Shown here one piece after another: positions 1 through 64,000 of a stretch of 64,000 bases of DNA. The notes under the pieces are model-generated. The model searched no databases. It had not been told where the DNA came from and worked only from the letters and a program-made list of their open reading frames with translations. A program made the position numbers and the translations under genes. This DNA comes from Allobrachymonas chironomi DSM 19884. GTDB lineage: Bacteria > Pseudomonadota > Gammaproteobacteria > Burkholderiales > Burkholderiaceae_C. Each line of letters begins with the position of its first letter. Position 1 is the stretch's first letter. Location of the stretch: contig NZ_KB894766.1 in assembly GCF_000374625.1 (NCBI RefSeq), forward strand, positions 248,001-312,000, read 5' to 3'.

Positions 1-232
1 GCACGAAAGGCAGCGCAAAGTAGATGAACAGCAGCTGCAGCATCAGCGGCGTACCGCGCATCAGCCAGATATAGCCGCTGACGGCCTGGCGCACCACGGC
101 AAAGCGTGACATGCGCAGCAGCGCCAGCACCAGACCCAGCGGAATCGCCAGGATCAGGGTGATGAAGAACAGCTTGAGCGTCGTGCCCGCGCCTTCGAGC
201 AGCGGGGGCAGCATGTGGAGGATGTTATCCAT
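1..232 (-). CDS. Amino-acid ABC transporter permease (partial, N-terminal 77 codons)
   Basis: N-terminal part of an inner-membrane permease of the polar amino-acid (His/Glu/Gln) ABC importer family; its C-terminus lies beyond the window edge. The visible part starts MDNILHMLPPLLEGAG, then has a hydrophobic helix (about residues 18-35), a basic loop and the conserved segment WLMRGTPLMLQLLF, which resembles the RGTPLLVQL signature of HisM/GlnP-type permeases. The start at 232 is the first ATG that leaves the usual short periplasmic N-terminus. It lies 69 bp downstream of the solute-binding protein gene on the same strand, so the two form one import operon; the ATPase gene is probably further left. 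Family assignment is firm, substrate is not. Confidence 0.88.
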   Translation of the reverse strand, partial: MDNILHMLPPLLEGAGTTLKLFFITLILAIPLGLVLALLRMSRFAVVRQAVSGYIWLMRGTPLMLQLLFIYFALPFV

Positions 233-301
233 GCCAGATCAGCGCATCAGGGCCGGGGCACGCGCTGGGGTTGCGCGGGCCCGGCAGACATCAGCAGCAG
301 C

Positions 302-1117
302 TTACTGCTTGGCTTCAGAGAACCACTTGTCGTAGATGGCCTTGGCAGAGCCGTCAGCCGCCATGGCATCCAGCGTCTGGTCCAGTCGGGACAGCAGCTC
401 GGCATCGTCCTTGCGCACGGCCACGCCATAGTCCTCGCTGCCGAAGTTGTCGGTCAGGATGCGGTACTCGCCCGGCTTCTTGCTGGTGTAGTAGCGGCCC
501 ACCACCTCGTCCACCACCACGGCGTCCAGGCGGCCGGTGGTCAGGTCCATCAGGGCGGCAACGTTGTCACCGAACTTCTTCAGCTCCTTGATGTCCTTGG
601 ACACCGGGTCCTTCTGCACCGCTTCCACGGCACTGCTGCCGTCCTGGATGCCAACCACCTTTCCAGCCAGCTCGGCCTTGGCCTGGATCGGCGACTGGGC
701 CGTCACGATCACGATCTGGTGGTTCTGCATGTAGGGCTTGGTGAAGTTGACGTTCTTCTTGCGCTCTTCGGTAATGGTCATGCCGTTCCACAGCAGATCC
801 ACGCGCTTGCCATTGAGTTCGGCTTCCTTGGCGCTCCAGTCGATCGGCTTGAACTCCATCTCGACCCCCAGACGCTTGCCGGCTTCGCGCGCCAGATCCA
901 GGTCGTAGCCGACCAGCTCACCCTTCGCGTCACGGAAGCCCATGGGCGGGAAGTTGTCGTCCAGACCGACCACGATCCTGGCCGACAGGCCGGCGGTGGC
1001 AGAAGCAGCGCTGGCAGCAGCCGGTGCATCCGGCGTGGACTTGCTGCAGCCCCACAGCAGGGCGGCGGCGGCCACGGAGGTCATCAGGGTGCGGGCAGTA
1101 AAAAGGCGACGGTTCAT
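302..1117 (-). CDS. Amino-acid ABC transporter solute-binding lipoprotein
   Basis: Periplasmic receptor (SBP_bac_3 family) that delivers an amino acid to the permease encoded just downstream. The N-terminus MNRRLFTARTLMTSV is followed by a hydrophobic stretch and a lipobox-like LLWGC, so it is probably a lipoprotein. The mature part has the family features DDNFPPMGFRD, GYDLDLAREAGKRLG, an EFKPIDWSAKEAELNGKRVDLLWNGMT-type region and a late YDKWF. The length of 271 aa is normal. An in-frame ATG five codons upstream (1132) is possible, but 1117 gives the classic basic n-region. The substrate cannot be read from the sequence; a polar amino acid is likely. Confidence 0.9.
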   Translation of the reverse strand: MNRRLFTARTLMTSVAAAALLWGCSKSTPDAPAAASAASATAGLSARIVVGLDDNFPPMGFRDAKGELVGYDLDLAREAGKRLGVEMEFKPIDWSAKEAELNGKRVDLLWNGMTITEERKKNVNFTKPYMQNHQIVIVTAQSPIQAKAELAGKVVGIQDGSSAVEAVQKDPVSKDIKELKKFGDNVAALMDLTTGRLDAVVVDEVVGRYYTSKKPGEYRILTDNFGSEDYGVAVRKDDAELLSRLDQTLDAMAADGSAKAIYDKWFSEAKQ

Positions 1118-1185
1118 GGCGTAAACAGACAAAAAAACGTGACGGAAAGATCAAATGATAAACGCTAACGGACCAGGCCGCATCA

Positions 1186-1220
1186 GCAAAAAGGCGAATG
1201 CCCGTGCGGACATTCGCCTT
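1186..1220 (-). terminator. Rho-independent terminator after the CoA-transferase
   Basis: A perfect 10-bp stem (AAGGCGAATG at 1191-1200, CATTCGCCTT at 1211-1220) with a 10-nt loop. Read on the minus strand it is followed by a run of five T's. It sits 24 bp beyond the CoA-transferase stop codon and separates that gene from the ABC importer operon. Confidence 0.85.
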
Positions 1221-1243
1221 GGCCGATCAGCCTGCTGCCGTGC

Positions 1244-2761
1244 TTACGGCTTCATGCTGCCGGTTTTCTCGAAGCGCTCGTGCCAGGACAGGGCTTCGCT
1301 CAGGATGTGCGGCGTGTGCTTGCCGGGCGACTCGCGCAGCGAGCGGTGGTAGTAGTCCAGCAGCTGGTCGCGGTAGTCCGGGTGGGCACAGTTCTGGATG
1401 ACCAGCTCGGCACGCGCCTTGGGCGCCAGACCGCGCAGGTCGGCCAGGCCCTGTTCGGTCACCAGCACCTGCACATCGTGCTCGGTGTGGTCCACGTGGC
1501 TGACCATGGGCACAATGCAGGAGATCTGGCCGTTCTTGGCGGTGGACGGCGTCATGAACACGGAGATGTAGGCGTTGCGGGCAAAGTCGCCGGAACCACC
1601 GATACCGTTCATGATGCGCGTGCCCATGATGTGGGTGGAGTTGACGTTGCCGTAGATGTCGGCTTCGATCATGCCGTTCATCGCCAGAATGCCCAGGCGG
1701 CGGATCAGTTCCGGGTGGTTGGAGATTTCCTGCGGACGCAGCAGGATCTTGCTGCGCAGGGCCTCGATATTTTCCTCGAAGTACTTCAGGCCGTTTTCGC
1801 TCAGGCTGATGGCGGTGGCGGAAGCGTGGCGCAGCTTGCCGGAAGCAATCATGTCCAGCATGCCGTCCTGCAGCACTTCGGTGTAGGCCGTCATGTTCTC
1901 GAACGAGCTCTTGTTCAGGCCGTCCAGCACCGCGTTGGCGATATTGCCCACGCCGGACTGCAGCGGCAGCAGGCTGGCCGGCAGGCGGCCCTTTTTCACT
2001 TCGCTCTTGAAGAACTCGACCAGGTGACCGGCGATCATCTCGGACTGCGCGTCCGGTGCGGTAAAGGCCGTGTTGCGGTCAGGCGCACTGGTCTCGACCA
2101 CGGCCACCACCTTGTTCGGGTCCACGCGCAGATAGGGATCGCCGATGCGGTTGTCGCTGTGCGTCATCGGGATCGGCAGGCGGTGCGGCGGCAGCTGGGT
2201 GCCGTAGTAGATGTCGTGCATGCCGCGCAGCGCCATGCTCTGGCGGCTGTTCACCTCCAGGATGATCTTGTCGGCCTGGTCCAGCCAGGTCTTGTTGTTG
2301 CCGATGGAAGTGGATGGCACCAGCGAGCCGTCTTCCAGCACCGCAGCAACTTCAACCAGCGCCACATTCAGGCCGCCATAGAAGCCGAACCAGACATACT
2401 GCGCCACGTGCGACAGGTGGATGTCGGCGTACTGCATGGTGCCTTCGTTGATCTTCTGGCGGCAGATCGGGTCGGACTGGTAGGGCAGACGCATCTCGAT
2501 GCCGTTGGCCTTGGCCAGTGCACCGTCCAGCTCGGGAGCGGTGGAGGCACCAGTCCAGACGCCGATGCGGAAGGGTTCGCCGCGTGCCTGCGCAGCCTCG
2601 ATCTGGGCAGCCAGTGCATAGGGCACGACCTTGGGCTGGCCAGAGCCGGTAAAGCCGCTCATGCCGACGTTGTCGCCATGCTTGATGAAACGGGCGGCCT
2701 CTTCGGCGGACATGATCTTGTCGCGGAAGGCCTGGTGCATTACTCGGGAGGGTGTCGTCAT
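1244..2761 (-). CDS. Acetyl-CoA hydrolase / succinyl-CoA:acetate CoA-transferase family protein
   Basis: Class I CoA-transferase of the acetyl-CoA hydrolase family, which moves CoA between succinyl-CoA (or another acyl-CoA) and acetate, or hydrolyses acetyl-CoA, in the cytoplasm. The 505-aa length matches AarC/Cat1-type enzymes. Visible features are the N-terminal GSGQPKVVP region, the CoA-binding GVGNIANAV loop, DIYGNVNSTHIMGTRIMNGIGGSGDFARN across the C-terminal domain (residues given in two overlapping conserved blocks) and VTEQGLADLRG. The start at 2761 (MTTPSRVMHQ) is chosen because longer in-frame translation runs through low-complexity, non-conserved sequence. It is monocistronic, with its own terminator and about 295 bp of upstream space to dnaN. 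Probable role: acetate metabolism or overflow. Confidence 0.9.
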   Translation of the reverse strand: MTTPSRVMHQAFRDKIMSAEEAARFIKHGDNVGMSGFTGSGQPKVVPYALAAQIEAAQARGEPFRIGVWTGASTAPELDGALAKANGIEMRLPYQSDPICRQKINEGTMQYADIHLSHVAQYVWFGFYGGLNVALVEVAAVLEDGSLVPSTSIGNNKTWLDQADKIILEVNSRQSMALRGMHDIYYGTQLPPHRLPIPMTHSDNRIGDPYLRVDPNKVVAVVETSAPDRNTAFTAPDAQSEMIAGHLVEFFKSEVKKGRLPASLLPLQSGVGNIANAVLDGLNKSSFENMTAYTEVLQDGMLDMIASGKLRHASATAISLSENGLKYFEENIEALRSKILLRPQEISNHPELIRRLGILAMNGMIEADIYGNVNSTHIMGTRIMNGIGGSGDFARNAYISVFMTPSTAKNGQISCIVPMVSHVDHTEHDVQVLVTEQGLADLRGLAPKARAELVIQNCAHPDYRDQLLDYYHRSLRESPGKHTPHILSEALSWHERFEKTGSMKP

Positions 2762-3002
2762 ACTGGCGTGTCTTTCAATCAGGTGGAAAGCATGCCGCAG
2801 CACTTGTCTCCTGCTGCCAGGGTACGAGCGGCATGGGTGGGGTCTGCATGGCGCGTAAGGGAGCCATTTTTTGCCGCGCAATTGTCGGCCGGCAGACAAT
2901 TCCGGTTTGCCGCGCGCGCATCCGTGCGGGTAAACCCTAGGCCATTGTACGCCCTGAAAGTGACATTTGCATGTTTTTGATGCACGCAGGCTGGGAAGGC
3001 CG

Positions 3003-3031
3003 CAAAAACAAGGGCAGCCCGCAGGCTGCCC
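3003..3031 (-). terminator. Rho-independent terminator of dnaN
   Basis: Stem GGGCAGCC (3012-3019) and GGCTGCCC (3024-3031) around a CGCA loop. On the minus strand it is followed by TTGTTTTTG. It lies 26 bp past the dnaN stop codon. The remaining sequence up to the CoA-transferase start (3032-3056 and 2762-3002) shows no gene. Confidence 0.8.
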
Positions 3032-3056
3032 CGACATCGGCAAGCGTACCGCTTGC

Positions 3057-4163
3057 TCAGATGCGCATCGGCATGACGACGTACTTGAACTGGTCGTTGT
3101 CGGGAATCGTTACCAGCGCCGAGCTGTTGTTGTCCTGCAGCGCGATCTGCACCATGTCCTGGCCCATGTTGCCCAGCACATCCATCAGGTAGGTGACGTT
3201 GAAGCCGATCTCGATCGGGTTGCCGGCGTAGTCGATGTCCAGCTCGTCCACCGCCTCTTCCTGCTCGGCGTTGTTGCAGGCAATGCGCAGCGTGGCGTTG
3301 TCGAAGTTGAGGCGCACGCCCTTGAACTTCTCGCTGGTGAGAATGGCGGTGCGCTGCAACGCGGCCAGCAGCGGCGCGCGGCCCAGCGTGACCAGATTGC
3401 GGTGGTCACGCGGGATGACGCGGTTGTAATCGGGGAACTTACCCTCGACCAGCTTGCTGACGAACTCCATGCCGCCAAAGCTGAACTTGGCCTGGTTGCC
3501 GGCAAACTGCATGTCGATGGCGCCATCGGCATCGCTCAGCAGGCGCTGCAGCTCCAGCACCGTCTTGCGCGGCAGAATCACTTCCTGCTTGGGCACTTCG
3601 CTTTCAAGCGTGGCGCTGGCAAACGCCAGGCGGTGGCCATCGGTGGCGACCAGGCTCAGCTTGTTGCCTTCGGCGACGAACAGGATGCCGTTGAGGTAAT
3701 AGCGGATATCGTGCACGGCCATGGCAAACGAGACCTGCGACAGCAGCTGCTTGAGCACCTTTTGCGGCACGCTGAACTGCGGACCGAAGTTGGCCGCTTC
3801 CTGCACCAGCGGGAAATCCTCGGCCGGCAGCGATTGCAGCGTGAACTTGCTCTTGCCACCCTTGAGGATCAGCTTGTTCTGACTGGATTCGAGCGTGACG
3901 ATCTGGTCGGCCGGCATGGTGCGCAGGATGTCGATCAGCTTGCGCGCACCCACCGTGGTGCTGAACTCGCCGGCATCACCGCCCAGCTCGGCCACGGTGC
4001 GGATCTGGATTTCCAGGTCGCTGGTGATGAGCTGGAGCATGTCATCCTGCTTGCGCAGCAGCACGTTGGCCAGGATCGGCAGGGTATGGCGGCGCTCGAC
4101 AATGCCGGCTACGGATTGCAGGGCGCTGAGGACCTGGGCCTGGGGTGCTTTGAAGACTTGCAT
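3057..4163 (-). CDS. dnaN: DNA polymerase III beta subunit (sliding clamp)
   Basis: The beta clamp is a ring dimer that tethers DNA polymerase III to DNA and is the docking platform for many replication and repair proteins. The protein starts MQVFKAPQAQVLSALQSVAGIVERRHTLPILANVLL and ends KYVVMPMRI, the conserved C-terminus that forms part of the peptide-binding pocket. The 368-aa length is that of the beta-proteobacterial clamp; the three repeated clamp domains cover the whole protein. The start at 4163 is fixed by homology to MQ-type N-termini; in-frame sequence upstream is not clamp-like. Unusually, neither dnaA nor gyrB is adjacent: the upstream neighbour is glutathione reductase and the downstream one a CoA-transferase. 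Confidence 0.97.
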   Translation of the reverse strand: MQVFKAPQAQVLSALQSVAGIVERRHTLPILANVLLRKQDDMLQLITSDLEIQIRTVAELGGDAGEFSTTVGARKLIDILRTMPADQIVTLESSQNKLILKGGKSKFTLQSLPAEDFPLVQEAANFGPQFSVPQKVLKQLLSQVSFAMAVHDIRYYLNGILFVAEGNKLSLVATDGHRLAFASATLESEVPKQEVILPRKTVLELQRLLSDADGAIDMQFAGNQAKFSFGGMEFVSKLVEGKFPDYNRVIPRDHRNLVTLGRAPLLAALQRTAILTSEKFKGVRLNFDNATLRIACNNAEQEEAVDELDIDYAGNPIEIGFNVTYLMDVLGNMGQDMVQIALQDNNSSALVTIPDNDQFKYVVMPMRI

Positions 4164-4300
4164 GATGCCTCTGGATGGTGTTGGGCAGGGCCGGCTGACG
4201 GAGAGGACACTGCCGGATGACGCGCAGCGGACTGCCAATATTTCTGGAATATTTGTGCCTGATTGTATGTCAAGGTGCAGCCTGTGCCACACCCGTGGCA

Positions 4301-5659
4301 TCAACGGCTGGGTTCGCGCATCAGCACGAATTCCTCGGCCGCCGTGGGATGCACGGCAATGGTGCGGTCGAAATCGGCCTTGGTCGCGCCACAGCTGATG
4401 GCCACGGCCAGGCTCTGGATGATTTCCGGTGCATCGGCACCTACCATGTGGATGCCCAGCACCTTGTCGGAAGCGGCATCGACGACCAGCTTCATGTAGC
4501 TGCGCCCCTGGCCGTCGACGAAGGCATCCTTCATCGGGCGGAAATCGCTTTCAAACACGCGGATCGGGCCCTTGTCTGCCGCTTCGGCCTCGGTCAGACC
4601 GACCGTCCCCAGCGGCGGATCGGTGAATACGGCGCTCGCCACCACGCTGTGATCGACCCGGCGCGGCGTGTTGCCGAACACCGATTCGACCATGGCACGG
4701 CCTTCGGCGATAGCCACCGGCGTCAGGTTGACGCGGTCGGTGACGTCGCCCACGGCCCAGATATGGTCCACGCAGGTGCGGCTGTCGGCATCGACCGGAA
4801 TCGCGCCCTTCTTGTTGACACTGATGCCCACGGATTCCAGGCCGATGTCATGGCTGTTGGGGCTGCGGCCGGTGGCGTTGAGCACGGCGCTGGCGCGCAC
4901 CTGTCCGCCACCTTCGAGGTGCAGCACATAGCCCGCGCCATCGCGCTCCAGTTGTTGCGGCGCATGGCCGGCATGCAGCTGCACGCCCTTGGTCTCCAGC
5001 GCCCGCGCCACGCGCTGGCGCAGGTCATCGTCAAAACCGCGCAGCGGCAGCTCGCCACGGTAGACCAGGTGCACCTGGCTGCCCAGGCGCGCCATGATGC
5101 TGGCAAATTCCAGCGCGATGAAGCCGGCGCCCACCACCAGCAGGCTTTCGGGAATTTCACGCAGGTCCAGGATGCCGTTGGAGGTCATGGCCAGCTCCAG
5201 CCCCGGAATCGTATCGGTATTGGGGTGGCCGCCGGTGGCGATCAGGATGTGGCGCGCGGTGTGGCGCTGGCCGTCGATCTCGACCGTGTGCGGTGCCACG
5301 ATGCGCGCATGGCCGCGTACCAGCGTGACGCCAGCGCGCTCCAGCATGCCCAGGTAAATGCCTTCCAGGCGATCCAGCTCGGCTGCCTTGGCATCGGCCC
5401 AGCGGGACATGTCGAATGCCGGCTCGCCAAAGCTCCAGCCGTAGCCGCGTGCGTAGTCGAAACTGTCGGCAAAGCTGGCCGCGTACATCATCAGCTTCTT
5501 GGGCACGCAGCCGCGGATCACGCAGGTGCCACCGACGCGGCTGTTTTCGGCAATCAGCACCTTTGCGCCCAGGGCTGCCGCACGGCGCGATGCGGCCACG
5601 CCGCCGGATCCGGCACCGAGGGTGATGAGGTCGTAGTCGTAGGCGATGTCTGTGGTCAT
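4301..5659 (-). CDS. gor: Glutathione-disulfide reductase
   Basis: FAD- and NADPH-dependent flavoenzyme that reduces glutathione disulfide in the cytoplasm. The N-terminus (MTTDIAYDYDLITLGAGSGG) carries the FAD Rossmann GxGxxG motif. The redox-active disulfide is in GGTCVIRGCVPKK (CxxxxC). The NADPH-binding VVGAGFIALEFA is in the middle, GDVTDRVNLTPVA is the second FAD motif, and the C-terminal HPTAAEEFV holds the catalytic His-Glu pair. The length is 452 aa, against about 450 in E. coli. The start at 5659 is the conserved one; longer in-frame starts add an unrelated tail. It is divergent from the cupin gene, with about 150 bp between the starts. Confidence 0.95.
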   Translation of the reverse strand: MTTDIAYDYDLITLGAGSGGVAASRRAAALGAKVLIAENSRVGGTCVIRGCVPKKLMMYAASFADSFDYARGYGWSFGEPAFDMSRWADAKAAELDRLEGIYLGMLERAGVTLVRGHARIVAPHTVEIDGQRHTARHILIATGGHPNTDTIPGLELAMTSNGILDLREIPESLLVVGAGFIALEFASIMARLGSQVHLVYRGELPLRGFDDDLRQRVARALETKGVQLHAGHAPQQLERDGAGYVLHLEGGGQVRASAVLNATGRSPNSHDIGLESVGISVNKKGAIPVDADSRTCVDHIWAVGDVTDRVNLTPVAIAEGRAMVESVFGNTPRRVDHSVVASAVFTDPPLGTVGLTEAEAADKGPIRVFESDFRPMKDAFVDGQGRSYMKLVVDAASDKVLGIHMVGADAPEIIQSLAVAISCGATKADFDRTIAVHPTAAEEFVLMREPSR

Positions 5660-5810
5660 GCGGAACTTCCTGGCAGTTGCGGGTATGCGCCTGATTATGC
5701 TTGCTTGCCGCCCGTCCTGCCGCCGGAGTACCGCCATGGTGACTGCGGGTATCGGCCCATGACAGTATCGGCTGGCCTATAGTGGACGCATCACGACAGG
5801 AGGTATCCCC

Positions 5811-6149
5811 ATGAGCGATAAGCCGATTTCCGAAGTCCTCAACCTCAAGCAGCTGCTGTCCTACCAGGATCGCGCCGTGGTCAGCCGCATGCTGGTCAAG
5901 AACAATTCCGGCAGCGTGACCCTGTTCGCCTTTGACGGCGAGGAAGGCCTGAGCGAGCACACCGCGCCCTACGATGCGCTGGTGATCGGCGTGGAAGGCC
6001 GCGCCGAGATTCCGGTAGCCGGCGTGCCGCATATCGTGGGCGAAGGCGATTCGCTGCTGATGCCGGCGAATATTCCGCATGCGGTGAAGCCGTTGGGCGG
6101 GTTCAAGATGCTGCTGGTGATGATCAAGGAGAAGCCGGCGGCCGCATAA
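5811..6149 (+). CDS. Small cupin-domain protein
   Basis: A 112-aa single-domain cupin (Cupin_2 type). The first cupin motif is recognisable as GLSEHTAPYDALVIGVEGRA and the second as GDSLLMPANIPHAV, which supplies the His and Glu-type positions that usually bind a metal. It begins 7 nt after a strong AGGAGG ribosome-binding site. Such proteins are common stand-alone cytoplasmic cupins of unknown substrate. It is transcribed divergently from gor, which might hint at a redox or stress role, but nothing in the sequence proves this. Confidence 0.85.
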   Translation: MSDKPISEVLNLKQLLSYQDRAVVSRMLVKNNSGSVTLFAFDGEEGLSEHTAPYDALVIGVEGRAEIPVAGVPHIVGEGDSLLMPANIPHAVKPLGGFKMLLVMIKEKPAAA

Positions 6150-6176
6150 GGCTTGGGTTTGGCGGTGAGCCGGTGG

Positions 6177-7346
6177 TTACCGGCTCTGCGCCGGTGGCTG
6201 CAGCAGCTGACGGCGCTCGCGCCAGACCCGGCGCACGAAAGGATCTGTCACGGCATACTTGCCATGTCCGGCGCGCGTGACCAGATTGGCCGCCATCATC
6301 TTGTCGACCAGATTCTGCACGTGGGCCGCTTCCACGGAGGTGCCCGCTGTCTGCCTGTAGTGTTCCAGGGCTTCACTACCAAACAGTCCGGACACGCCCT
6401 CTTCCGGGCCTTCCGCGATGCGCGCAAAAATCGCCTCAGCCAGCCCGCCCAGATCGTCCAGCATGCGCAACTCCACATCAGCAGCTGCGCTGGCCAGGGT
6501 GGAGCTAATGACAGGGAAGACGCTATTCGGCTGTTCAGGGTACGCCTGCAACTCCACCAGGGCCTTCAGCAACTCTTCCGGGCGATGTCCCATCAGCTGG
6601 AAGCCGGCGTAGGCCACCTCCGGATCAGGCAGCACGGCCACGTCAGAGGCTGCCACGCGCTGCAGCTGCCAGTCCACGAAGTCCCGGCCCAACACCTCGT
6701 AAGGTGCTATGAGCGCACCCGAGAACGGCTGTGTGCGCCTGGTGGTCATGGCGGTGATCATGGACTTGTGCGAGCCTGTTCCCAGAAAGATGAAGTGGTG
6801 CTTGCCACCCATCCTGGCATTGACCGCATCGCGGGCGGCTTTCAGGGCATGCAGCAGGACCTGGCCGTCTTCGGAAGCCATGGCATGCTGCACTTCGTCC
6901 ACGATCAGCACCACATCCGAGGCAGCCTGCTCCACCAGCTCGACAAAGGCCTGGGCCAGCGTGGCACCGCCCTTGGCACCCAGCGTTTCCAGCGCAAAAC
7001 CAAAGCTCAGCCCGGCCGCGCCCAGATTGAGACTCTTGAGACGCTGCAACAGGCCCGAGCCCGGGGTTTGCAGCTCCTGCAAGGTGGTCCTGACCGCCTC
7101 ATGCACCAGGGCTGCCGGGTTCTTGGACATGTCCGACCAGAGATCGACATAAATCACCACGGCCTTGCGCCGCTCCAGTGCCGGCACCAGATCCTGGCGC
7201 AGGAAGGTGGTTTTGCCGACGCGACGAATACCCGCCAGGAACACCCCGGAGCGGACATTCATCTGCAAGGCGGAAGGGGCCAGCAACTGCTGCGCCATCT
7301 CTTCGGCGTACTGCGTGCGGTGGTAGACGGTGGTGGGTTCCTGCAT
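6177..7346 (-). CDS. P-loop ATPase (AAA/STAND-like) with C-terminal winged helix
   Basis: A 389-aa cytoplasmic ATP-binding protein. The Walker A motif is in FLAGIRRVGKTTFLRQ (about residues 38-48) and Walker B is VVLIVDEVQHA. A sensor-like FLGTGSHKSM and a TRRTQPFSG segment follow, and the last 70 residues look like a winged helix (VDKMMAANLVTRAGHGKYAVTDPFVRR). This layout matches the orphan archaeal-type or MoxR-unrelated ATPases often annotated as 'ATP-binding protein'. The partner is unknown. It lies immediately outside the left attachment site of the genomic island, downstream of the ancestral ychF terminator, and has AT-rich DNA (7360-7400) in front of it that probably holds its promoter. 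Function not assigned. Confidence 0.82.
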   Translation of the reverse strand: MQEPTTVYHRTQYAEEMAQQLLAPSALQMNVRSGVFLAGIRRVGKTTFLRQDLVPALERRKAVVIYVDLWSDMSKNPAALVHEAVRTTLQELQTPGSGLLQRLKSLNLGAAGLSFGFALETLGAKGGATLAQAFVELVEQAASDVVLIVDEVQHAMASEDGQVLLHALKAARDAVNARMGGKHHFIFLGTGSHKSMITAMTTRRTQPFSGALIAPYEVLGRDFVDWQLQRVAASDVAVLPDPEVAYAGFQLMGHRPEELLKALVELQAYPEQPNSVFPVISSTLASAAADVELRMLDDLGGLAEAIFARIAEGPEEGVSGLFGSEALEHYRQTAGTSVEAAHVQNLVDKMMAANLVTRAGHGKYAVTDPFVRRVWRERRQLLQPPAQSR

Positions 7347-7437
7347 TTCGGTGATTTTATTCAGATTGACTAATTATATATTTTGGATAAATTCCTTGAA
7401 TTGTCAAGCCATTCCATCGCAAGCATCACCAGAACGC

Positions 7438-7465
7438 ACAAACCCGCGCCAAAGCACGGGTTTGT
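7438..7465 (-). terminator. Hairpin, probable ancestral ychF terminator
   Basis: A perfect 9-bp inverted repeat, ACAAACCCG (7438-7446) and CGGGTTTGT (7457-7465). No clear T-run follows on the minus strand, so it is a weaker terminator candidate. It lies just outside the left attachment repeat, where the end of ychF would have been before the island entered, which suggests it once terminated ychF. Confidence 0.5.
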
Positions 7466-7479
7466 CGTGGTCAGGCGAA

Positions 7480-7507
7480 AAGAACGCTCAGACGTTAAAC
7501 AAGAAGT
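7480..7507. repeat. Distal attachment site (copy of the ychF 3' end)
   Basis: 28 bp that match 22925-22952 at 27 positions; the only difference is A at 7497 against G at 22942. Read on the minus strand it encodes Phe-Leu-Phe-Asn-Val-stop, the same residues as the ychF C-terminus, with a synonymous change. This is the signature of a site-specific integrant that carries a replacement 3' end for its target gene. Confidence 0.85.
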
Positions 7508-7599
7508 GTGGCATGAAAGCCGCATGGATGCTGGGTGTGCTGGCTTGGCTTGTCATTTCGTACCCGCCGTCATACCCACTTTTGAAGCTCCTTCTCCGG

Positions 7600-7898
7600 T
7601 CATGCCAAAGCCTCGATGACGGCCTGCGGGTTGCGTTCAATCACGTTGAGCAGCACCAGCGCCGGACCGTGCGGGGTGCGGGGTGCGGTCTCCGCGCTCC
7701 CAGTGCCGCAGGGTCGCCGTGGAGAAGCCGAAGCGGGCAGCGAACTGTTCCTGGGTCATGCCCATCTTCCGCACGGACGGCCTTCACGTCGACTTCGCGG
7801 GGACGATGCACGCGCACGCGCACGCCGCGCCCGTCGCCCTTGGCGTGGGCGATGGCTTCTTGCAAGCCCTGCTTGATGCTCTCGAATGCGGTGCTCAT
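7600..7898 (-). pseudogene. Decayed Xre-family antitoxin (HigA/NadS-like)
   Basis: The first 42 or so codons read as a normal antitoxin start (MSTAFESIKQGLQEAIAHAK). The frame is then lost: a helix-turn-helix of the form KMGMTQEQFAARFGFS followed by TLRHWERGDRTP can be read only in another frame, which implies a 4-bp insertion near the VKAVR codons. Further on there is a 7-bp tandem duplication (CCCGCAC) at about 7671-7685, after which a third frame reads LNVIERNPQAVIEALA and stops at 7600. The intact family member would be about 100 aa, repressing its own operon and neutralising a RelE-type toxin. Two frame lesions make function unlikely. Confidence 0.75.
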
Positions 7899-7912
7899 GA
7901 TGTCTTTCCTCT

Positions 7913-7996
7913 CTAGATTTCGACCAACACATCAACCAAGTCGGCCAGGTCGTTGCGCTCGGCCTTGGTCAGGTTGGCCTTGTCGCCCTTGGCAAC
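7913..7996 (-). pseudogene. C-terminal remnant of a RelE/HigB-type toxin
   Basis: Only about 27 codons remain: VAKGDKANLTKAERNDLADL followed by a short acidic tail and a TAG stop. The KxxxANLTxAERxxLxxL pattern is typical of the end of RelE-like mRNA interferases. It stops 15 bp before the antitoxin start, the usual toxin-first order of this TA type. No upstream toxin sequence was recognised, so this is a deletion relic. The stretch 7997-8175 shows nothing else recognisable. Confidence 0.55.
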
Positions 7997-8175
7997 CTGA
8001 GAGCCCGGCGGCGCATCGCGCCGACACGCTCAAGTCGTCCTGAGCACCCACATCCAGGCAAAAAACCCGCACACCGCGCGACGACGAGGATTAGCCGTTA
8101 CGTGTTCCTTGCCATCAACAGGCCGGTCATCGCATTGCAATTGAGGCAGTCATTCCGCACCGGTAATAGCCTGAA

Positions 8176-8853
8176 TCAAACGAACAGCGGGAGATCCTGC
8201 TCTACGAGGCTTATCAACTTTGGAGCGATTTGGCCACTGATCTTGACGGTGCCGTTCGCGGCAAATGAAATTTGCCCTCTCAGTCCACTCAAGACAAGCT
8301 CAAATACTGCAAGCTCGACCTTGTACTTTAGGCCAGCGAGAACTTCCATGTTCTCAACCACCATCCCCTCTTTGGACACGAACTCCATCCGAGCGACGAG
8401 GTCGTCAGCGAGAACTGTACCAATAACCTTCAAGCCTACGAGCTTGGAAGAATCGACCGAATTGAAAACGGAAGAGGGGCGTCCCTTGTCGAATGTCACC
8501 GATTTCGCAGTGAAGCCCATACCCACCAAGGTTTCGAGCGCGTTGAGGAGATCGCGGATATTTCTTCCAGCATTCTCAATTCTCAGGAAGATCAGGCCAT
8601 CCAACTCGATAACCGCAAAATCGGTAAAACTTACGCTTTCTATCTGCTCGTAGGTCGGCGTCCCTTCGGCATCCAGCTTGGTTACGACGACTCGTGATCG
8701 CCAAAGATACCGATAAGAGGCATCGCCACTGGGCGCTCGCGCAAACCCGTAAGCGGATTCAGGCTCGAAAGGGCAGCTGGCGACAATCACCGCCAAATCC
8801 CGAGAGCGGGCTGGCAGTTGAATACAAAACCACCGATACCTGATCTGCATCAT
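8176..8853 (-). CDS. Unknown protein, third gene of a three-gene operon
   Basis: A 225-aa protein that I do not recognise. It starts MMQIRYRWFCIQLPARSRDL and has no transmembrane segment, signal peptide or obvious catalytic motif. The sequence is of mixed alpha/beta character and rich in beta-branched residues, with repeated FELVLSGL and GLKYKVELAVF type strands. The start overlaps the stop of the gene before it (ATGA), so translation is coupled. Codon use is less GC-biased than in the core genome. Its position in the island, beside restriction and signalling defence genes, suggests a defence component; no direct evidence supports a particular activity. Confidence 0.7.
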   Translation of the reverse strand: MMQIRYRWFCIQLPARSRDLAVIVASCPFEPESAYGFARAPSGDASYRYLWRSRVVVTKLDAEGTPTYEQIESVSFTDFAVIELDGLIFLRIENAGRNIRDLLNALETLVGMGFTAKSVTFDKGRPSSVFNSVDSSKLVGLKVIGTVLADDLVARMEFVSKEGMVVENMEVLAGLKYKVELAVFELVLSGLRGQISFAANGTVKISGQIAPKLISLVEQDLPLFV

Positions 8854-9953
8854 TCGCTCCCGGTGTCAGGGCCCTGGAATTCAACTCGGAGCGCCGCAAC
8901 AAGGTCACGAGCCTTCGATTCAATGACCCGCGAGAAAACATCAATTTCATGCTTGTACGGTTGTCGTCGTCGCGTCGAGATTTTCCCCTCTTCGACGGGG
9001 AAGATGCCACTCAAAATGAATGAAAAACCCGTGCAATCCTTGAGATCAGAAAAACCCGCTTCAATGTCGTAGACATTGCCTGCCCCCATGGTCTCGGTTG
9101 CAGTCCACGCCATCTTGATGATGTAGTAATCTTCTTCATCAAGAAGTCCATTCAGGATTTCCGAACGACTGACTCCGTTGCCACGAAGAAAAACTCGTTC
9201 CACATGGGTTTCAGAACCCTCGGCATCCTCTTCCTCTTCGTCCACACCGTCCTGTTCTGGCTTTGCTTTGAATACATACACGTCAGTCACATCACGCCGT
9301 ACAAAGCCAGGCAATGAAATCGCCAGCTCATGAAAGAACTTGGATCGAAGCTTTGCCGACGGAACGTCGAACAACGCAACAACAACCTTGGTCAAGGGCT
9401 CCGAAGTCGACTTCTCCACCTTTGCCAATAGCGTTTCCCTGACTCCGTTCAGGTAGTCGTTCTGCGTATTTCGCACAACATACCCTGCCGGAGATTTGAC
9501 GAACTCAATGGTTCCATCACGAACTTGAACTTGCGAGAACTCGCTGCGCTTGTAATCGATCTGGGAGTATTGAACTCGAATGCTGAGATTGTCGCCCTCT
9601 CGCGTTACTTGCACTGTGTCGCCACTCGCCTCCATTTCTTTCTTCAACTGCTCAACGACGCCTTGCAGTTCGTCGGTATCACTTACCCCCGACACATCCA
9701 TTGACGTTGTGCGCTCACGTCTCGCGACGACCCCAAGTCTGGCCGCAATCTCCTTGTGGTCGTAGTAGTCGTGCGTTAGCGTGGAGAAGTATTTCGCAAG
9801 GTCTTCTCGCGGTGTCTTTTTGCTGACCACGATATTGCGGCGTTGGAACAGCCGAATGACCGTCGGCGTATCAACTTTATGCTGATTCAACGCATCGAAG
9901 ACGTTTTTATCACTCGCGTAATAAAGCGATGGACCATGAGCCCTCTTTTTCAT
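8850..9953 (-). CDS. Unknown protein, second gene of a three-gene operon
   Basis: A 367-aa protein of no family I can name. The N-terminus (MKKRAHGPSLYYASDKNVFD) is followed by a helical region with what may be a small helix-turn-helix (TPTVIRLFQRRNIVVSKKT). The middle has mixed strands and the region near residue 250 is highly acidic (DGVDEEEEDAEGSE). It is soluble by appearance. The ATG at 9953 is chosen over an upstream GTG at 9962 because it makes an ATGA overlap with the preceding gene, as at the next junction. The two 4-bp overlaps indicate a fixed-stoichiometry complex or system. AT-rich relative to the host genes. Confidence 0.7.
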   Translation of the reverse strand: MKKRAHGPSLYYASDKNVFDALNQHKVDTPTVIRLFQRRNIVVSKKTPREDLAKYFSTLTHDYYDHKEIAARLGVVARRERTTSMDVSGVSDTDELQGVVEQLKKEMEASGDTVQVTREGDNLSIRVQYSQIDYKRSEFSQVQVRDGTIEFVKSPAGYVVRNTQNDYLNGVRETLLAKVEKSTSEPLTKVVVALFDVPSAKLRSKFFHELAISLPGFVRRDVTDVYVFKAKPEQDGVDEEEEDAEGSETHVERVFLRGNGVSRSEILNGLLDEEDYYIIKMAWTATETMGAGNVYDIEAGFSDLKDCTGFSFILSGIFPVEEGKISTRRRQPYKHEIDVFSRVIESKARDLVAALRVEFQGPDTGSE

Positions 9954-10942
9954 TCCCGCCACCCCATATCTCCCGGGTTATACGTACTGGTCACGCTTGT
10001 GATTCGTTCGATCTGGATCTTCGCTAGAATTTCTTCACGCGCAGGATCAAACCCCCAGGCCTTTACATACTTCTTTTGTGCCGTGAGAAAGATGGATTTC
10101 AGATCATTGGGTGCGTTTGGGTCAGTGACGCGCAGCAAAATTCGCTCACCGGACTCCAGCATCTGGAACCTCGACAAACTGTCGAGAAAGTATTCGAACT
10201 CTTCTGGACTAGATGCAGGTGCGTTGTAATAGATAATGTAGCCCGCAGTCTGACTCTCCGTTGCGGCGTGCTTGATGATGATATAAGGTGCCGTCAGCGT
10301 CTCTACAGTTGCCGGCTGCGCCCAAACATCGCCCTGTCGGCGTGACATCACCAGATCAGGGTAATAGAACGTATATGTCTGCGGCAGTTCGCCTTCGCCT
10401 TTCAGGCGAAGAACGTCGTTCGCTATGCTGTACAGGCGCTGAATATCATGGGGCCCGAGGTAATGCAGTTGAGTTCCAGGTGCCACTGGAAGTGCTTGCA
10501 GATCGACCTTGTCGATAGCCTCATAAAACGGCTTGTCGTAGCCATTGTCATGATTGTGAACGAATAGCAGCCCACGAACCTCATACGCCTCTGATTCGTC
10601 AACGGAGTATTTTGACCTCCAAGAATCTGAGCCTCGCGCACAGTCAATCGTCATGCACAGTGATTTGAAGGCACTCCGCAATCTAGTAGAGTTAATTGAA
10701 TCAGCGGCGTAGCTCTTTAAATCAGTGTGGAGATAAACCGTCTTGCCTAAATATGGATCTTGGTACAAGAAAACAACATCGCCGGGATGGGTAGCCTTTG
10801 GTTTGCCACCTTCGCCGAGGTGCCTATCATTTGAGCACTCGAAGTTGTCATCCATCTTGGGGTGAATTCCCCACAAGAAATGCTTAAAAATATCCTTTGA
10901 AAGCCTCGGTGCGATTTCACCAATGTTTATTGTCTCCGCCAC
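9950..10942 (-). CDS. Unknown protein, first gene of a three-gene operon
   Basis: About 330 aa, not recognised. With the GTG at 10942 as start it reads MAETINIGEIAPRLSKDIFK, preceded at 4 nt by AGGAGG; the track upstream of this is open but reads through the IS relic and is not protein-like. Notable segments are HPGDVVFLYQDPYLGKTVYL, FVHNHDNGYDKPFYEAIDKV and a C-terminal FLTAQKKYVKAWGFDP. The Asp/His-containing LLFVHNHDNGYDK block could be catalytic, but this is speculation. No membrane segment. It heads the coupled operon of three genes and is separated by about 230 bp from the AlbA_2 gene, so it probably has its own promoter near 10950-11040. Confidence 0.65.
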   Translation of the reverse strand: MAETINIGEIAPRLSKDIFKHFLWGIHPKMDDNFECSNDRHLGEGGKPKATHPGDVVFLYQDPYLGKTVYLHTDLKSYAADSINSTRLRSAFKSLCMTIDCARGSDSWRSKYSVDESEAYEVRGLLFVHNHDNGYDKPFYEAIDKVDLQALPVAPGTQLHYLGPHDIQRLYSIANDVLRLKGEGELPQTYTFYYPDLVMSRRQGDVWAQPATVETLTAPYIIIKHAATESQTAGYIIYYNAPASSPEEFEYFLDSLSRFQMLESGERILLRVTDPNAPNDLKSIFLTAQKKYVKAWGFDPAREEILAKIQIERITSVTSTYNPGDMGWRE

Positions 10943-11041
10943 AACTCCTCCTTCTTGTTTGGCTGCTACGGAGGCTTGAGCACCAGCGACGCCCCCGCCG
11001 GAAATTAGAGCATATTCCACACGTGCGATTGCGCCATGAAG

Positions 11042-11080
11042 TGAATCGACCCGGATCCTGTAGACACCTACGAGCCTCAG
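11042..11080 (+). repeat. Orphan end of the IS3-type element
   Basis: 39 bp starting TGAATCGACCCGGATCCTG, nearly identical and in the same orientation to the left terminal region of the IS at 20939-20977 (differences at only a couple of positions). Similarity stops abruptly after the shared GAGCCTCAG. No transposase or partner end is nearby. It lies in the gap between the AlbA_2 gene and the three-gene operon, where nothing else is recognisable (10943-11171). Confidence 0.75.
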
Positions 11081-11171
11081 GGCGGACGGTTGCCGCTCGA
11101 AAAAGTGACGTGTGCACCTCGGCAGGTTGCTGCGGGCTTGCAGGTGCTTTTTCAGCAAAGCCGCTTTTGAC

Positions 11172-12587
11172 TCACGCGCCCGGATGCGTCTCCAGCCATC
11201 GCCGCCCAAGGGCCGTCAGGCGGTAACGCTGCTTGCTGCTGCGCGGCTTGTCGGGCAGGGTCATTTCCACTAGGCCTGATCCGAGGGCTGGCAGCAGGTA
11301 GGCTTTGCGGAAGTGCTCGTCGTTTTTGAGTGCCAACCCCTCCTGCAGTTCTTGGCGGGACATCTCCCCAACCAGCACCCGTAGCACGCGCTCAACTTCC
11401 GTGGTGACTTCCGTGGTGACTTCCGTGGTGACTTCCATGGTGCTCATCACCGGCCTCGGAATCACTGCCCTGAACTCATTGCCCGCCACATCATCCACCA
11501 GCCGGGTTTCCGGCCAGTCTTGCAGCACGCGCGGGATGCCGGTGCCGATGCCTCGGTACGGCAGGATGCTGATCGCGTGATGGGTCAAGGTGGGGTTGCG
11601 CCGGTTCGACTTGCCCTGCCGAATTTGCTCCGTACTCAGGCTGTCGGGCAGATGGCCAGGGCTGATGATCTCGATGCGATCGGCAAAAATCAGCAAACGA
11701 ACCGAGGCGCTGGTGAAGTAGTCACGGTGGATCAGCGCGTTGACCAGCAATTCGATGATGGCCTGTTCCGGCACTTCCAGCAGGCCCAGGGAGTTGAAAT
11801 TCTGGTCACGCTGGACATGGTGCAGGTTGCGCTTGATAAACCCCAGGCTGCGCTGGTACTGCTCCAACAGCGTGCCGTCGATGTCTTCGCTGTCCAGATA
11901 GTGGTGACTGGCCAGTGACGTGCCGGGGAAGGCCACGGCCTTGACCATGAACGCAGGCCGGTAACGCTGCGGGTGCTTGCCAAACAGCAGCACGCCCGCG
12001 AGGTTCAGCTCCTGCCCGTCACCCAATCCGATGTTTTGCAAGGCCTGCTGCAAAGGTTGGTCGGGCAACTGGCCGTAGCGCCGATTGAAGTAGTCGTTGA
12101 ACGCCTTTTCGTCGATGTCGGCGGCGCAGGTGCCTTCCACCGGAATCACATCGGCGTAGATCAACCCGGAGCGCTGGAACAAGCGCTGGATTTCCTCCCG
12201 CGCCGTGACGTGGCGCTTGTCCGAGCCACTCTTGACCCAGATGCGCCCCTGGCTATCCAGGTAAGGCTTGCTCAGGCCATTGGGCACAGTGACGGCGATC
12301 ACGATGCCTTGCGCCGTCTGGATGTTCTCGGTGGTCGGATGAACCGGCGGGCGAACGTTCTGCGACGCGGCATTCGAGATCAGCTGGTTCAAGCGGCGCA
12401 CGTTGACCGCGTCCAGCCCGGTCACCTTGCCGTTGTCGTCCACGCCCAGCAGCAACAGGCCGCCGCCGCTGTTGGCGAACGCAGCCAGTTCCGCCGCGAT
12501 GCTGTCGGCGTTGGTCTCGTCGCGCTTGAACTGGTGGCGGCTGTCTTCGCCGCGCGCGAGAATCGACAGAAGTTCAGCCTCGTTCAT
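11172..12587 (-). CDS. AlbA_2 (Schlafen-type) / ATP-binding HATPase_c_4 protein
   Basis: A 471-aa protein with an N-terminal AlbA_2 domain (about residues 5-130: EDSRHQFKRDET, ELAAFANSGGGLLLLGVDD and a later IWVKSGSDKRHVTAREE). A GHKL-type ATPase region follows (IIELLVNALIHRDY and a DRIEIISPGHLPDSL block, about 255-315), and a winged-helix C-terminus (RSSKQRYRLTALGRRWLE). This is the layout of COG2865 'putative transcriptional regulator' proteins, often found beside defence genes; AlbA_2 is related to Schlafen nucleases. A 12-bp tandem repeat encodes (TTEV)n between the last two domains. It is the last gene of the long defence operon, starting 6 bp after the TIR-like gene. Confidence 0.88.
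   Translation of the reverse strand: MNEAELLSILARGEDSRHQFKRDETNADSIAAELAAFANSGGGLLLLGVDDNGKVTGLDAVNVRRLNQLISNAASQNVRPPVHPTTENIQTAQGIVIAVTVPNGLSKPYLDSQGRIWVKSGSDKRHVTAREEIQRLFQRSGLIYADVIPVEGTCAADIDEKAFNDYFNRRYGQLPDQPLQQALQNIGLGDGQELNLAGVLLFGKHPQRYRPAFMVKAVAFPGTSLASHHYLDSEDIDGTLLEQYQRSLGFIKRNLHHVQRDQNFNSLGLLEVPEQAIIELLVNALIHRDYFTSASVRLLIFADRIEIISPGHLPDSLSTEQIRQGKSNRRNPTLTHHAISILPYRGIGTGIPRVLQDWPETRLVDDVAGNEFRAVIPRPVMSTMEVTTEVTTEVTTEVERVLRVLVGEMSRQELQEGLALKNDEHFRKAYLLPALGSGLVEMTLPDKPRSSKQRYRLTALGRRWLETHPGA
11395..11442. repeat. 12-bp in-frame tandem repeat, four copies
   Basis: Three identical copies of ACTTCCGTGGTG and a fourth with a single G-to-A change, all inside the AlbA_2 gene. Each unit adds the four residues T-T-E-V to a linker, so copy-number change would alter linker length without breaking the frame. 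Confidence 0.9.
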
Positions 12588-12593
12588 TCGAGA

Positions 12594-13094
12594 TCATCTC
12601 TTGGTACTCGCATCCTCAATTGCCTTCATCAACGCGGCGTGCTCCCACTTCACGGCTTTGCAGCCGTTCTGCTGAAACGCCGGAGGCATGTTGGCTGGGG
12701 TCTTGTCGCCCTTGTAAACGCCGACGACGCCTTTTCCTCGTTTGACGCTTTCCTCGATCTCCCAGTTCACCCACTTGCTGGAGGCCGTCTTGTCGGAGAG
12801 GTAAACCACCGTCACCGAGCAGCGGTCAATCTTCTCGCGGATTTGCCGCTTGATGTAGTCGGCATTGGTGCTGTCGAAGGGTTCTTTCACCGAGTGGTCG
12901 TCGAACTGCAAATCCACCTTGTCGTTCTTCGCTTGCCCACGAAACAGATTCACTTCGTTCAAATCTTCGTGATCGAAGCTGATGAAAACGTGTCGGCTGC
13001 TGTCGTTCTTTGCTGCCGTGAGTTTCTGCTTCACCCGTTCTTCAAGGCTCTTGATGTCAGAGCCATACAACCCGCCGCCAGTGCTTCCGCCCAT
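12594..13094 (-). CDS. TIR-like (ThsB-type, DUF1863) protein with Gly-rich N-terminus
   Basis: A 166-aa protein of the TIR-like family that includes ThsB of Thoeris (Pfam TIR-like, PF08937). The core starts at about residue 34 with HVFISFDHED; a VKEPFDSTNADYIKRQIREK block and VTVVYLSDKTASSKWVNWEI follow, including W108 and the likely catalytic-region Glu112. TIR proteins of this type sense phage and make ADP-ribose-derived signals. The N-terminus is striking: MGGSTGGGLYGSD, so Met removal exposes Gly-Gly. The start at 13094 lies one base after the stop of the QueC-like gene; a longer in-frame start is within that gene and unlikely. Family call is strong, enzymatic activity is inference. Confidence 0.88.
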   Translation of the reverse strand: MGGSTGGGLYGSDIKSLEERVKQKLTAAKNDSSRHVFISFDHEDLNEVNLFRGQAKNDKVDLQFDDHSVKEPFDSTNADYIKRQIREKIDRCSVTVVYLSDKTASSKWVNWEIEESVKRGKGVVGVYKGDKTPANMPPAFQQNGCKAVKWEHAALMKAIEDASTKR

Positions 13095-13095
13095 G

Positions 13096-13689
13096 TCATT
13101 TCTCCTCGTCGAATTGAAACTCCAAGCAGGCGATGCACCGTCCGCAAGGTTCTGAATTTCCGGTGTGGCACGAGTAGGTGCCGGTGATGCCTTTGCCTTG
13201 TGCGAGCCGGACAACATCCGCCTTCCCGAACTCGATCAAAGGCGCCAGCACCTTGATATGCCGCCCCATCGCGGTAGCGATAGTGGCTTCAGCCTGCATC
13301 ACGAACTGTGGTTTTTGATCGGGGAACAGACTGAACTCCTCGGCCAGCAGGCCGATGGCTACCGCCGATGCACCCTGTTGATAGGCATACGCGCTACCCA
13401 TCAACAAGAACATCAGGTTGCGGCCTGGAGTGAAGGCATCGGTCTTGATGTCCAGTTCTTTGCGGGTCAGGCCAGATGCAATGACATGCCCGAACCCTGA
13501 CAAATCCATACGCACCGGCACAGGAAGCCCCAAAGCTTCGTGGACGAGCTTGCAGGTTTCCCATTCCTTGCGAGCTGCCCGCTGACCGTAGTCGATGAAC
13601 AGCGGGAAGTGCTCGATGCCTTCTTCCTTCGCCAATACACCGATGAGCGTCGAATCAAGGCCACCGGAAACCAAGCTCACGAAACTCAT
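13096..13689 (-). CDS. QueC-like (7-cyano-7-deazaguanine synthase family) enzyme, type IV CBASS Cap9-like
   Basis: A 197-aa PP-loop ATPase of the QueC/ExsB family. The ATP-binding motif SGGLDST is at residues 8-14, the conserved GRNLMFL follows in the middle, and the zinc site is intact with Cys174, Cys182, Cys185 and Cys188 (CX7CX2CX2C). QueC proper makes preQ0 for queuosine, but no other queuosine genes are present. Instead it overlaps the OGG-like gene by ATGA and is followed by the TIR-like gene. The context is the QueC, TGT and OGG set of type IV CBASS. From memory, related enzymes in CBASS and Qat systems attach a 7-deazaguanine to a protein N-terminal glycine; I infer a similar job here. 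Confidence 0.9.
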   Translation of the reverse strand: MSFVSLVSGGLDSTLIGVLAKEEGIEHFPLFIDYGQRAARKEWETCKLVHEALGLPVPVRMDLSGFGHVIASGLTRKELDIKTDAFTPGRNLMFLLMGSAYAYQQGASAVAIGLLAEEFSLFPDQKPQFVMQAEATIATAMGRHIKVLAPLIEFGKADVVRLAQGKGITGTYSCHTGNSEPCGRCIACLEFQFDEEK

Positions 13690-14402
13690 ATGAACGCCTC
13701 CTTCTTGGCCACGCGCATGGTCAGCCACGTTGCCAGATCGACGCAGCCAACCGAATGGCCGAACTCGGCCGCAATCTCCCGAAAGGTGTCCTCGATTTCC
13801 TCGTAGAACGACAGATGTCCAAGCTTGCTGGAAGACAGCGACAAACCACGCGCCAGTTGCAAATAGTCCAGCACATGAACGTCCAGCACAGCAAGGTCGG
13901 CGCAATAGTCCACACGCCGCAGGAATAAACTGGCCTGTTTGGGGCCGAAGCCCCAAACGTGCTGTGTCAGGGTTTCTCGGGCTTCCCTTGCGCTTTCGGC
14001 ATCGAACAAGAATCCACGGATCGTTCGGGACTGTCCATAAATCTCGACGATAGTCGTGGCAAGGAGGGATGCCAGCCGGTTCTTGAAACGTGGCCGCGCC
14101 CACCGCTGCGTTCCATCGCCCTTGGGCATGGGCAACGGATCGGACAGAGCCTCAACCACCTTCCGCTCGATGACTTCCACGCTTCTGCCGCGTGGCGCGG
14201 GCTGGAGCAACCTCCGTTCGCGCAGCCGATCCGCCGTTGCTATAGCCATCTCGAACACCATCTGGCTGCCGAAAATACAAACCGCCGCTTCGTACAGCAA
14301 TTCTTCTTCCGTCATCAATCGCCAGTTCTGCATGGCCGACGCATGGGACTTGACCTCAAGGCACATCTCACGAATGGTCTGGTTGATGATGGCAACAGTC
14401 AT
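13686..14402 (-). CDS. OGG-like HhH DNA glycosylase/lyase, type IV CBASS Cap11-like
   Basis: A 238-aa protein of the HhH-GPD superfamily that resembles archaeal Ogg2 and OGG1 enzymes. The helix-hairpin-helix reads WGFGPKQASLFLRRV with the catalytic-position Lys155, and the Asp174 in LAVLDVHVLDYL is 19 residues further, the spacing seen between the catalytic Lys and Asp of OGG1. So the active site looks intact. In type IV CBASS a protein of this kind accompanies the QueC-like and TGT-like proteins. Both ends overlap neighbours by 4 bp (ATGA), so the three are translated as a unit. Whether it acts on a modified base in DNA or on a modified protein is unknown. Confidence 0.85.
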   Translation of the reverse strand: MTVAIINQTIREMCLEVKSHASAMQNWRLMTEEELLYEAAVCIFGSQMVFEMAIATADRLRERRLLQPAPRGRSVEVIERKVVEALSDPLPMPKGDGTQRWARPRFKNRLASLLATTIVEIYGQSRTIRGFLFDAESAREARETLTQHVWGFGPKQASLFLRRVDYCADLAVLDVHVLDYLQLARGLSLSSSKLGHLSFYEEIEDTFREIAAEFGHSVGCVDLATWLTMRVAKKEAFI

Positions 14403-15382
14403 GGCTGGCTCCAGCCTGCAACATCGGCGATGTATCGAAACGCACGAGGAGAAAGATTGGAACGGCAGAATTCGTTCAGTCGGCCTTGGCCTGCCGCGTC
14501 ACGCAGTCTTCGCATCCAGTCGGCGAAGAACTCAAGGTTGTGGGCAAGTGTGCGTGCTTGAAATGACAAGCTGGCATCGTCGCCCCATGCCGTTTGTCCG
14601 GCAAAAAAATCGGCTTGTGAAAGGTGATAGAGCAAGCCTGTTTCATGATCAACCACCGTTTGGCACCACTCCAACCCGTCGAAGCTGTCGGCGCCCATTG
14701 CCGAATACAACCCGATGGAGATGGGGTTGCCTGTGCCCAGCAGATGTAGAACGACGTAGCGCCCGAGTTCGTTCAGCGCTGCCCGGATGGTCTGCACAGC
14801 ACGGGCGCGATCAAGAATTCCGTCACCGAGTCGGCGTTCTGGAACCGCCACCATCGTGACGCCGGTTTCAGCGGCGACCGCCGCACACAGCGCGGGCAAT
14901 TCATTTGCCGAGGCGTGGACGATTGGGACGATCTGGCAGGAGCCTGCTGCGGCTTGATCCGCTCGCCAGCGCTCCACGATCAAAGCAACGTGCTCGTCCG
15001 CATTCGCTGGCGGCTGTTGCTCATCGAAGCCGAAGGCCAGGTCACAAGGGAATTTCCTCAACATCTTGTGAAAGTCGGCCTGTTTCCAGTCCGACTGCGC
15101 ATCCTTCCAGAAGCTTTCGTAATTGCCGGAATCCATCAAGGTAACGATTCCTGCCTGACGAGCAGATGCCAGCGCATCGCGCGCCGGCTGTGGTTGCTCG
15201 ATGCCAGCCAGATCAAAGGCCGACACGAGAAACTGACCTTTCAATCTGCCCAGTGATGACAAGAGTTGCAAATACTCCTGCGGGCGCAGTGCCGTCTTGA
15301 CGGAGGAGATGGAAGGAAAATACACGGGTAACGGCAGAACCCGTGTTCCGACGGTCAACCCAGTAGGACGCGCGACAGTCAT
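14399..15382 (-). CDS. tRNA-guanine transglycosylase-like protein, type IV CBASS Cap10-like
   Basis: A 327-aa divergent relative of TGT. The DSG of the catalytic Asp loop is retained (TLMDSGNYESFW, Asp84), and a central LHLLGTGNPISIGLYSAMGAD resembles the TGT barrel core. A later Asp is present (SFDGLEW), and the C-terminal HNLEFF and GRLNEF match the end of TGT, including the zinc-site His. The three zinc-binding cysteines of TGT (CxCxxC) are absent. This is expected for Cap10-type proteins that handle a protein partner rather than tRNA. The ATG at 15382 gives a TGATG overlap with the SLATT gene; a GTG at 15385 is an alternative. Confidence 0.85.
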   Translation of the reverse strand: MTVARPTGLTVGTRVLPLPVYFPSISSVKTALRPQEYLQLLSSLGRLKGQFLVSAFDLAGIEQPQPARDALASARQAGIVTLMDSGNYESFWKDAQSDWKQADFHKMLRKFPCDLAFGFDEQQPPANADEHVALIVERWRADQAAAGSCQIVPIVHASANELPALCAAVAAETGVTMVAVPERRLGDGILDRARAVQTIRAALNELGRYVVLHLLGTGNPISIGLYSAMGADSFDGLEWCQTVVDHETGLLYHLSQADFFAGQTAWGDDASLSFQARTLAHNLEFFADWMRRLRDAAGQGRLNEFCRSNLSPRAFRYIADVAGWSQP

Positions 15383-15876
15383 CACGCGCCCTCCGGCCTC
15401 TGTACCGTGGCAATACGCCTTGTGTCATTGAACCAGTTGGCGTGCTCGGTTGAGACGTGCTCCTCGACCCTTTCCGCCAGTGCGACCAACCGCTCCGGTT
15501 CGGCCAAGCCCTTGTAGGGGCCAGCGCCGGCGAGGAACAGATATTTTTCGTGCTTGAGCCGTTCGGCAGTAGCGCGGTACATCACCCACAGCGTTGAATA
15601 CTGATTCATCTGCTGTACAGCCTCCAGCACAGCGATCAGCGCCCCCGCGATGGAAGCCGTCCATTTGGCACATTCCGCAGGTAGCAGGCTGGTCACTGGA
15701 ATCAGGACAGCCAGCGCGATTTGAGTGAACTTCAGGTTCTTGAACCATCGTTGGCAATACCGGCTCTTGCCGTCATACCAGTTCAACTGATCGATGAGGC
15801 GAAACCATGCGGGATGCGCCCGCACTGATTCCGGGATGGGTGGTTCCTGCGGCGTTGTGTTCTTGTCGTTGCTCAC
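15382..15876 (-). CDS. DUF4231 / SLATT-type two-transmembrane protein (putative effector)
   Basis: A 164-aa protein starting with GTG after a good AGAGGTGG ribosome-binding site. Two hydrophobic helices are visible at about residues 47-66 (FTQIALAVLIPVTSLL) and 72-88 (TASIAGALIAVLEAV), with long soluble flanks, the layout of SLATT (SMODS and SLOG associating two-TM effector) domains, to which DUF4231 is related. Such proteins are predicted to form membrane pores when a nucleotide or other signal arrives, killing the infected cell. It begins 10 bp after the methylase gene and overlaps the TGT-like gene, so it belongs to the same operon. The pore-forming role is inference from the family. Confidence 0.78.
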   Translation of the reverse strand: MSNDKNTTPQEPPIPESVRAHPAWFRLIDQLNWYDGKSRYCQRWFKNLKFTQIALAVLIPVTSLLPAECAKWTASIAGALIAVLEAVQQMNQYSTLWVMYRATAERLKHEKYLFLAGAGPYKGLAEPERLVALAERVEEHVSTEHANWFNDTRRIATVQRPEGA

Positions 15877-15886
15877 GATTCCACCT

Positions 15887-18154
15887 CTACGGGGTTGGTG
15901 AAGAAAACACCCGCTCCAGCGTCGCGGGCAGCAGGGCGGCGTTGGCGGTGCGGATGGCGGCGTGCTTGGCTTTGAGTGCGGTGACCTCGGCTTGCAGGCG
16001 GACGAAGGATTGCTGGATGGGCAAAGGCGGAACGGGAACTTCAATGGCCTCCAGGTTGGTGGCAATCAGCGTGCGGTTGCGCGCAGCGGTACCGGGCGAG
16101 GCCGCATAGACCTTGGCAAACCCTTCGTCCGTCATGAAGTAGTAGGCAAGAAATCCCGGAACCGCCTTCGCCCGGTCTGCAACACAGGTCAGCATTCTGT
16201 GATTGCCAACACAGCCATGGTCTTCCGATTTGGCAAGAGCGATGCCCTGTTCCCACGCCATGATGTTGCTGAAGATCAGGTCACCCTCTTCCACGCGAAA
16301 CATCTTTTGCCAAGTGAACTCCGAGCCTGCGACCGTGCGGCGATGGAACGTGCCTTTGTAAAAACTCCGCACTCCCAGTTCGGTGTAGCTGACTTCCAGA
16401 TCGATCGCCACCTCGCGCCGCACCAGCGGGGCGACTTCGGACATGGGCCGCAGCGGGGCGTTTGCAATGGCGTCGCGGAAACTCACGGCGAGAAGCAAAT
16501 CGCCATCAGTCTCGATTGACTCCAAGTTTTCCTTTATGACTTGGATTTTCTTGGCAAGTGAACGAAGCCGAAGCAAAGTCGAGTCATCACCGATACCAAA
16601 CGACAAGTTGACGTCGGTGGTCGTGAATAGTCTTGAAATCTCGTCCTCGCGCTTAAAGATTCGTTCAATGACTTCGGACGGAGCCACATCCTCTAAAGAG
16701 CGTCTTGCATTCGGGTTCTTGCGATCGAGGTTGTAGCCGCTGGCGGCAATGTCGGCGGCGCTGACCTGCCAGGCTTGGGCGTTTTCTTTCCGCGCGTTCC
16801 ACCACGCCAGCACGGGCGCGAATTCGTCGAACTGCAAGGGCGCGGTCTTGCTGTACTTCTTGCGGCCTTCGGGCAGCGGCAGTTCGTAGTACCAGATGGT
16901 CTCGGTTGGCCCGCCGCGCTCGAAGAACAGCAGGTTGGCCGGGATGTCGGTGTAGGGCGCGAAAACGCCTTGCGGCAGGCGCACGATGGTGTGCAGCTTG
17001 AATTCCTTGAGCAGCTCGGCCTTGATGACGGCCGCAACGCCGTCGCCGAACAGGGTGCCGTTGGGCACGACCACTGCTGCGCGGCCACCATGTACGGCGG
17101 CCTTTTTCCCCTTCACAGGGGCGCCCGCCACGCGCAGCTTGCGCATGATGTATTGCAGGAACAGCAGCGCGGTTTCTGCCGTTTGCATGTTCGGCGGAAA
17201 GTTGGCCTTGATGCCCGCCTCTTCCTCGCCGCCGAAGGGTGGGTTGGTGAGGATCACGTCCACGCGCTCGTCGTGACCGATTTCAGTAATGCGCCGCTCC
17301 AGCGTGTTGCCGTAGGCGATCTGCGGCGCTTCCAACCCGTGCAGCAGCAGGTTCATCTGCGCCAGCATGTAGGGTAGCGGCTTGGCTTCCTGACCAGCGA
17401 GCGTGTCACGCTGCAGGGTGCGGCGTTGCTCGGTGGTGGTGACCTGGGCGTTGAGGTGGTCGAAGGCTTCGACCAGAAAACCGCCGGTGCCGCAGGCGGG
17501 GTCAAGCACAGTGTCGCTCAGGTGCGGGTTGGTCACCTGCACCATGAAGCGCACCACGGGGCGCGGAGTGTAGAACTCGCCGCTGTCGCCCGCCGCGTCG
17601 CGCATTTCGCGCAGCATGGATTCGTACAGATGCGAGAGGGTGTGGATTTCCTCGCTGGCGTTGAAGTGGATGCCGTTGATCTTGTTGACGATGTCGCGCA
17701 GCAGATAGCCGCTGACCATGCGGTTTTGCACACCCTTGAACACGTTTGCAATGACTTCGCGCTGGCTGCCTTTTTCACCCTGGCCCGCCAGGGCGCGTAG
17801 ATACGCGAACAGGCCCTGGCCCACGCTGCCGTCGGCGCGGTGGGTGCGTTCCTGCCCGATGAAGTCCAGCAGTTCGTCTCCGGTGATGCCGTCTTCGCGC
17901 GCGGCCCAGTCGCGCCAGCGGTAGGGCGCTTCGATGATGGGCTGGTAGCGCTTGCCGTCGAGTGCGGCTTCCTGTTCGTGCTTGAATTCAAGATCGTCGA
18001 GGAACTTGAGAAACATCACCCAGGTGAGCAGAGGCAGGCGATCCACGTCGCCGTTGAGGCCTTTGTCCTTGCGCAAAATCTTGCGTGCGCTGCCAATCAA
18101 TGCGGAGAGATTGTCGCGGGTGGTGAGCGGGGTTTTGCTTTTGGCTTTTGCCAT
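15887..18154 (-). CDS. Type I restriction-modification fused methyltransferase-specificity protein (HsdM-HsdS)
   Basis: A 755-aa fusion. Residues 1 to about 500 are an N6-adenine methyltransferase: an HsdM N-terminal helical domain (MFLKFLDDLE), the SAM motif DPACGTGGF and the catalytic NPPF in ILTNPPFGGEEE. The last 240 residues are an HsdS-like region with one target-recognition domain (SYTELGVRSFYKGTFHRRT, IFSNIMAWEQGIALAKS, VPPLPIQQSF) and a C-terminal coiled coil. A single recognition domain implies that two molecules pair to read a symmetric site. No separate HsdS gene exists. It starts 15 bp after hsdR stops. Length and motifs show no lesion, so the modification enzyme should be active. 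Confidence 0.93.
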   Translation of the reverse strand: MAKAKSKTPLTTRDNLSALIGSARKILRKDKGLNGDVDRLPLLTWVMFLKFLDDLEFKHEQEAALDGKRYQPIIEAPYRWRDWAAREDGITGDELLDFIGQERTHRADGSVGQGLFAYLRALAGQGEKGSQREVIANVFKGVQNRMVSGYLLRDIVNKINGIHFNASEEIHTLSHLYESMLREMRDAAGDSGEFYTPRPVVRFMVQVTNPHLSDTVLDPACGTGGFLVEAFDHLNAQVTTTEQRRTLQRDTLAGQEAKPLPYMLAQMNLLLHGLEAPQIAYGNTLERRITEIGHDERVDVILTNPPFGGEEEAGIKANFPPNMQTAETALLFLQYIMRKLRVAGAPVKGKKAAVHGGRAAVVVPNGTLFGDGVAAVIKAELLKEFKLHTIVRLPQGVFAPYTDIPANLLFFERGGPTETIWYYELPLPEGRKKYSKTAPLQFDEFAPVLAWWNARKENAQAWQVSAADIAASGYNLDRKNPNARRSLEDVAPSEVIERIFKREDEISRLFTTTDVNLSFGIGDDSTLLRLRSLAKKIQVIKENLESIETDGDLLLAVSFRDAIANAPLRPMSEVAPLVRREVAIDLEVSYTELGVRSFYKGTFHRRTVAGSEFTWQKMFRVEEGDLIFSNIMAWEQGIALAKSEDHGCVGNHRMLTCVADRAKAVPGFLAYYFMTDEGFAKVYAASPGTAARNRTLIATNLEAIEVPVPPLPIQQSFVRLQAEVTALKAKHAAIRTANAALLPATLERVFSSPTP

Positions 18155-18169
18155 CGGGTTGGGGTCTTC

Positions 18170-20566
18170 TTATTGGTAGAGCGCGGTCTGTAGCCGAGTG
18201 ACGGCCTCACGCATCGCAGGCACGCCGCCGAAGTGGCGGGTGGCGATCTCGGCGGGGGAGCCATAGCGGTCAAAGGGTTGCACCTTCATCAGCTCGGACA
18301 GCGCATTGAATTGGATGATGCCGCGCTCAATGTAGCGGTCGAGCAGCAGCGTGAGGATTTCACGGGCCGTATCGCCATACTGTGCGAACAGGTCTTGGGT
18401 TTGGCGCTTGGCAGCTTCGGCGCGCTGACGGCGCGTGCGCAGTGGCGCGTTCCACGCCAGGTGGCACAGCAGGTCGAAGGGGTCGGCGTCAGGCTGTTCG
18501 CTGCTAGAGGCCAGTTCCTCAAAGCTGATGCCGCGCTCGGTCAACTCACGCAGCACCTCGGCGCGGGTGTCCGGGTTGGCCCATTTGGATTGCAGCGCTT
18601 CGCGCGTGGGATAGAGCGTGCGCAGGGCACGGCCCGAATAGTCGGTGTACTTGACGACCTGGAGCTTCTTGCCGTCAGTGTCGAGGTCATAGACCAGATG
18701 GCCAATGACCTCGACTTCGCCGCCGTCGATGTAGAACTTGCGCGGCTCGGGCGGTGGCTCGCCGACCAGATGACCGGTGCCGGGGCCGATCTGCTCCTCG
18801 GGCAAGGGATACTTGGTTTCTTCCGGCGGTTCTGGCTCGGTGGCGGTTGCGCCGGTCTGCTCGCCTGCTTCGTTGACCGTCACCACCTCTATGCGCGCCG
18901 GGTCGCCGTCGAAATCCGGATCGGCGAAGTGCTGGGTGGCGGTGCCGGTGAAGTCGATGATGTTGAAGTATTCCTTGCCATAGTCCACCTTGAGCCGGGT
19001 GCCGCGCCCGATGATCTGCTTGAACTCGGAGCGCGAGCCGACCACGCGGGCCAGCACCACGTTCTTGACCATCTCGGCATCGACGCCGGTGGTCAGCAAC
19101 TGCGAGGTGGTGAGGATGACGGGCGTGGTCTTGTCCACGTCCTGAAAATCGGCCAGATGCGCCAGGCCAATGTCGCCCTCGTCGGCGGTGACGCGGCAGA
19201 CGTAGTTGGCGTACTGCTGCACCAGGTCGCTGTTGAGGTTGATGAGCTCCTGCCGCATCTCGGCGGCATGCTCCTGATCGACACAGAATACCAGCGTCTT
19301 GGCGAAGCGGTCGGTGCCCTTGAGCAGGTCGGTCAGGTGACGGGCCATAGCCTTGGTGCGGGCGCGCAGCGCGACGACGCGCTCAAAGTCCTTGGTCTGG
19401 TATTCGTCGTCGGGCACCTCGCGGCCATAGCGGTCGAGTTCGTCCTTGCTGGGCCGCCAGCCCGCAGCGTCCACGGTGGTGATGACGCGATGCACGCGGT
19501 ACGGGGCGAGAAAGCCGTCCTCAATGCCTTGGCGCAGGCTGTATGTATAGACGGGGTTGCCGAAGTATTCGTAGCTGTCGCGCGATTCTTCGCGCAGCGG
19601 CGTGGCTGTCATGCCGAACTGCACGGCGGGCGCGAAGTAGTCCAGCACCACGCGCCAGGAGCTTTCATCGCGGCTGGAGCCGCGATGGCATTCGTCGATG
19701 ATGATGAGGTCGAAAAAGTCCGGCCGGTACTGGCGGAACACGTCGGCGTTGGCGGTGGCCAGCGCCTGATAGATGCCGAAGTACATGTCTCGGCTCTGGC
19801 TGGTGTCGCCGCCGCTGATCTTGTGCCGGGCGTCGCCAAAGGGCGCGAACATCTTGGCCATCGGGTCATCGACCAGGATGTTGCGGTCGGCGAGGAACAG
19901 GATTTTTGGGCGGCGGTACTCGCCGGTTCGGTTCCAGCGGCTGTTCCACAGCTTCCAGCAAACCTGGAAGGCCACATTGGTCTTGCCCGTGCCAGTGGCC
20001 AGCGTGGCGAGGATGCGCTTCTGCCCCAGCAGGATGGCCTCGATCACGCGCTGGATGGCGATGCGCTGGTAGTAGCGCGGCACCTTGCCGGAGACCAGGT
20101 TGAAGGGTTCCAGCAGGTGCTTGGTTCCATCCTGCGGCAGGTGCGCGGCGCTGGTCAGGCGGGCGAACAGCTCATCCGGCGTGGCGTAGCGATCCACCTC
20201 TCTCTCGGTGCCCGTGGTGTAGTCGATTTCGATGATGCGATGACCGTTGGTTGCGTAGGCGAACTTGAGGCCGAGGATTTCGGCGTACTCGCGTGCCTGC
20301 TGCACGCCGGTTTCAGCAGGCAAACCAACCTCCTTGGCTTCCACCACGGCCAGCGGGTAGTCGCGGCGGTAGTACAGCAGGTAGTCGGCGCGCTTTTGCT
20401 GGCCGCGCCGCACCTTGCCGCCCGCCACGATGATGCGGCCGTTGGTGAAACTGCGCTGCTCGCCGATGGCGTGAGGGGCAGTGCCCCAGCCCGCCTCGAC
20501 CAGCCTGGGCGTGACGAATTCGCGGCAGGTGTCCGCCTCGGTGATCACTCCGTCTCGCATCGCCAT
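18170..20566 (-). CDS. hsdR: Type I restriction enzyme R subunit
   Basis: A 798-aa restriction subunit that, with the HsdM-HsdS fusion, cuts unmodified DNA after ATP-driven translocation. The nuclease core is visible at the start (ADYLLYYRRDYPLAVVEAKE, a D...ExK motif). Helicase motifs follow: Walker A LATGTGKTN, DECHRG, MTATP and QIIGRGTRLK. The length fits the EcoEI-type class. The start at 20566 follows the small regulator gene by 7 bp. An alternative ATG two codons in (MRDGV) is possible. The enzyme looks intact. Its partner genes lie directly downstream, and the same transcript seems to continue into the SLATT, TGT, OGG, QueC and TIR genes. Confidence 0.95.
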   Translation of the reverse strand: MAMRDGVITEADTCREFVTPRLVEAGWGTAPHAIGEQRSFTNGRIIVAGGKVRRGQQKRADYLLYYRRDYPLAVVEAKEVGLPAETGVQQAREYAEILGLKFAYATNGHRIIEIDYTTGTEREVDRYATPDELFARLTSAAHLPQDGTKHLLEPFNLVSGKVPRYYQRIAIQRVIEAILLGQKRILATLATGTGKTNVAFQVCWKLWNSRWNRTGEYRRPKILFLADRNILVDDPMAKMFAPFGDARHKISGGDTSQSRDMYFGIYQALATANADVFRQYRPDFFDLIIIDECHRGSSRDESSWRVVLDYFAPAVQFGMTATPLREESRDSYEYFGNPVYTYSLRQGIEDGFLAPYRVHRVITTVDAAGWRPSKDELDRYGREVPDDEYQTKDFERVVALRARTKAMARHLTDLLKGTDRFAKTLVFCVDQEHAAEMRQELINLNSDLVQQYANYVCRVTADEGDIGLAHLADFQDVDKTTPVILTTSQLLTTGVDAEMVKNVVLARVVGSRSEFKQIIGRGTRLKVDYGKEYFNIIDFTGTATQHFADPDFDGDPARIEVVTVNEAGEQTGATATEPEPPEETKYPLPEEQIGPGTGHLVGEPPPEPRKFYIDGGEVEVIGHLVYDLDTDGKKLQVVKYTDYSGRALRTLYPTREALQSKWANPDTRAEVLRELTERGISFEELASSSEQPDADPFDLLCHLAWNAPLRTRRQRAEAAKRQTQDLFAQYGDTAREILTLLLDRYIERGIIQFNALSELMKVQPFDRYGSPAEIATRHFGGVPAMREAVTRLQTALYQ

Positions 20567-20573
20567 CCCTCCC

Positions 20574-20897
20574 TCAGTCGATCAAAATTTTGAAACTGGT
20601 CGCGAGCGCCACCGGCGCAATCTCGCGTGCGCTTTTTTTCAGTGTCACCAGGCCGTAGCGCTCCATCATCCTCAGCGTACGCGAGAGGTTGGGCACCTGC
20701 CGCCCGGTGAGTTCTGCCAACGCCGTCAGAGACGGAGGTCGCTGGTCGTGGATCAGCCGCAGCAGCGCCCGGTTGTCCTCGGACAGCACTGCTGCCAGCG
20801 TGGGCATGGACGGAAACCAGACAGTCGGTACGTCACTGCCCGTGGCTGCAGGCTTGGGGACATCGGAGCGGCGAATCCCGACTACACAGCGCTTCAT
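20574..20897 (-). CDS. MarR/HVO_A0114-like winged-helix regulator
   Basis: A 107-aa protein with a winged helix in its last two-thirds: LAAVLSEDNRALLRLIHDQR, then a recognition helix (LTALAELTGRQVPNLSRTLR) and a wing (MMERYGLVTLKKSAREIAPV). Such small regulators of COG4190 type are often found in front of defence or restriction genes. It is the first gene of the long defence operon, 7 bp before hsdR, so autoregulation of the operon is likely. Its upstream region is only 41 bp before the IS element begins, so the original promoter may have been lost or replaced by IS-borne sequence. The role is inference. Confidence 0.75.
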   Translation of the reverse strand: MKRCVVGIRRSDVPKPAATGSDVPTVWFPSMPTLAAVLSEDNRALLRLIHDQRPPSLTALAELTGRQVPNLSRTLRMMERYGLVTLKKSAREIAPVALATSFKILID

Positions 20898-21001
20898 CCA
20901 AGGAGTCCTGATGGAAATAGTGGACTCTGAATTTTATCTGAATCGATCCGGATCCTGTAGACACCTGCGAGCCTCAGAATTGAGGCCTGACAGGAGGTGC
21001 C

Positions 21002-21280
21002 ATGAGTCAGAAGAGATATCCGGAAGAATTCAAGATCGAAGCGGTCAGACAGATCGTGGAGCGGGGCCATGCGGTGGCCGAAGTATCGGAACGTCCAGGC
21101 GTTAGCCAACACAGCCTGTACAAGTGGATCAAGCAGCGACAGATGTCCCCCGGCCAGCGCCAGGAGCAGTTGAGCCAGTCCGAGGAGCTGCGCCGCCTGA
21201 AGGCCGATCTCAAGCGTGTTACCGAGGAGCGCGACATTTTAAAAAAAGCCGCCGCGTACTTTGCCAGGCAATCCGGGTGA
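21002..21280 (+). CDS. IS3-family transposase OrfA
   Basis: A 92-aa DNA-binding protein of an IS3-type element. It opens MSQKRYPEEFKIEAVRQIVE, with a helix-turn-helix that binds the IS ends, then a leucine-zipper-like helix (ELRRLKADLKRVTEERDILK) and KKAAAYFARQSG. It has a GGAGG ribosome-binding site in front. A run of seven A's followed by G at 21241-21248 is the standard -1 slippage site that fuses OrfA to OrfB. OrfA itself is intact and could still act as an inhibitor of transposition, but OrfB is not. Confidence 0.9.
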   Translation: MSQKRYPEEFKIEAVRQIVERGHAVAEVSERPGVSQHSLYKWIKQRQMSPGQRQEQLSQSEELRRLKADLKRVTEERDILKKAAAYFARQSG

Positions 21281-22124
21281 GGTACGCGCTTATCCAGCGT
21301 CATGAGGGTGTACACGCGGTGCGCCGCCTATGTTCGGTGCTGGGGATCCATCCCAGCGGCTATTACGCCTGGAAGCACAAACCCTGCAGCGACAAGCAAC
21401 GCGATGACCAGCGTCTGCTGGGCCTGCTCAAGCAGGCTTGGCTGGAGAGTGGCTGCGTGTATGGGTACCGCAAGCTGACTCTGGACATGCGCGATCTGGG
21501 TGAGCCGTGCGGCAAGCATCGTGTGGCACGCCTGCTGCGCGCAGCAGGTATCCCGTTCACAGACAGGCTATCGCCGCCGCCATGACAGCCGGGGCGGCAG
21601 GCCTGCCATGGTGGCTCCCAATCATCTGAATCGGCAGTTCACGCCGATGTGCCCCAACCAGGCATGGGTGACGGATATCACCTGTATCCGCACCCATGAA
21701 GGCTGGCTGTATTTGGCGGTGGTGCTGGATCTGTTTTCCAGGCAGGTCATCGGCTGGTCCATGGGAAGCCGGATCGATGGCCATCTGGCGCAGGCAGCCC
21801 AAAGAGCCGGTTGTGGTGCATTCCGATCAGGGATGCCAGTTCACGGGGCAGGATTGGCAGAAGTTTCTGCGCGCGCACAACCTGGTCAGCAGCATGAGCC
21901 GGCGCGGCAACTGCCACGACAACGCGGTGGCGGAGAGCTTCTTTCAACTGCTCAAGCGCGAGCGCATTCGTCGCCAGACCTATTCAACCCGGCAGGATGC
22001 GCGGGCCGATGTCTTCAACTGCATCGAGATGTTCTACAACCCCAAACGACGCCACAATACTTGCGGGGCGGTGTCCCCGATAGAATTCGAAAAACGTCAC
22101 TACCAGCGGCTCGCTAGTGTCTAG
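21239..22124 (+). pseudogene. IS3-family transposase OrfB, broken
   Basis: The catalytic (integrase-core) part of the transposase, readable only across three frames. The first part (HPSGYYAWKHKPCSD and GVYGYRKL-like [15 protein letters not shown]) is in the -1 frame of OrfA. Near 21550 the frame shifts to one reading [20 protein letters not shown] with the first catalytic Asp. Near 21780 it shifts again, and about a dozen residues seem to be missing before VVVHSDQG (second Asp) and [14 protein letters not shown] (Glu). All three DDE residues exist, but no continuous protein can be made, so the element cannot move by itself. Confidence 0.88.
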
Positions 22125-22142
22125 TAGATCCGGGTCGATTCA

Positions 22143-22761
22143 ACCTGCTCCTTGGTCAACGCCGTCTTGTGCCGCGTCTTGTTCTTCGGCAATGCATTGC
22201 GCACCGGCCAGACCGGATCAATATCGGCGCGAAGGGTGGCAACCGAAAACTGAAAGATGGCCGATAGCGTACGCTTGGCTTCTGCGGCAACCGAAGGGGT
22301 GCGTGCGTGGTCTGTAGGATGGCAAGTACCTGATGCGCAGTGATGTCACGAACAGGCAGCTTGCCCAGCGCCGGAAAGACCACACGACGCAGCATGTCTA
22401 GCCGCCGTTTCTTTGTGACGTCTTCCCAGTCTTTGGTTGCCAGCCATTCCACTGCGATCAACTCCAGAGTATTGCTGCGATCCAGTTCCTGGCGAACCTT
22501 GTCAAGCTGCTTTTGCTGAACGGGGTTGATCCCATCCTTGACGAGTTTGCGTGCAGCATGGGCTTTCTCGCGGGCCTCGGACAAGGGAGTAGCCGGGTAC
22601 TCACCCAGGGCCATCATCGATTCCTTGCCGCCCAACTTGAAGCGGTATCGGAAGGCCTTGACCCCATTGGGCTTGACCTCCAGATAGAGGCCGTCGCGGC
22701 CGTTTAGTCGGTAGAGCCGTTCGCGTGGCTTGGCGGTACGGCAGTGCATGTCGGTAAGCAT
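22143..22761 (-). pseudogene. P4-type tyrosine integrase, frameshifted and truncated
   Basis: The N-terminal half of the integrase that presumably inserted the island. It starts MLTDMHCRTAKPRERLYRLN, followed by GLYLEVKPNGVKAFRYRFKL and a GEYPATPLSEAREKAHAAR block, the N-terminal DUF4102 domain of P4-type integrases. After ITAHQVLAILQTTHA the frame is lost because a CG is missing from an ACGC repeat near 22303-22310; the sequence then continues in another frame as TPSVAAEAKRTLSAIFQFSV and further to TALTKEQ. There it is cut by the right end of the IS. The catalytic domain with R, H and Tyr is gone, so the integrase is dead. Confidence 0.88.
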
Positions 22762-22924
22762 GGAAGAACCATACCCACGCTCGTACCCAATTTTTTCTTG
22801 GGAGAGCATGAAAAACGGTGCAACGTGATGCAACACGAAGCGCCGTCAAATAGCATATAAGTCGTTGATTTCAAATACTATTTTGAACCACCGTGAAGCA
22901 ACGTGAACAGATGCGAAACCTGGC

Positions 22925-22952
22925 AAGAACGCTCAGACGTTGAACAAGAAGT
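22925..22952. repeat. Proximal attachment site at the ychF 3' end
   Basis: 28-bp partner of the repeat at 7480-7507, 27 of 28 positions identical. It covers the last ychF codons and its stop (22933-22935) and lies about 165 bp from the integrase start, the usual position of att next to int. Confidence 0.87.
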
Positions 22953-24030
22953 TCATCACATCCCCATCCTTGACAACATACTCCTTGCCCTCGGCGCGCA
23001 TCTTGCCCGCATCCTTGGCGCCCTGCTCGCCCTTGTAGGCGATGAAGTCATCAAAGGCAATCGTCTGCGCACGGATAAAGCCGCGCTCGAAGTCACCGTG
23101 GATCACGCCGGCGGCCTGCGGGGCGGTGTCGCCAATGCGGATGGTCCAGGCGCGCACTTCCTTCACGCCGGCGGTGAAGTAGGTCTGCAGGCCGAGCAGC
23201 TTGAAGCCGGCGCGGATCAGGCGGTTCAGGCCGGGTTCGTCCTGGCCCAGTTCCTGCAGGAACATGGCGCGGTCTTCGTCTTCCATCTCGGCCAGTTCGG
23301 ATTCGATCTTGGCGCAGATCGCCACCACCGGCGCATCGCCGTGCGCCTTGGCAAATTCCTTCAGACGATCCAGCAGCGGGTTGTTCTCGAAACCGTCTTC
23401 GGCCACGTTGCCGACAAACATGGCGGGCTTGGCGGTGATCAGGCAGAGCTGCTTGATCAGGGCCTGTTGCTCATCGCTCAGGTCCAGCACGCGCACCGGC
23501 TTGCCTTCCAGCAGGCCGTTCTGCACCACCTCCAGCACCTTGACCATGGCGATGGCTTCCTTGTCGTTGCCGGACTTGGCCGCCTTGGTGTAGCGCTGCT
23601 GCGCCTTTTCCACCGTGCCCAGGTCGGCCAGGCAGAGTTCGGTCTGGATCACCTCGATATCGGCAATCGGATCGACCTTGCCGGAAACGTGTACCACGTT
23701 GGGATCTTCAAAACAGCGCACCACGTTGACGATGGCATCGGTTTCGCGGATGTGGGCCAGGAACTGGTTGCCCAGGCCTTCGCCCTTGCTGGCACCGGCT
23801 ACCAGGCCGGCAATGTCCACAAACTCCACAATGGCCGGCACCACGCGCTCGGGCGTGATGATGTCGGCCAGCTGGTCCAGGCGCGGATCCGGCACTTCCA
23901 CCACGCCGGTATTGGGCTCGATGGTGCAGAAGGGATAGTTCTCGGCGGCGATGCCGGCCTTGGTCAGGGCGTTGAACAGGGTGGACTTGCCCACGTTGGG
24001 CAGGCCCACGATGCCGCATTGGAGGCTCAT
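22933..24030 (-). CDS. ychF: Redox-regulated ribosome-binding ATPase YchF
   Basis: A 365-aa Obg-family P-loop protein that binds ribosomes and hydrolyses ATP rather than GTP. The N-terminus [19 protein letters not shown] contains Walker [21 protein letters not shown] is the switch II region; and the C-terminal TGS-like domain ends at VMNFLFNV. E. coli YchF has 363 residues. The start at 24030 is the conserved one; the in-frame extension upstream is not conserved. Its last codons form one attachment site of the genomic island, which therefore restores rather than destroys the C-terminus. Divergent from the FAD hydroxylase gene. Confidence 0.97.
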
Positions 24031-24175
24031 GGTGATTCCTTGGGTGATGCTGGCAAGGGGCCACACGCGGGGCCGCACCTTGCGAAAAATCGGAGGTCTG
24101 GACGTGCTTGCGCCCAATCCTCCAAGTGTATGCGAAGCAGGCCTAAAATGGCCTTTTCTGCTATGGGAACCTGTC

Positions 24176-25339
24176 ATGTCCTTCCATACCTATGATGTCT
24201 GCATCCGCGGCAGCGGCATCGTCGGACGTTCGCTGGCCCTGCTGCTGGCACGCCATCGCCTGCATGTGGGCCTGGTCGAGTCGCCTACCTTCCCCGGCCA
24301 GCAGGCCGATATCCGCGCCTACGCCATCAACCACAAGTCGCAGGCGCTGCTCGCCAGCCTCAAGTGCTGGCCTGGTCCGGACAAGGCCACACCGGTCAGG
24401 GAAATGCGCGTCTGGGGTGATGCCCAGTCGCAGACCGTGTTCAGCGCCAGCCAGCTGCAACAGGAGGCCGTGACCTGGATCGCCGATGTGCCCACGCTGG
24501 AGCACATGCTGCAGCAGGCCTGCCAGTACCAGGGCGGCATCGAGGTCATCACGACCGAACAGGCCGAAGCCGATCCGGCCCCGCTCACCGTGATCTGCGA
24601 AGGCAAGCACAGCACGACCCGCGCCGAACTGGGCGTGGAATACGATGTCACGCCTTATCGCCAGAGCGCCATCGCCACGCGCGCCACACTGGACGCGCCG
24701 CACCGCCAGATCGCCTGGCAGTGGTTTGCCCACACCGGCAACAACAGCGAGATCCTCGCCTTCCTGCCGCTGGGTGGCCCGGATGGCCAGGAAGTCGGCA
24801 TTGTCTGGTCGGTCGATCGCGGCCGCGTGCCCGAGCTGCTGGCGCTGGATGACGCCGCCTTTGCCGCCGCCCTGGACAGCGCCGCCCACCTGCAAGCCAA
24901 CGAAGCGCCACACGTCACCGCCGTGCAGCGCCGCGTCGCCTGGCCGCTGCAGCTCGGCATGGCACAGCGCTGGGTCGGCAGCCAGCTCGCCGCCGATGGC
25001 AAGACGCGCCTGAGCTGGGCGCTGGCTGGCGATGCCGCGCACAGCGTGCACCCGCTGGCCGGTCAGGGCCTGAACCTGGGCCTGGCCGATGTCGCCCTGC
25101 TTGGCGAGATCCTGGGGCAACGCCCGCTCTGGCGCAGCACCGGCGACATGCATCTGCTGCGCCAGTACGAGCGCGCGCGCAAGACCGCCAGCGCGCCGCT
25201 GATTGCCGGCATGGACGGCATCCAGCGCCTGTTCTCGCACAATGCCGCCGGCGTGCGCCAGCTGCGCAACCTCGGCATGGCGCTGTTCGATCGCAGCGGC
25301 CCGGTCAAGGACTGGGTAGCGCGTCGCGCCATGGATTGA
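24176..25339 (+). CDS. UbiH/UbiF/COQ6-family FAD-dependent hydroxylase
   Basis: A 387-aa flavin monooxygenase of the ubiquinone-biosynthesis hydroxylase family. The FAD-binding site is at the N-terminus ([20 protein letters not shown]); the second FAD motif is [20 protein letters not shown]. It probably hydroxylates the ring of a polyprenyl phenol intermediate, and acts at the cytoplasmic face of the inner membrane. The order UbiH-like, DsbC, DUF3429, M61 peptidase is typical of Burkholderiales. The start at 24176 (MSFHTYDV) is chosen because the longer frame would overlap ychF. Which position of the ring it hydroxylates cannot be told. Confidence 0.9.
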
Positions 25340-25410
25340 CACCCGCTTCAACTACAGTAAAGTAGAACCTTTTACATACTTAACCGGCCGCCTGCGGCCC
25401 ACTCCTGTCC

Positions 25411-26226
25411 ATGAATTTCCGCCATCTGGCAGCCGCTGCGCTGCTTCCCGCCTCCCTGCTCGCGCTCAGCGCCTGCCAGCAGGATTCCGCCAGGCCCGCG
25501 GCAACCGCCTCTGCGACACTTGCGGCCTCTTCTGCCGCGCGTCCCGCCGCAGCGGCCAGCGCCAGCCCCGATGCCATGGCTGCCCTGCAGCAAGCACTGG
25601 AGCAGCGCATTCCGCAGCTCAACGGCCATATCCTGGAAGTCAACCCCAGCCCCATGCCCGGCTTGTACGAGGTGCTGGCCAGCGGCAACAACCTGTTCTA
25701 TACCGATGCCCAGGGCGATTTCCTGCTCAACGGCTCCCTGCTCGATACCCGCACACAGCAGGATCTGACCGCGGATCGCATCGATCAGCTGAGCGCCATC
25801 GCCTTTGACAAGCTGCCGGCACAGGACGCCTTTGTCACGAAGCGCGGCGACGGCAGCCGCCAGCTCGCCGTGTTCTCCGACCCCAACTGCCCGTTCTGCC
25901 ATCGCCTGGAAGAATCGCTGGCCAAAGTCGACAACATCACCATCCACACCTATCTGCTGCCGATCCTGGGCGAAAACTCCGTCAGCCGCGCCGGACAGAT
26001 CTGGTGCGCGCCGGACCGCGTCAAGGCCTGGGAAGACTGGATGCTGCGCAAGACGGCTCCCGCAGCCGCCGCCAGTTGCGATACCGATGCCCTGCAGCGC
26101 AACGTGCGCTTTGCCGAACAGCACAACATCACCGGTACGCCAGCCCTGGTTTTTGCCAATGGCAAGCGCGTCAGTGGCGCGATTCCGGTCGAGCAGATCG
26201 AAAAACTGTTGGCAGAAAGCCAATAA
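25411..26226 (+). CDS. dsbC: DsbC-like periplasmic protein-disulfide isomerase with lipobox
   Basis: A 271-aa thioredoxin-fold isomerase of the periplasm that corrects wrong disulfides. The N-terminal dimerisation domain is at about residues 55-110. The active site is CPFC (FSDPNCPFCHRLEES), and the cis-Pro loop is GTPALVFANGKRV. The signal sequence ends LLALSAC, a lipobox, and is followed by about 30 Ala/Ser-rich residues, so this one may be a lipoprotein on a flexible tether; classic DsbC is soluble. It follows the FAD hydroxylase by 71 bp. DsbG-like activity is an alternative. Confidence 0.9.
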   Translation: MNFRHLAAAALLPASLLALSACQQDSARPAATASATLAASSAARPAAAASASPDAMAALQQALEQRIPQLNGHILEVNPSPMPGLYEVLASGNNLFYTDAQGDFLLNGSLLDTRTQQDLTADRIDQLSAIAFDKLPAQDAFVTKRGDGSRQLAVFSDPNCPFCHRLEESLAKVDNITIHTYLLPILGENSVSRAGQIWCAPDRVKAWEDWMLRKTAPAAAASCDTDALQRNVRFAEQHNITGTPALVFANGKRVSGAIPVEQIEKLLAESQ

Positions 26227-26373
26227 CCGGGGCGGGCCGCTGCATTTTGTCGGCCGGCGTGCGGAATTCCTCTCGGCCAGGGGCGATTTGCTCGACAATC
26301 AGGGGTTGCCCGCAACACGCAGCCTGACGTCAGCCGCACGGCAGGAGCGTGTTGCCGCCGCCTGATCCTCGCC

Positions 26374-26811
26374 ATGCTGCCCCAAACCAGTCGCCATTTC
26401 ATCCGAGCCATCCTGTACCTGGGCTGCGTGCCCATGGCGTTATTGGCGATCCTGATGTGGCTGGTGCATGACGAACTGCACGGCTTTGTCGCCGTGGCAC
26501 TGGCCAGCTACGCCGGCATCGTGGTCGCCTTTCTGGGCGGCGTGCACTGGGGCATCGGCCTGCGCATTGGCCTGCATGCGCCCAAGTTCCACTTCATCTG
26601 GGGCGCGATTGCCGCCTTCTGTGGCTGGTTCGGCACGCTGATGATGCCGGCTGCCGGCATGCCCTTTCTGGCGCTGATGTTCGTGATTTGCTACATCGTG
26701 GACGATCGCACCTGGGTGCGTGCCGGCCTGAGCGAGTGGCTGACGGCACGCTTTCACGCCACCGTGATTGCCGTGCTGAGCTGCCTGGCAGGTGCTGCCG
26801 GCTCCATGTAA
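26374..26811 (+). CDS. DUF3429 inner-membrane protein
   Basis: A 145-aa protein with four to five hydrophobic helices (LYLGCVPMALLAILMWLV, VALASYAGIVVAFLGGV, IWGAIAAFCGWFGTLMMPA, FLALMFVICYIVD and VIAVLSCLAGAA). The GGVHWGIGL signature marks the DUF3429 family, which has no known function. The start at 26374 gives a basic, amphipathic N-terminus. It lies between the DsbC-like and M61 peptidase genes; the 147 bp to the left contain no recognisable feature. Function unknown. Confidence 0.82.
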   Translation: MLPQTSRHFIRAILYLGCVPMALLAILMWLVHDELHGFVAVALASYAGIVVAFLGGVHWGIGLRIGLHAPKFHFIWGAIAAFCGWFGTLMMPAAGMPFLALMFVICYIVDDRTWVRAGLSEWLTARFHATVIAVLSCLAGAAGSM

Positions 26812-26864
26812 GGCCTGCCGCCTGCCCCGACACGCGCGGTGCCCTGCTGCGCTATGCTTGTCGC

Positions 26865-28754
26865 ATGGCCAAGAAAAAATCCCCTGTTCCTGCCGCTGCA
26901 GCTGCACCGCCTGCCCCGGTTGCCACGGCTGCGCCCATCAGCTACCAGATCTCGGCACCCGTGCCGCAGCAACACCTGTTCCAGGTGCAGATGGTGGTGC
27001 AACAGCCCGCCGCACAGCAGGAGCTGATGCTGCCGGTCTGGATTCCCGGCAGCTACCTGATCCGCGAATTTGCCCGTCACCTGCAGCAACTGCGCGCCAC
27101 CCAGGACGGCAAGCCCTGCCGCGTGGTGCAGCTGGACAAGCACCGCTGGGTGGTGGAATGCAGCAGTGGCAAGCCGCTGACGATCAGCTACCAGGTCTAC
27201 GCGCACGACAACTCGGTGCGCACCGCCTGGCTTGATGCCAACCGCGGCTTCTTCAACCCGACCAGCCTGTGCCTGCAGGCCATGGGCCGCACCCGTCTGC
27301 CGCATGCGATCACGGTGATCTCGCCCGACCCGGCCTGGCGGCTGGCTACCGGGCTGGATCCGGAACAGATCGATGCACGCGGCTTTGGCCGCTATCTGGC
27401 ACCCGATTACGACACGCTGGCCGACAGCCCGTTCGAGCTGGGCGATTTCTGGGAGGCCGGCTTCGAGCTGCATGGCGTACCGCACCGTTTCGTCGTGGCC
27501 ACGCCGCCGCCCGGCTTTGACGGCGCACGCCTGCTGGCCGACACGCAGCGCATCTGCGACACCCAGACGCGCTTCTGGCACGGCAACAAGCCCAAGGACA
27601 AGCTGCCGTTCTCGCGTTATGTGTTCATGCTCAATGCCGTGGATGACAGCTACGGCGGCCTTGAACACCTCAACAGCACCGCGCTGATCGCCAGCCGCAA
27701 GCACCTGCCACGCCACGGCGCGGAAACCGGCGAGGACTACATCACGCTGCTCGGCCTGATCAGCCACGAATACTTCCACACCTGGAACGTGAAGCGGCTG
27801 CGCCCGGCCAGCCTCACGCCTTACGATTACAGCCGCGAAAACTACACCAGCCTGCTCTGGTTCTTCGAGGGCTTTACCAGCTATTACGACGACCTGCTGC
27901 TGCTGCGCGCCGGCTGCATCGACATGGCGGATTACCTGCGCCTGCTGACCAGGGCGATCGAGCAGGTACGCGGCACGCCGGGGCGGCTGCAGCAGACCGT
28001 GGCGCAATCGAGCTTCGAGGCATGGACCAAGTACTACCGGCCCGATGCCAATACCGCCAATGCCACCGTCAGCTACTACACCAAGGGCGCCCTGATCGGT
28101 CTGTGCCTGGACCTGACGCTGCGCCAGGAAGGACAAACCACGCTCGATGCCGTGATGCGCACGCTCTACCAGCGCTGCCATGCCGATGTCGACGATGCCG
28201 CACAGCGCGGCATGCGCGAAAAGGACGTGCTGCAAGTGCTGGAGCAACTGGCCGGCCGCAGCCTGGCGCCCGAGATCAAGGCCTGGGTGCACGGCCGTGG
28301 CGAATTGCCGCTGGAGGAACTGCTGCAGGCGCACGGCATCCAGGTCGAGCGCAGCCCGGCCAGTCTGGACCGCCAGTGGGGCCTGCGCTGCCAGGAAGGC
28401 AGCAGCATCCAAGTGCAATCGGTCTGGCGCGATGGTGCCGCAGAACAGGCGGGCCTGGCCGCCGGCGACGAATGGCTGGGCATTCGCCTGCCGGCGACAG
28501 ACGGTGCCGGCCAGCATGCGGCCTGGCGCGTCGGCAGTCTGCAGGAGGTGCGCAACTACCTGCCGGCCCAGGACCGGGGCGCGCCAGGCTGTACCGCCAT
28601 CGTGGCGCGCGACAAGCGTTTGCTGGAGCTGCCGTTCACGCTGCCGGAGCAGCCGATGGAGCAGTGGAAACTGGTCGAGTCCCGGCCAGACGACAAGCCG
28701 AAAAAGAAGAATGACAAGATAGACAAGCCACGCAAGGAGTGGCCATGGCACTGA
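26865..28754 (+). CDS. M61-family (glycyl aminopeptidase-like) metallopeptidase with PDZ domain
   Basis: A 629-aa zinc peptidase. The catalytic HEYFH motif is in LISHEYFHTWNVKRLRP (about residue 303), with the third ligand Glu in SLLWFFEGFTSYYDD. The N-terminal domain is beta-rich (VWIPGSYLIREFARH), and the C-terminal part looks like a PDZ domain (SVWRDGAAEQAGLAAGDEWL). The N-terminus is a Lys/Ala/Pro-rich stretch without a signal peptide, so a cytoplasmic location is likely. The start at 26865 follows from the domain boundary. The last bases overlap the next gene's start. It probably trims glycine- or alanine-led peptides. Confidence 0.9.
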   Translation: MAKKKSPVPAAAAAPPAPVATAAPISYQISAPVPQQHLFQVQMVVQQPAAQQELMLPVWIPGSYLIREFARHLQQLRATQDGKPCRVVQLDKHRWVVECSSGKPLTISYQVYAHDNSVRTAWLDANRGFFNPTSLCLQAMGRTRLPHAITVISPDPAWRLATGLDPEQIDARGFGRYLAPDYDTLADSPFELGDFWEAGFELHGVPHRFVVATPPPGFDGARLLADTQRICDTQTRFWHGNKPKDKLPFSRYVFMLNAVDDSYGGLEHLNSTALIASRKHLPRHGAETGEDYITLLGLISHEYFHTWNVKRLRPASLTPYDYSRENYTSLLWFFEGFTSYYDDLLLLRAGCIDMADYLRLLTRAIEQVRGTPGRLQQTVAQSSFEAWTKYYRPDANTANATVSYYTKGALIGLCLDLTLRQEGQTTLDAVMRTLYQRCHADVDDAAQRGMREKDVLQVLEQLAGRSLAPEIKAWVHGRGELPLEELLQAHGIQVERSPASLDRQWGLRCQEGSSIQVQSVWRDGAAEQAGLAAGDEWLGIRLPATDGAGQHAAWRVGSLQEVRNYLPAQDRGAPGCTAIVARDKRLLELPFTLPEQPMEQWKLVESRPDDKPKKKNDKIDKPRKEWPWH

Positions 28755-29386
28755 ACACGCCCAGCCACCTGCTCTACCTGCACGGCTTCCGCTCATCGCC
28801 CCAATCGGCCAAGGCACGCCACGTGGCCGGCTGGATGCAGCAGCATCAGCCTGCGGTCGTCTGGTGCTGCCCGCAGCTGCCGCCCTCGCCCGCCGAGGCC
28901 ATTGCGCTGCTGCAGCAGCTGACGCAGCATTGGCCGCAGGACGGCAGCGCCGTGATCGGCTCCTCGCTGGGCGGCTTTTATGCGGCGCACATGGCGGCCA
29001 TGCGCGGCTGGCGCAGCGTGCTGCTGAATCCGGCCGTGCACCCGGCTCGCGATCTGGCGCGCTACATCGGTGACAACACCGCCTGGCATGACCCGTCCGA
29101 GCACTTCTATTTTCAGCAAGCCTACATCGACGAACTGCGTGCCATCGAGCAGCAGACGCTAGCACTGGAGACGCAGCGCCTGGCCGACAATACGCTGGCC
29201 CCGGCGTTTGCGCTGATCTGCGAAGGCGACGAGGTGCTGGACTGGCGCGAGATGCAGGCACGCCACACACATGCCCGGCAGCGCGTGTTGCCGGGCAATG
29301 ACCACGCGATCAGCGACTTTCCACAGCACTGGCCGGAGCTGGCCGCCTTCCTGCAACTGGACAATACGCAGGGTCAGCCTGCATAA
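28745..29386 (+). CDS. yqiA: YqiA/YcfP-family esterase
   Basis: A 213-aa alpha/beta hydrolase. The N-terminal LLYLHGFRSSPQSAKA and the nucleophile GSSLGGFYAAH are typical of YqiA, as is the late HAISDFP with the catalytic His. The start at 28745 overlaps the peptidase stop and has AAGGAG seven bases upstream; a GTG two codons earlier is possible. E. coli YqiA (193 aa) hydrolyses short-chain esters and thioesters. The downstream neighbour is an RNB ribonuclease. Physiological substrate unknown. Confidence 0.85.
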   Translation: MALNTPSHLLYLHGFRSSPQSAKARHVAGWMQQHQPAVVWCCPQLPPSPAEAIALLQQLTQHWPQDGSAVIGSSLGGFYAAHMAAMRGWRSVLLNPAVHPARDLARYIGDNTAWHDPSEHFYFQQAYIDELRAIEQQTLALETQRLADNTLAPAFALICEGDEVLDWREMQARHTHARQRVLPGNDHAISDFPQHWPELAAFLQLDNTQGQPA

Positions 29387-29427
29387 AACCCCCGCCGGGC
29401 AGGCAAACATGGGAAAATGGCACGCTT

Positions 29428-31491
29428 ATGTTTGCCATGTTTGAAGAGTCCGGAAAGTATCTGGCCGGACGCATCCTTTCCCAGGCGGAAGCCTCCTCCC
29501 AGATCGAACTCGATTCCGGCAAGCGCGTCAAGGTCAAGCAGGCCCACATCGTGCTCACTTTCGACAAACCTGCCCCGGCGGAACTGCTGGCGCAGGCGCA
29601 AGCCCTGAGCGCCGACATCGATGTGCAGCTGCTGTGGGAATTTGCCCCGGAAGACGAATTCGGTTTCCGCGAGATCGCCTGCGACTATTTCCAGGACCCT
29701 GCTTCCCCCGTGGAGCAGGCCGCTGCGCTGTTGGCGATTTTCAACGCGCCGCACTATTTCCGCCGTGCCGGCGGCTCCAAGGGCCGCTTCAAGAAGGCCC
29801 CGGCCGAGATCGTGCAGCAGGCGCTGCTGGCGATCGAGAAAAAGCGCCAGCTCCAGCTGCAGATCGATGCCTGGGCCGCCGAACTGGTGGCCAGCCATTG
29901 CCCGCAGCCGGTACGCGAGCAGCTTTACCGCATCCTGTTCAAGCCGGACAAGAACGGCCCCGAATACAAGGCGGTGGTGCAGGCCGCGCGCGATGCCAGA
30001 CTGGCCCCGCTGGAGCTGCTGCAGCGCGCCGGCGCCATCGATTCGCCCTACCAGTTCCACTGGCAGCGCTTCCTGTTCGAATTCTTCCCGCGCGGCACCG
30101 AATTTCCGCCGCTGCAGCCGGTACAGATCGATGACAGCGAACTGCCGCTGGCCGAGGTGCAGGCCTACTCGATTGACGATTCCAGCACTACCGAAATCGA
30201 CGATGCCCTGTCAGTCACCGGCCTGGGCAGTGGCCGGGTCACGCTGGGCGTGCACATTGCCGCCCCCGGCCTGGCGGTGCAGCCCGGCGATGCCATCGAC
30301 AAGGTGGCGCGCGAGCGCCAGTCCACTGTCTACATGCCCGGCTACAAGATCACCATGCTGCCGGCCGATGTGGTCGAACACTACACGCTGGGTGCCGGCC
30401 AGCCGCGCCCGGCGCTGTCCTTCTACGCCACTTTCGACGAAAAGACGCTGGAGCTGCAGGACACGCGCAGCGCGGTCGAGCGCGTGCCAATCGCGCACAA
30501 CCTGCGCCTGGATGTGCTGGACCCTGTCGTCACACCGCAGTGGCTGGACAACCCGGCCGCCAGCAGCGATATCGCCGAACTGCAGACGCTGCGCCCACAA
30601 CTGGTGTTCCTCTGGAAGCTGGCGCAGCAGCTCAAGGCACGCCGCGAAGTGATCCGCGGCAAGCCCGATGTGCAGACACGCCCGGACTACAACTTCCGCC
30701 TGATCCGCGACGAGGCACTAAAGCAGCTGCCGCCGGATGGCAGCGAAACCGTGGTGATCGAGCAGCGCCAGCGTGGCGCACCGCTGGACCTGATCGTGGC
30801 CGAAGCCGCCATTCTGGTAAACCACCACTGGGGCCAATTGCTGGCGACCAGCGGCGTACCCGGTATCTACCGCAGCCAGGCGGCGCTGGCCCCCGGCGTC
30901 AAGGTACGCATGGGCACCAAGGCGATCCAGCACGCCGGCCTGGGCGTGCCCTGCTATGCCTGGAGCACCTCGCCGCTGCGCCGCTACGTGGACCTGGTGA
31001 ACCAGTGGCAGCTGATTGCCACCATCCGCCACGGTGCCACGGCTGCGCTGGTGGTGCCGTTCAAGCCCAAGGATGCCGAGCTGTTCGGCATCATCTCGGC
31101 CTTTGAAGGCGCGCATGCCGGTTACCAGGCCTACCAGCGCAACATGGAGCGATTCTGGACGCTGCAGCACATCCAGCGCCACGGTATGACCGAACTGACC
31201 TGCAGCGTCATCAAGGAAGGCGTGGTGCGCGCCAATGACCTGCCGCTGGTGATCGACGTGATCGGTACCGATGCCATGCCACGCAACGCGCAGGTGCGCG
31301 TCAAGCTCGGCACGGTCAACCTGATGTCGTTGGACGTGACCGGCGTCGTCACCACGCGCCTGGGCGACAGCCCGCAGGCCGGCCTCGGCGAGAACAACAG
31401 CGAGGAAGACGAGGACGATCTGGCAGCCGGCCCGCTGGCGATTGCGGTGGACGTGAACGAGGCGGACAGCACGGAGACCACCGCTTCCTGA
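29428..31491 (+). CDS. RNB-domain (RNase II/R family) exoribonuclease
   Basis: A 687-aa protein with an RNB catalytic domain (about residues 240-560): YSIDDSSTTEIDDALSV provides the metal-binding Asp residues, followed by HIAAPG, YMPGYKITMLP and a final SPLRRYVDLVNQW. It degrades RNA 3' to 5' in the cytoplasm. The N-terminus has a beta-barrel-like segment (IELDSGKRVKVKQAHIVL) rather than a clear cold-shock domain, and the S1 part at the C-terminus is short, so this is a divergent RNase II-like protein typical of beta-proteobacteria, not RNase R itself. The acidic C-terminal tail (NNSEEDEDD) is notable. Confidence 0.88.
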   Translation: MFAMFEESGKYLAGRILSQAEASSQIELDSGKRVKVKQAHIVLTFDKPAPAELLAQAQALSADIDVQLLWEFAPEDEFGFREIACDYFQDPASPVEQAAALLAIFNAPHYFRRAGGSKGRFKKAPAEIVQQALLAIEKKRQLQLQIDAWAAELVASHCPQPVREQLYRILFKPDKNGPEYKAVVQAARDARLAPLELLQRAGAIDSPYQFHWQRFLFEFFPRGTEFPPLQPVQIDDSELPLAEVQAYSIDDSSTTEIDDALSVTGLGSGRVTLGVHIAAPGLAVQPGDAIDKVARERQSTVYMPGYKITMLPADVVEHYTLGAGQPRPALSFYATFDEKTLELQDTRSAVERVPIAHNLRLDVLDPVVTPQWLDNPAASSDIAELQTLRPQLVFLWKLAQQLKARREVIRGKPDVQTRPDYNFRLIRDEALKQLPPDGSETVVIEQRQRGAPLDLIVAEAAILVNHHWGQLLATSGVPGIYRSQAALAPGVKVRMGTKAIQHAGLGVPCYAWSTSPLRRYVDLVNQWQLIATIRHGATAALVVPFKPKDAELFGIISAFEGAHAGYQAYQRNMERFWTLQHIQRHGMTELTCSVIKEGVVRANDLPLVIDVIGTDAMPRNAQVRVKLGTVNLMSLDVTGVVTTRLGDSPQAGLGENNSEEDEDDLAAGPLAIAVDVNEADSTETTAS

Positions 31492-31566
31492 TGCCGCTGC
31501 AGCGCCGGCCCCGGCCTACAATGGCTGGCAGGCGCTGTTCCGGTGCCCCTGTTTCTTGCCGAGTCC

Positions 31567-32457
31567 ATGCCGATGACTGTTCTTTCCGCCCCTGTCGACC
31601 GCTACGCCGTGATCGGCCACCCGGTCAGCCACAGCCGCTCTCCCTGGATCCACACGCGCTTTGCCGAACTCACCGGCCAGGCGCTGGTCTACACCGCCAT
31701 CGACAGCCCGGAAGACGATTTCGCCGGTACGCTGCAGCGCATGCAGCAGGACGGTTTTGCCGGTGCCAACGTGACGGTGCCGTTCAAGCTCGAAGCCTTT
31801 ACCCTGGCCGATCGCCGCAGCACCCGTGCCACCCTGGCCGGTGCAGCCAACACCCTGATCTGGCAGCGCCACGGCGACCAGCTGCAGCTGCACGCCGACA
31901 ACACCGACGGCATCGGCCTGATGCGCGACATCGTGCACAACGCCGGTGTACCGCTGACCGGTCAGCACATCCTGCTGCTCGGTGCCGGCGGCGCTTCCGC
32001 CGGCGTACTTGGCGTACTGCTGGCCGAGCGTCCGGCCTCCATCACCATTGCCAACCGCAGCATCGACAAGGCCGAAGCGCTGGCCGCCTCGCATGCCAAC
32101 TGGGCTGCGCAGCATGGCAGCACGCTGCAGGCGATCCGCCTGGAGCAGGTACTGGCCGATGCCGCCCTGCCGCAAGCGTTTGACGTGGTCATCAACGGTA
32201 CCTCCAGCAGTCTGTCCGGTCAGCCGCTGCAACTGGCGGCGCGGCATTTGGCACCGCATGCGCTGGTCTACGACATGATGTACGGCCCCGCTGCCCGCCC
32301 GTTCCTGCAACATGCCGCCAGCCTGGGCGCACAGACGCGTGACGGTCTCGGCATGCTGGTGGAACAGGCCGCCGAAGCCTTCCGCCTGTGGCGCGGCGTG
32401 CGACCCGCGACTGCACCGCTGCTGTCCGCGCTGCGCCAGGAGGTCGATGCTGCATGA
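31567..32457 (+). CDS. aroE: Shikimate dehydrogenase (NADP+)
   Basis: A 296-aa enzyme of aromatic amino-acid synthesis that reduces 3-dehydroshikimate to shikimate. The substrate site is at HPVSHSRSP, the catalytic Lys in NVTVPFK, the Asp in DNTDGIGL, and the NADP fold in LLGAGGASAGVLGVLL. The C-terminal GLGMLVEQAAEAFRLW is also typical. The start is either ATG 31567 or ATG 31573; the earlier is used here, and the ribosome-binding site is weak for both. The stop overlaps the mtgA start (ATGA). Confidence 0.95.
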   Translation: MPMTVLSAPVDRYAVIGHPVSHSRSPWIHTRFAELTGQALVYTAIDSPEDDFAGTLQRMQQDGFAGANVTVPFKLEAFTLADRRSTRATLAGAANTLIWQRHGDQLQLHADNTDGIGLMRDIVHNAGVPLTGQHILLLGAGGASAGVLGVLLAERPASITIANRSIDKAEALAASHANWAAQHGSTLQAIRLEQVLADAALPQAFDVVINGTSSSLSGQPLQLAARHLAPHALVYDMMYGPAARPFLQHAASLGAQTRDGLGMLVEQAAEAFRLWRGVRPATAPLLSALRQEVDAA

Positions 32458-33302
32458 AGCGCCTACTGCAACTGCTGGGCTGGATCGTGCTGGCAGGGGT
32501 GCTGCTGCAGCTGTTCTTTGTCGCGCGTGTGCTGCTGATGCGCGTGGTCGATCCGCAATCCACCAGCTTCCAGCGAGCCGAAATGGCGCGTCTGGTAGCG
32601 CAGGGCGAATTCGGCTGGCGCCAGCAATGGGTGCCCTATGAGGAGATGTCCGATCACCTCAAGCGCGCCGTGATCGCCGCCGAAGATGGCGATTTCATCA
32701 ACCATGATGGCGTCGAGTGGGAAGCGATCGAAGCCGCCCGCGCCCGCAACGCCGCTGCCGAAGCGCGCGCCCAGGCCCAGATCAAGCGCGCCGAAGAGCA
32801 GATGGCACGTGCCCAGCAGCGTGCGCAACAGCGCATCGACCGCCTGGAAAAACAGGGCCGCCCCGTGGACGAGAAATTGCGTGCCGTCGCCGAAGGCAGC
32901 GCCTCTTCGCCGGTGGACCGGGTGCGTCCGCCCAAGATCCGTGGCGGCTCCACCATCAGCCAGCAGCTGGCCAAGAACCTGCTGCTCTCGAGTGAGCGCA
33001 CCCTGCTGCGCAAGGGCCAGGAGCTGTTGCTGACGCAATACCTGGAGCTGTTCCTCGACAAGCGCCGCATCCTCGAGATCTACCTGAACAATGTGGAATT
33101 TGGTGCCGGCATTTTCGGGGCCGAAGCCGCCGCGCAACACTACTACGGCAAGCCGGCCGCCAAGCTCTCGGCGCTGGAGGCGGCCCGTCTGGCGGTCATG
33201 CTGCCGCGTCCGCGCTATTACGAGCAGAACTTCCGCTCCGGCTACCTCAACAGCCGCGCCAGCACGATTGCCGCGCGCGCGCGTGGCGTGGCCCTGCCCT
33301 GA
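32454..33302 (+). CDS. mtgA: Monofunctional peptidoglycan glycosyltransferase with coiled-coil insertion
   Basis: A 282-aa GT51 enzyme that polymerises lipid II into glycan strands. It has one N-terminal membrane anchor ([20 protein letters not shown]), the catalytic Glu77 in [10 protein letters not shown] and the [13 protein letters not shown] motif, then [15 protein letters not shown] and the late PRPRYYE. Between [10 protein letters not shown] and the GGST motif lies an insertion of about 65 mainly charged, Ala/Arg/Glu/Gln-rich residues (about 97-162) predicted to form a coiled coil, absent from E. coli MtgA. The start overlaps the aroE stop by 4 bp. Related insertions probably occur in other Burkholderiales. 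Confidence 0.93.
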
Positions 33303-33303
33303 C

Positions 33304-33885
33304 ATGAGCGTCCGCATTCTCGGCATCGATCCCGGCCTGCGCACCACCGGCTTCGGCGTGATCGAAGCCGATGGCCTGCAACTCGGCTATGTCGCCAGCG
33401 GCACCATCCGCACCGTCAGCCGCAAGATCGAGCAGCAGGACGAACTGCCGCACAAGGGCGATCTGCCAGCACGCATCAAGCTGCTGTGCGAAGGCATCCG
33501 GGAGGTCATCGAGACCTATCGCCCCGATGTCGCCTCGCTGGAAATCGTGTTCGTCAACGTCAACCCGCAAGCCACGCTGCTGCTGGGCCAGGCGCGCGGT
33601 GCCTGTCTGGCAACGCTGGTGGGATGCCAGCTGCCGGTGGCCGAATATACCGCGCTGCAAATGAAGAAAGCGGTGGCTGGCCACGGCCGTGCCAGCAAGG
33701 CGCAGATCCAGGAAATGGCGCGCCGCCTGCTCAACCTCAACGGCCTGCCCGGCACCGATGCCGCTGACGCCCTCGGCCTGGCGATCACGCACGCGCACGC
33801 ACGCGGCACCATGCTGCAGCTGGCCAAGGCCACGCCATTGCAGCGCCGGGCGCATGCCTTGTACAAGGGGGGGCGCAGCTACTGA
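33304..33885 (+). CDS. ruvC: Holliday-junction resolvase RuvC
   Basis: A 193-aa endonuclease that resolves Holliday junctions with RuvAB. The catalytic acidic residues are in [14 protein letters not shown] (first Asp), [10 protein letters not shown] (Glu) and the last conserved [14 protein letters not shown] (two Asp). The start follows the mtgA stop by one base. ruvA and ruvB are not in the window. The length is close to that of E. coli RuvC (173 aa) plus a short tail. Confidence 0.95.
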
Positions 33886-33893
33886 GGCTGCGC
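33873..33893. terminator. Weak hairpin at the end of ruvC
   Basis: Stem GCGCAGC (33873-33879) and GCTGCGC (33887-33893) across the ruvC stop codon, with no T-run. Transcription from the left (ruvC) and from the right (lpxC unit) converge here, so a shared terminator is plausible. Confidence 0.3.
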
Positions 33894-33904
33894 GACAGGG
33901 AGAT

Positions 33905-34078
33905 TCAGATGCGCTGGATCACCAGCACGGCAAAAAACAGGCACAGCACCACGATCGTCCAGCTGAACAGCCGGATGCTCTGGCGCTTGTAGCGTTCATT
34001 GCGTGTAAACAGGTAGAGCACCATGGTGCCGCCGCTGAGCAGCAGCATCAGGAAAAACAGGACGCGGACAATCGCCAT
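33905..34078 (-). CDS. 57-aa two-TM membrane protein downstream of lpxC
   Basis: A short but convincing gene: MAIVRVLFFLMLLLSGGTMV at the N-terminus (one TM), a polar basic loop YLFTRNERYKRQSIRLF, and a second TM, TIVVLCLFFAVLVIQRI, to the stop. It begins 29 bp after lpxC ends, on the same strand, so it is probably the last gene of the dcw-lpxC transcript. No homologous family name is known to me; small two-TM proteins of this type accompany lpxC in some Burkholderiales, but that is a recollection. Function unknown. Confidence 0.7.
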   Translation of the reverse strand: MAIVRVLFFLMLLLSGGTMVLYLFTRNERYKRQSIRLFSWTIVVLCLFFAVLVIQRI

Positions 34079-34107
34079 GAGTCAGGACTGCGGGCCGGTG
34101 CCGCAGC

Positions 34108-35031
34108 TCACCACTGCATGGCGAGTTCGCCAAAGCCCTTGGGCGCGGCACGCTCGCTGTCAAAGCTGACGATCTCGTAGGCGTCCGGCTGGCTGAGCAG
34201 CTCCCGCAGCAGCAGGTTGTTCAGGGCGTGGCCGGAACGGTAGGCGCTGTAGGCGGCCAGCAGCGGGTGACCGATCAGGTACAGGTCGCCCATGGCATCC
34301 AGGATCTTGTGCTTGGCGAATTCGTCGTCGTAGCGCAGGCCGTCGGCATTGAGCACGCGGTAGTCGTCCATGACGATGGCATTGTCCAGGCTACCGCCCA
34401 GTGCCAGGCCGTGCGACCGCATCATTTCCACGTCCTTGGTAAAGCCGAAGGTGCGGGCGCGCGCGATGTCGCGCGTGTAGACGCCGGAAGACATGTCGAA
34501 TTCCACGCTCTGGCCGGTGGAGTCGACCGCCGGGTGGGCAAAGTCGATCTGGAAGCGCAGCTTGAAGCCGTGGTAGGGCTCGAGACGGGCCCACTTGCCC
34601 TTCTCGCCCTCGCCTTCACGCACCTCGACCGGGCGCGTGACGCGGATGAATTTCTTGGGTGCGCGCTGCTTCACGATCCCTGCGCTTTGCAGCAGGTAGA
34701 CGAAGGAGGACGCGGAACCGTCGAGGATGGGCACTTCCTCGGCAGTGATGTCGATATACAAGTTGTCGATGCCCAGGCCGGCGCAGGCGGACATCAGGTG
34801 CTCCACCGTATGCACTTTCACATCGCCATTGGAAATGGTCGAGGCCAGGCGGGTATCGGTCACGGATTCGGCCGAAATCGGGATATCCACCGGATTCGGC
34901 AGGTCCACGCGGCGAAACACGATGCCGGTATCAGCGGCAGCGGGACGCAGGGTGAGCTCGACACGCTGACCGCCATGCAGGCCTACGCCTACTGCCTTGG
35001 TCAGGGTCTTGATGGTTCTCTGTTCTAGCAT
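34108..35031 (-). CDS. lpxC: UDP-3-O-acyl-N-acetylglucosamine deacetylase
   Basis: A 307-aa zinc deacetylase, the committed step of lipid A synthesis. [19 protein letters not shown] opens it; [17 protein letters not shown] holds a zinc-ligand His, [19 protein letters not shown] follows with further ligands (His and Asp), and the second-domain GHALNNLLL contains the general-acid His. It follows ftsZ by 258 bp, so it may have its own promoter. The gap has no gene; a perfect 14-bp palindrome, CTGTCTGCAGACAG, is at 35219-35232. Confidence 0.97.
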
Positions 35032-35289
35032 GTCCCCATTGTAGAAGCGCGAGGCTTCTGCCGTGTTTGAAGTTGTTTATGCACCGGATAGCCATCCCTG
35101 CTGGCAGGGCGGAACCGTTTGCCGGACAAACGCACAGGGCGCTGCAGGCGATGCGTGTTGCGTGCGCACGGACAGGCAACCGTGCACACGCAACCAAGCA
35201 GGAGTCGTCACGTCATCGCTGTCTGCAGACAGACAGGCTCAGACGTTCTGGCCGAGGGGATCAGACCCCGGCCGGTCAATGCTCGCAGA

Positions 35290-36522
35290 TCAGTCTGCCT
35301 GCTTGCGCAGGAAGGCCGGGATCTCGAAATCGTCCATGCCGCTGGAAGCCAGCTTGTCGACGCGTTCGGCCGCATGGGTGCGGTCCACGCCACGGCTGCT
35401 GCCCCACACGCTGGCACCCATGCCACCGGACGGTGCCACGCCGCTCATGGCGGGCATCGGGGCGGTTTGCGGCAGGCCGTTGGTATTCACGTAGACCGGC
35501 ATGTCGTCGGTACCGGTGCGGCTGCTGATGACCTGCATCGGCACCGCCTGACGCTGCGCCTGCTGGCGGCTCAGGCCGGTAGCAACCACGGTCACGCGCA
35601 GGTCGTCGCCCATGGACTGGTCGTAGGCCGTACCGTAGATCACGTGTGCGTCCGGGGAAGCGTAGGCACGGATGGTGTTCATGGCCAGTTGCGATTCCTT
35701 CAGCTTCAGGCTGCCCTGGGCTGCGGTGATCAGCACCAGCACGCCCTTGGCACCAGACAGGTCGATGCCTTCCAGCAGCGGGCAGGCCACGGCCTGCTCG
35801 GCAGCGATGCGGGCACGGTCCGGGCCGCTGGCGGTGGCGGTACCCATCATGGCCTTGCCGGGCTCGCCCATCACGGTCTTCACGTCCTCGAAGTCGACGT
35901 TCACGTGGCCGGGCACATTGATGATTTCGGCGATACCGCCAACGGCGTTCTTCAGCACGTCGTTGGCGTGGGCAAAGGCCTCTTCCTGGGTCACGTCATC
36001 GCCCAGCACTTCCTGCAGCTTCTCGTTCAGCACCACGATCAGGGAATCGACATTGGCTTCCAGCTCGGAGACCCCGGAATCGGCATTGGTCATGCGGCGG
36101 CCACCTTCCCACTCGAAGGGCTTGGTCACCACGCCCACGGTCAGGATGCCCATTTCGCGTGCCACGCGCGCGATCACGGGAGCTGCACCGGTACCAGTAC
36201 CGCCACCCATGCCGGCGGTCAGGAACAGCATGTGGGAGCCTTCGATGGCAGAGCGGATCTCCTCGACCGCGACTTCGGCGCAGTCACGGCCCTTCTCGGG
36301 CTTGCTGCCGGCGCCCAGGCCGGTGGTGCCGAGCTGGATCACGCGGTGTGCCGTGCTGCGGGCCAGCGCCTGGCCGTCGGTGTTGGCGCAGATGAATTCC
36401 ACGCCCTGCACGCCGCTCTCGATCATGTGTTGCACGGCGTTGCCGCCGCCGCCACCCACGCCCATCACCTTGATCTGGGTGCCTGCGTGGAACTCTTCGG
36501 TTTCGATCATTTCGATGCCCAT
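35290..36522 (-). CDS. ftsZ: Cell-division GTPase FtsZ
   Basis: A 410-aa tubulin homologue that forms the Z ring. GTP-binding features are VGGGGGNAVQHM and the tubulin signature MGGGTGTGAAPV; a long disordered linker rich in Gln, Ala and Pro leads to the conserved C-terminal MDDFEIPAFLRKQ, which binds FtsA and ZipA. The start at 36522 is 4-5 nt after GGAGAG; an internal ATG four codons on is less likely. It lies about 100 bp after ftsA. Confidence 0.98.
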   Translation of the reverse strand: MGIEMIETEEFHAGTQIKVMGVGGGGGNAVQHMIESGVQGVEFICANTDGQALARSTAHRVIQLGTTGLGAGSKPEKGRDCAEVAVEEIRSAIEGSHMLFLTAGMGGGTGTGAAPVIARVAREMGILTVGVVTKPFEWEGGRRMTNADSGVSELEANVDSLIVVLNEKLQEVLGDDVTQEEAFAHANDVLKNAVGGIAEIINVPGHVNVDFEDVKTVMGEPGKAMMGTATASGPDRARIAAEQAVACPLLEGIDLSGAKGVLVLITAAQGSLKLKESQLAMNTIRAYASPDAHVIYGTAYDQSMGDDLRVTVVATGLSRQQAQRQAVPMQVISSRTGTDDMPVYVNTNGLPQTAPMPAMSGVAPSGGMGASVWGSSRGVDRTHAAERVDKLASSGMDDFEIPAFLRKQAD

Positions 36523-36624
36523 CTGTACTCTCCTTGCTTGAGTAAAAGTTGCCTTGGTTTGCCTGTGGTGACGTTTAAAGCCTGTCGGGGCTTGCCTTGC
36601 GGCGAAACAAAACGGTGTGCTGCA

Positions 36625-37857
36625 TCAGAAGTTCCTCACGATCAGATCCTTGATGCGGCCGAACACGCCCTTCATGGACGCGTCCTTCTTGCGGATGCTG
36701 GTGTGCTCGCGCAGCTGCGACATGCGCATGTCCTCGAGCATGCCCATGACGACGGCGGCACGCGGCTGCGACACCATGTCGGCCAGCGCGCCCCGGTAGC
36801 CCGGCGTGCCCACACGCACCGGCTTCAGGAAAATGTCCTCGCCCAGCTCGACCATGCCCGGCATCACGGCGCTGCCGCCGGTCAGCACCACGCCAGACGA
36901 CACCAGATGCTCAAAGCCGGAGCTCTGCACTTCCTTTTGCACCAGCGAAAAAATCTCTTCCACGCGCGGCTCGATCACGCCGGCCAGCACCTGCTTGCTC
37001 AGCAGGCGCGGCGGACGGCCGCTCAGGCCGGCCACCTCGATATGGGTTTCCGGATCGGCCATCAGCTGCTTGGCGCAGCCGTTCTGCAGCTTGATGTCTT
37101 CCGCGTCTTCGGTCGGCGTGCGCAGCGCCATGGCGATGTCGCTGGTGATCAGCTCACCCGCCACCGGCAGCACCGCCGTGTGGCGGATGGTGCCGCCGGC
37201 AAACACGGCGATGTCGGTGGTACCGGCACCAATGTCCACCAGCACCACGCCCAGCTCGCGCTCGTCCTCGGTCAGCACCGACAGGCTGGCCGCCAGCGGA
37301 TTCACCATCAGCTGGCCGACTTCCAGGCCGCAGCGGCGCACGCACTTCAGGATGTTCTCGGCGGCGCTGTGGGCGCAGGTGACGATGTGCACCTTGGACT
37401 CCAGGCGGATGCCGCTCATGCCGATCGGCTCCTTCACCTCCTGGCCGTCGATGACAAACTCCTGCGGTTCGATCTGCAGCAGGCGCTGATCGGTGCTGAT
37501 GTTGATCGCGCGTGCCGTTTCCAGTACCTTGGCGACATCGGTCGGGCTGACCTCGCGGTCACGCACCGCCACCATGCCGACCGAGTTGCGGCCACGGATA
37601 TGGCTGCCGGTAATGCCGGTGGTGACATGGGTGATCTTGCAGGCCGCCATCATCTCGGCCTCGCGCACCGCCTGCTGGATGCTCTGCACGCAGCCTTCGA
37701 TATTGACCACCACGCCGCGCTTCATGCCGTTGCTGGGCGCAACACCCATGCCCAGCACCTTGAGCGTGGCGTCCGCTTGTACCTCGGCCACCACCGCCAT
37801 GATCTTGCTGGTGCCAATGTCCAGGCCTACGACGAGATCCTTGTATTCTTTTGCCAT
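36625..37857 (-). CDS. ftsA: Cell-division protein FtsA
   Basis: A 410-aa actin-like ATPase that anchors FtsZ to the membrane. It opens MAKEYKDLVVGLDIGTSKIM (phosphate 1 motif), has VLVDIGAGTTDIAVFAGG (phosphate 2) and GVVLTGGSAVMPGM (adenosine motif), and ends with an amphipathic basic helix (MKGVFGRIKDLIVRNF) that binds the membrane. The start lies 2 bp from the ftsQ stop. The protein is intact. Confidence 0.97.
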   Translation of the reverse strand: MAKEYKDLVVGLDIGTSKIMAVVAEVQADATLKVLGMGVAPSNGMKRGVVVNIEGCVQSIQQAVREAEMMAACKITHVTTGITGSHIRGRNSVGMVAVRDREVSPTDVAKVLETARAINISTDQRLLQIEPQEFVIDGQEVKEPIGMSGIRLESKVHIVTCAHSAAENILKCVRRCGLEVGQLMVNPLAASLSVLTEDERELGVVLVDIGAGTTDIAVFAGGTIRHTAVLPVAGELITSDIAMALRTPTEDAEDIKLQNGCAKQLMADPETHIEVAGLSGRPPRLLSKQVLAGVIEPRVEEIFSLVQKEVQSSGFEHLVSSGVVLTGGSAVMPGMVELGEDIFLKPVRVGTPGYRGALADMVSQPRAAVVMGMLEDMRMSQLREHTSIRKKDASMKGVFGRIKDLIVRNF

Positions 37858-37859
37858 GG

Positions 37860-38660
37860 TTATGTCTTCTTGGAAGGGTTGGCATCTACCGTGGTGATGC
37901 CCTTGAGCCGGATCGCGTAGCCCGTCTTGTAGCGCAGGTCCGCATACTGCAGGTCGGCAAAGCTGCGGCCATACTGGGCCGCTACCTGATCGATCGTCTG
38001 GATGAATTGCTGGATGCGTGCTGCCAGCTCCTGTTCGGTGCCGCCGCCCAGATTGAGCGTGGTGCTGCGATTCAGCACCAGCGTCCAGTTGCCACGCGGC
38101 TCCAGCGTCAGCGCCGTGATGTGGGATTGCACCGGGGCAAACAGCGGCTCCAGGCGGCCATACATCAGCAGCACCTGCGGCGACAGTTCATCCGGTCCGT
38201 TCAGCTCGGGCATCTCCTGGCCCGATGCCTCTTCCGGGCTGGCATCAAAGACCTCGCCATAGCGATCGATCAGGCGATAGCCCTGTTCCTGGCTGCCCCA
38301 GAGGGCCACTTCCTGGTGTTCTTCCACATGCACGCTCAGGCGACTCGGGAATTCGCGGCGCACCACGGCGCGGCGTACCCAGGGCTGTTCCTCGAACAGG
38401 CTGCGCACCTGATCCAGATTGACCGAGAAGAAATTGCCCTGCAGCTGCGGCACCACCTGGTTGCGCAGCACATAGACCGAGCTGTGCGCCGTCTGGCCGG
38501 TCACGCGGATACCGGACAGCGCAAACATCGGCAGCCGGGCAAACCACCACAGCAGGGCCGCCACGGCGGCGAGCAACACCAGGCCGAACAGCAGCGAGGC
38601 GGCTGCGTTCATCAGCTTGATGTTGGTCGTCGGGATGGCGGGTGCTTGCTGGGCGTTCAT
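37860..38660 (-). CDS. ftsQ: Cell-division protein FtsQ
   Basis: A 266-aa bitopic protein of the divisome. One TM (SLLFGLVLLAAVAALLWWFA, about residues 23-42) is followed by a periplasmic POTRA domain (FALSGIRVTGQTAHSSVYVL) and the FtsQ/DivIB beta domain (VRREFPSRLSVHVEEHQEVA and YRLIDRYGEVF). The start at 38660 (MNAQQAPAI) is chosen because it gives the expected short cytoplasmic tail; the longer frame would cover ddl. It stops 2 bp before ftsA and follows ddl by 14 bp. Confidence 0.94.
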   Translation of the reverse strand: MNAQQAPAIPTTNIKLMNAAASLLFGLVLLAAVAALLWWFARLPMFALSGIRVTGQTAHSSVYVLRNQVVPQLQGNFFSVNLDQVRSLFEEQPWVRRAVVRREFPSRLSVHVEEHQEVALWGSQEQGYRLIDRYGEVFDASPEEASGQEMPELNGPDELSPQVLLMYGRLEPLFAPVQSHITALTLEPRGNWTLVLNRSTTLNLGGGTEQELAARIQQFIQTIDQVAAQYGRSFADLQYADLRYKTGYAIRLKGITTVDANPSKKT

Positions 38661-38674
38661 GCGCAATCGTCCTT

Positions 38675-39673
38675 TCAGGCGCTGGCCGCAGGCTGGTTGT
38701 CGAGGCTGGCCGAGGCCAGCAGCAACAGGCAGAGCTGCGGGTAGTCGATACCGGACACGCGTGCCGACATCGGCACCAGCGAGTGGTCTGTCATGCCGGG
38801 CGAAGTATTGATTTCGAGCAGGAAAGGCTGCTGGTCTTCGGCGCGCAGCATCACGTCGATGCGGCCCCAGCCACGGCAACCCAGCGCCAGATAGGCCTCC
38901 AGCGCCTCTTTCTGGATCAGGGCCTCGAGATCGGCCGGCAGCCCGCTCGGACACTGGTACTGCACCTGGTCGGTAAAGTACTTCTGTTCGTAGTTGTAGT
39001 CGCCACCCGGTGCCACGATGCGCACCAGCGGCAGCGCGCGGGCCTGGTCGCCGGTACCCAGAATCGGGCAGGTCAGCTCCTCGCCCACGATCAGGTTCTC
39101 GCACAGCACGGCGTTGTCGATGGCGGCCACCTGGCGGATCGCTTCCAGCGTCTCGGCCAGATCATGCACCTTGTAGACACCGATCGAAGAGCCCTCATGC
39201 GGTGCCTTGACGATCATCGGCAGGCCCAGTTCGGCCACGGCCTGCTCGGCCAGCGCCTGCTGCGCCTGCGGATCACGCAATGCGCGTGCCGGACGCTGCA
39301 GGTAGCGCGGCGTCGGCAGATTCTCATGCAGCCAGATGCGCTTGGTCATGACCTTGTCCATGCCCACGCTGGAGGCCATCACGCCGGAACCGGTGTAGGG
39401 AATGCCGAGCAGCTCAAGCGCGCCCTGCACCGTGCCGTCTTCGCCGTAGCGGCCATGCAGCGCCACAAAGCAGCGGTCAAAGCCTTCGTGCCTGAGCTCG
39501 GCCAGCTCGCGTTCGGCCGGATCAAAGGAATGCGCATCCACGCCCTGGCTGCGCAATGCCTGCAGCACGCCGTTGCCGGAACGCAGCGAAATCTCGCGCT
39601 CGGCCGAACGGCCGCCCATCAGCACGGCCACCTTGCCCAGCGCTTTCACATCGGTAGGAATCACGAAGCTCAT
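38675..39673 (-). CDS. ddl: D-alanine--D-alanine ligase
   Basis: A 332-aa ATP-grasp ligase that makes D-Ala-D-Ala for the peptidoglycan precursor. It has [20 protein letters not shown] at the N-terminus, the ATP-binding core ([17 protein letters not shown]) and the Mg-binding [17 protein letters not shown]. The start overlaps the murC stop by 4 bp. The position between murC and ftsQ is that of ddlB in the dcw cluster. Confidence 0.96.
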
Positions 39674-41091
39674 GCCTGCTCCTTCTCCCTGGACAGCGCC
39701 ACCACCCTGGCCGGTACGGCGCCGATGGAGCCGGCACCCATGCACAGCACGACATCGCCGTCGCGCGCGGTGCGCAGAATGGTATCGGGCATGTCCTGGA
39801 TGTTTTCGACAAACAGCGGTTCCACCTGGCCGGCCACGCGCAGCGCACGCATCAGGGCACGGCCATCAGCCGCCACGATCGGCTCTTCGCCGGCGGCATA
39901 GACCTCGGACAGCAGCACCAGATCGGCACGACCCAGCACCTTGACGAAATCCTCGAAGCAATCGCGCGTGCGGCTGAAACGGTGCGGCTGGAACGCCAGA
40001 ATCAGGCGCTTGTCCGGGAAGGCACCACGCGCTGCGGCCAGCGTGGCGGCCATTTCCACCGGATGGTGGCCGTAATCGTCAATCAGCGTGAAGCTGCCGC
40101 CGCCCTGTGCCGGTACTTCGCCATAGCGCTGGAAGCGGCGACCGACGCCCTTGAACTCTTCAAGGGCTTTCAGCAGTGCAGCATCGGGAATATTCAGGGC
40201 CATGGCCACGCCCACGGCCGACAGCGCGTTCTGCACGTTGTGCTCGCCGGGCAGGTTCAGGCAGATCTCCAGATCCGGGCCATAGGGCTCGCCATTGTCA
40301 TCACGACGCTGCACGGCAAAGCGCATCTGGCCGTTGTCGGCACGCACATTGACCGCACGCACCTGGGCTTCCTCGGTCATGCCGTAGGTGGTGACCGGGC
40401 AGCCGACCTGATCCAGGATCTCGCGTGCCGCCGGACTGTCGATACAGAGCATGGCGCGGCCATAGAAAGGCATGCGATGCAGGAAGTCGACAAAGGCCCG
40501 CTTCAGGTTGTTGAAGTCGTGGCCGTAGGTTTCCATGTGGTCGGCGTCGATGTTGGTGACGACCGCCATGATGGGCGACAGGTTCAGGAAGGAGGCATCG
40601 GATTCATCGGCCTCGGCCACGATGTACTCGCCGCTGCCCAGGCGCGCGTTGGCACCGGCGCTGTTCAGGCGGCCACCGATGACAAACGTCGGGTCCAGAC
40701 CGGCCTCGTGCAGCACGCTGGCCACCAGGCTGGTGGTGGTGGTCTTGCCGTGCGTGCCGGCAATCGCGATGCCCTTGCGCAGGCGCATCAGCTCGGCCAG
40801 CATCATGGCGCGCGGTACCACCGGAATGCGTTTTTCGCGCGCAGCAATGACTTCCGGGTTGTCGGCCTTGACGGCGGTGGAGGTCACCACCACGTCCACT
40901 CCCTGGATGTGCTCGGCGGCGTGGCCGACAAAGACGCGGATGCCCAGCTCCGCCAGACGGCGCGTGGTCGCGTTATCGGCCAGGTCGGAACCGGACACGC
41001 GGTAGCCCAGGTTGGACAGGACTTCCGCGATACCGCTCATGCCGGAGCCACCGACTCCGACGAAATGGATGCTGTCTACAGCGTGCTTCAT
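39670..41091 (-). CDS. murC: UDP-N-acetylmuramate--L-alanine ligase
   Basis: A 473-aa Mur ligase that adds L-Ala to UDP-MurNAc. [16 protein letters not shown] is the N-terminal UDP-binding Rossmann motif, [15 protein letters not shown] the ATP-binding loop, and [12 protein letters not shown] belongs to the C-terminal domain. Starts overlap with murG, and the ddl start overlaps its stop, so translation is coupled throughout. First cytoplasmic ligase of the series murC, murD, murE, murF, all present here. Confidence 0.97.
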
Positions 41092-42194
41092 GCAGCGAAC
41101 TCCTCACAGGCGGCCACGATTGCGCCCGTGGCCATGCGTTTTTCCATCTTCTTGGCGTGCTGCGCCTTGTCCAGCAAGTCCTCGCGCGTCAGGCCGCGCA
41201 GGAAGTCGGCCAGCTTTTCCGGCGTCAGCCCGGATTGCTGCATCAGCCAGCCACCGCCCTGGTCCACCAGGAAACGGGCATTGGTGGTCTGGTGGTCATC
41301 CACCGCAAACGGGAACGGCACGAACAGGGCCGGCGCGCCCACGGCAGCCAGCTCGGTCACGGTGCTGGCTCCGGAGCGGCAGACAATGATGTCGGCTTCG
41401 CCAAAGGCCTGGGCCGTGTCGTCGATGAACGGCAGCAGGGCGGCATCGACCTCGGCGTCGGCATAGGCCTGCTGCAGGGCCTGCAGCTGCTTCTCGCCGC
41501 TCTGGTGCGCCACCAGCGGGCGCTCGGCGGGATCGATCAGGGCCAGTGCCTGTGGCACCGTGTCATTCAGCGCCTTGGCCCCCAGGCTGCCCCCCACGAC
41601 CAGTAGCTTCAGCGGGCCGCTGCGTCCGGCAAAGCGCTGTGCCGGTTCGGCCTGCGCCAGGAAAGGCTCGCGCAGCGGATTGCCCACCCACTGCACCTTG
41701 CCGTTGCGCGCATCGGGCTTGCCGGCGGTCGGCAGGAACACGTCCGGGAAGGCCGTGAACACACGACGCGCAAAGCGCGACAGCAGCTTGTTGGCCATGC
41801 CCGGCACCGAATTCTGTTCGTGCAGGATCAGCGGCTTGCCATGCAGGGCCGCGGCGATGCCGGCGGGTGCCGTGATGTAGCCGCCCATGCCGATCACGAC
41901 ATCGGGCTGGACCCGATCCATCACCGTGCGGCTGGCGCGGATGGCGCGGGCCAGGCTGAACGGCAGGCGCAGCAGCGTGCCCAGACCCTTGCCGCGCACA
42001 CCGCCAAACTCCACCGGCTCGAAGGCAAAGCCGCGTGCCGGTACCTTGTCGCTTTCCATGCTCTCGGGCTTGCCCAGCCAGTGCACATTCCAGCCACGTG
42101 CGCGCAGCGCCTCTGCCACGGCCAGGCCCGGGAAAATGTGTCCGCCGGTGCCGCCGGCCATCACCAGCGCGGTCTTGCGTCCCTGCTCTTTCAC
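41088..42194 (-). CDS. murG: Lipid II synthase (N-acetylglucosaminyltransferase)
   Basis: A 368-aa GT28 enzyme that adds GlcNAc to lipid I at the inner membrane. The N-terminal loop [20 protein letters not shown] is the family signature, as are [14 protein letters not shown] and [15 protein letters not shown]; the acceptor/donor-binding [15 protein letters not shown] also occurs. The start overlaps the ftsW stop and the stop overlaps the murC start (ATGA both). Confidence 0.97.
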
Positions 42195-43486
42195 AGGCTG
42201 CCCCCTTTCATCAGCGTACGGTTTTCATAGTCGATGCGCAGCACTACCGCCAACGCCACCAGATTCATCAGGATGGCCGAGCCGCCATAGCTCATCAGCG
42301 GCAGCGTCAGGCCCTTGGTCGGCAGCGCCCCCAGGTTCACGCCGATATTGATCAGCGCCTGGAAGCCCATCCAGATCGCCACGCCCTGCGCCAGCAGGCC
42401 GGCAAACACGCGATCCATCACGATCGCCTGGCGGCCGATGCGGATGATGCGGCGGGTCAGCCAGAAGAACATCGCGATCAGGATCACCAGACCGACAAAG
42501 CCGAATTCCTCGCCGATCACGGCCAGCAGGAAGTCGGTATGGGCTTCGGGCAGCCAGTGCAGCTTTTCGACACTGCCACCCAGACCGACGCCGCTGAATT
42601 CGCCGCGACCGATGGCAATCAGCGCGTGCGACAGCTGGTAGCCCTTGCCCAGCGCGTGCTCCTCGCTGAACGGATCGAGATAGGCAAACACACGCTCGCG
42701 CCGCCAGGGCGACGAAGCGATGATCAGGCCAAACATGCCGACCAGAATGCCGGCAATCAGGAAGAACATCTTGGCGTTGACGCCACCCAGAAACAACACG
42801 CCCATGGCAATCACGGCGATCACCATGAAGGCCCCCATGTCGGGCTCCAGCATCAGCAGCACGCCCACGCCGCCAGCCGCAATCGCCATCGGCGTCACCG
42901 CGAGCACGAAGCGCTTGATTTCGCCCATATTGCGCTCACGCTCCTGGATATCCATCTTGCGACGGATGTAGTCGGCGGCGTAAACAGCCATCGCCAGCTT
43001 GGCCAGTTCGGACGGCTGGAAGTTCATCACGCCCAGCGAAATCCAGCGGCGCGCGCCATTCACGCCCTTGCCGATGCCGGGAATCAGCACCGCAATCAGC
43101 AGCGCAATCGCGCCCAGGAACAGCCAGGGCGCCCATTTCTCCCAGGTGCTGATCGGCACCTGGAACGCCAGGATGGCCATGGCAGTGCCGATCACGATCG
43201 AGATGCTGTGGCGCAACACGAAGTGGAACTCGGCATAGTTGGCAAAGCGCGGGTTGTCGGACATGGCGATCGAGGCCGAATAGACCATCACCAGGCCCCA
43301 CAACACCAATCCCGCCACCACCCAGATCAGGGCCTGGTCGACAATCTGCAGGTTGAACGGCTGTTGCGACACGCGCGCACGCGTCCCGGGCATGCGCACC
43401 GGCACGCTGTCCTCGTCCTGGCGCTTCCAGGGCAGACGGTCCTTCCAGCCCTTGCGGCTGTCCTGTCCGGGCAGTACGGCACTCAT
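42191..43486 (-). CDS. ftsW: Peptidoglycan glycosyltransferase FtsW
   Basis: A 431-aa SEDS-family polymerase with about ten TM helices that works with FtsI at the septum. The family motif region [20 protein letters not shown] is clear, as are the late LALVVGEEFGF-type loop ([15 protein letters not shown]) and the last TM segment [18 protein letters not shown] cytoplasmic tail of about 50 residues, rich in Arg and Asp, precedes the first TM. The stop overlaps the murG start. Confidence 0.96.
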
Positions 43487-45033
43487 GCGCGACCCTCCAG
43501 TGACATGCCGCGCGCCTCGGCCAGCTGTTCCACGCTGGCGCAGAACACCTGGGCGCGGTGCGCGTAATCCCTGAACATGTCCATGCTGGCGCAGGCCGGC
43601 GACAGCAGCACGGCATCGCCCTGCTGCGCCTGGCTGGCAGCCAGCTCGACCGCCTGTTCCAGCGTGGCCACCTGTGTCAGCGGCACGCCGGTATCCTGCA
43701 GCGCCGCGGCGATCTGGCCGGCATCCTTGCCGATCAGCAGCACGCTGCGTGCGTAACGCCGGACCGGCTCGGCCAGCGGGGTGAAGTCCTGACCCTTGCC
43801 ATCGCCCCCCAGAATCACCACCAGACGGCGATCCGGGCCCAGGCCATTCAGGGCCGCCAGCGTGGCACCGACATTGGTACCCTTGCTGTCATCAAAATAC
43901 TCGATGCCATCGATCATGCCGACCGGCTCGACGCGATGCGGCTCGCCACGGTACTCACGCAGGCCGAACAGCATCGGAGCCAGCGCGGCACCGGTTTGCA
44001 CCGCCAGTGCCAGTGCGGCCAGCGCATTGCTGGCGTTGTGGCGGCCGCGGATGCGCAGGGCATCGGCCGGCATCAGGCGCTGGATATGCAGCGGCTCCGG
44101 CTCGGCGGAACGGCGGCGGTTGCCAGCGGCTTCTTCCGATTCGGCTGCGCGCACCAGCCACAGCATGCCGTTCACGTCTTCCAGGCCAAAATCGCCCGGA
44201 CGCTGCGGCAGGTCCATGCCGAAGCTGCTCCAGCCACGGACCACGGCTGCCGGCTGCCCCCTGACAGGCTTGACCGGTTCCGGCACCAGCTGCGGCAGCA
44301 ACGCCATCACCAGCGCATCATCGCGGTTCAGCACCGCCGTGCCCTGCTGCCCAAACACATGGGCCTTGGCCTGTACATAGGCCTCCATGCTGCCATGCCA
44401 GTCCAGATGGTCCTGCGACACGTTGAGGATGGTGGCAGCGGTCGGCTCGAAGCGGGTGCAATCGTTCAGCTGGAAGCTGGACAGCTCCAGCACCCAGGCC
44501 TCGGGCAGCTCGCCGCTGTCGATGAAACCAGCCAGGGTATCGAGCAGGGCCGGGCCGATATTGCCGGCCATGGCCACGCGCAGGCCGGCACGCTCCAGCA
44601 ACTGCGTGGTGAGCGAGGTCACCGTGGTCTTGCCGTTGGTGCCGGTAATGCCCAGCACCTGCGGGGCATAGTCCTGTTCCTGCTGCAGCTGGCGCAGCGC
44701 CTGGGCGAACAGGTCCAGCTCGCCACCCACCCACAGGCCGATGGCACGCGCCGGCTCCGCTACCGCGGCCACTGCCTGCGGCGACAGGCCGGGACTGATG
44801 AAGACAGCGCGGATCTGGCCGTTCTCCAGCAGCGCTTCGGTCAGCGGGCCGCTGACGAACTGCGCTTGCGGCACCTCCTGGCGCAGGCGCTCCAGGTTCG
44901 GCGGGGCTTCGCGGCTGTCGGCGACGACCACGACAGCCCCCTGGCGCGCACACCAGCGCGCCATGGACAGACCGGAAATGCCCAGTCCCAGAACCAGAAC
45001 GCGTTGACCATGAAGGGGGGAGCTCGTCGTCAT
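43483..45033 (-). CDS. murD: UDP-N-acetylmuramoylalanine--D-glutamate ligase
   Basis: A 516-aa Mur ligase adding D-Glu. N-terminal [21 protein letters not shown] loop [18 protein letters not shown], and [20 protein letters not shown] identify it, with the terminal [13 protein letters not shown] region. It is longer than E. coli MurD (438 aa) because of an insertion near residues 250-310 ([18 protein letters not shown]), which is polar and probably a surface loop. Stop overlaps ftsW start; start is 3 bp from mraY stop. Confidence 0.96.
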
Positions 45034-45036
45034 GGC

Positions 45037-46215
45037 TTACCTCAGCTTCAGCGTCGTCAGGCCGACCAGGATCAGCAGCATGGTGATGATCCAGAAACGC
45101 ACCACGACCTGGGTTTCACGCCAGCCGTTCTTCTCGAAGTGGTGGTGCAGCGGCGCCATCTTGAACAGGCGCTTGCCGGTACCGGTGCGCTTCTTGGTGT
45201 ACTTGAAGTAGGTCACCTGCAGCATCACCGACAGGGCTTCGACCACAAAGATGCCGCCCATGATGGCCAGCACGATTTCCTGGCGCACGATCACGGCAAT
45301 GGTGCCCAGGGCACCGCCCAGCGCCAGCGCACCCACGTCTCCCATGAACACCTGCGCCGGATGCGCATTGAACCAGAGGAAGGCCAATCCGGCACCTGCC
45401 ATGGCGGCACAGAACACCAGCAGCTCGCCGGCCCCCGGGATATGCGGCAGGTAGAGGTAATTGGCGTACACGCTGCTGCCGGTGACATAGGCGAACACGC
45501 CCAGTGCCGAGCCGACCATCACCACCGGCATGATCGCCAGGCCATCCAGGCCATCGGTCAGGTTGACGGCATTGCTGCTGCCAACGATCACGATGAAGGT
45601 CAGCACCAGAAAGCCGACCACGCCCAGCGGGTAGCTGATTTCCTTGAAGAAGGGCACCAGCAGGCTGGCGGCCGGCGGCAGGCTGATGGAAAAGCCGGAG
45701 CTGACCCAGTCATAGACCAGCATCAGTACGCGGTAGTTGCTGGTCTCGGAAATGCTGAACATCAGGTAGAACGCCGCCAGCACGCCGATGATGGTCTGCC
45801 ACAGGAATTTCTCGCGCGAGGGCATGCCCTCCGGATCCTTGCGCACCACCTTGCGCCAGTCATCGGCCCAGCCGATGGCACCAAAGCCGATCATCACCAC
45901 CAGCACGATCCAGATGAAGCGGTTGGACAGGTTCATCCACAGCAGTGTGGACAGGGTGATGGCCAGCAGCACCAGCACGCCCCCCATGGTCGGCGTGCCG
46001 CTCTTGCTCAGATGCGTTTCCATGGCGTAGCCGCGCACCGGCTGGCCGATTTTCAGCTCGCGCAGCTTGCGGATCACCCACGGACCAGCCAGCAGGCCGA
46101 TGATCAGCGCCGTCATGGCACCCATCACGGCACGGAAGGTGAGGTACTGGAACACCCGCAGGAATCCGTACTGCGGGTACAGTTCCAGAAGCCATTGGGT
46201 CAGTGCTGGCAGCAT
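45037..46215 (-). CDS. mraY: Phospho-N-acetylmuramoyl-pentapeptide transferase
   Basis: A 392-aa inner-membrane enzyme with ten TM helices that attaches phospho-MurNAc-pentapeptide to undecaprenyl phosphate (lipid I). Signature motifs: the magnesium-binding [14 protein letters not shown], the cytoplasmic [15 protein letters not shown] and [13 protein letters not shown]. The C-terminus ([20 protein letters not shown]) is a TM helix. The start at 46215 overlaps the murF stop by 16 bp. Confidence 0.97.
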
Positions 46216-47630
46216 GTCGTGTCCTTTTCTTGTTGTTGTTCCTGCATCAGCAGCTCGATCACGCGTTCCATCTGCATGAAGCGCGATCCCTTGACCAGCA
46301 CGCTGCCGGCCTGTGCCAGCACCGGCGGCAGTGCCTGCAGCAGCGCCGGCATGTCCTGCGCGCTGTCGCCACAGTGCCGCGCCGCGCCATGCTGGCCAGC
46401 AGCGTGGCGGGCCAGCGCACCCAGCGTGAACAGCTGTTCGATGCCCTGCTGCTGTGCAAACTGGCCGATTTCGATATGGAAGGCCTCGCCCTGGTCGCCG
46501 ACTTCGCCCATGTCGCCCAGCACCAGCACGCGCGGGGCGGGCAGTTCGCGCAGCACTTCGATGGCGGCGCGCACCGAATCGGGATTGGCGTTGTAGCTGT
46601 CATCCACCACGGTCAGCGGGCGACCCTGCCACTGCAGCTGCAGCGCGCGCGAACGGCCCTTGACCGGCTCGAAGGCGCTCAGACCTTCGGCAATCTGTGC
46701 CAGCGCCACACCGGCGGCCTGGGCACAGGCCACGGCGGCCAGCGCGTTGCGGATGTTGTGACGGCCCGCCACCTGCAGGCGGAAGGCCAGCGCGCCCTGC
46801 GGCGTGGCAGCTTCGACCTGCCAGTGATCGCCCTGCCAGGAGACTGCCGTGGCAAACACCTGGGCGCCCCAGGCGGCATCTTCACCAAAGCACAGGCTGG
46901 GGCGCTCGCCGGCCAGCTCGCGCCAGATCGGGGTGAATTCTTCATCGGCGGGATAGACGGCAATGCCATCGGTCGGCAGGGCGCTGATGACGCACCCGTT
47001 CTCGCGTGCCACCGCCTCGACCGTGCCCATGAACTCCTGGTGCTCGCGCTGGGCGTTGTTGACCAGCGCTACCGTGGGGGCGGCCATGGCGGCCAGACCG
47101 GCAATTTCCCCGGGGTGGTTCATGCCCAGTTCCACCACGGCCAGACGGTGCGTGTCACGCAGGCGCAGCAGCGTCATCGGTACGCCGATATCGTTGTTCA
47201 GATTGCCCCGGGTGGAAAACGCGGCCTCGCCGGCAGCGGCAGCCAGGATGCTGGCCAGCATCTGCGTCACGGTGGTCTTGCCGTTGCTGCCCGTCACGGC
47301 GATCAGCGGCAAGCGGAACTGGCTGCGCCAGGCGGCGGCCAGCCGGCCCAGCGCCAGACGCGTATCATCCACTTCCAGGCCGTTCCAGCCCAGGCCGTCG
47401 AGCCGGCCGGCATGGCAGAGCGCGGCGGCAGCGCCGGCATCACGGGCCTGTGCCAGAAAATCGTTGGCATCAAAGCGATCCCCCTGCAGCGCCACGAACA
47501 GGTCGCCGGGCTGCAGCGTGCGGGTATCGGTATGCACGCGCAGCAGCGGCGTGTTGCCATCGCCCTGCAGACGCGACTGCGGCAGCCAGCCGGCTGCCTG
47601 TTGCAAGGTCATCATGGGAGTCGTGCTCAT
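46200..47630 (-). CDS. murF: UDP-MurNAc-tripeptide--D-Ala-D-Ala ligase
   Basis: A 476-aa Mur ligase that attaches D-Ala-D-Ala, closing the cytoplasmic ligase series. It has [20 protein letters not shown] at the N-terminus, the ATP loop [19 protein letters not shown], and the central [20 protein letters not shown], with VLGDMGEVG. It overlaps mraY and murE at its two ends. Intact. Confidence 0.96.
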
Positions 47631-49192
47631 GCCTGCTCCCCTTCTGTCACGCCTGCCTGCAGGCGTTGCTGTTGTGCCATCTGCACCTGTTCCTGATCCT
47701 TGAAGGGCGAACGCACGCCCTGTATGTCCTGATAGTCCTCGTGGCCCTTGCCGGCAACCAGCACCACGTCCTGCGCGGCCGCCAGCTGCAGCGCCTGCGC
47801 AATCGCGCGGGCACGATCCGGCTCCACCCGAGCCTGTGCCGGCTGCTGCAGGCCGGCCACGACCTGTTCGATGATGCGCAGCGGATCTTCGCTGCGCGGG
47901 TTGTCACTGGTGACCAGCAGCTGGTCGCAGGCGGCCTCCGCGGCACGGCCCATCAGCGGGCGCTTGACCGGATCGCGGTCACCCCCACAGCCGAACACGC
48001 ACCAGAGGCGGCCACCGCGCTGTTGCACCAGCGGCTGCAGTGCCTGCAATGCCTTTTCCAGCGCATCGGGAGTATGGGCGTAGTCCACCACGGCCAGCGG
48101 CTGGCCTTCGGCAACCAGGCATTCCATGCGGCCCGGCACCGGCAACAGGCCGCCGCAAGCGGCCACGGCGGCTTCCAGGCTGATGCCCAGCGCGCGCATG
48201 GCGGCGATCACGCCCAGCATGTTGGAGACGTTGTATTGCCCGATCAGCGCCGTGCGCAGCTCCAGCGCCGGCGCACCGGCTTCATGCAGCCGGAACACCA
48301 GGCCATCGTCGGCGTAGCGGATGTCCGAAGCCTGCAGACGCGCCGCACGGCCGTCTTCACAGGACACCGTCCACAGGTCCAGGCCGCGGTCGGCCAGCTC
48401 CTGTGCCAGCGTGACGCCAAACGGATCATCCACATTGATCACGGCAGCACGCAGGCCGGGCCAGTCGAACAGGGCGCGCTTGGCCTGCCAGTAGGCCTCC
48501 ATGGTGCCGTGGTAGTCCAGGTGGTCCTGGGTAAAGTTGGTGAACAGCGCCACGGCGATGCGCACGCCATCCAGGCGGTGCTCGGCCACGCCAATGGAGG
48601 ACGCCTCCATGGCGCAGTAGCGCACGCCCTGCTGCACGCTGTGCTGCAGCAGTCCCTGCAGCAGCACCGGATCCGGCGTGGTCATGCCGGTGTATTCCAG
48701 TTCGGCGCGATTCTGCACAAAGCGGCCCACGCCCAGCGTACCCACCAGTGCGCAACCGTCCGCGCCAGCCGGCACGCGCGCCAGCGCCTGCGCCAGCCAC
48801 CAGGAGGTGCTGGTCTTGCCATTGGTGCCAGTCGCTGCCACGATGTCCAGCTGGCTGGACGGTTCGCCATAAAACAGATCGGCCATCTGGCCGGTCAGGC
48901 GGCGCAGGCCCGGCACACAGGCCACGCGGCCCTGCACCAGCGCCTGGTGCTGCGGCTGCATGAAATCGAAGACCTCGACACCCTCGGCCTCGACCAGACA
49001 GGCGGACGCGCCTTGCTGCAACGCCCCCAGCACATGGGCACGCGCATCGTGCGCCGCACCCGGCCAGGCGACAAAGCCATGGCCGGCCTGCACCTTGCGG
49101 CTGTCTGTGCACAAGATAGCCGTGTGCTGGCGCAGCCAGGCGGCGGCATCTGCAGCAGAGCTCAGGATCGGCAGGGAGAGGTTCCGGCTCAT
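47627..49192 (-). CDS. murE: UDP-MurNAc-L-Ala-D-Glu--meso-DAP ligase
   Basis: A 521-aa Mur ligase. It has the N-terminal CTDSRKVQAGHGFVAWPGAA, the ATP loop AATGTNGKTSTSWWLAQ and the DNPR motif (LLVTSDNPRSEDPL) that selects meso-diaminopimelate. That agrees with the dapF gene in the window and a Gram-negative wall. Both termini overlap neighbours by 4 bp. Confidence 0.96.
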   Translation of the reverse strand: MSRNLSLPILSSAADAAAWLRQHTAILCTDSRKVQAGHGFVAWPGAAHDARAHVLGALQQGASACLVEAEGVEVFDFMQPQHQALVQGRVACVPGLRRLTGQMADLFYGEPSSQLDIVAATGTNGKTSTSWWLAQALARVPAGADGCALVGTLGVGRFVQNRAELEYTGMTTPDPVLLQGLLQHSVQQGVRYCAMEASSIGVAEHRLDGVRIAVALFTNFTQDHLDYHGTMEAYWQAKRALFDWPGLRAAVINVDDPFGVTLAQELADRGLDLWTVSCEDGRAARLQASDIRYADDGLVFRLHEAGAPALELRTALIGQYNVSNMLGVIAAMRALGISLEAAVAACGGLLPVPGRMECLVAEGQPLAVVDYAHTPDALEKALQALQPLVQQRGGRLWCVFGCGGDRDPVKRPLMGRAAEAACDQLLVTSDNPRSEDPLRIIEQVVAGLQQPAQARVEPDRARAIAQALQLAAAQDVVLVAGKGHEDYQDIQGVRSPFKDQEQVQMAQQQRLQAGVTEGEQA

Positions 49193-51051
49193 GGGGTCAC
49201 CTCCTTGGCAGCCTCGTCATCGGCGGCCACCACTTGCGGCTGCACCGTCATGTCGGGCTGTACGCCCAGAATGCGCAGCGTCTGCTGCACCACGTCGCTG
49301 AAGACCGGAGCCGCCACGATACCGCCATAGATGCTGGAACGCGGCTCGTCGATCATCACGCCGACCACGATGCGCGGCGACTCGATCGGCGACACGCCCA
49401 CAAAGGAGGCACGGTACTTGCGGTCAGCGTAACCACGGCCTTCCTGCTTGCGCGCCGTACCGGTCTTGCCGCCCACCGAGTAGCCCACGGTCTGCGAGCG
49501 CGTGGCGGTACCGCCAGGCAGGCTCACCATCTGCAGCATGTGCATGACTTCCCTGGCTACCTTGCTGCTGTAGATGCGCTTGCCTTCTTCAGGGTTGGAG
49601 GGCTGGAACCGGCCGCTTTCGTCGATGGCGCCCTTGCGCACCAGACTGACCGGCATCAGCACGCCGTCACGCGCAAACACCGAGTAGACGCGCGCCAGCT
49701 GGAACAGGCTGCCCGACAGGCCGTAGCCATAGCTCATGGTGGCCTTTTCGACCGGACGCCAGGACTTGTAGTTGCGCACGCGGCCGGCCGCAATGCCGGG
49801 GAAAGGCAGATCCGGCTTCTGGCCCAGGCCGAGCGCGGTGTAGTTCTTCCACATTTCCTCGGAACTCATGCGATCGGCGATCTTGACCATGCCCACGTTG
49901 CTGGACTTCTGGATCACGCCCTGCACCGTCAGGGTGCCGTAGCTGTGGGTATCGCTGATAGTGTGGCCACCCATGCTCATGCGGCCGTTGCCCACATGGA
50001 TCTGGGTTTGCGGCGTGACGCGACCCAGCTCCAGCGCCTGCGCCACCATGGCCGGCTTGATGGTGGAGCCCGGCTCGTAGATATCGGTCAGGGCGCGATT
50101 GCGCAATTGCTCGCCCGTCAGGTTGCGGCGGTTATTGGGGTCATAGCTGGGATAGTTGGCCAGCGCCAGCACTTCGCCGGTCTGCACGTCCAGTACCACC
50201 ACGCTGCCGCCCTTGGCATTGCTCTCGGTCACGGCATCGCGCAGCTTCTGCCAGGCAAAGTACTGCACCTTGCTGTCGATGGTGAGGTGGATGTCCTGGC
50301 CGTCCATCGGCGGCACTTCCTCGCCCACACCCTCGATCACACGGCCCAGGCGATCCTTGAGCACACGGCGCGAACCGGCCTCGCCGGCCAGCTGGGCGTT
50401 GAAGGTGCGCTCCATGCCTTCCTGGCCCTTGTCCTCGACATCGGTAAAGCCGACGATGTGCGCCACCGCCTCGCCCTCGGGGTACTGGCGGCGGTATTCC
50501 TTGCGCTGGTAAACCCCCTCGATACCCAGATCCATGATCTTCTTCGCCACGTCTTCATCGATCTGGCGGCGCAGGTAGACAAAGGTACGGTTCTTGCCGT
50601 TGAGGCGCTTTTCCACATCGGCCAGCGGCATGTCGAGCAGCTTGGCCATCTGCTGCAGCTTGCTGCGGTCGGCCTTCTGGTCCATGTCTTCAGGGATCGC
50701 CCAGATGCTCTGGGCCGGCACGCTGGAGGCCAGGATCAGGCCATTGCGATCCAGGATGCGGCCGCGGTTGGCCGGCATTTCCAGCGTACGGGCAAAGCGC
50801 ACCTGGCCCTGGCGCTGGAAGAAATCGTTGCCGATGATCTGCACATAGGCGGCACGGCCCACCATCACGCCAAAGGCCAGCATCAGCAGGGCCACCACCA
50901 GGCGGCTGCGCCAGGCCGGCGTATGGCTGGTGAGCAGCGGGTTGGCCCCCATGGCGCGCTCGCGAACGGCCTTGACACTGGTGGCACCACGCAGGCTTTT
51001 TTCCAGGGCGCGATCCATGCGGTCATCACGGCTGCCGAAAATGCGTTTCAT
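49189..51051 (-). CDS. ftsI: Division-specific peptidoglycan transpeptidase (PBP3)
   Basis: A 620-aa class B penicillin-binding protein. One TM (RLVVALLMLAFGVMVGRAAY) near residue 60 is preceded by a longer than usual cytoplasmic tail. In the transpeptidase domain the SxxK is in EPGSTIKPAMVAQ, the SxN in QKSSNVGMVKI, and the KTG in VGGKTGTARKQEG. The dimerisation domain begins ANRGRILDRNG. Start and stop overlap ftsL and murE by 4 bp. Acts with FtsW at the septum. Confidence 0.97.
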   Translation of the reverse strand: MKRIFGSRDDRMDRALEKSLRGATSVKAVRERAMGANPLLTSHTPAWRSRLVVALLMLAFGVMVGRAAYVQIIGNDFFQRQGQVRFARTLEMPANRGRILDRNGLILASSVPAQSIWAIPEDMDQKADRSKLQQMAKLLDMPLADVEKRLNGKNRTFVYLRRQIDEDVAKKIMDLGIEGVYQRKEYRRQYPEGEAVAHIVGFTDVEDKGQEGMERTFNAQLAGEAGSRRVLKDRLGRVIEGVGEEVPPMDGQDIHLTIDSKVQYFAWQKLRDAVTESNAKGGSVVVLDVQTGEVLALANYPSYDPNNRRNLTGEQLRNRALTDIYEPGSTIKPAMVAQALELGRVTPQTQIHVGNGRMSMGGHTISDTHSYGTLTVQGVIQKSSNVGMVKIADRMSSEEMWKNYTALGLGQKPDLPFPGIAAGRVRNYKSWRPVEKATMSYGYGLSGSLFQLARVYSVFARDGVLMPVSLVRKGAIDESGRFQPSNPEEGKRIYSSKVAREVMHMLQMVSLPGGTATRSQTVGYSVGGKTGTARKQEGRGYADRKYRASFVGVSPIESPRIVVGVMIDEPRSSIYGGIVAAPVFSDVVQQTLRILGVQPDMTVQPQVVAADDEAAKEVTP

Positions 51052-51377
51052 CGGCTGCCTCCCGGTGCGCTGGCCTTCAGATCGGCAACCGGCGTACTCA
51101 GGCTGACCACGCCATTGCGGATGGTCACGTATTGCGTCACGGCCGGGCTCGATTCACGCATGCCGAGTTCGCCACGCGCGATACCCTGCACGCGCAGCGC
51201 GGCAGTCTGGGCGCGTTTCTGCACCTCGAGCGTGTCACGCTCGGTCTCCAGCTTGCGGGCGGCGGCGCGCGCCTTGTCCATGTCGGTATAGACCGTGCGC
51301 GATTCGTATTGCAGGTGCACCAGGTAGAAGGCGCTGACCAGCACGGCCGCCAGCAGGGCGAGATGGGTACGGATCAT
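51048..51377 (-). CDS. ftsL: Cell-division protein FtsL
   Basis: A 109-aa bitopic divisome protein. One N-terminal TM ([19 protein letters not shown]) is followed by a short periplasmic leucine-zipper-like coiled coil ([20 protein letters not shown]) and a Ser/Pro-rich tail. It forms a complex with FtsB and FtsQ that activates FtsWI. Both ends overlap neighbours (rsmH and ftsI). The position between rsmH and ftsI makes the call firm despite low sequence conservation. Confidence 0.92.
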
Positions 51378-52300
51378 GCCGAGGCCTCCGTACGGGTCGC
51401 ACAGCGCAGGATGGCACTGCGCGAACGCGGGTTGCCCTCCACCTCCTGTGCCGTGGGGCGCAGGCGCTGCACATCGGTTAGCGGCATCACCTTGGGCGCG
51501 GTAGCGAAAGCCGCCGGCAGGCGACGGTCAAACACCTCGCGCGAATGCTGCGCCATGAACTGCTTGACGATGCGGTCTTCCAGCGAATGGAAGCTGATTA
51601 CCACCAGCCGGCCCCCCGGACGCAGGATGCGCATGGCGGCATTCAGCGCCAACTGCAGGTCTTCGAGCTCAGCATTGATGAAAATCCGGAAAGCCTGAAA
51701 CGTGCGAGTGGCCGGGTCCTGACCACGCTCGCGGGTCTTGACCGTGCCAGCCACGAGCTGGGCAAGCTCTGCGGTGGTCGTGAGCGGCCCGTGCTCCTGT
51801 CGGCGAGCTGCAATCGCCTTTGCAATCTGTGCAGCAAACCGTTCTTCGCCGTAATCACGTATCACCTCCGTCATCTGGTCGATTTCGGCTTCTGCCAGCC
51901 AGTCGGCCACGCTTTCGCCACGGGTAGGGTCCATCCGCATGTCGAGCGGACCGTCATTGCGGAACGAGAAACCGCGTTCCGGGTTGTCGATTTGCGGAGA
52001 ACTCACCCCCAGATCCAGCAGCACGCCGTCGACGCTGTGCGCGGGCAGCTCCGCCATGGCGGTAAAGCTGTCATGGCGGATCTCGAATCGGCTGTCCTCG
52101 ATCAGACGCGCTTCGGCGATGGCATCGGGATCCTTGTCGAAGGCGATCAGGCGACCGCTCTCATCGAGCGACTGCAGGATGGCGCGGCTGTGCCCACCGC
52201 GGCCAAACGTGCCATCGACATAGTGACCGGAAGGATGGACGACCAGCAATTCGGCGGCCTCCCCCAGCATGACTGTGGTGTGTTTCCAATCTGCCTGCAC
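51374..52300 (-). CDS. rsmH: 16S rRNA (cytosine-1402-N4)-methyltransferase
   Basis: A 308-aa methyltransferase that methylates C1402 in 16S rRNA. The N-terminus has [20 protein letters not shown] and [16 protein letters not shown] with the SAM site, and [20 protein letters not shown] follows. The conserved C-terminal [17 protein letters not shown] also occurs. It lies 8 bp after mraZ stops and overlaps ftsL. Standard second gene of dcw. Confidence 0.96.
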
Positions 52301-52308
52301 AACGCACC

Positions 52309-52743
52309 TCAGAACGACAGGTTGTCCAGGAATTCGGGGTCGGGCTGCTGCATGGAAGCAGCATCCTTGGCCTTGAACAGCGCCAGATCCCAGATCTCGA
52401 AATGGCTGCCGTTGCCAATGATCTTGGCTTCACGGCCCATCTGCACTTCCTCGCGCAGGTCGGGGGACAGCAGGATGCGGCTGGCCGTATCGAGCTCCAC
52501 CGGCATGGCATTGCCCAGGATGCGGCGCTTCTGCCAGGCCGCCGAGTTGGGCCAGGCCGCGACCATGGTGCGGAAAGTGACCCATTCGTTTTCGGGGAAC
52601 AGCAACAGGCAGTCTTCACGGAAATGACGCGTGATATGCAGCTTGCCCTCGCAGACCTGCTCGAGGTCGTCACGATACCGGGCAGGAATGGCGATCCTGC
52701 CCTTGGCATCGACGGCAATGGTGCTGGCGCCCTCTAGCAACAC
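52309..52743 (-). CDS. mraZ: Transcriptional regulator MraZ
   Basis: A 144-aa AbrB-like DNA-binding protein that regulates the dcw operon and itself. It has two MraZ repeats: [20 protein letters not shown]-like (first, [18 protein letters not shown]) and [20 protein letters not shown] (second), each with DxxxR and a helix-swap strand. The start at 52743 fits MLLEGAST. Three MraZ boxes lie 40-70 bp upstream, which supports autoregulation. Confidence 0.95.
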
Positions 52744-52783
52744 GGTGTGATTTCCTGAAAAACAGCCTCAAAAGGGAGGTGGA

Positions 52784-52813
52784 ATGACACTTTCCACCAC
52801 TATTCCCCACTTT
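52784..52813 (-). promoter_or_regulatory. Three MraZ boxes upstream of mraZ
   Basis: Three 10-bp units in a row on the minus strand: AAAGTGGGGA (52804-52813), ATAGTGGTGG (52794-52803) and AAAGTGTCAT (52784-52793). The [A/T]AGTG core recurs every ten bases, the direct-repeat arrangement bound by MraZ. They lie 41-70 bp upstream of the mraZ start codon, and a -10 region would fit between them and the gene. Confidence 0.75.
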
Positions 52814-52837
52814 TCGACACTGTATCAGGAAACGACT

Positions 52838-52870
52838 CCGCCCACAATTGAAGTGGGCGGAATTTTTTAA
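52838..52870 (+). terminator. Hairpin with T-run facing the plus strand
   Basis: Stem CCGCCCAC (52838-52845) and GTGGGCGG (52853-52860) with a 7-nt loop, followed on the plus strand by AATTTTTTAA. It is upstream of mraZ in the 237-bp gap between hslU and mraZ. The T-run is on the plus strand although all genes nearby are on the minus strand, so its direction does not match them. Confidence 0.6.
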
Positions 52871-52980
52871 TGAAATCAAGAACTTATGGTAACAATTGGG
52901 AGATTTTCGACAAGAAAATCCCTTCAACTACCGGTACTTACGGAACCTAGTCAATGTAAGGCTTGAGACAATTCCGCGCA

Positions 52981-54312
52981 TTACAGGATGTAACGTGACA
53001 GATCCTCGTTCTGGCTGATCTCGCCAAGGCGCTGATCGACGTAGGCGGCATCGATGACCAGGGTCTGGCCGGCGCGGTTGCTGGCGTCGAAACTGACTTC
53101 ATCGAGCAGACGCTCCATGACCGTGGCGAGGCGGCGCGCGCCGATGTTCTCGGTACGCTCGTTCACGTCATGCGCGATCACCGCCAGCCGGCGGATGCCT
53201 TCGTCGGTGAAATCCAGCGTGACCTGCTCGGTGGCCAGCAAGGCCTGGTACTGCTTGACCAGCGATGCCCGGGTCTGCTTCAGGATCGCCTCGAAATCCT
53301 CGACCGACAGGTTCTGCAGCTCGACCCGGATCGGGAAGCGGCCCTGCAGTTCGGGAATCAGGTCGCTCGGCTTGCTCAGGTGGAAGGCACCGGAGGCGAC
53401 AAACAGGATGTGATCGGTCTTGATCATGCCATATTTGGTGCTGACCGTAGTGCCCTCGACCAGCGGCAACAGGTCGCGCTGCACGCCCTGGCGCGACACG
53501 TCGGTGCCGCTGCGCTCGGCGCTGCCGGCCACCTTGTCGATCTCGTCCAGGAACACGATGCCATTCTGTTCGGCATTCTCCATGGCCTGGCTGCGGATCT
53601 CGTCCTCGTTCACCAGCTTGCCGGCTTCTTCATCGAGCAACTGGCGCAGTGCCTCGGCCACCTTGATGCGGCGCAACTTGCGGCGGCCCTGCCCCATGTG
53701 GCTGAACATGTCGCGCAGCTGCTCGGTCATTTCTTCCATGCCCGAAGGGCCCATGATCTGCATCGCCGGAGCCGCCTCGGCCAGCTCGATCTCGATTTCC
53801 TTGTCATCCAGCTGGCCTTCGCGCAGCTTCTTGCGGAACACCTGGCGCGTGGCATTGTCGGCCGCCGGCTGCGGCTGCTGCTCGCCAACCGGGCGCGCCT
53901 GCGGCAGCAGCGCATCGAGGATGCGCTCTTCGGCGGCATCCTGGGCGCGGTTGCGCATCTGCTGCACCGCCTGCTCGCGTGTCTGCTTGACCGCCACCTC
54001 GACCAGATCGCGGATGATGGAATCGACATCCTTGCCGACGTAGCCGACCTCGGTGAACTTGGTCGCCTCGATCTTGATGAAGGGCGCATCGGCCAGGCGT
54101 GCCAGACGGCGCGCGATTTCGGTCTTGCCAACGCCGGTGGGGCCGATCATGAGGATGTTCTTGGGCGTGATTTCGGGGCGCAGCTTCTCGTCCACGTGCT
54201 GGCGGCGCCAGCGATTGCGCATGGCGATGGCAACAGCACGCTTGGCTTCTTGCTGGCCGACGATGTAGCGGTCCAGTTCGGACACGATTTCCTGGGGGGT
54301 CATGGCAGACAT
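52981..54312 (-). CDS. hslU: HslUV protease ATPase subunit
   Basis: A 443-aa AAA+ unfoldase that feeds proteins to HslV; same length as in E. coli. It starts [20 protein letters not shown], has Walker [15 protein letters not shown], the [14 protein letters not shown] pore loop, Walker [11 protein letters not shown], and the C-terminal SRYIL that docks in HslV. The start at 54312 is the conserved one; the longer frame runs back into hslV. It lies 67 bp from hslV. Its stop is at 52981, so the terminator may be in the gap to mraZ. Confidence 0.97.
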
Positions 54313-54379
54313 GCTCGGGGTCCTGCTAGCGGGAATGGAGAACAGAAACAGCTGCATCCGACAGGTGCAGCCGGAACCA

Positions 54380-54937
54380 TCAGGCCGGAAATTCCAGCGT
54401 CTCGATGGTGTGGTGCATATTGGTGTAGATGCACAGTTCGCCGGCAATGCCCAGCGAACGGCGCACCACCTCTTCGGCAGACAGATCGGTATGCTCCACC
54501 AGCGCGATGGCCGCCGACTGGGCGTAGGCACCGCCGGAACCGATGGCAACGATGCCTTTTTCCGGCTCGAGCACATCGCCATTGCCGGTGATGATGAGGG
54601 AGGCGTCCCGGTTGGCCACGGCCAGCATGGCCTCGAGGCGGCGCAGCACCCGGTCGGTGCGCCAGTCCTTGGTCAGTTCAACGGCGGCACGCACCAGATT
54701 GCCCTGGTATTTTTCCAGCTTGGCCTCGAAGCGCTCGAACAGGGTGAAGGCATCGGCGGTGGCTCCGGCAAAGCCGGCCAGCACCTGACCGTTGTAGAGC
54801 TTGCGCACCTTGCGGGCCGACCCCTTGACGACGATATGGCCCAGCGTGACCTGGCCGTCGCCGCCAATGGCGACCTGCAGGCCCTGCGGCGTCTGGCGAC
54901 GCACGCTGAGAATGGTGGTTCCGTGAAATTGTTCCAT
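54380..54937 (-). CDS. hslV: HslUV protease peptidase subunit
   Basis: A 185-aa proteasome-like peptidase. After the N-terminal MEQFHG, the nucleophile is the Thr of GTTILSVRR, which processing exposes; the GGDGQVTLG and [14 protein letters not shown] motifs follow. It is longer by a few residues than the E. coli subunit (176 aa). It precedes hslU on the same strand, and 102 bp separate it from the dksA stop. Confidence 0.96.
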
Positions 54938-55039
54938 GCGGGATGATGCCAGCGGCAGCGCTTGCCGGCTGGCCGGTAAAAGTTGATCAATCCCGCACAG
55001 ATAAGGGCGCGCTGCGGCTTTGCAAGCGCGCCAGCGACA

Positions 55040-55504
55040 TCAGTCGCCGAACATCTTCTGCTTGAGTTCGCGGCGCTGCTGTGCCTCGAACGACAGCGTG
55101 GCGGTCGGACGCGCCAGCAGGCGGCCGATGCCGATCGGCTCGCCGGTTTCATCGCAGTAGCCGTAATCGCCGGAATCGACCAGATCGATGGATTGCTCGA
55201 TCTTCTTCAGCAGCTTGCGCTCGCGGTCACGCGTGCGCAGCTCCAGGGCGTGCTCTTCCTCGATGGTGGCACGGTCGGCCGGATCGGGCACGACCACGGC
55301 GTCTTCGCGCAGGGTCTCGGCCGTCTTGCCGGCGTTGCTCAGGATGTCATCGCGCAGCAGCGACAGCTTGTGGCGGAAGAAGGCCAGCTGCGAGGCATTC
55401 ATGTATTCGGAATCCGGCATGGCCAGCACTTCGTCATCGGTCAACTCTTCAGGAGACTTCTTCTTCCAGTTGTTGGCCAGCTTGGCGTCTTTTTTCAGGG
55501 GCAT
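55040..55504 (-). CDS. dksA: RNA polymerase-binding transcription factor DksA
   Basis: A 154-aa coiled-coil protein that binds the secondary channel of RNA polymerase and works with ppGpp in the stringent response. The coiled coil with the tip Asp-x-x-Asp is in DPADRATIEEEHALELRTRD. The C-terminal region reads GYCDETGEPIGIGRLLARPT, with only one Cys of the four in the E. coli zinc finger; the others are Thr, Ser and Gln. This is the usual beta-proteobacterial form, as far as I recall. The start at 55504 (MPLKKDAKL) fits the family. Confidence 0.93.
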   Translation of the reverse strand: MPLKKDAKLANNWKKKSPEELTDDEVLAMPDSEYMNASQLAFFRHKLSLLRDDILSNAGKTAETLREDAVVVPDPADRATIEEEHALELRTRDRERKLLKKIEQSIDLVDSGDYGYCDETGEPIGIGRLLARPTATLSFEAQQRRELKQKMFGD

Positions 55505-55723
55505 ACTTCGCTCATGTCGGTGGTCTGTCCAGAACGGCAGACAGCTTGCTCGCAAACTGCAGCAGCAAGCCGCTGCAGGATGAACCCCGAAGCAGGCCAG
55601 CAACCCTGCCTACTTCATGGGAATTTGCCATTTTGAACGATGTTCGGGGGCAAATCGCAGCGATTCTAGGGTAAATCACTACAACTATCCAGCCAATGCC
55701 CCCTGGAGCCGGTGCGATGCGGC

Positions 55724-56923
55724 TCAGGCCAGGCTCTGGTCCAGCCCCTGGGTCAGGATGTCGCGCGGCAGTTCGACACCAATGAACACCATGCGGCTTT
55801 CGCGCACCTCGTCCTTGCCCCACTCCGGGCCCAGATCGCTGCCCATCAGCTGGTGCACGCCCTGGAAGATCACCTTGCGGTTGGTGCCCACCATGTCGAG
55901 CACGCCCTTGTAGCGGTACATCTTGGGGCCGTAGATTTGCACGATGGCCCCCAGGAAGTCCTCCAGCTTGGCCGGATCAAACGGGCGCGTGGCGCGGTAG
56001 ACAAAGCTTTTCACATCATCATCGTGGTGATGGTGGTGCGCGTGGCCATGGTGGTTGCAGGCTTCGCCCGGCGCATGGTGGTGATCGCAGTCGTGTGCAT
56101 GACTGTGCGCCTGGTGGTTGCAGGCGTCGCCTTCGGCATGCTGCTGGTCGCAACCGGCGGCATGGTCATGCGCATGGCCGTGGTGGTTGCAGGCCTCGCC
56201 TTCGGCGTGCTGGTGGTCACAGTCTTCGGCGTGATCATGGTCGTGGTGATGGTGGTGGTGCTCCTCTTCCTGCAGGAACTCGGGGTACAGGTCGAGTGTG
56301 GCATTGAGGTTGAAACCGCGCAGGTCCAGCACCTCGTCCAGCGCCACCTCGCCGAAGTGCACCACCTTCTGCGGCGCGCGCGGATTCATCTGCTGCAGGC
56401 GATGCTGCAGGTCGTGCAATGCCGCCTTGTTCACCAGATCGGCCTTGCTGATGAAGATCTGGTCGGCAAAACCGACCTGGCGCTGTGCTTCCAGGCGCTC
56501 GTCGAGCTGCGTCTGTGCATGCTTGGCATCGACCAGCGTGACGATGGAATCGAGCAGGTAGTTTTCGGCGACTTCATCATCCATGAAGAAGGTCTGCGCC
56601 ACCGGGCCGGGGTCGGCCAGGCCGGTGGTCTCGATCACGACGCGGTCGAAATCGAGCAGCCCCTTGCGCTTCTTGGCTGCCAGCAGTGTCAGCGTGTTGC
56701 GCAGGTCGTCGCGGATGGTGCAGCAGACGCAGCCGTTGCTCATCTGGATGATCTGCTCATCGGTATCGGAGACCAGGATGTCGTTGTCGATGTTTTCTTC
56801 GCCGAACTCGTTTTCGATGACGGCGATTTTCTGGCCATGCGCCTCGGTGAGGATGCGCTTGAGCAGGGTCGTCTTGCCGGAGCCGAGGAAGCCGGTCAGG
56901 ATGGTAACGGGGATCATGGTCAT
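55724..56923 (-). CDS. COG0523 (CobW/ZigA-type) GTPase with His/Cys-rich repeats
   Basis: A 399-aa metal-chaperone-type GTPase. The P-loop is GFLGSGKTTLLKR, the metal-binding CxCC is in SNGCVCCTIRDD, and ETTGLADPGP follows. Between the G domain and the C-terminal CobW_C domain (VKSFVYRATRPFDPAKLEDF) there is an 85-residue linker (219-303) with 31 His and 6 Cys, built of three related units of about 21-23 residues around HAEGxACNH. It must bind zinc or another transition metal. It lies next to dksA. Role: metal delivery under starvation or metal storage (inferred). Confidence 0.9.
   Translation of the reverse strand: MTMIPVTILTGFLGSGKTTLLKRILTEAHGQKIAVIENEFGEENIDNDILVSDTDEQIIQMSNGCVCCTIRDDLRNTLTLLAAKKRKGLLDFDRVVIETTGLADPGPVAQTFFMDDEVAENYLLDSIVTLVDAKHAQTQLDERLEAQRQVGFADQIFISKADLVNKAALHDLQHRLQQMNPRAPQKVVHFGEVALDEVLDLRGFNLNATLDLYPEFLQEEEHHHHHHDHDHAEDCDHQHAEGEACNHHGHAHDHAAGCDQQHAEGDACNHQAHSHAHDCDHHHAPGEACNHHGHAHHHHHDDDVKSFVYRATRPFDPAKLEDFLGAIVQIYGPKMYRYKGVLDMVGTNRKVIFQGVHQLMGSDLGPEWGKDEVRESRMVFIGVELPRDILTQGLDQSLA
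56015..56269. repeat. Three-unit His/Cys-coding tandem repeat in the COG0523 gene
   Basis: On the minus strand the units begin DHQHAEGEACNHHGHAHDH, DQQHAEGDACNHQAHSHAH and DHHHAPGEACNHHGHAHHH. The DNA repeats share the GTGGTTGCAGG core on the plus strand, about 60-70 bp apart. The repetitive DNA makes slippage-driven length change likely. Confidence 0.85.
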
Positions 56924-57106
56924 GACAGTGTGCGGGAAAGGCTGCTGCGCGGGCAGCGCCGGAGGTTGACAGGGGCAGCGCCGTCAGCAGCGCCAGCATG
57001 CAGGGATATTACTGTCTTTCGGGCATGCCGGAACCGGCCGCCGGACATGGCCCGGCCGGCATCAGGGCCGCCAGCCCATGACCGGACATCGCGCAAGTGT
57101 TTTTCT

Positions 57107-57120
57107 TGATCTGCATCAAG
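57107..57120. promoter_or_regulatory. FNR/ANR-type box
   Basis: TTGATCTGCATCAA, a perfect match to the FNR consensus TTGAT-N4-ATCAA. It lies 187 bp from the COG0523 gene start and about 50-60 bp before the candidate start of transcription of the MFS unit, so the MFS gene is the likelier target, under oxygen control. Confidence 0.5.
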
Positions 57121-57137
57121 GAGTGCAGAAAGACCGC

Positions 57138-57188
57138 TTGCAGACGAGCACGAAGAGGTATAAATTTTCAATTGTTGATTATTTCAAC
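57138..57188 (+). promoter_or_regulatory. Candidate promoter and operator of the MFS unit
   Basis: A -35-like TTGCAG (57138-57143) and -10-like TATAAA (57159-57164) are 15 bp apart. Just downstream is the inverted repeat GTTGATTATTTCAAC (57174-57188), where a MarR-type repressor could bind; a MarR gene lies three genes downstream. The assignment of this regulator to this site is a guess. Confidence 0.35.
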
Positions 57189-57205
57189 GACTAAAGGAGC
57201 CTTCC

Positions 57206-57310
57206 ATGACATCCTGTTTGCCACACCTTGCGCGCAGCCTCCGCTCCGGCGCGACGCCGCAAGCCATTCTCTTCTACCCGACCTCCCTGCAAGGAGATTG
57301 CCATGTCTGA
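57206..57310 (+). CDS. 34-codon leader ORF overlapping the MFS start
   Basis: ATG at 57206 after a strong AAAGGAG, 7 nt away. It reads MTSCLPHLARSLRSGATPQA and then ILFYPTSLQGDCHV, stopping at 57308-57310. The stop overlaps the MFS start (57303) by 8 bases, so the leader is translated to just over the MFS start region. The peptide has no family. It could couple or attenuate translation of the exporter, as in leader peptides of drug-induced resistance genes. It is a real ORF with a good ribosome-binding site, but its expression is not shown. Confidence 0.5.
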   Translation: MTSCLPHLARSLRSGATPQAILFYPTSLQGDCHV

Positions 57311-58763
57311 CACTGTAACTACCCCAGTCCCCTTCAAGGGCAATGACAAGCTGCTCTTCGGCATGATCATGGGCGTGATCGCGTTCTGGCTGTTTGCCCA
57401 GACCACGCTCAACATCGCCCCCGACATGCAGCAGGACCTGGGCATGGAGGCCAACGTGATGAACATCGCGGTGGCCATCACCGCCCTGTTCTCCGGCATG
57501 TTCATCGTGGTCATGGGCGGCCTGGCCGACCGCATCGGCCGCGTGCGCATCATGAACCTGGGCTTCATCCTCAGCATCATCGGTGCCCTGATGATTGCGC
57601 TGGCTCCCACCGGCTCCCTGTCCATTCCCTTTCTGATGACCGGACGCGCCATCCAGGGCGTCTCGGCGGCCTGCATCATGCCGGCCAGTCTGGCGCTGGT
57701 GAAAACCTACTGGGACGGTGCCGAGCGCCAACGTGCCGTGAGCATGTGGTCCATCGGCTCCTGGGGTGGTTCCGGCCTGTGCGCCCTGTTCGGCGGCCTG
57801 ATGACGCAGAACTTCGGCTGGCGCTCGATCTTCTTTGCCTGTGCCGCCGTATCGCTGCTGGGCATGCTGATGATCCGTGGCACGCCTGAAAGCAAGGTGG
57901 AAGGCGGCAGCAAGTCCAAACTGGACCTGGCCGGCATCCTGACCTTCATGATCGCCATGGTGGCACTGCAGATTCTGGTGACGCAAGGCAACAAGCTCGG
58001 CTGGACCAGCCCCTTCATGCTGGCCATGGCCGCCGTGACGGTGATCGCCGGTGCGCTGTTCTTCGTGGCCGAAGGCAAGGCCAGCGGCCCGTTCATCGAC
58101 TTCAAGCTGTTCGACAACAAGATCTTCACGGGCGCCACGATTTCCAACTTCATGCTCAACGGCGTGGCCGGCATGCTGATCGTGTCGCTGCAACTGGTAC
58201 AGCTGGGCGGCAACCTGAACGCGCAACAGGCCGGCATGCTGACCCTGGGTTACGCCATTGCCATCATTGCCTTCATCCGCGTCGGCGAGAAACTGCTGCA
58301 GCGCTTCGGTTCGCGCAAACCCATGCTGTGGGGCTGCCTGATCACCGGCCTGTCCATCCTCCTGCTGATGCCCACCAACCTGATGCTGGGCGACTACAAG
58401 ATCCTGGCCATCATTTCCTACATCCTGTTCGGTATCGGCCTGGCCTTCTATGCCACGCCCTCCACCGATGCGGCCCTGTCCAACCTGCCTGCCGCACAGG
58501 CCGGCTCCGGTTCCGGCATCTACAAGATGGCTTCCTCGCTCGGCGGTGCCTTTGGCGTGGCCATCTCGGCCGCCATCTTCACCGCCCTGCGTGTCAACAA
58601 CGAGAGCATCCACTGGCTGGAAGGCGTGATTACCTTCGTCGGCCGCCAGGACAACGTGGCCATCCGTGAAGCGGCCATCATCGCCCTGGGCTTCAACCTG
58701 CTGATGGTGGTGTTCGCCATGGTGTCCATCATGCTCACCATTCCCAAGGGCAAGAAAGCCTGA
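57303..58763 (+). CDS. MFS transporter, DHA2 (14-TM) type
   Basis: A 486-aa inner-membrane exporter with about 14 hydrophobic helices. The MFS loop motif is in GGLADRIGRVRIMN (GxLaDrxGrkxxl) and the drug:H+ antiporter motif in GRAIQGVSAACIMPASLALV. The start at 57303 follows AAGGAGA at 8 nt. It is similar in layout to NorB and other DHA2 efflux proteins, so it may export an organic compound or toxin. It sits upstream of an amidohydrolase and a MarR regulator, which may together form a regulated resistance or catabolic unit. Substrate unknown. Confidence 0.85.
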   Translation: MSDTVTTPVPFKGNDKLLFGMIMGVIAFWLFAQTTLNIAPDMQQDLGMEANVMNIAVAITALFSGMFIVVMGGLADRIGRVRIMNLGFILSIIGALMIALAPTGSLSIPFLMTGRAIQGVSAACIMPASLALVKTYWDGAERQRAVSMWSIGSWGGSGLCALFGGLMTQNFGWRSIFFACAAVSLLGMLMIRGTPESKVEGGSKSKLDLAGILTFMIAMVALQILVTQGNKLGWTSPFMLAMAAVTVIAGALFFVAEGKASGPFIDFKLFDNKIFTGATISNFMLNGVAGMLIVSLQLVQLGGNLNAQQAGMLTLGYAIAIIAFIRVGEKLLQRFGSRKPMLWGCLITGLSILLLMPTNLMLGDYKILAIISYILFGIGLAFYATPSTDAALSNLPAAQAGSGSGIYKMASSLGGAFGVAISAAIFTALRVNNESIHWLEGVITFVGRQDNVAIREAAIIALGFNLLMVVFAMVSIMLTIPKGKKA

Positions 58764-58849
58764 TTTTCCGACTGCACTGACGACCGGCCAGCGCCGCAGC
58801 TGGTGCACGCTGACCGGCCCGATTTCCTGCACCAGCAAGGAGCCAAGAC

Positions 58850-60007
58850 ATGAAACAGATTCTCGACACCCTCACGGCAGGCCAATCCAGGATCCAGGAG
58901 CATTTCCATTTCCTGCACCAGAACCCGGGCCTGGCCTTCGAGGAAACCGTGGCCGCCAACTACATCGCCGGGAAACTGCGCGAGTGGGGTTACGAAGTGA
59001 CGGAAGGCATCGGCCAGACCGGTGTGGTCGCTCGCCTGAAGGTGGGTGATGGCCAGGCCAGCATCGGCCTGCGCGCCGATACCGATGCGCTGCCGGTGCA
59101 GGAAGGTGCCGACCTGCCCTACAAGAGCCGGATCGAGGGCCAGTCGCACATGTGCGGCCACGATGCCCACGCCTCCATGCTGCTGGGCGCCGCCGAGTAC
59201 CTGGCCAAAACGAGGCATTTCAACGGCACGCTGAACCTGATCTTCCAGCCGGCCGAGGAAATCATGGCCGGTGCCCCTGGCATGATTGCCGACGGCCTGT
59301 TCGAGAAGTTCCCGATGGATGCCATGTTCGGCATGCACAACATGCCGGGCCTGCCGGTCGGCAAGATGCACTTCACCTCCGGCCCGATCATGGCGGCGGT
59401 GGACAACTGGGAAATCGTGCTGACCGGTGTCGGCAGCCACGGTTCCATGCCCGAAAAGAGCATCGACCCGCTGGTGGCCGGTGCCGCGCTGGTGATGTCG
59501 CTGCAGACCATCGTGTCGCGCAACGTGGCCCCGATGGACGCCGCCGTGGTCAGCGTGGGGGCTTTCCAGGCTGGCGATGCAGGCAACGTGATCCCGCAGA
59601 CCGCCACGCTGCGCCTGAGCGTGCGCACACGCAAGCCGGAAACGCGCCAGCTGGTGCTGGACAAGATCCGCTCCATTACCCGGGCCACCGCCGAAGCCTA
59701 CAACGTCCAGTCCGAGATCAGGGAAGGCCCTCCGGGCGCCATCCTGATCAACAACCCCGAACAAACCGATCGCTGCACACAGATCGCACGCGAGCTGCTG
59801 GGAGATGACCAGGTGGTGAACCCCGGCCCGACCTTCATGGGCAGCGAGGACTTCGCCTTCTACGCCGAAAAAGTCCCCAGCGTCTACACCTTTGTCGGCA
59901 ACGGTGATACCTACAACGTGCACCATCCGATGTACGTGTTTGATGAAACCGTGCTACCGGTAGGCTCGGCATACTGGGTGGCCATCGCAGAAAGTTATCT
60001 GAAATGA
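58850..60007 (+). CDS. M20-family amidohydrolase (hippurate hydrolase-like)
   Basis: A 385-aa zinc amidohydrolase of the HipO/carboxypeptidase class. The metal-binding motifs are GLRADTDALPVQEG, MCGHDAHASMLLGAA and FQPAEEIMAGA; GSHGSMPEKSIDP is typical of the dimerisation lid, and the last metal ligand His may be in NVHHPMYVF. It removes an N-acyl group from an amino acid or another amide. It lies 86 bp after the MFS gene on the same strand and may act on the same class of compound. The cluster then ends with an inverted repeat. Confidence 0.9.
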   Translation: MKQILDTLTAGQSRIQEHFHFLHQNPGLAFEETVAANYIAGKLREWGYEVTEGIGQTGVVARLKVGDGQASIGLRADTDALPVQEGADLPYKSRIEGQSHMCGHDAHASMLLGAAEYLAKTRHFNGTLNLIFQPAEEIMAGAPGMIADGLFEKFPMDAMFGMHNMPGLPVGKMHFTSGPIMAAVDNWEIVLTGVGSHGSMPEKSIDPLVAGAALVMSLQTIVSRNVAPMDAAVVSVGAFQAGDAGNVIPQTATLRLSVRTRKPETRQLVLDKIRSITRATAEAYNVQSEIREGPPGAILINNPEQTDRCTQIARELLGDDQVVNPGPTFMGSEDFAFYAEKVPSVYTFVGNGDTYNVHHPMYVFDETVLPVGSAYWVAIAESYLK

Positions 60008-60041
60008 TAATTTCCTGAAATAAAAAATCCTCTTGAATATG

Positions 60042-60071
60042 ACGGGATTATGATAAACATCATGATCCCGT
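60042..60071. terminator. Large hairpin after the amidohydrolase
   Basis: A 13-bp imperfect inverted repeat, one mismatch, ACGGGATTATGAT (60042-60054) and ATCATGATCCCGT (60059-60071) with a 4-nt loop. It could terminate the amidohydrolase transcript, or be an operator for the MarR gene 114 bp downstream. The sequence after it has only moderate T content. Confidence 0.5.
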
Positions 60072-60184
60072 TGTTGCTTCCCGCTCCGCCAATCGGGCTA
60101 TTGGCTTAAGACCGCATCGGGCCTAGTATCCAAGCAACAAGTTTTCGTGATCCCTTGCAGGATCCCGTCTTGCCGACCACCACC

Positions 60185-60730
60185 ATGTCCATGTCTGCCG
60201 CCCCCCCTTCTGCCGATTCCGCGCCGCCAGACACCGTGTCTGCGGACAAGCCGTATCTGACCTACAAGCTCGATCTGATCAAGACGCTGGCCACCAAGGC
60301 CGCCGATCAGTATTACCAGAAGGCAGTCGGCATGCGGGTGCGCGAACTCCGGGTGCTGCGCCTGATCCACGCCCTGCCCGGCGTGGCCGCCTCCGAGCTG
60401 GGCCAGCGGCTGGTGCTGGAAAAAACGCTGATGTCCAAGTACCTGGCGGATCTGGAGCAGCGCGGCCTGATCCAGCGCACACTGGATCCGCAGGACAACC
60501 GGGTGCATCGCCTGTCCCTGACCCAGGCCGGGCAGGCTGTCTGGCAGACCAGTGAACAGATTGGCCAGGCGCTGGAGCAGCAGATGTTCCAGCAGTTGGA
60601 TGCGGCCGAATGGGAGCAGCTCAACGGCCTGCTGGACCAGCTGCACGATTCGCTGCTGCACTGGCAGGCCAGCCATGCACCGGCAGGCAGCCGCCCCAAG
60701 CGGGCCCCCCCGCGCTTGAAGGCAGTCTAG
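60185..60730 (+). CDS. MarR-family transcriptional regulator
   Basis: A 181-aa winged-helix regulator. The DNA-binding part reads GMRVRELRVLRLIHALPGVA, ASELGQRLVLEKTLMSKYLA and DLEQRGLIQRTLDPQDNRVH, the MarR recognition helix and wing. The N-terminus (about 30 residues) is Ser/Ala/Pro-rich and not conserved; the start at 60185 is one of two closely spaced ATGs (the other at 60191). The preceding MFS and amidohydrolase genes on the same strand are likely to be its regulon. The ligand is unknown. Confidence 0.85.
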   Translation: MSMSAAPPSADSAPPDTVSADKPYLTYKLDLIKTLATKAADQYYQKAVGMRVRELRVLRLIHALPGVAASELGQRLVLEKTLMSKYLADLEQRGLIQRTLDPQDNRVHRLSLTQAGQAVWQTSEQIGQALEQQMFQQLDAAEWEQLNGLLDQLHDSLLHWQASHAPAGSRPKRAPPRLKAV

Positions 60731-61686
60731 TCCGGCTTCTTGTGCGCACGCGGATGCGCCGCATCGTAAATGCGCGCCAGATGCTGGAAATCCAGCCGCG
60801 TGTAAACCTGCGTAGTGCTGATATTGGCATGGCCCAGCAATTCCTGCACCGCACGCAAATCCCCGCTCGATTGCAGCAGATGACTGGCATAGGAATGGCG
60901 CAGCATGTGCGGATGCACCGGTGTCTCCAGCCCGGCCTGTTGCGCGCGCGTACGCAGGCGCTGCCAGACCGAAGCGGCTGACAGGCGCTTGCCGGTACGG
61001 CCGATCAGCAGCGCCGGCTCATGCTGCGCCGCCGGCAATTGTGCGCGCTGCTGCAGCCAGGCCTGCGCCGCCAGCTGTGCCTGCCGCCCCAGTGGTACGC
61101 TGCGCCGCTTGCTGCCCTTGCCCAGCACATGGGCCTGCCCCTCCTGCAGATCGAGCCAGCCGCGCGCCTGCGACCCGGCTGCGGCATCCAGCCCCACCAG
61201 TTCGGCCACGCGCAGGCCGCAGCCATACAGCAACTCCACGATCAGGGCATCCCGCAACTGCTGCCAATCGGGCTGCTCCCCGTCTGTTGAGGGGGCCTGG
61301 TAGTCCGCCAGCTGCATCGCGGCATCGACCGGCAGCGCCTTGGGCAGCGGCCGGCCAGCCTTGGGCGCGTGCACATCCTGTACCGGGTTGTGGCTGATCT
61401 GCCGGCTGTTCACCAGCCAGCGGTAAAAACCGCGCCAGGACGACAGCACGAGCGCCAGCCCGCGCGCACTGCGGCCACGCGCATGCAGGGCAGCGATCCA
61501 GCGTCGCACATGCGCCGTCTGCACCTGCAGCAAGGGAATGGCAGATTCGGTGGACAGCGCCTGCAACAGCAGCAGGTTTTCGCGGTACAGGCTCACGCTG
61601 CGTGCCGCCAAGCGCTTTTCATGGCGCACAAAATCCAGATAGCGCTGCAGCAGCGGATCCGGATTAAGGGCACCCGCTGGCTGCAT
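60727..61686 (-). CDS. xerC: Site-specific tyrosine recombinase XerC
   Basis: A 319-aa recombinase that, with XerD, resolves chromosome dimers at dif. It has a SAM-like N-terminal domain (FVRHEKRLAARSVSLYRENL). The catalytic Arg is in YGCGLRVAELVGL, Lys in GKGSKRRSVPLG, and the HxxR in HPHMLRHSYASHLLQSSGDL, with the second His in LGHANISTTQVYTRL and the Tyr right after. The first base overlaps the DUF484 stop (TGATG). It is a core gene, unrelated to the decayed integrase of the island. Confidence 0.96.
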   Translation of the reverse strand: MQPAGALNPDPLLQRYLDFVRHEKRLAARSVSLYRENLLLLQALSTESAIPLLQVQTAHVRRWIAALHARGRSARGLALVLSSWRGFYRWLVNSRQISHNPVQDVHAPKAGRPLPKALPVDAAMQLADYQAPSTDGEQPDWQQLRDALIVELLYGCGLRVAELVGLDAAAGSQARGWLDLQEGQAHVLGKGSKRRSVPLGRQAQLAAQAWLQQRAQLPAAQHEPALLIGRTGKRLSAASVWQRLRTRAQQAGLETPVHPHMLRHSYASHLLQSSGDLRAVQELLGHANISTTQVYTRLDFQHLARIYDAAHPRAHKKPD

Positions 61687-62480
61687 CAGGCGTCAGCCGG
61701 GTTGCCACCTGCCGGTGCGGCGGTGGTTGCTTCGGGTGAGGCATGGACCGCAGTCCCGGCCTCCGGTGCGGCTGGCATGCTGGCCGCGCGCGGCACGACC
61801 AGCGGCGACAGGGCGGCACTGGCGATATCGGCAATGCGCTGCAGGAAATCGGTGGCCATGTCGTCGGTAAAGCGCTGGCTGTCGGGCGATGCCAGCACCA
61901 GCAGGCCAAAGGCCGCCGATGTGACAGCCGTACCCGGCGTGCGCAAGGGCAGCAACGCCAGCGATGCCGCCTGGGTGGGTTCTTCCAGCCATTTGACAGC
62001 CTCCACGCCCACATGCATGCCGCAGTACGGCGACTGCAGGGAGCTGGCGAAGGCCTGACCCTCCTCGCTGACGCCACAGGCAAAGCCCTGGCTGGCATAT
62101 TCCGGCGTGACACCCCAGACGCGCAGCGCGGTCTGCGGCACCTGGAACTGCTCCTGCAGGTTGCGGCACAGCGTGGCCGGCAAGGCCAGCGGATCATGCT
62201 GCAGATAGAGGCCGGTGGCCCACTTGAGCAGGCGATTGGTGGTCAGGCTGTTGCTGCTGCCGTGGCGGATCATGTCGACCAGGCGATGCTCCAGCACCTT
62301 GATCTTGTCGCGCAGCATCTCGGCCTGGCGCTCGTGCAGGTTGACCACGCGCTGGCCGTGGGCACTGCCCAGCTGCACCGCGGTCAGCAGCTCGGCATTG
62401 CGCTCGAAAAAGCCGGGGTTCTGGATCAGGTACTCGGCGATGTCGCGCTCGGTGATGGGGGCAAATTCGTTCGGATTCAT
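61686..62480 (-). CDS. DUF484 (GAF-like) protein
   Basis: A 264-aa cytoplasmic protein of the DUF484 family. The start MNPNEFAPITERDIAEYLIQ and the RVVNLHERQAEMLRDKIKVL coiled coil are typical, followed by a GAF-like domain (ALLPLRTPGTAVTSAAFGLL). The C-terminal 35 residues are Ala/Pro-rich. DUF484 proteins normally lie between dapF and xerC, as here, and both overlap it. Function unknown; a sensory GAF fold is an inference. Confidence 0.92.
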   Translation of the reverse strand: MNPNEFAPITERDIAEYLIQNPGFFERNAELLTAVQLGSAHGQRVVNLHERQAEMLRDKIKVLEHRLVDMIRHGSSNSLTTNRLLKWATGLYLQHDPLALPATLCRNLQEQFQVPQTALRVWGVTPEYASQGFACGVSEEGQAFASSLQSPYCGMHVGVEAVKWLEEPTQAASLALLPLRTPGTAVTSAAFGLLVLASPDSQRFTDDMATDFLQRIADIASAALSPLVVPRAASMPAAPEAGTAVHASPEATTAAPAGGNPADA

Positions 62481-63379
62481 GCGGTGTGGTTCATGTCGGT
62501 CGGCAGGACCGGAAATTCGGGCAGATCGATTTCGCCGTGGAAGACGGTGGTGGCGGGGCCGGTCATCATGACGCGGCTGCCGTCACCTTCCCAGTCGATA
62601 TGCAGCGTGCCGCCCAGGGCATCGACCTGCACCCGGCTGTCGAACAGGCCCAGCTGGTGACCGGCGACCACCGCCGCACAGGCACCGGTGCCGCAGGCCA
62701 GCGTTTCGCCAACGCCGCGCTCGTAGACGCGCAGGCGCGCGTGGTCACGCCCCAGCACCTGCAGAAAGCCGACATTGACGCTGGCCGGGAAGGCCGGCAG
62801 CGCCTGCACCGCACGGCCAATGGCCTCGACCTGGGCTGTGCGCGTATCGGGCACCAGCAGCACGGCATGCGGATTGCCCATGGACAGCAGCACCGCCTCG
62901 ACCGGCGCCAGACCGGCCGCCGACAGGTCCAGCTGCCACAGCGTTGCCTGCTGTTGCTGGCGCCGGGACAGCGCTTCAGGATGGAACGGCAACACGGCAG
63001 CATCGAACACCGGAATGCCCATGTCGACCGTCACCAGGCCATCCTGGCGCGCCAGCAGCACGATGGTGCCGCGCTTGACCTCGACCGCAATCGTGTCCTT
63101 GCCGGTCAGGCCCTGCTCCAGCACGTAGCGAACGAAGCAGCGCGCACCGTTGCCGCAGTGCTCGACCTCGCCGCCATCGGCATTGTGGATGGCGTAGGCA
63201 AAGTCGGTATCGAGCCGCGTGGCCGGGCGCACGCTCAGGATCTGGTCGGCACCGATGCCATAGCGCCGGTCGGCCAGGAAGCGGTAGTGCGCACGGTTCA
63301 GCCCGAGACTGCCGCGCGTCTCGTCCAGCACGATGAAATCGTTGCCGGCACCCTGCATCTTGGTAAAGCGGATCTTCAT
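62477..63379 (-). CDS. dapF: Diaminopimelate epimerase
   Basis: A 300-aa PLP-independent epimerase that converts L,L-DAP to meso-DAP for lysine and peptidoglycan synthesis. KIRFTKMQGAGNDFIVLDE is the N-terminal signature; the catalytic cysteines are in EHCGNGARCF and in LACGTGACAA. The start at 63379 (MKIRF) is chosen by homology; an in-frame ATG six codons upstream (63397) is possible, and neither has a good ribosome-binding site. It overlaps DUF484 by 4 bp. meso-DAP is the substrate of MurE in this window. Confidence 0.95.
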   Translation of the reverse strand: MKIRFTKMQGAGNDFIVLDETRGSLGLNRAHYRFLADRRYGIGADQILSVRPATRLDTDFAYAIHNADGGEVEHCGNGARCFVRYVLEQGLTGKDTIAVEVKRGTIVLLARQDGLVTVDMGIPVFDAAVLPFHPEALSRRQQQQATLWQLDLSAAGLAPVEAVLLSMGNPHAVLLVPDTRTAQVEAIGRAVQALPAFPASVNVGFLQVLGRDHARLRVYERGVGETLACGTGACAAVVAGHQLGLFDSRVQVDALGGTLHIDWEGDGSRVMMTGPATTVFHGEIDLPEFPVLPTDMNHTA

Positions 63380-63443
63380 GTCGGCATTATCAGCCATGGT
63401 GACAGGGTTTGCAGCAATCCATCGGCGAAGGGCTTGTGGCATA

Positions 63444-63461
63444 GTTGACGCTAACGTCAAC
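63444..63461. promoter_or_regulatory. Palindrome in the dapF-Nudix intergenic region
   Basis: GTTGACG (63444-63450), CTAA, CGTCAAC (63455-63461), a perfect 7-bp inverted repeat of the type bound by dimeric repressors. It lies 20 bp before the Nudix start. The shape resembles the sites of MerR-type LiuR regulators of acyl-CoA metabolism, as I recall them, which is tentative. Confidence 0.5.
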
Positions 63462-63481
63462 CTGATTTTCCGACCTGTTTC

Positions 63482-64000
63482 ATGCCACGCGCCAGCCAAC
63501 TGCTCCATCCCGAACTGACCCCCGCCCCCCTGCGCCAGGCCGCCACCGTGCTGCTGGTGCGCGACACGCCCGACGGCTGGGAAGTGCTGATGACCAAGCG
63601 CTCGTCCAGGGCCAGCTTTGCCGCCGACCTGTACGTGTTTCCCGGCGGTGCCGTGGACACGGCCGACCAGGCCATCCAGCAGCAGCAGCAGCTGTTCCGC
63701 CACCAGCCGCTGCAGGAAGGCGAGCCACTCACCTGGGCGCTGGCCGCACTGCGCGAAAGCTTCGAGGAAGTGGGCGTGCTGCTGGCCACACGGGCCGATG
63801 GCAGCCCGGCCACGCAGCAGGATGTCGCGGCACTCGATGCCGCCATCGGCCGCCGCAACACCGCACAGGCCTTCTACGACGCCTGTCACGCCGCCGGCCT
63901 GTGCCTGCGCGTGGACCAGGTCTATCTGCTGGCGCGCTGGACCGGGCCGCTGGACATCCCCAAGCGATTCGATACCCCCTTCCTGGTAGCCCGCATGCCG
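63482..64000 (+). CDS. Nudix-family hydrolase (partial)
   Basis: N-terminal 173 codons; the C-terminus runs off the window. The Nudix fold is seen in ATVLLVRDTPDGWEVLMTKR and VFPGGAVD, and the Nudix box in ALAALRESFEEVGVLLA, with an insertion between the G of PGG and the helix. This is the form of the CoA-pyrophosphatase-like or NUDT19-related hydrolases that are often found beside acyl-CoA genes. A palindrome precedes it. Divergent from dapF. Substrate not established. Confidence 0.85.
   Translation, partial: MPRASQLLHPELTPAPLRQAATVLLVRDTPDGWEVLMTKRSSRASFAADLYVFPGGAVDTADQAIQQQQQLFRHQPLQEGEPLTWALAALRESFEEVGVLLATRADGSPATQQDVAALDAAIGRRNTAQAFYDACHAAGLCLRVDQVYLLARWTGPLDIPKRFDTPFLVARMP

Follow-up and report, generated by a model that had tools for sequence, protein, structure and literature searches.

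The window, meaning the whole 64,000-nucleotide stretch of DNA analysed here, carries an operon on the (-) strand in the order hsdR-hsdM-SLATT-TGT-OGG-QueC-TIR, with the following features:

18170..20566, (-): HsdR, type I restriction subunit (Pfam ResIII, 2.2e-35; EcoEI_R_C, 3.3e-32).
15887..18154, (-): HsdM, type I restriction-modification methylase (Pfam N6_Mtase, 1.4e-63).
15382..15876, (-): SLATT/DUF4231 membrane protein, 164 aa, proposed effector, with an inferred GTG start (Pfam, NCBIfam).
14399..15382, (-): TGT-like (Cap10-like) protein, proposed reader of the tagged N-terminus (PDB sequence and structure matches, PADLOC).
13686..14402, (-): OGG-like HhH protein, 238 aa (Pfam Ogg-HhH, 6e-19).
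13096..13689, (-): QueC-like (Cap9-like) protein, 197 aa, proposed ligase (Pfam QueC, PDB matches, active-site residues).
12594..13094, (-): ThsB-like TIR protein, 166 aa, candidate acceptor of an N-terminal deazaguanine (Pfam, fold, homologues).
13065..13094, (-): N-terminal tail of the TIR protein, MGGSTGGGLY, residues 1–10, with a Met-Gly-Gly start and predicted to be disordered (homologues, pLDDT).

Upstream of the QueC-like gene, the SLATT, TGT-like and OGG-like genes run in the same direction with overlapping ends (the ATG of the TGT-like gene at 15382 overlaps the preceding stop, and a GTG lies one codon upstream, at 15385), followed without overlap by hsdM, on the same strand and 10 bases before the SLATT gene, and hsdR. 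The OGG-like protein contains GPKQAS and AVLDVH motifs, and a Lys and an Asp, the residues expected of a bifunctional glycosylase, occur in all 75 aligned OGG-like homologues, the window row not being among them. The C-terminal part of HsdM is, in our reading, HsdS-like. The SLATT protein matches Pfam DUF4231 (3.3e-25) and SLATT_1 (1.9e-10) as well as NCBIfam SLATT_1 (2.3e-34), and SLATT proteins have been predicted to be nucleotide-responsive pore-forming effectors (prediction cited in PMC7159879).

Translation of 13094..12594 (-) gives a protein of 166 aa with the N-terminus MGGSTGGGLYGSDIKSLEE, confirming the sequence-only reading that it begins Met-Gly-Gly-Ser-Thr-Gly-Gly-Gly (MGGSTGGG). 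The further claim, that the QueC-like gene lies directly upstream with a one-base gap, is borne out by the coordinates: a single base separates the TIR ATG from the TGA of the QueC-like gene (13689..13096, (-)). The TIR protein matches Pfam ThsB_TIR (E 1.6e-24), and the top PDB folds for its AlphaFold model are a B. cereus TIR and ThsB. Within this model residues 1–10 have a mean pLDDT of 44, and are followed by a helix (residues 11–30) and the TIR core from about residue 34. Glu112, in the motif WVNWE, is kept in 84 of 85 homologues, the remaining row being gapped.

To set the window among its relatives, 84,980 species genomes were scanned using a QueC alignment without the ATP-loop region as bait, and the best 80 of 127 relatives were kept; these 80 genomic loci, one viral locus (L089), four plasmid loci and the window make up a set of 86. 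In 85 of the 86, QueC is accompanied by an intact TIR gene, whose start lies anywhere from 26 bases before to 21 bases after the end of QueC; the sole locus with a broken TIR gene is L074. The sequence-only reading had proposed checking whether homologues with this gene order keep the Gly-Gly start, and they do: of the 85 intact TIR genes that immediately follow a QueC of this clade, 84 begin with MGG, and the only exception, L069, begins Met-Ala-Gly. All four GGN codons are in use for Gly2 and Gly3 across the rows, indicating that it is the residues that are kept, not the DNA. Position 4 is Gly or Ser in most rows (MGGS in the window), and the tail residues after MGG vary. Start codons are inferred only; an extra ATG directly precedes MGG in several loci (e.g. 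L042, L073 and L075), longer in-frame starts are possible in many, and the TIR of L088 has a GTG start. Specifically, the count of 84 takes the ATG of L077, and a nearest-start rule gives 83 because a TTG sits nine bases before that MGG ATG.

The 30 best ThsB_TIR loci from 299 Pseudomonadota genomes served as a control, of which 23 (29 frames) were matched by a model of the studied TIRs and seven were not. All four frames adjoining a QueC of this clade, one of them the window, start with MGG. In these sampled Pseudomonadota, none of the 25 frames that do not adjoin such a QueC has MGG in frame; they include a second TIR from a locus with the system. Within the same 86 loci, none of the 39 other TIR matches has MGG. 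A count of 84 of 85 after QueC, against 0 of 25 and 0 of 39 elsewhere, places the MGG start beyond chance. Many of the loci are close relatives, so the counts do not represent independent events.

The neighbouring QueC-like protein matches Pfam QueC with an E of 1.5e-40, and its PDB sequence matches are QueC (2pg3 and 3bl5) and Cap9 (9nto, E 4.5e-13). A housekeeping role was rejected, because a second, stronger QueC is encoded elsewhere in the genome. The canonical QueC proteins score 76.9 and 76 bits in the PDB sequence search, versus 52.7 bits for Cap9, which lends some support to the idea that the enzyme makes a small molecule (preQ0, an amido-deazaguanine or a derived nucleotide) as a signal or substrate for the TIR, TGT-like and OGG-like proteins, the Gly tail being a mere flexible linker. 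The same idea gains from the TIR, TGT and OGG folds all being known to act on N-glycosidic bonds. However, a linker does not need Met-Gly-Gly at the very start, where it stays while the following residues vary; TIRs away from QueC lack MGG; and the source genome already possesses the stronger QueC. We regard a small-molecule product as improbable.

The motifs of QueC have been described (PMC13329287), and each place in SGGxDS, YGQ, RN, the Asp of the CDG (7-carboxy-7-deazaguanine) site, a Lys and four Cys is kept in 85 or 86 of the 86 QueC proteins. Retention of the ATP-loop and zinc residues argues for catalysis, and hence against a non-covalent guard complex in which QueC and the TGT-like protein simply hold the TIR Gly tail without modifying it; a conserved Gly tail beside two proteins able to clamp it would suit such a complex, but we give it very little credence. 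In the nucleobase site, the Asp at the Watson–Crick edge is kept in all 86, whereas the nucleobase-stacking Tyr is replaced by Phe, and the Cys of YPDC by Gln, in all 86. The equivalent contacts in Cap9 are Tyr115 and Asp117, with Thr/Thr in QatC (PMC13279940), and the Y131F variant of E. coli QueC is only partially active (PMC13329287). A QueC tree (unrooted, 28 of the 86 rows used) places the clade in one group (96/94). Together with two Cap9 sequences, which form a separate clade, it is split in this tree from 16 other QueC (98/95); L143, counted as canonical among the 16, lacks YPDC.

The proposed reader was compared with Cap10, a TGT-family protein remodelled to bind a tagged N-terminus (PMC11996544). 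The PADLOC TGT model matches the window TGT-like protein at 2.6e-20, and Cap10 (9ntn) is its sole PDB sequence match at E 0.001. The predicted model (pLDDT 93.4) has as its best structural match 9ntn_A, the Cap10 chain of a Cap10–CdnD complex, with a Z of 28.1, an rmsd of 2.9 and 289 aligned residues, the next match being a tRNA enzyme (24.7). When the PADLOC TGT model was used as bait in 398 Pseudomonadota genomes at E 1e-6, five of the six matches were this operon, each with an MGG TIR (one being the window), and no cyclase was seen beside any of the six. The sixth match, in G081, was not counted as a system, no QueC or TIR being present within the 12 kb fetched. This draw and the ThsB_TIR draw overlap, and four of the five operon genomes are therefore the same in both.

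The proposal that the TIR protein is a target of deazaguanylation thus finds support in the 84 of 85 MGG starts, in the TGT-like protein resembling Cap10 and in a QueC that has the substrate Asp of Cap9; neither the modification itself nor control of TIR activity by it has been shown. We infer that the neighbouring QueC very probably modifies the TIR at its N-terminus, most likely by deazaguanylation, and that the modified end is read by the Cap10-like protein.

Deazaguanylation would depend on a supply of CDG. The source genome encodes a QueD-family gene in addition to the second QueC. Of the 80 hosts, 50 were searched for the QueD family (37 whose contigs are named or finished, plus 13 of MAG type picked for their diversity), and it is present in 45; the family, PF01242, also covers QueD relatives, and QueE was outside the search. 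Two hosts without it (L022 and L035) keep a strong second QueC, and four with it (L024, L046, L062 and L071) have no strong second QueC. Among the 50, only L037, L074 and L087 show neither, which leaves the CDG supply there uncertain; the TIRs of L037 and L087 are intact. As a separate observation, the broken TIR of L074 lies after a QueC end at 8510, in the host that likewise lacks both. These three hosts, the Phe and Gln replacements in all 86 QueC proteins, and the distinct substrate proposed for QatC (PMC13279940) would all fit conjugation of another acid, or of a phage-supplied base, to Gly2 of the TIR in place of host-made CDG. The Watson–Crick-edge Asp, which is Thr in QatC, is nonetheless kept throughout, a Cap10-like protein is encoded in 84 of the 86 loci, and most hosts tested carry the QueD family, so another substrate seems unlikely, and CDG remains the substrate that we favour.

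Family models across the 86 loci identified QueC in 86, TIR in 86 (counting the broken one), TGT in 84, OGG in 83 and any SLATT in 60. The conserved unit extends beyond the QueC and TGT of the sequence-only reading to the OGG-like protein (83/86), SLATT (60/86) and a TIR::TGT fusion (43/86). Two architectures recur. In the first, that of the window, a small SLATT precedes a plain TGT; the small-SLATT model matches in 26 loci, 25 of them without the fusion and 14 with hsdM or hsdR matches, and the hsd genes may belong to the module in loci of this type. The second has TIR and TGT fused in one open frame (43 loci), with hsd genes in none of the 43 and a PfkB-like kinase in 37, and often with a larger SLATT, a second TIR lacking the tail and a TPR-S/TRAF-binding-like protein. 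Glu occupies the expected place in 40 of 41 rows of the fused TIR, a count that leaves out the HsdS-like row L024. The remaining loci have a plain TGT with a larger SLATT, or are cut by contig ends. In L033, L037, L048, L065 (cluster c11), L073, L075, L078 (c12, c13) and L129, additional genes accompany TPR-S proteins; they include alpha/beta-hydrolases and, in L129, a trypsin-like peptidase (Pfam was run on examples only), and are possibly alternative effectors.

The closest known system is type IV CBASS, in which the Cap9 QueC and Cap10 TGT accompany a CD-NTase with MGGS, often with a 2TM/SLATT effector. Its CD-NTases carry an N-terminal MGGS, removal of Met exposes Gly2 and Cap9 modifies Gly2 (PMC13279940); CBASS cyclases are reported to be deazaguanylated, and the same has been inferred of QatB (PMC11996544, PMC13279940); and QueC has been listed under qatABCD and type IV CBASS (PMC10952713). 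The operon shares with type IV CBASS a QueC-like protein, a Cap10-like TGT, a partner with an MGG tail and a SLATT protein; the window thereby has both the Cap10-type TGT and the MGGS partner of that system. In the unrooted tree this QueC clade and Cap9 are split together from the 16 other QueC, as separate clades, and by PDB sequence score the window QueC is closer to canonical QueC than to Cap9. The cyclase tail MGGSGGGFF is similar to the window TIR tail. On a plasmid of the cyanobacterium Pseudanabaena (L121, 5932-9005), the PADLOC type IV CBASS models for QueC, TGT, cyclase and 2TM effector match an operon whose cyclase has the N-terminus MGGSGGGFFSNSDI, its beginning, as set beside the TIR tails, being MGGSGGGFFSNSDITKELREAEAQ. 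For the CdnD of 9ntn/9nto the alignment runs from GGSFGSGFDPRDISRQVRDAEKKL, and the L015 TIR tail, MGGSSGGSFDSSDIKRLEERAKQKL, looks like the cyclase tails.

In a model built from 85 TIR tails, two type IV cyclase tails outscore all 4319 background N-termini, and each scores above all 500 of its own shuffles. Resemblance beyond the glycine run was rejected: it is lost when the run is removed, after which 74 and 125 of the 4319 background tails score as well. In a per-sequence shuffle test, 56 of the 85 TIR tails fall at ≤2 of 200 shuffles, against 7 of 85 without the glycine run.

Other features differ from type IV CBASS. The tailed protein is a ThsB-like TIR in the place of the cyclase, and no SMODS/nucleotidyltransferase was found by Pfam scan among the 12 window genes at 6177-20566, a result limited to the window. 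The nucleobase site has Phe in place of Tyr and Gln in place of Cys, an OGG-like gene is present in nearly every locus, and half of the loci fuse a TIR to the TGT-like protein; no OGG-like gene is annotated beside the L121 CBASS operon, the one such operon looked at. Because the cyclase is absent, the operon is not type IV CBASS, although tagging would work alike in the two. Like qatABCD, it sets a member of the QueC family next to a protein whose N-terminus bears a Gly motif; QatB carries MGTS, and the motif is essential in Qat (PMC13279940). However, the partner here is a TIR and not QatB (for which there is no Pfam model; PMC13329287), all 86 QueC proteins have Phe and Asp where QatC has Thr/Thr, and at 197 aa the window QueC has no room for the QatC extensions; neither the QatA ATPase nor the QatD TatD nuclease family was detected among the 12 window genes scanned with Pfam. 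The link to Thoeris is the TIR, a ThsB-family member in both sequence and fold, but here the TIR has an N-terminal tail and tagging genes, whereas ThsB-family frames away from QueC lack the tail; no ThsA-type effector (SIR2, SLOG or macro) was found among the 12 window genes scanned, and a SLATT is present. We found no paper describing an operon that combines a TIR with deazaguanylation, subscription papers and most preprints being outside our coverage, and the available portions of PMC13279940 and PMC13329287 mention neither TIR nor Thoeris nor SLATT.

We consider it likely that the operon encodes immunity and that the protein-tagging machinery of type IV CBASS here serves a TIR enzyme. Defence itself is inferred, with no defence assay, from the neighbours and the families, and on that basis the operon is probably an immune system. 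As to the chemistry, which is also inferred, the host queuosine pathway would supply CDG, and after Met removal the QueC-like enzyme would use ATP to join it by an amide bond to the Gly2 amino group of the TIR. The TGT-like protein, with its tRNA-base-exchange fold, would then bind the tagged tail and place the TIR in a regulated complex. The trigger and output are more conjectural: infection may be sensed, perhaps through the OGG-like protein, upon which the TIR would act on NAD+, either making a nucleotide signal or depleting NAD+, with the SLATT membrane protein as the presumed and likely effector. What the tag does to the TIR is likewise a matter of inference. In the fusion architecture, the reader carries a TIR domain of its own, and two TIR domains would therefore meet when the tag is read.

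On balance, we favour the broader view that this is a widespread type of immune system in which deazaguanylation acts as a portable tag, the writer/reader pair having moved from a cyclase to an NAD+-acting TIR, and in which, where the reader is TIR-fused, tag reading assembles or blocks a TIR–TIR pair. This suggests that the tag may be a movable control device for more than one kind of immunity. If a TIR does share this tail, writer and reader, the tag would rank as a regulatory module used generally in bacterial immunity. Its role could then be studied in a small enzyme whose activity is easily followed as NAD+ turnover.

According to genome records, most of the best-80 loci lie in Proteobacteria, with MAG loci also in Acidobacteria, Planctomycetota, Nitrospira, Chlorobiaceae, Bacteroidia, Sulfurovum/Sulfurimonas, Pelotomaculum/Clostridiales, Poribacteria and others, where binning may be wrong. 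The TIR version occurs in 5 of the 398 Pseudomonadota genomes, that of the window included. Whether the TIR, the OGG-like or the TGT-like protein was the query, plasmid searches returned the same 13 records, namely 10 near-identical Rhizobium, 2 Agrobacterium and 1 Neorhizobium, four of which were used as loci. The TIR search gave 25 records in total, the 13 at about 50% identity being this system by record name; of the 12 weaker records one was examined (L008), and its TIR starts MPTRRVF beside a DUF4231 gene with no QueC annotated. Viral contigs scanned with the TIR alignment yielded 104 pattern matches and no relative, and tblastn of the TIR in phage records gave 16 records that match part of the TIR domain and in no case reach 80% of the query. 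With QueC, the viral contigs yielded two loci, one a fragment, and the Cap9 of the cyanobacterial plasmid as bait recovered only that same fragment. In viral contig L128 (1-926), an OGG-like gene accompanies a QueC frame whose similarity to QueC ends after about 90 residues, and phage-like genes come next.

Downstream of the operon, a gene with Schlafen AlbA_2 and Fic-like C-terminal domains (11172-12587, (-)) starts six bases after the TIR gene; this family was not seen among the gene clusters common to the related loci. Three further genes (8176-11209, (-)) match PADLOC Hp1 and Hp2 strongly and Hp3 weakly, and the Hp1-matching protein also matches the GapS4a antiphage family, though weakly and below the cutoff. 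The restriction–TIR island is bounded by a 39-nt direct repeat (20939-20977 and 11042-11080, 95% alike), one copy of which adjoins what we read as an IS3-type transposase-like frame, while the other stands by itself in the stretch separating the Schlafen/AlbA gene from the next operon.
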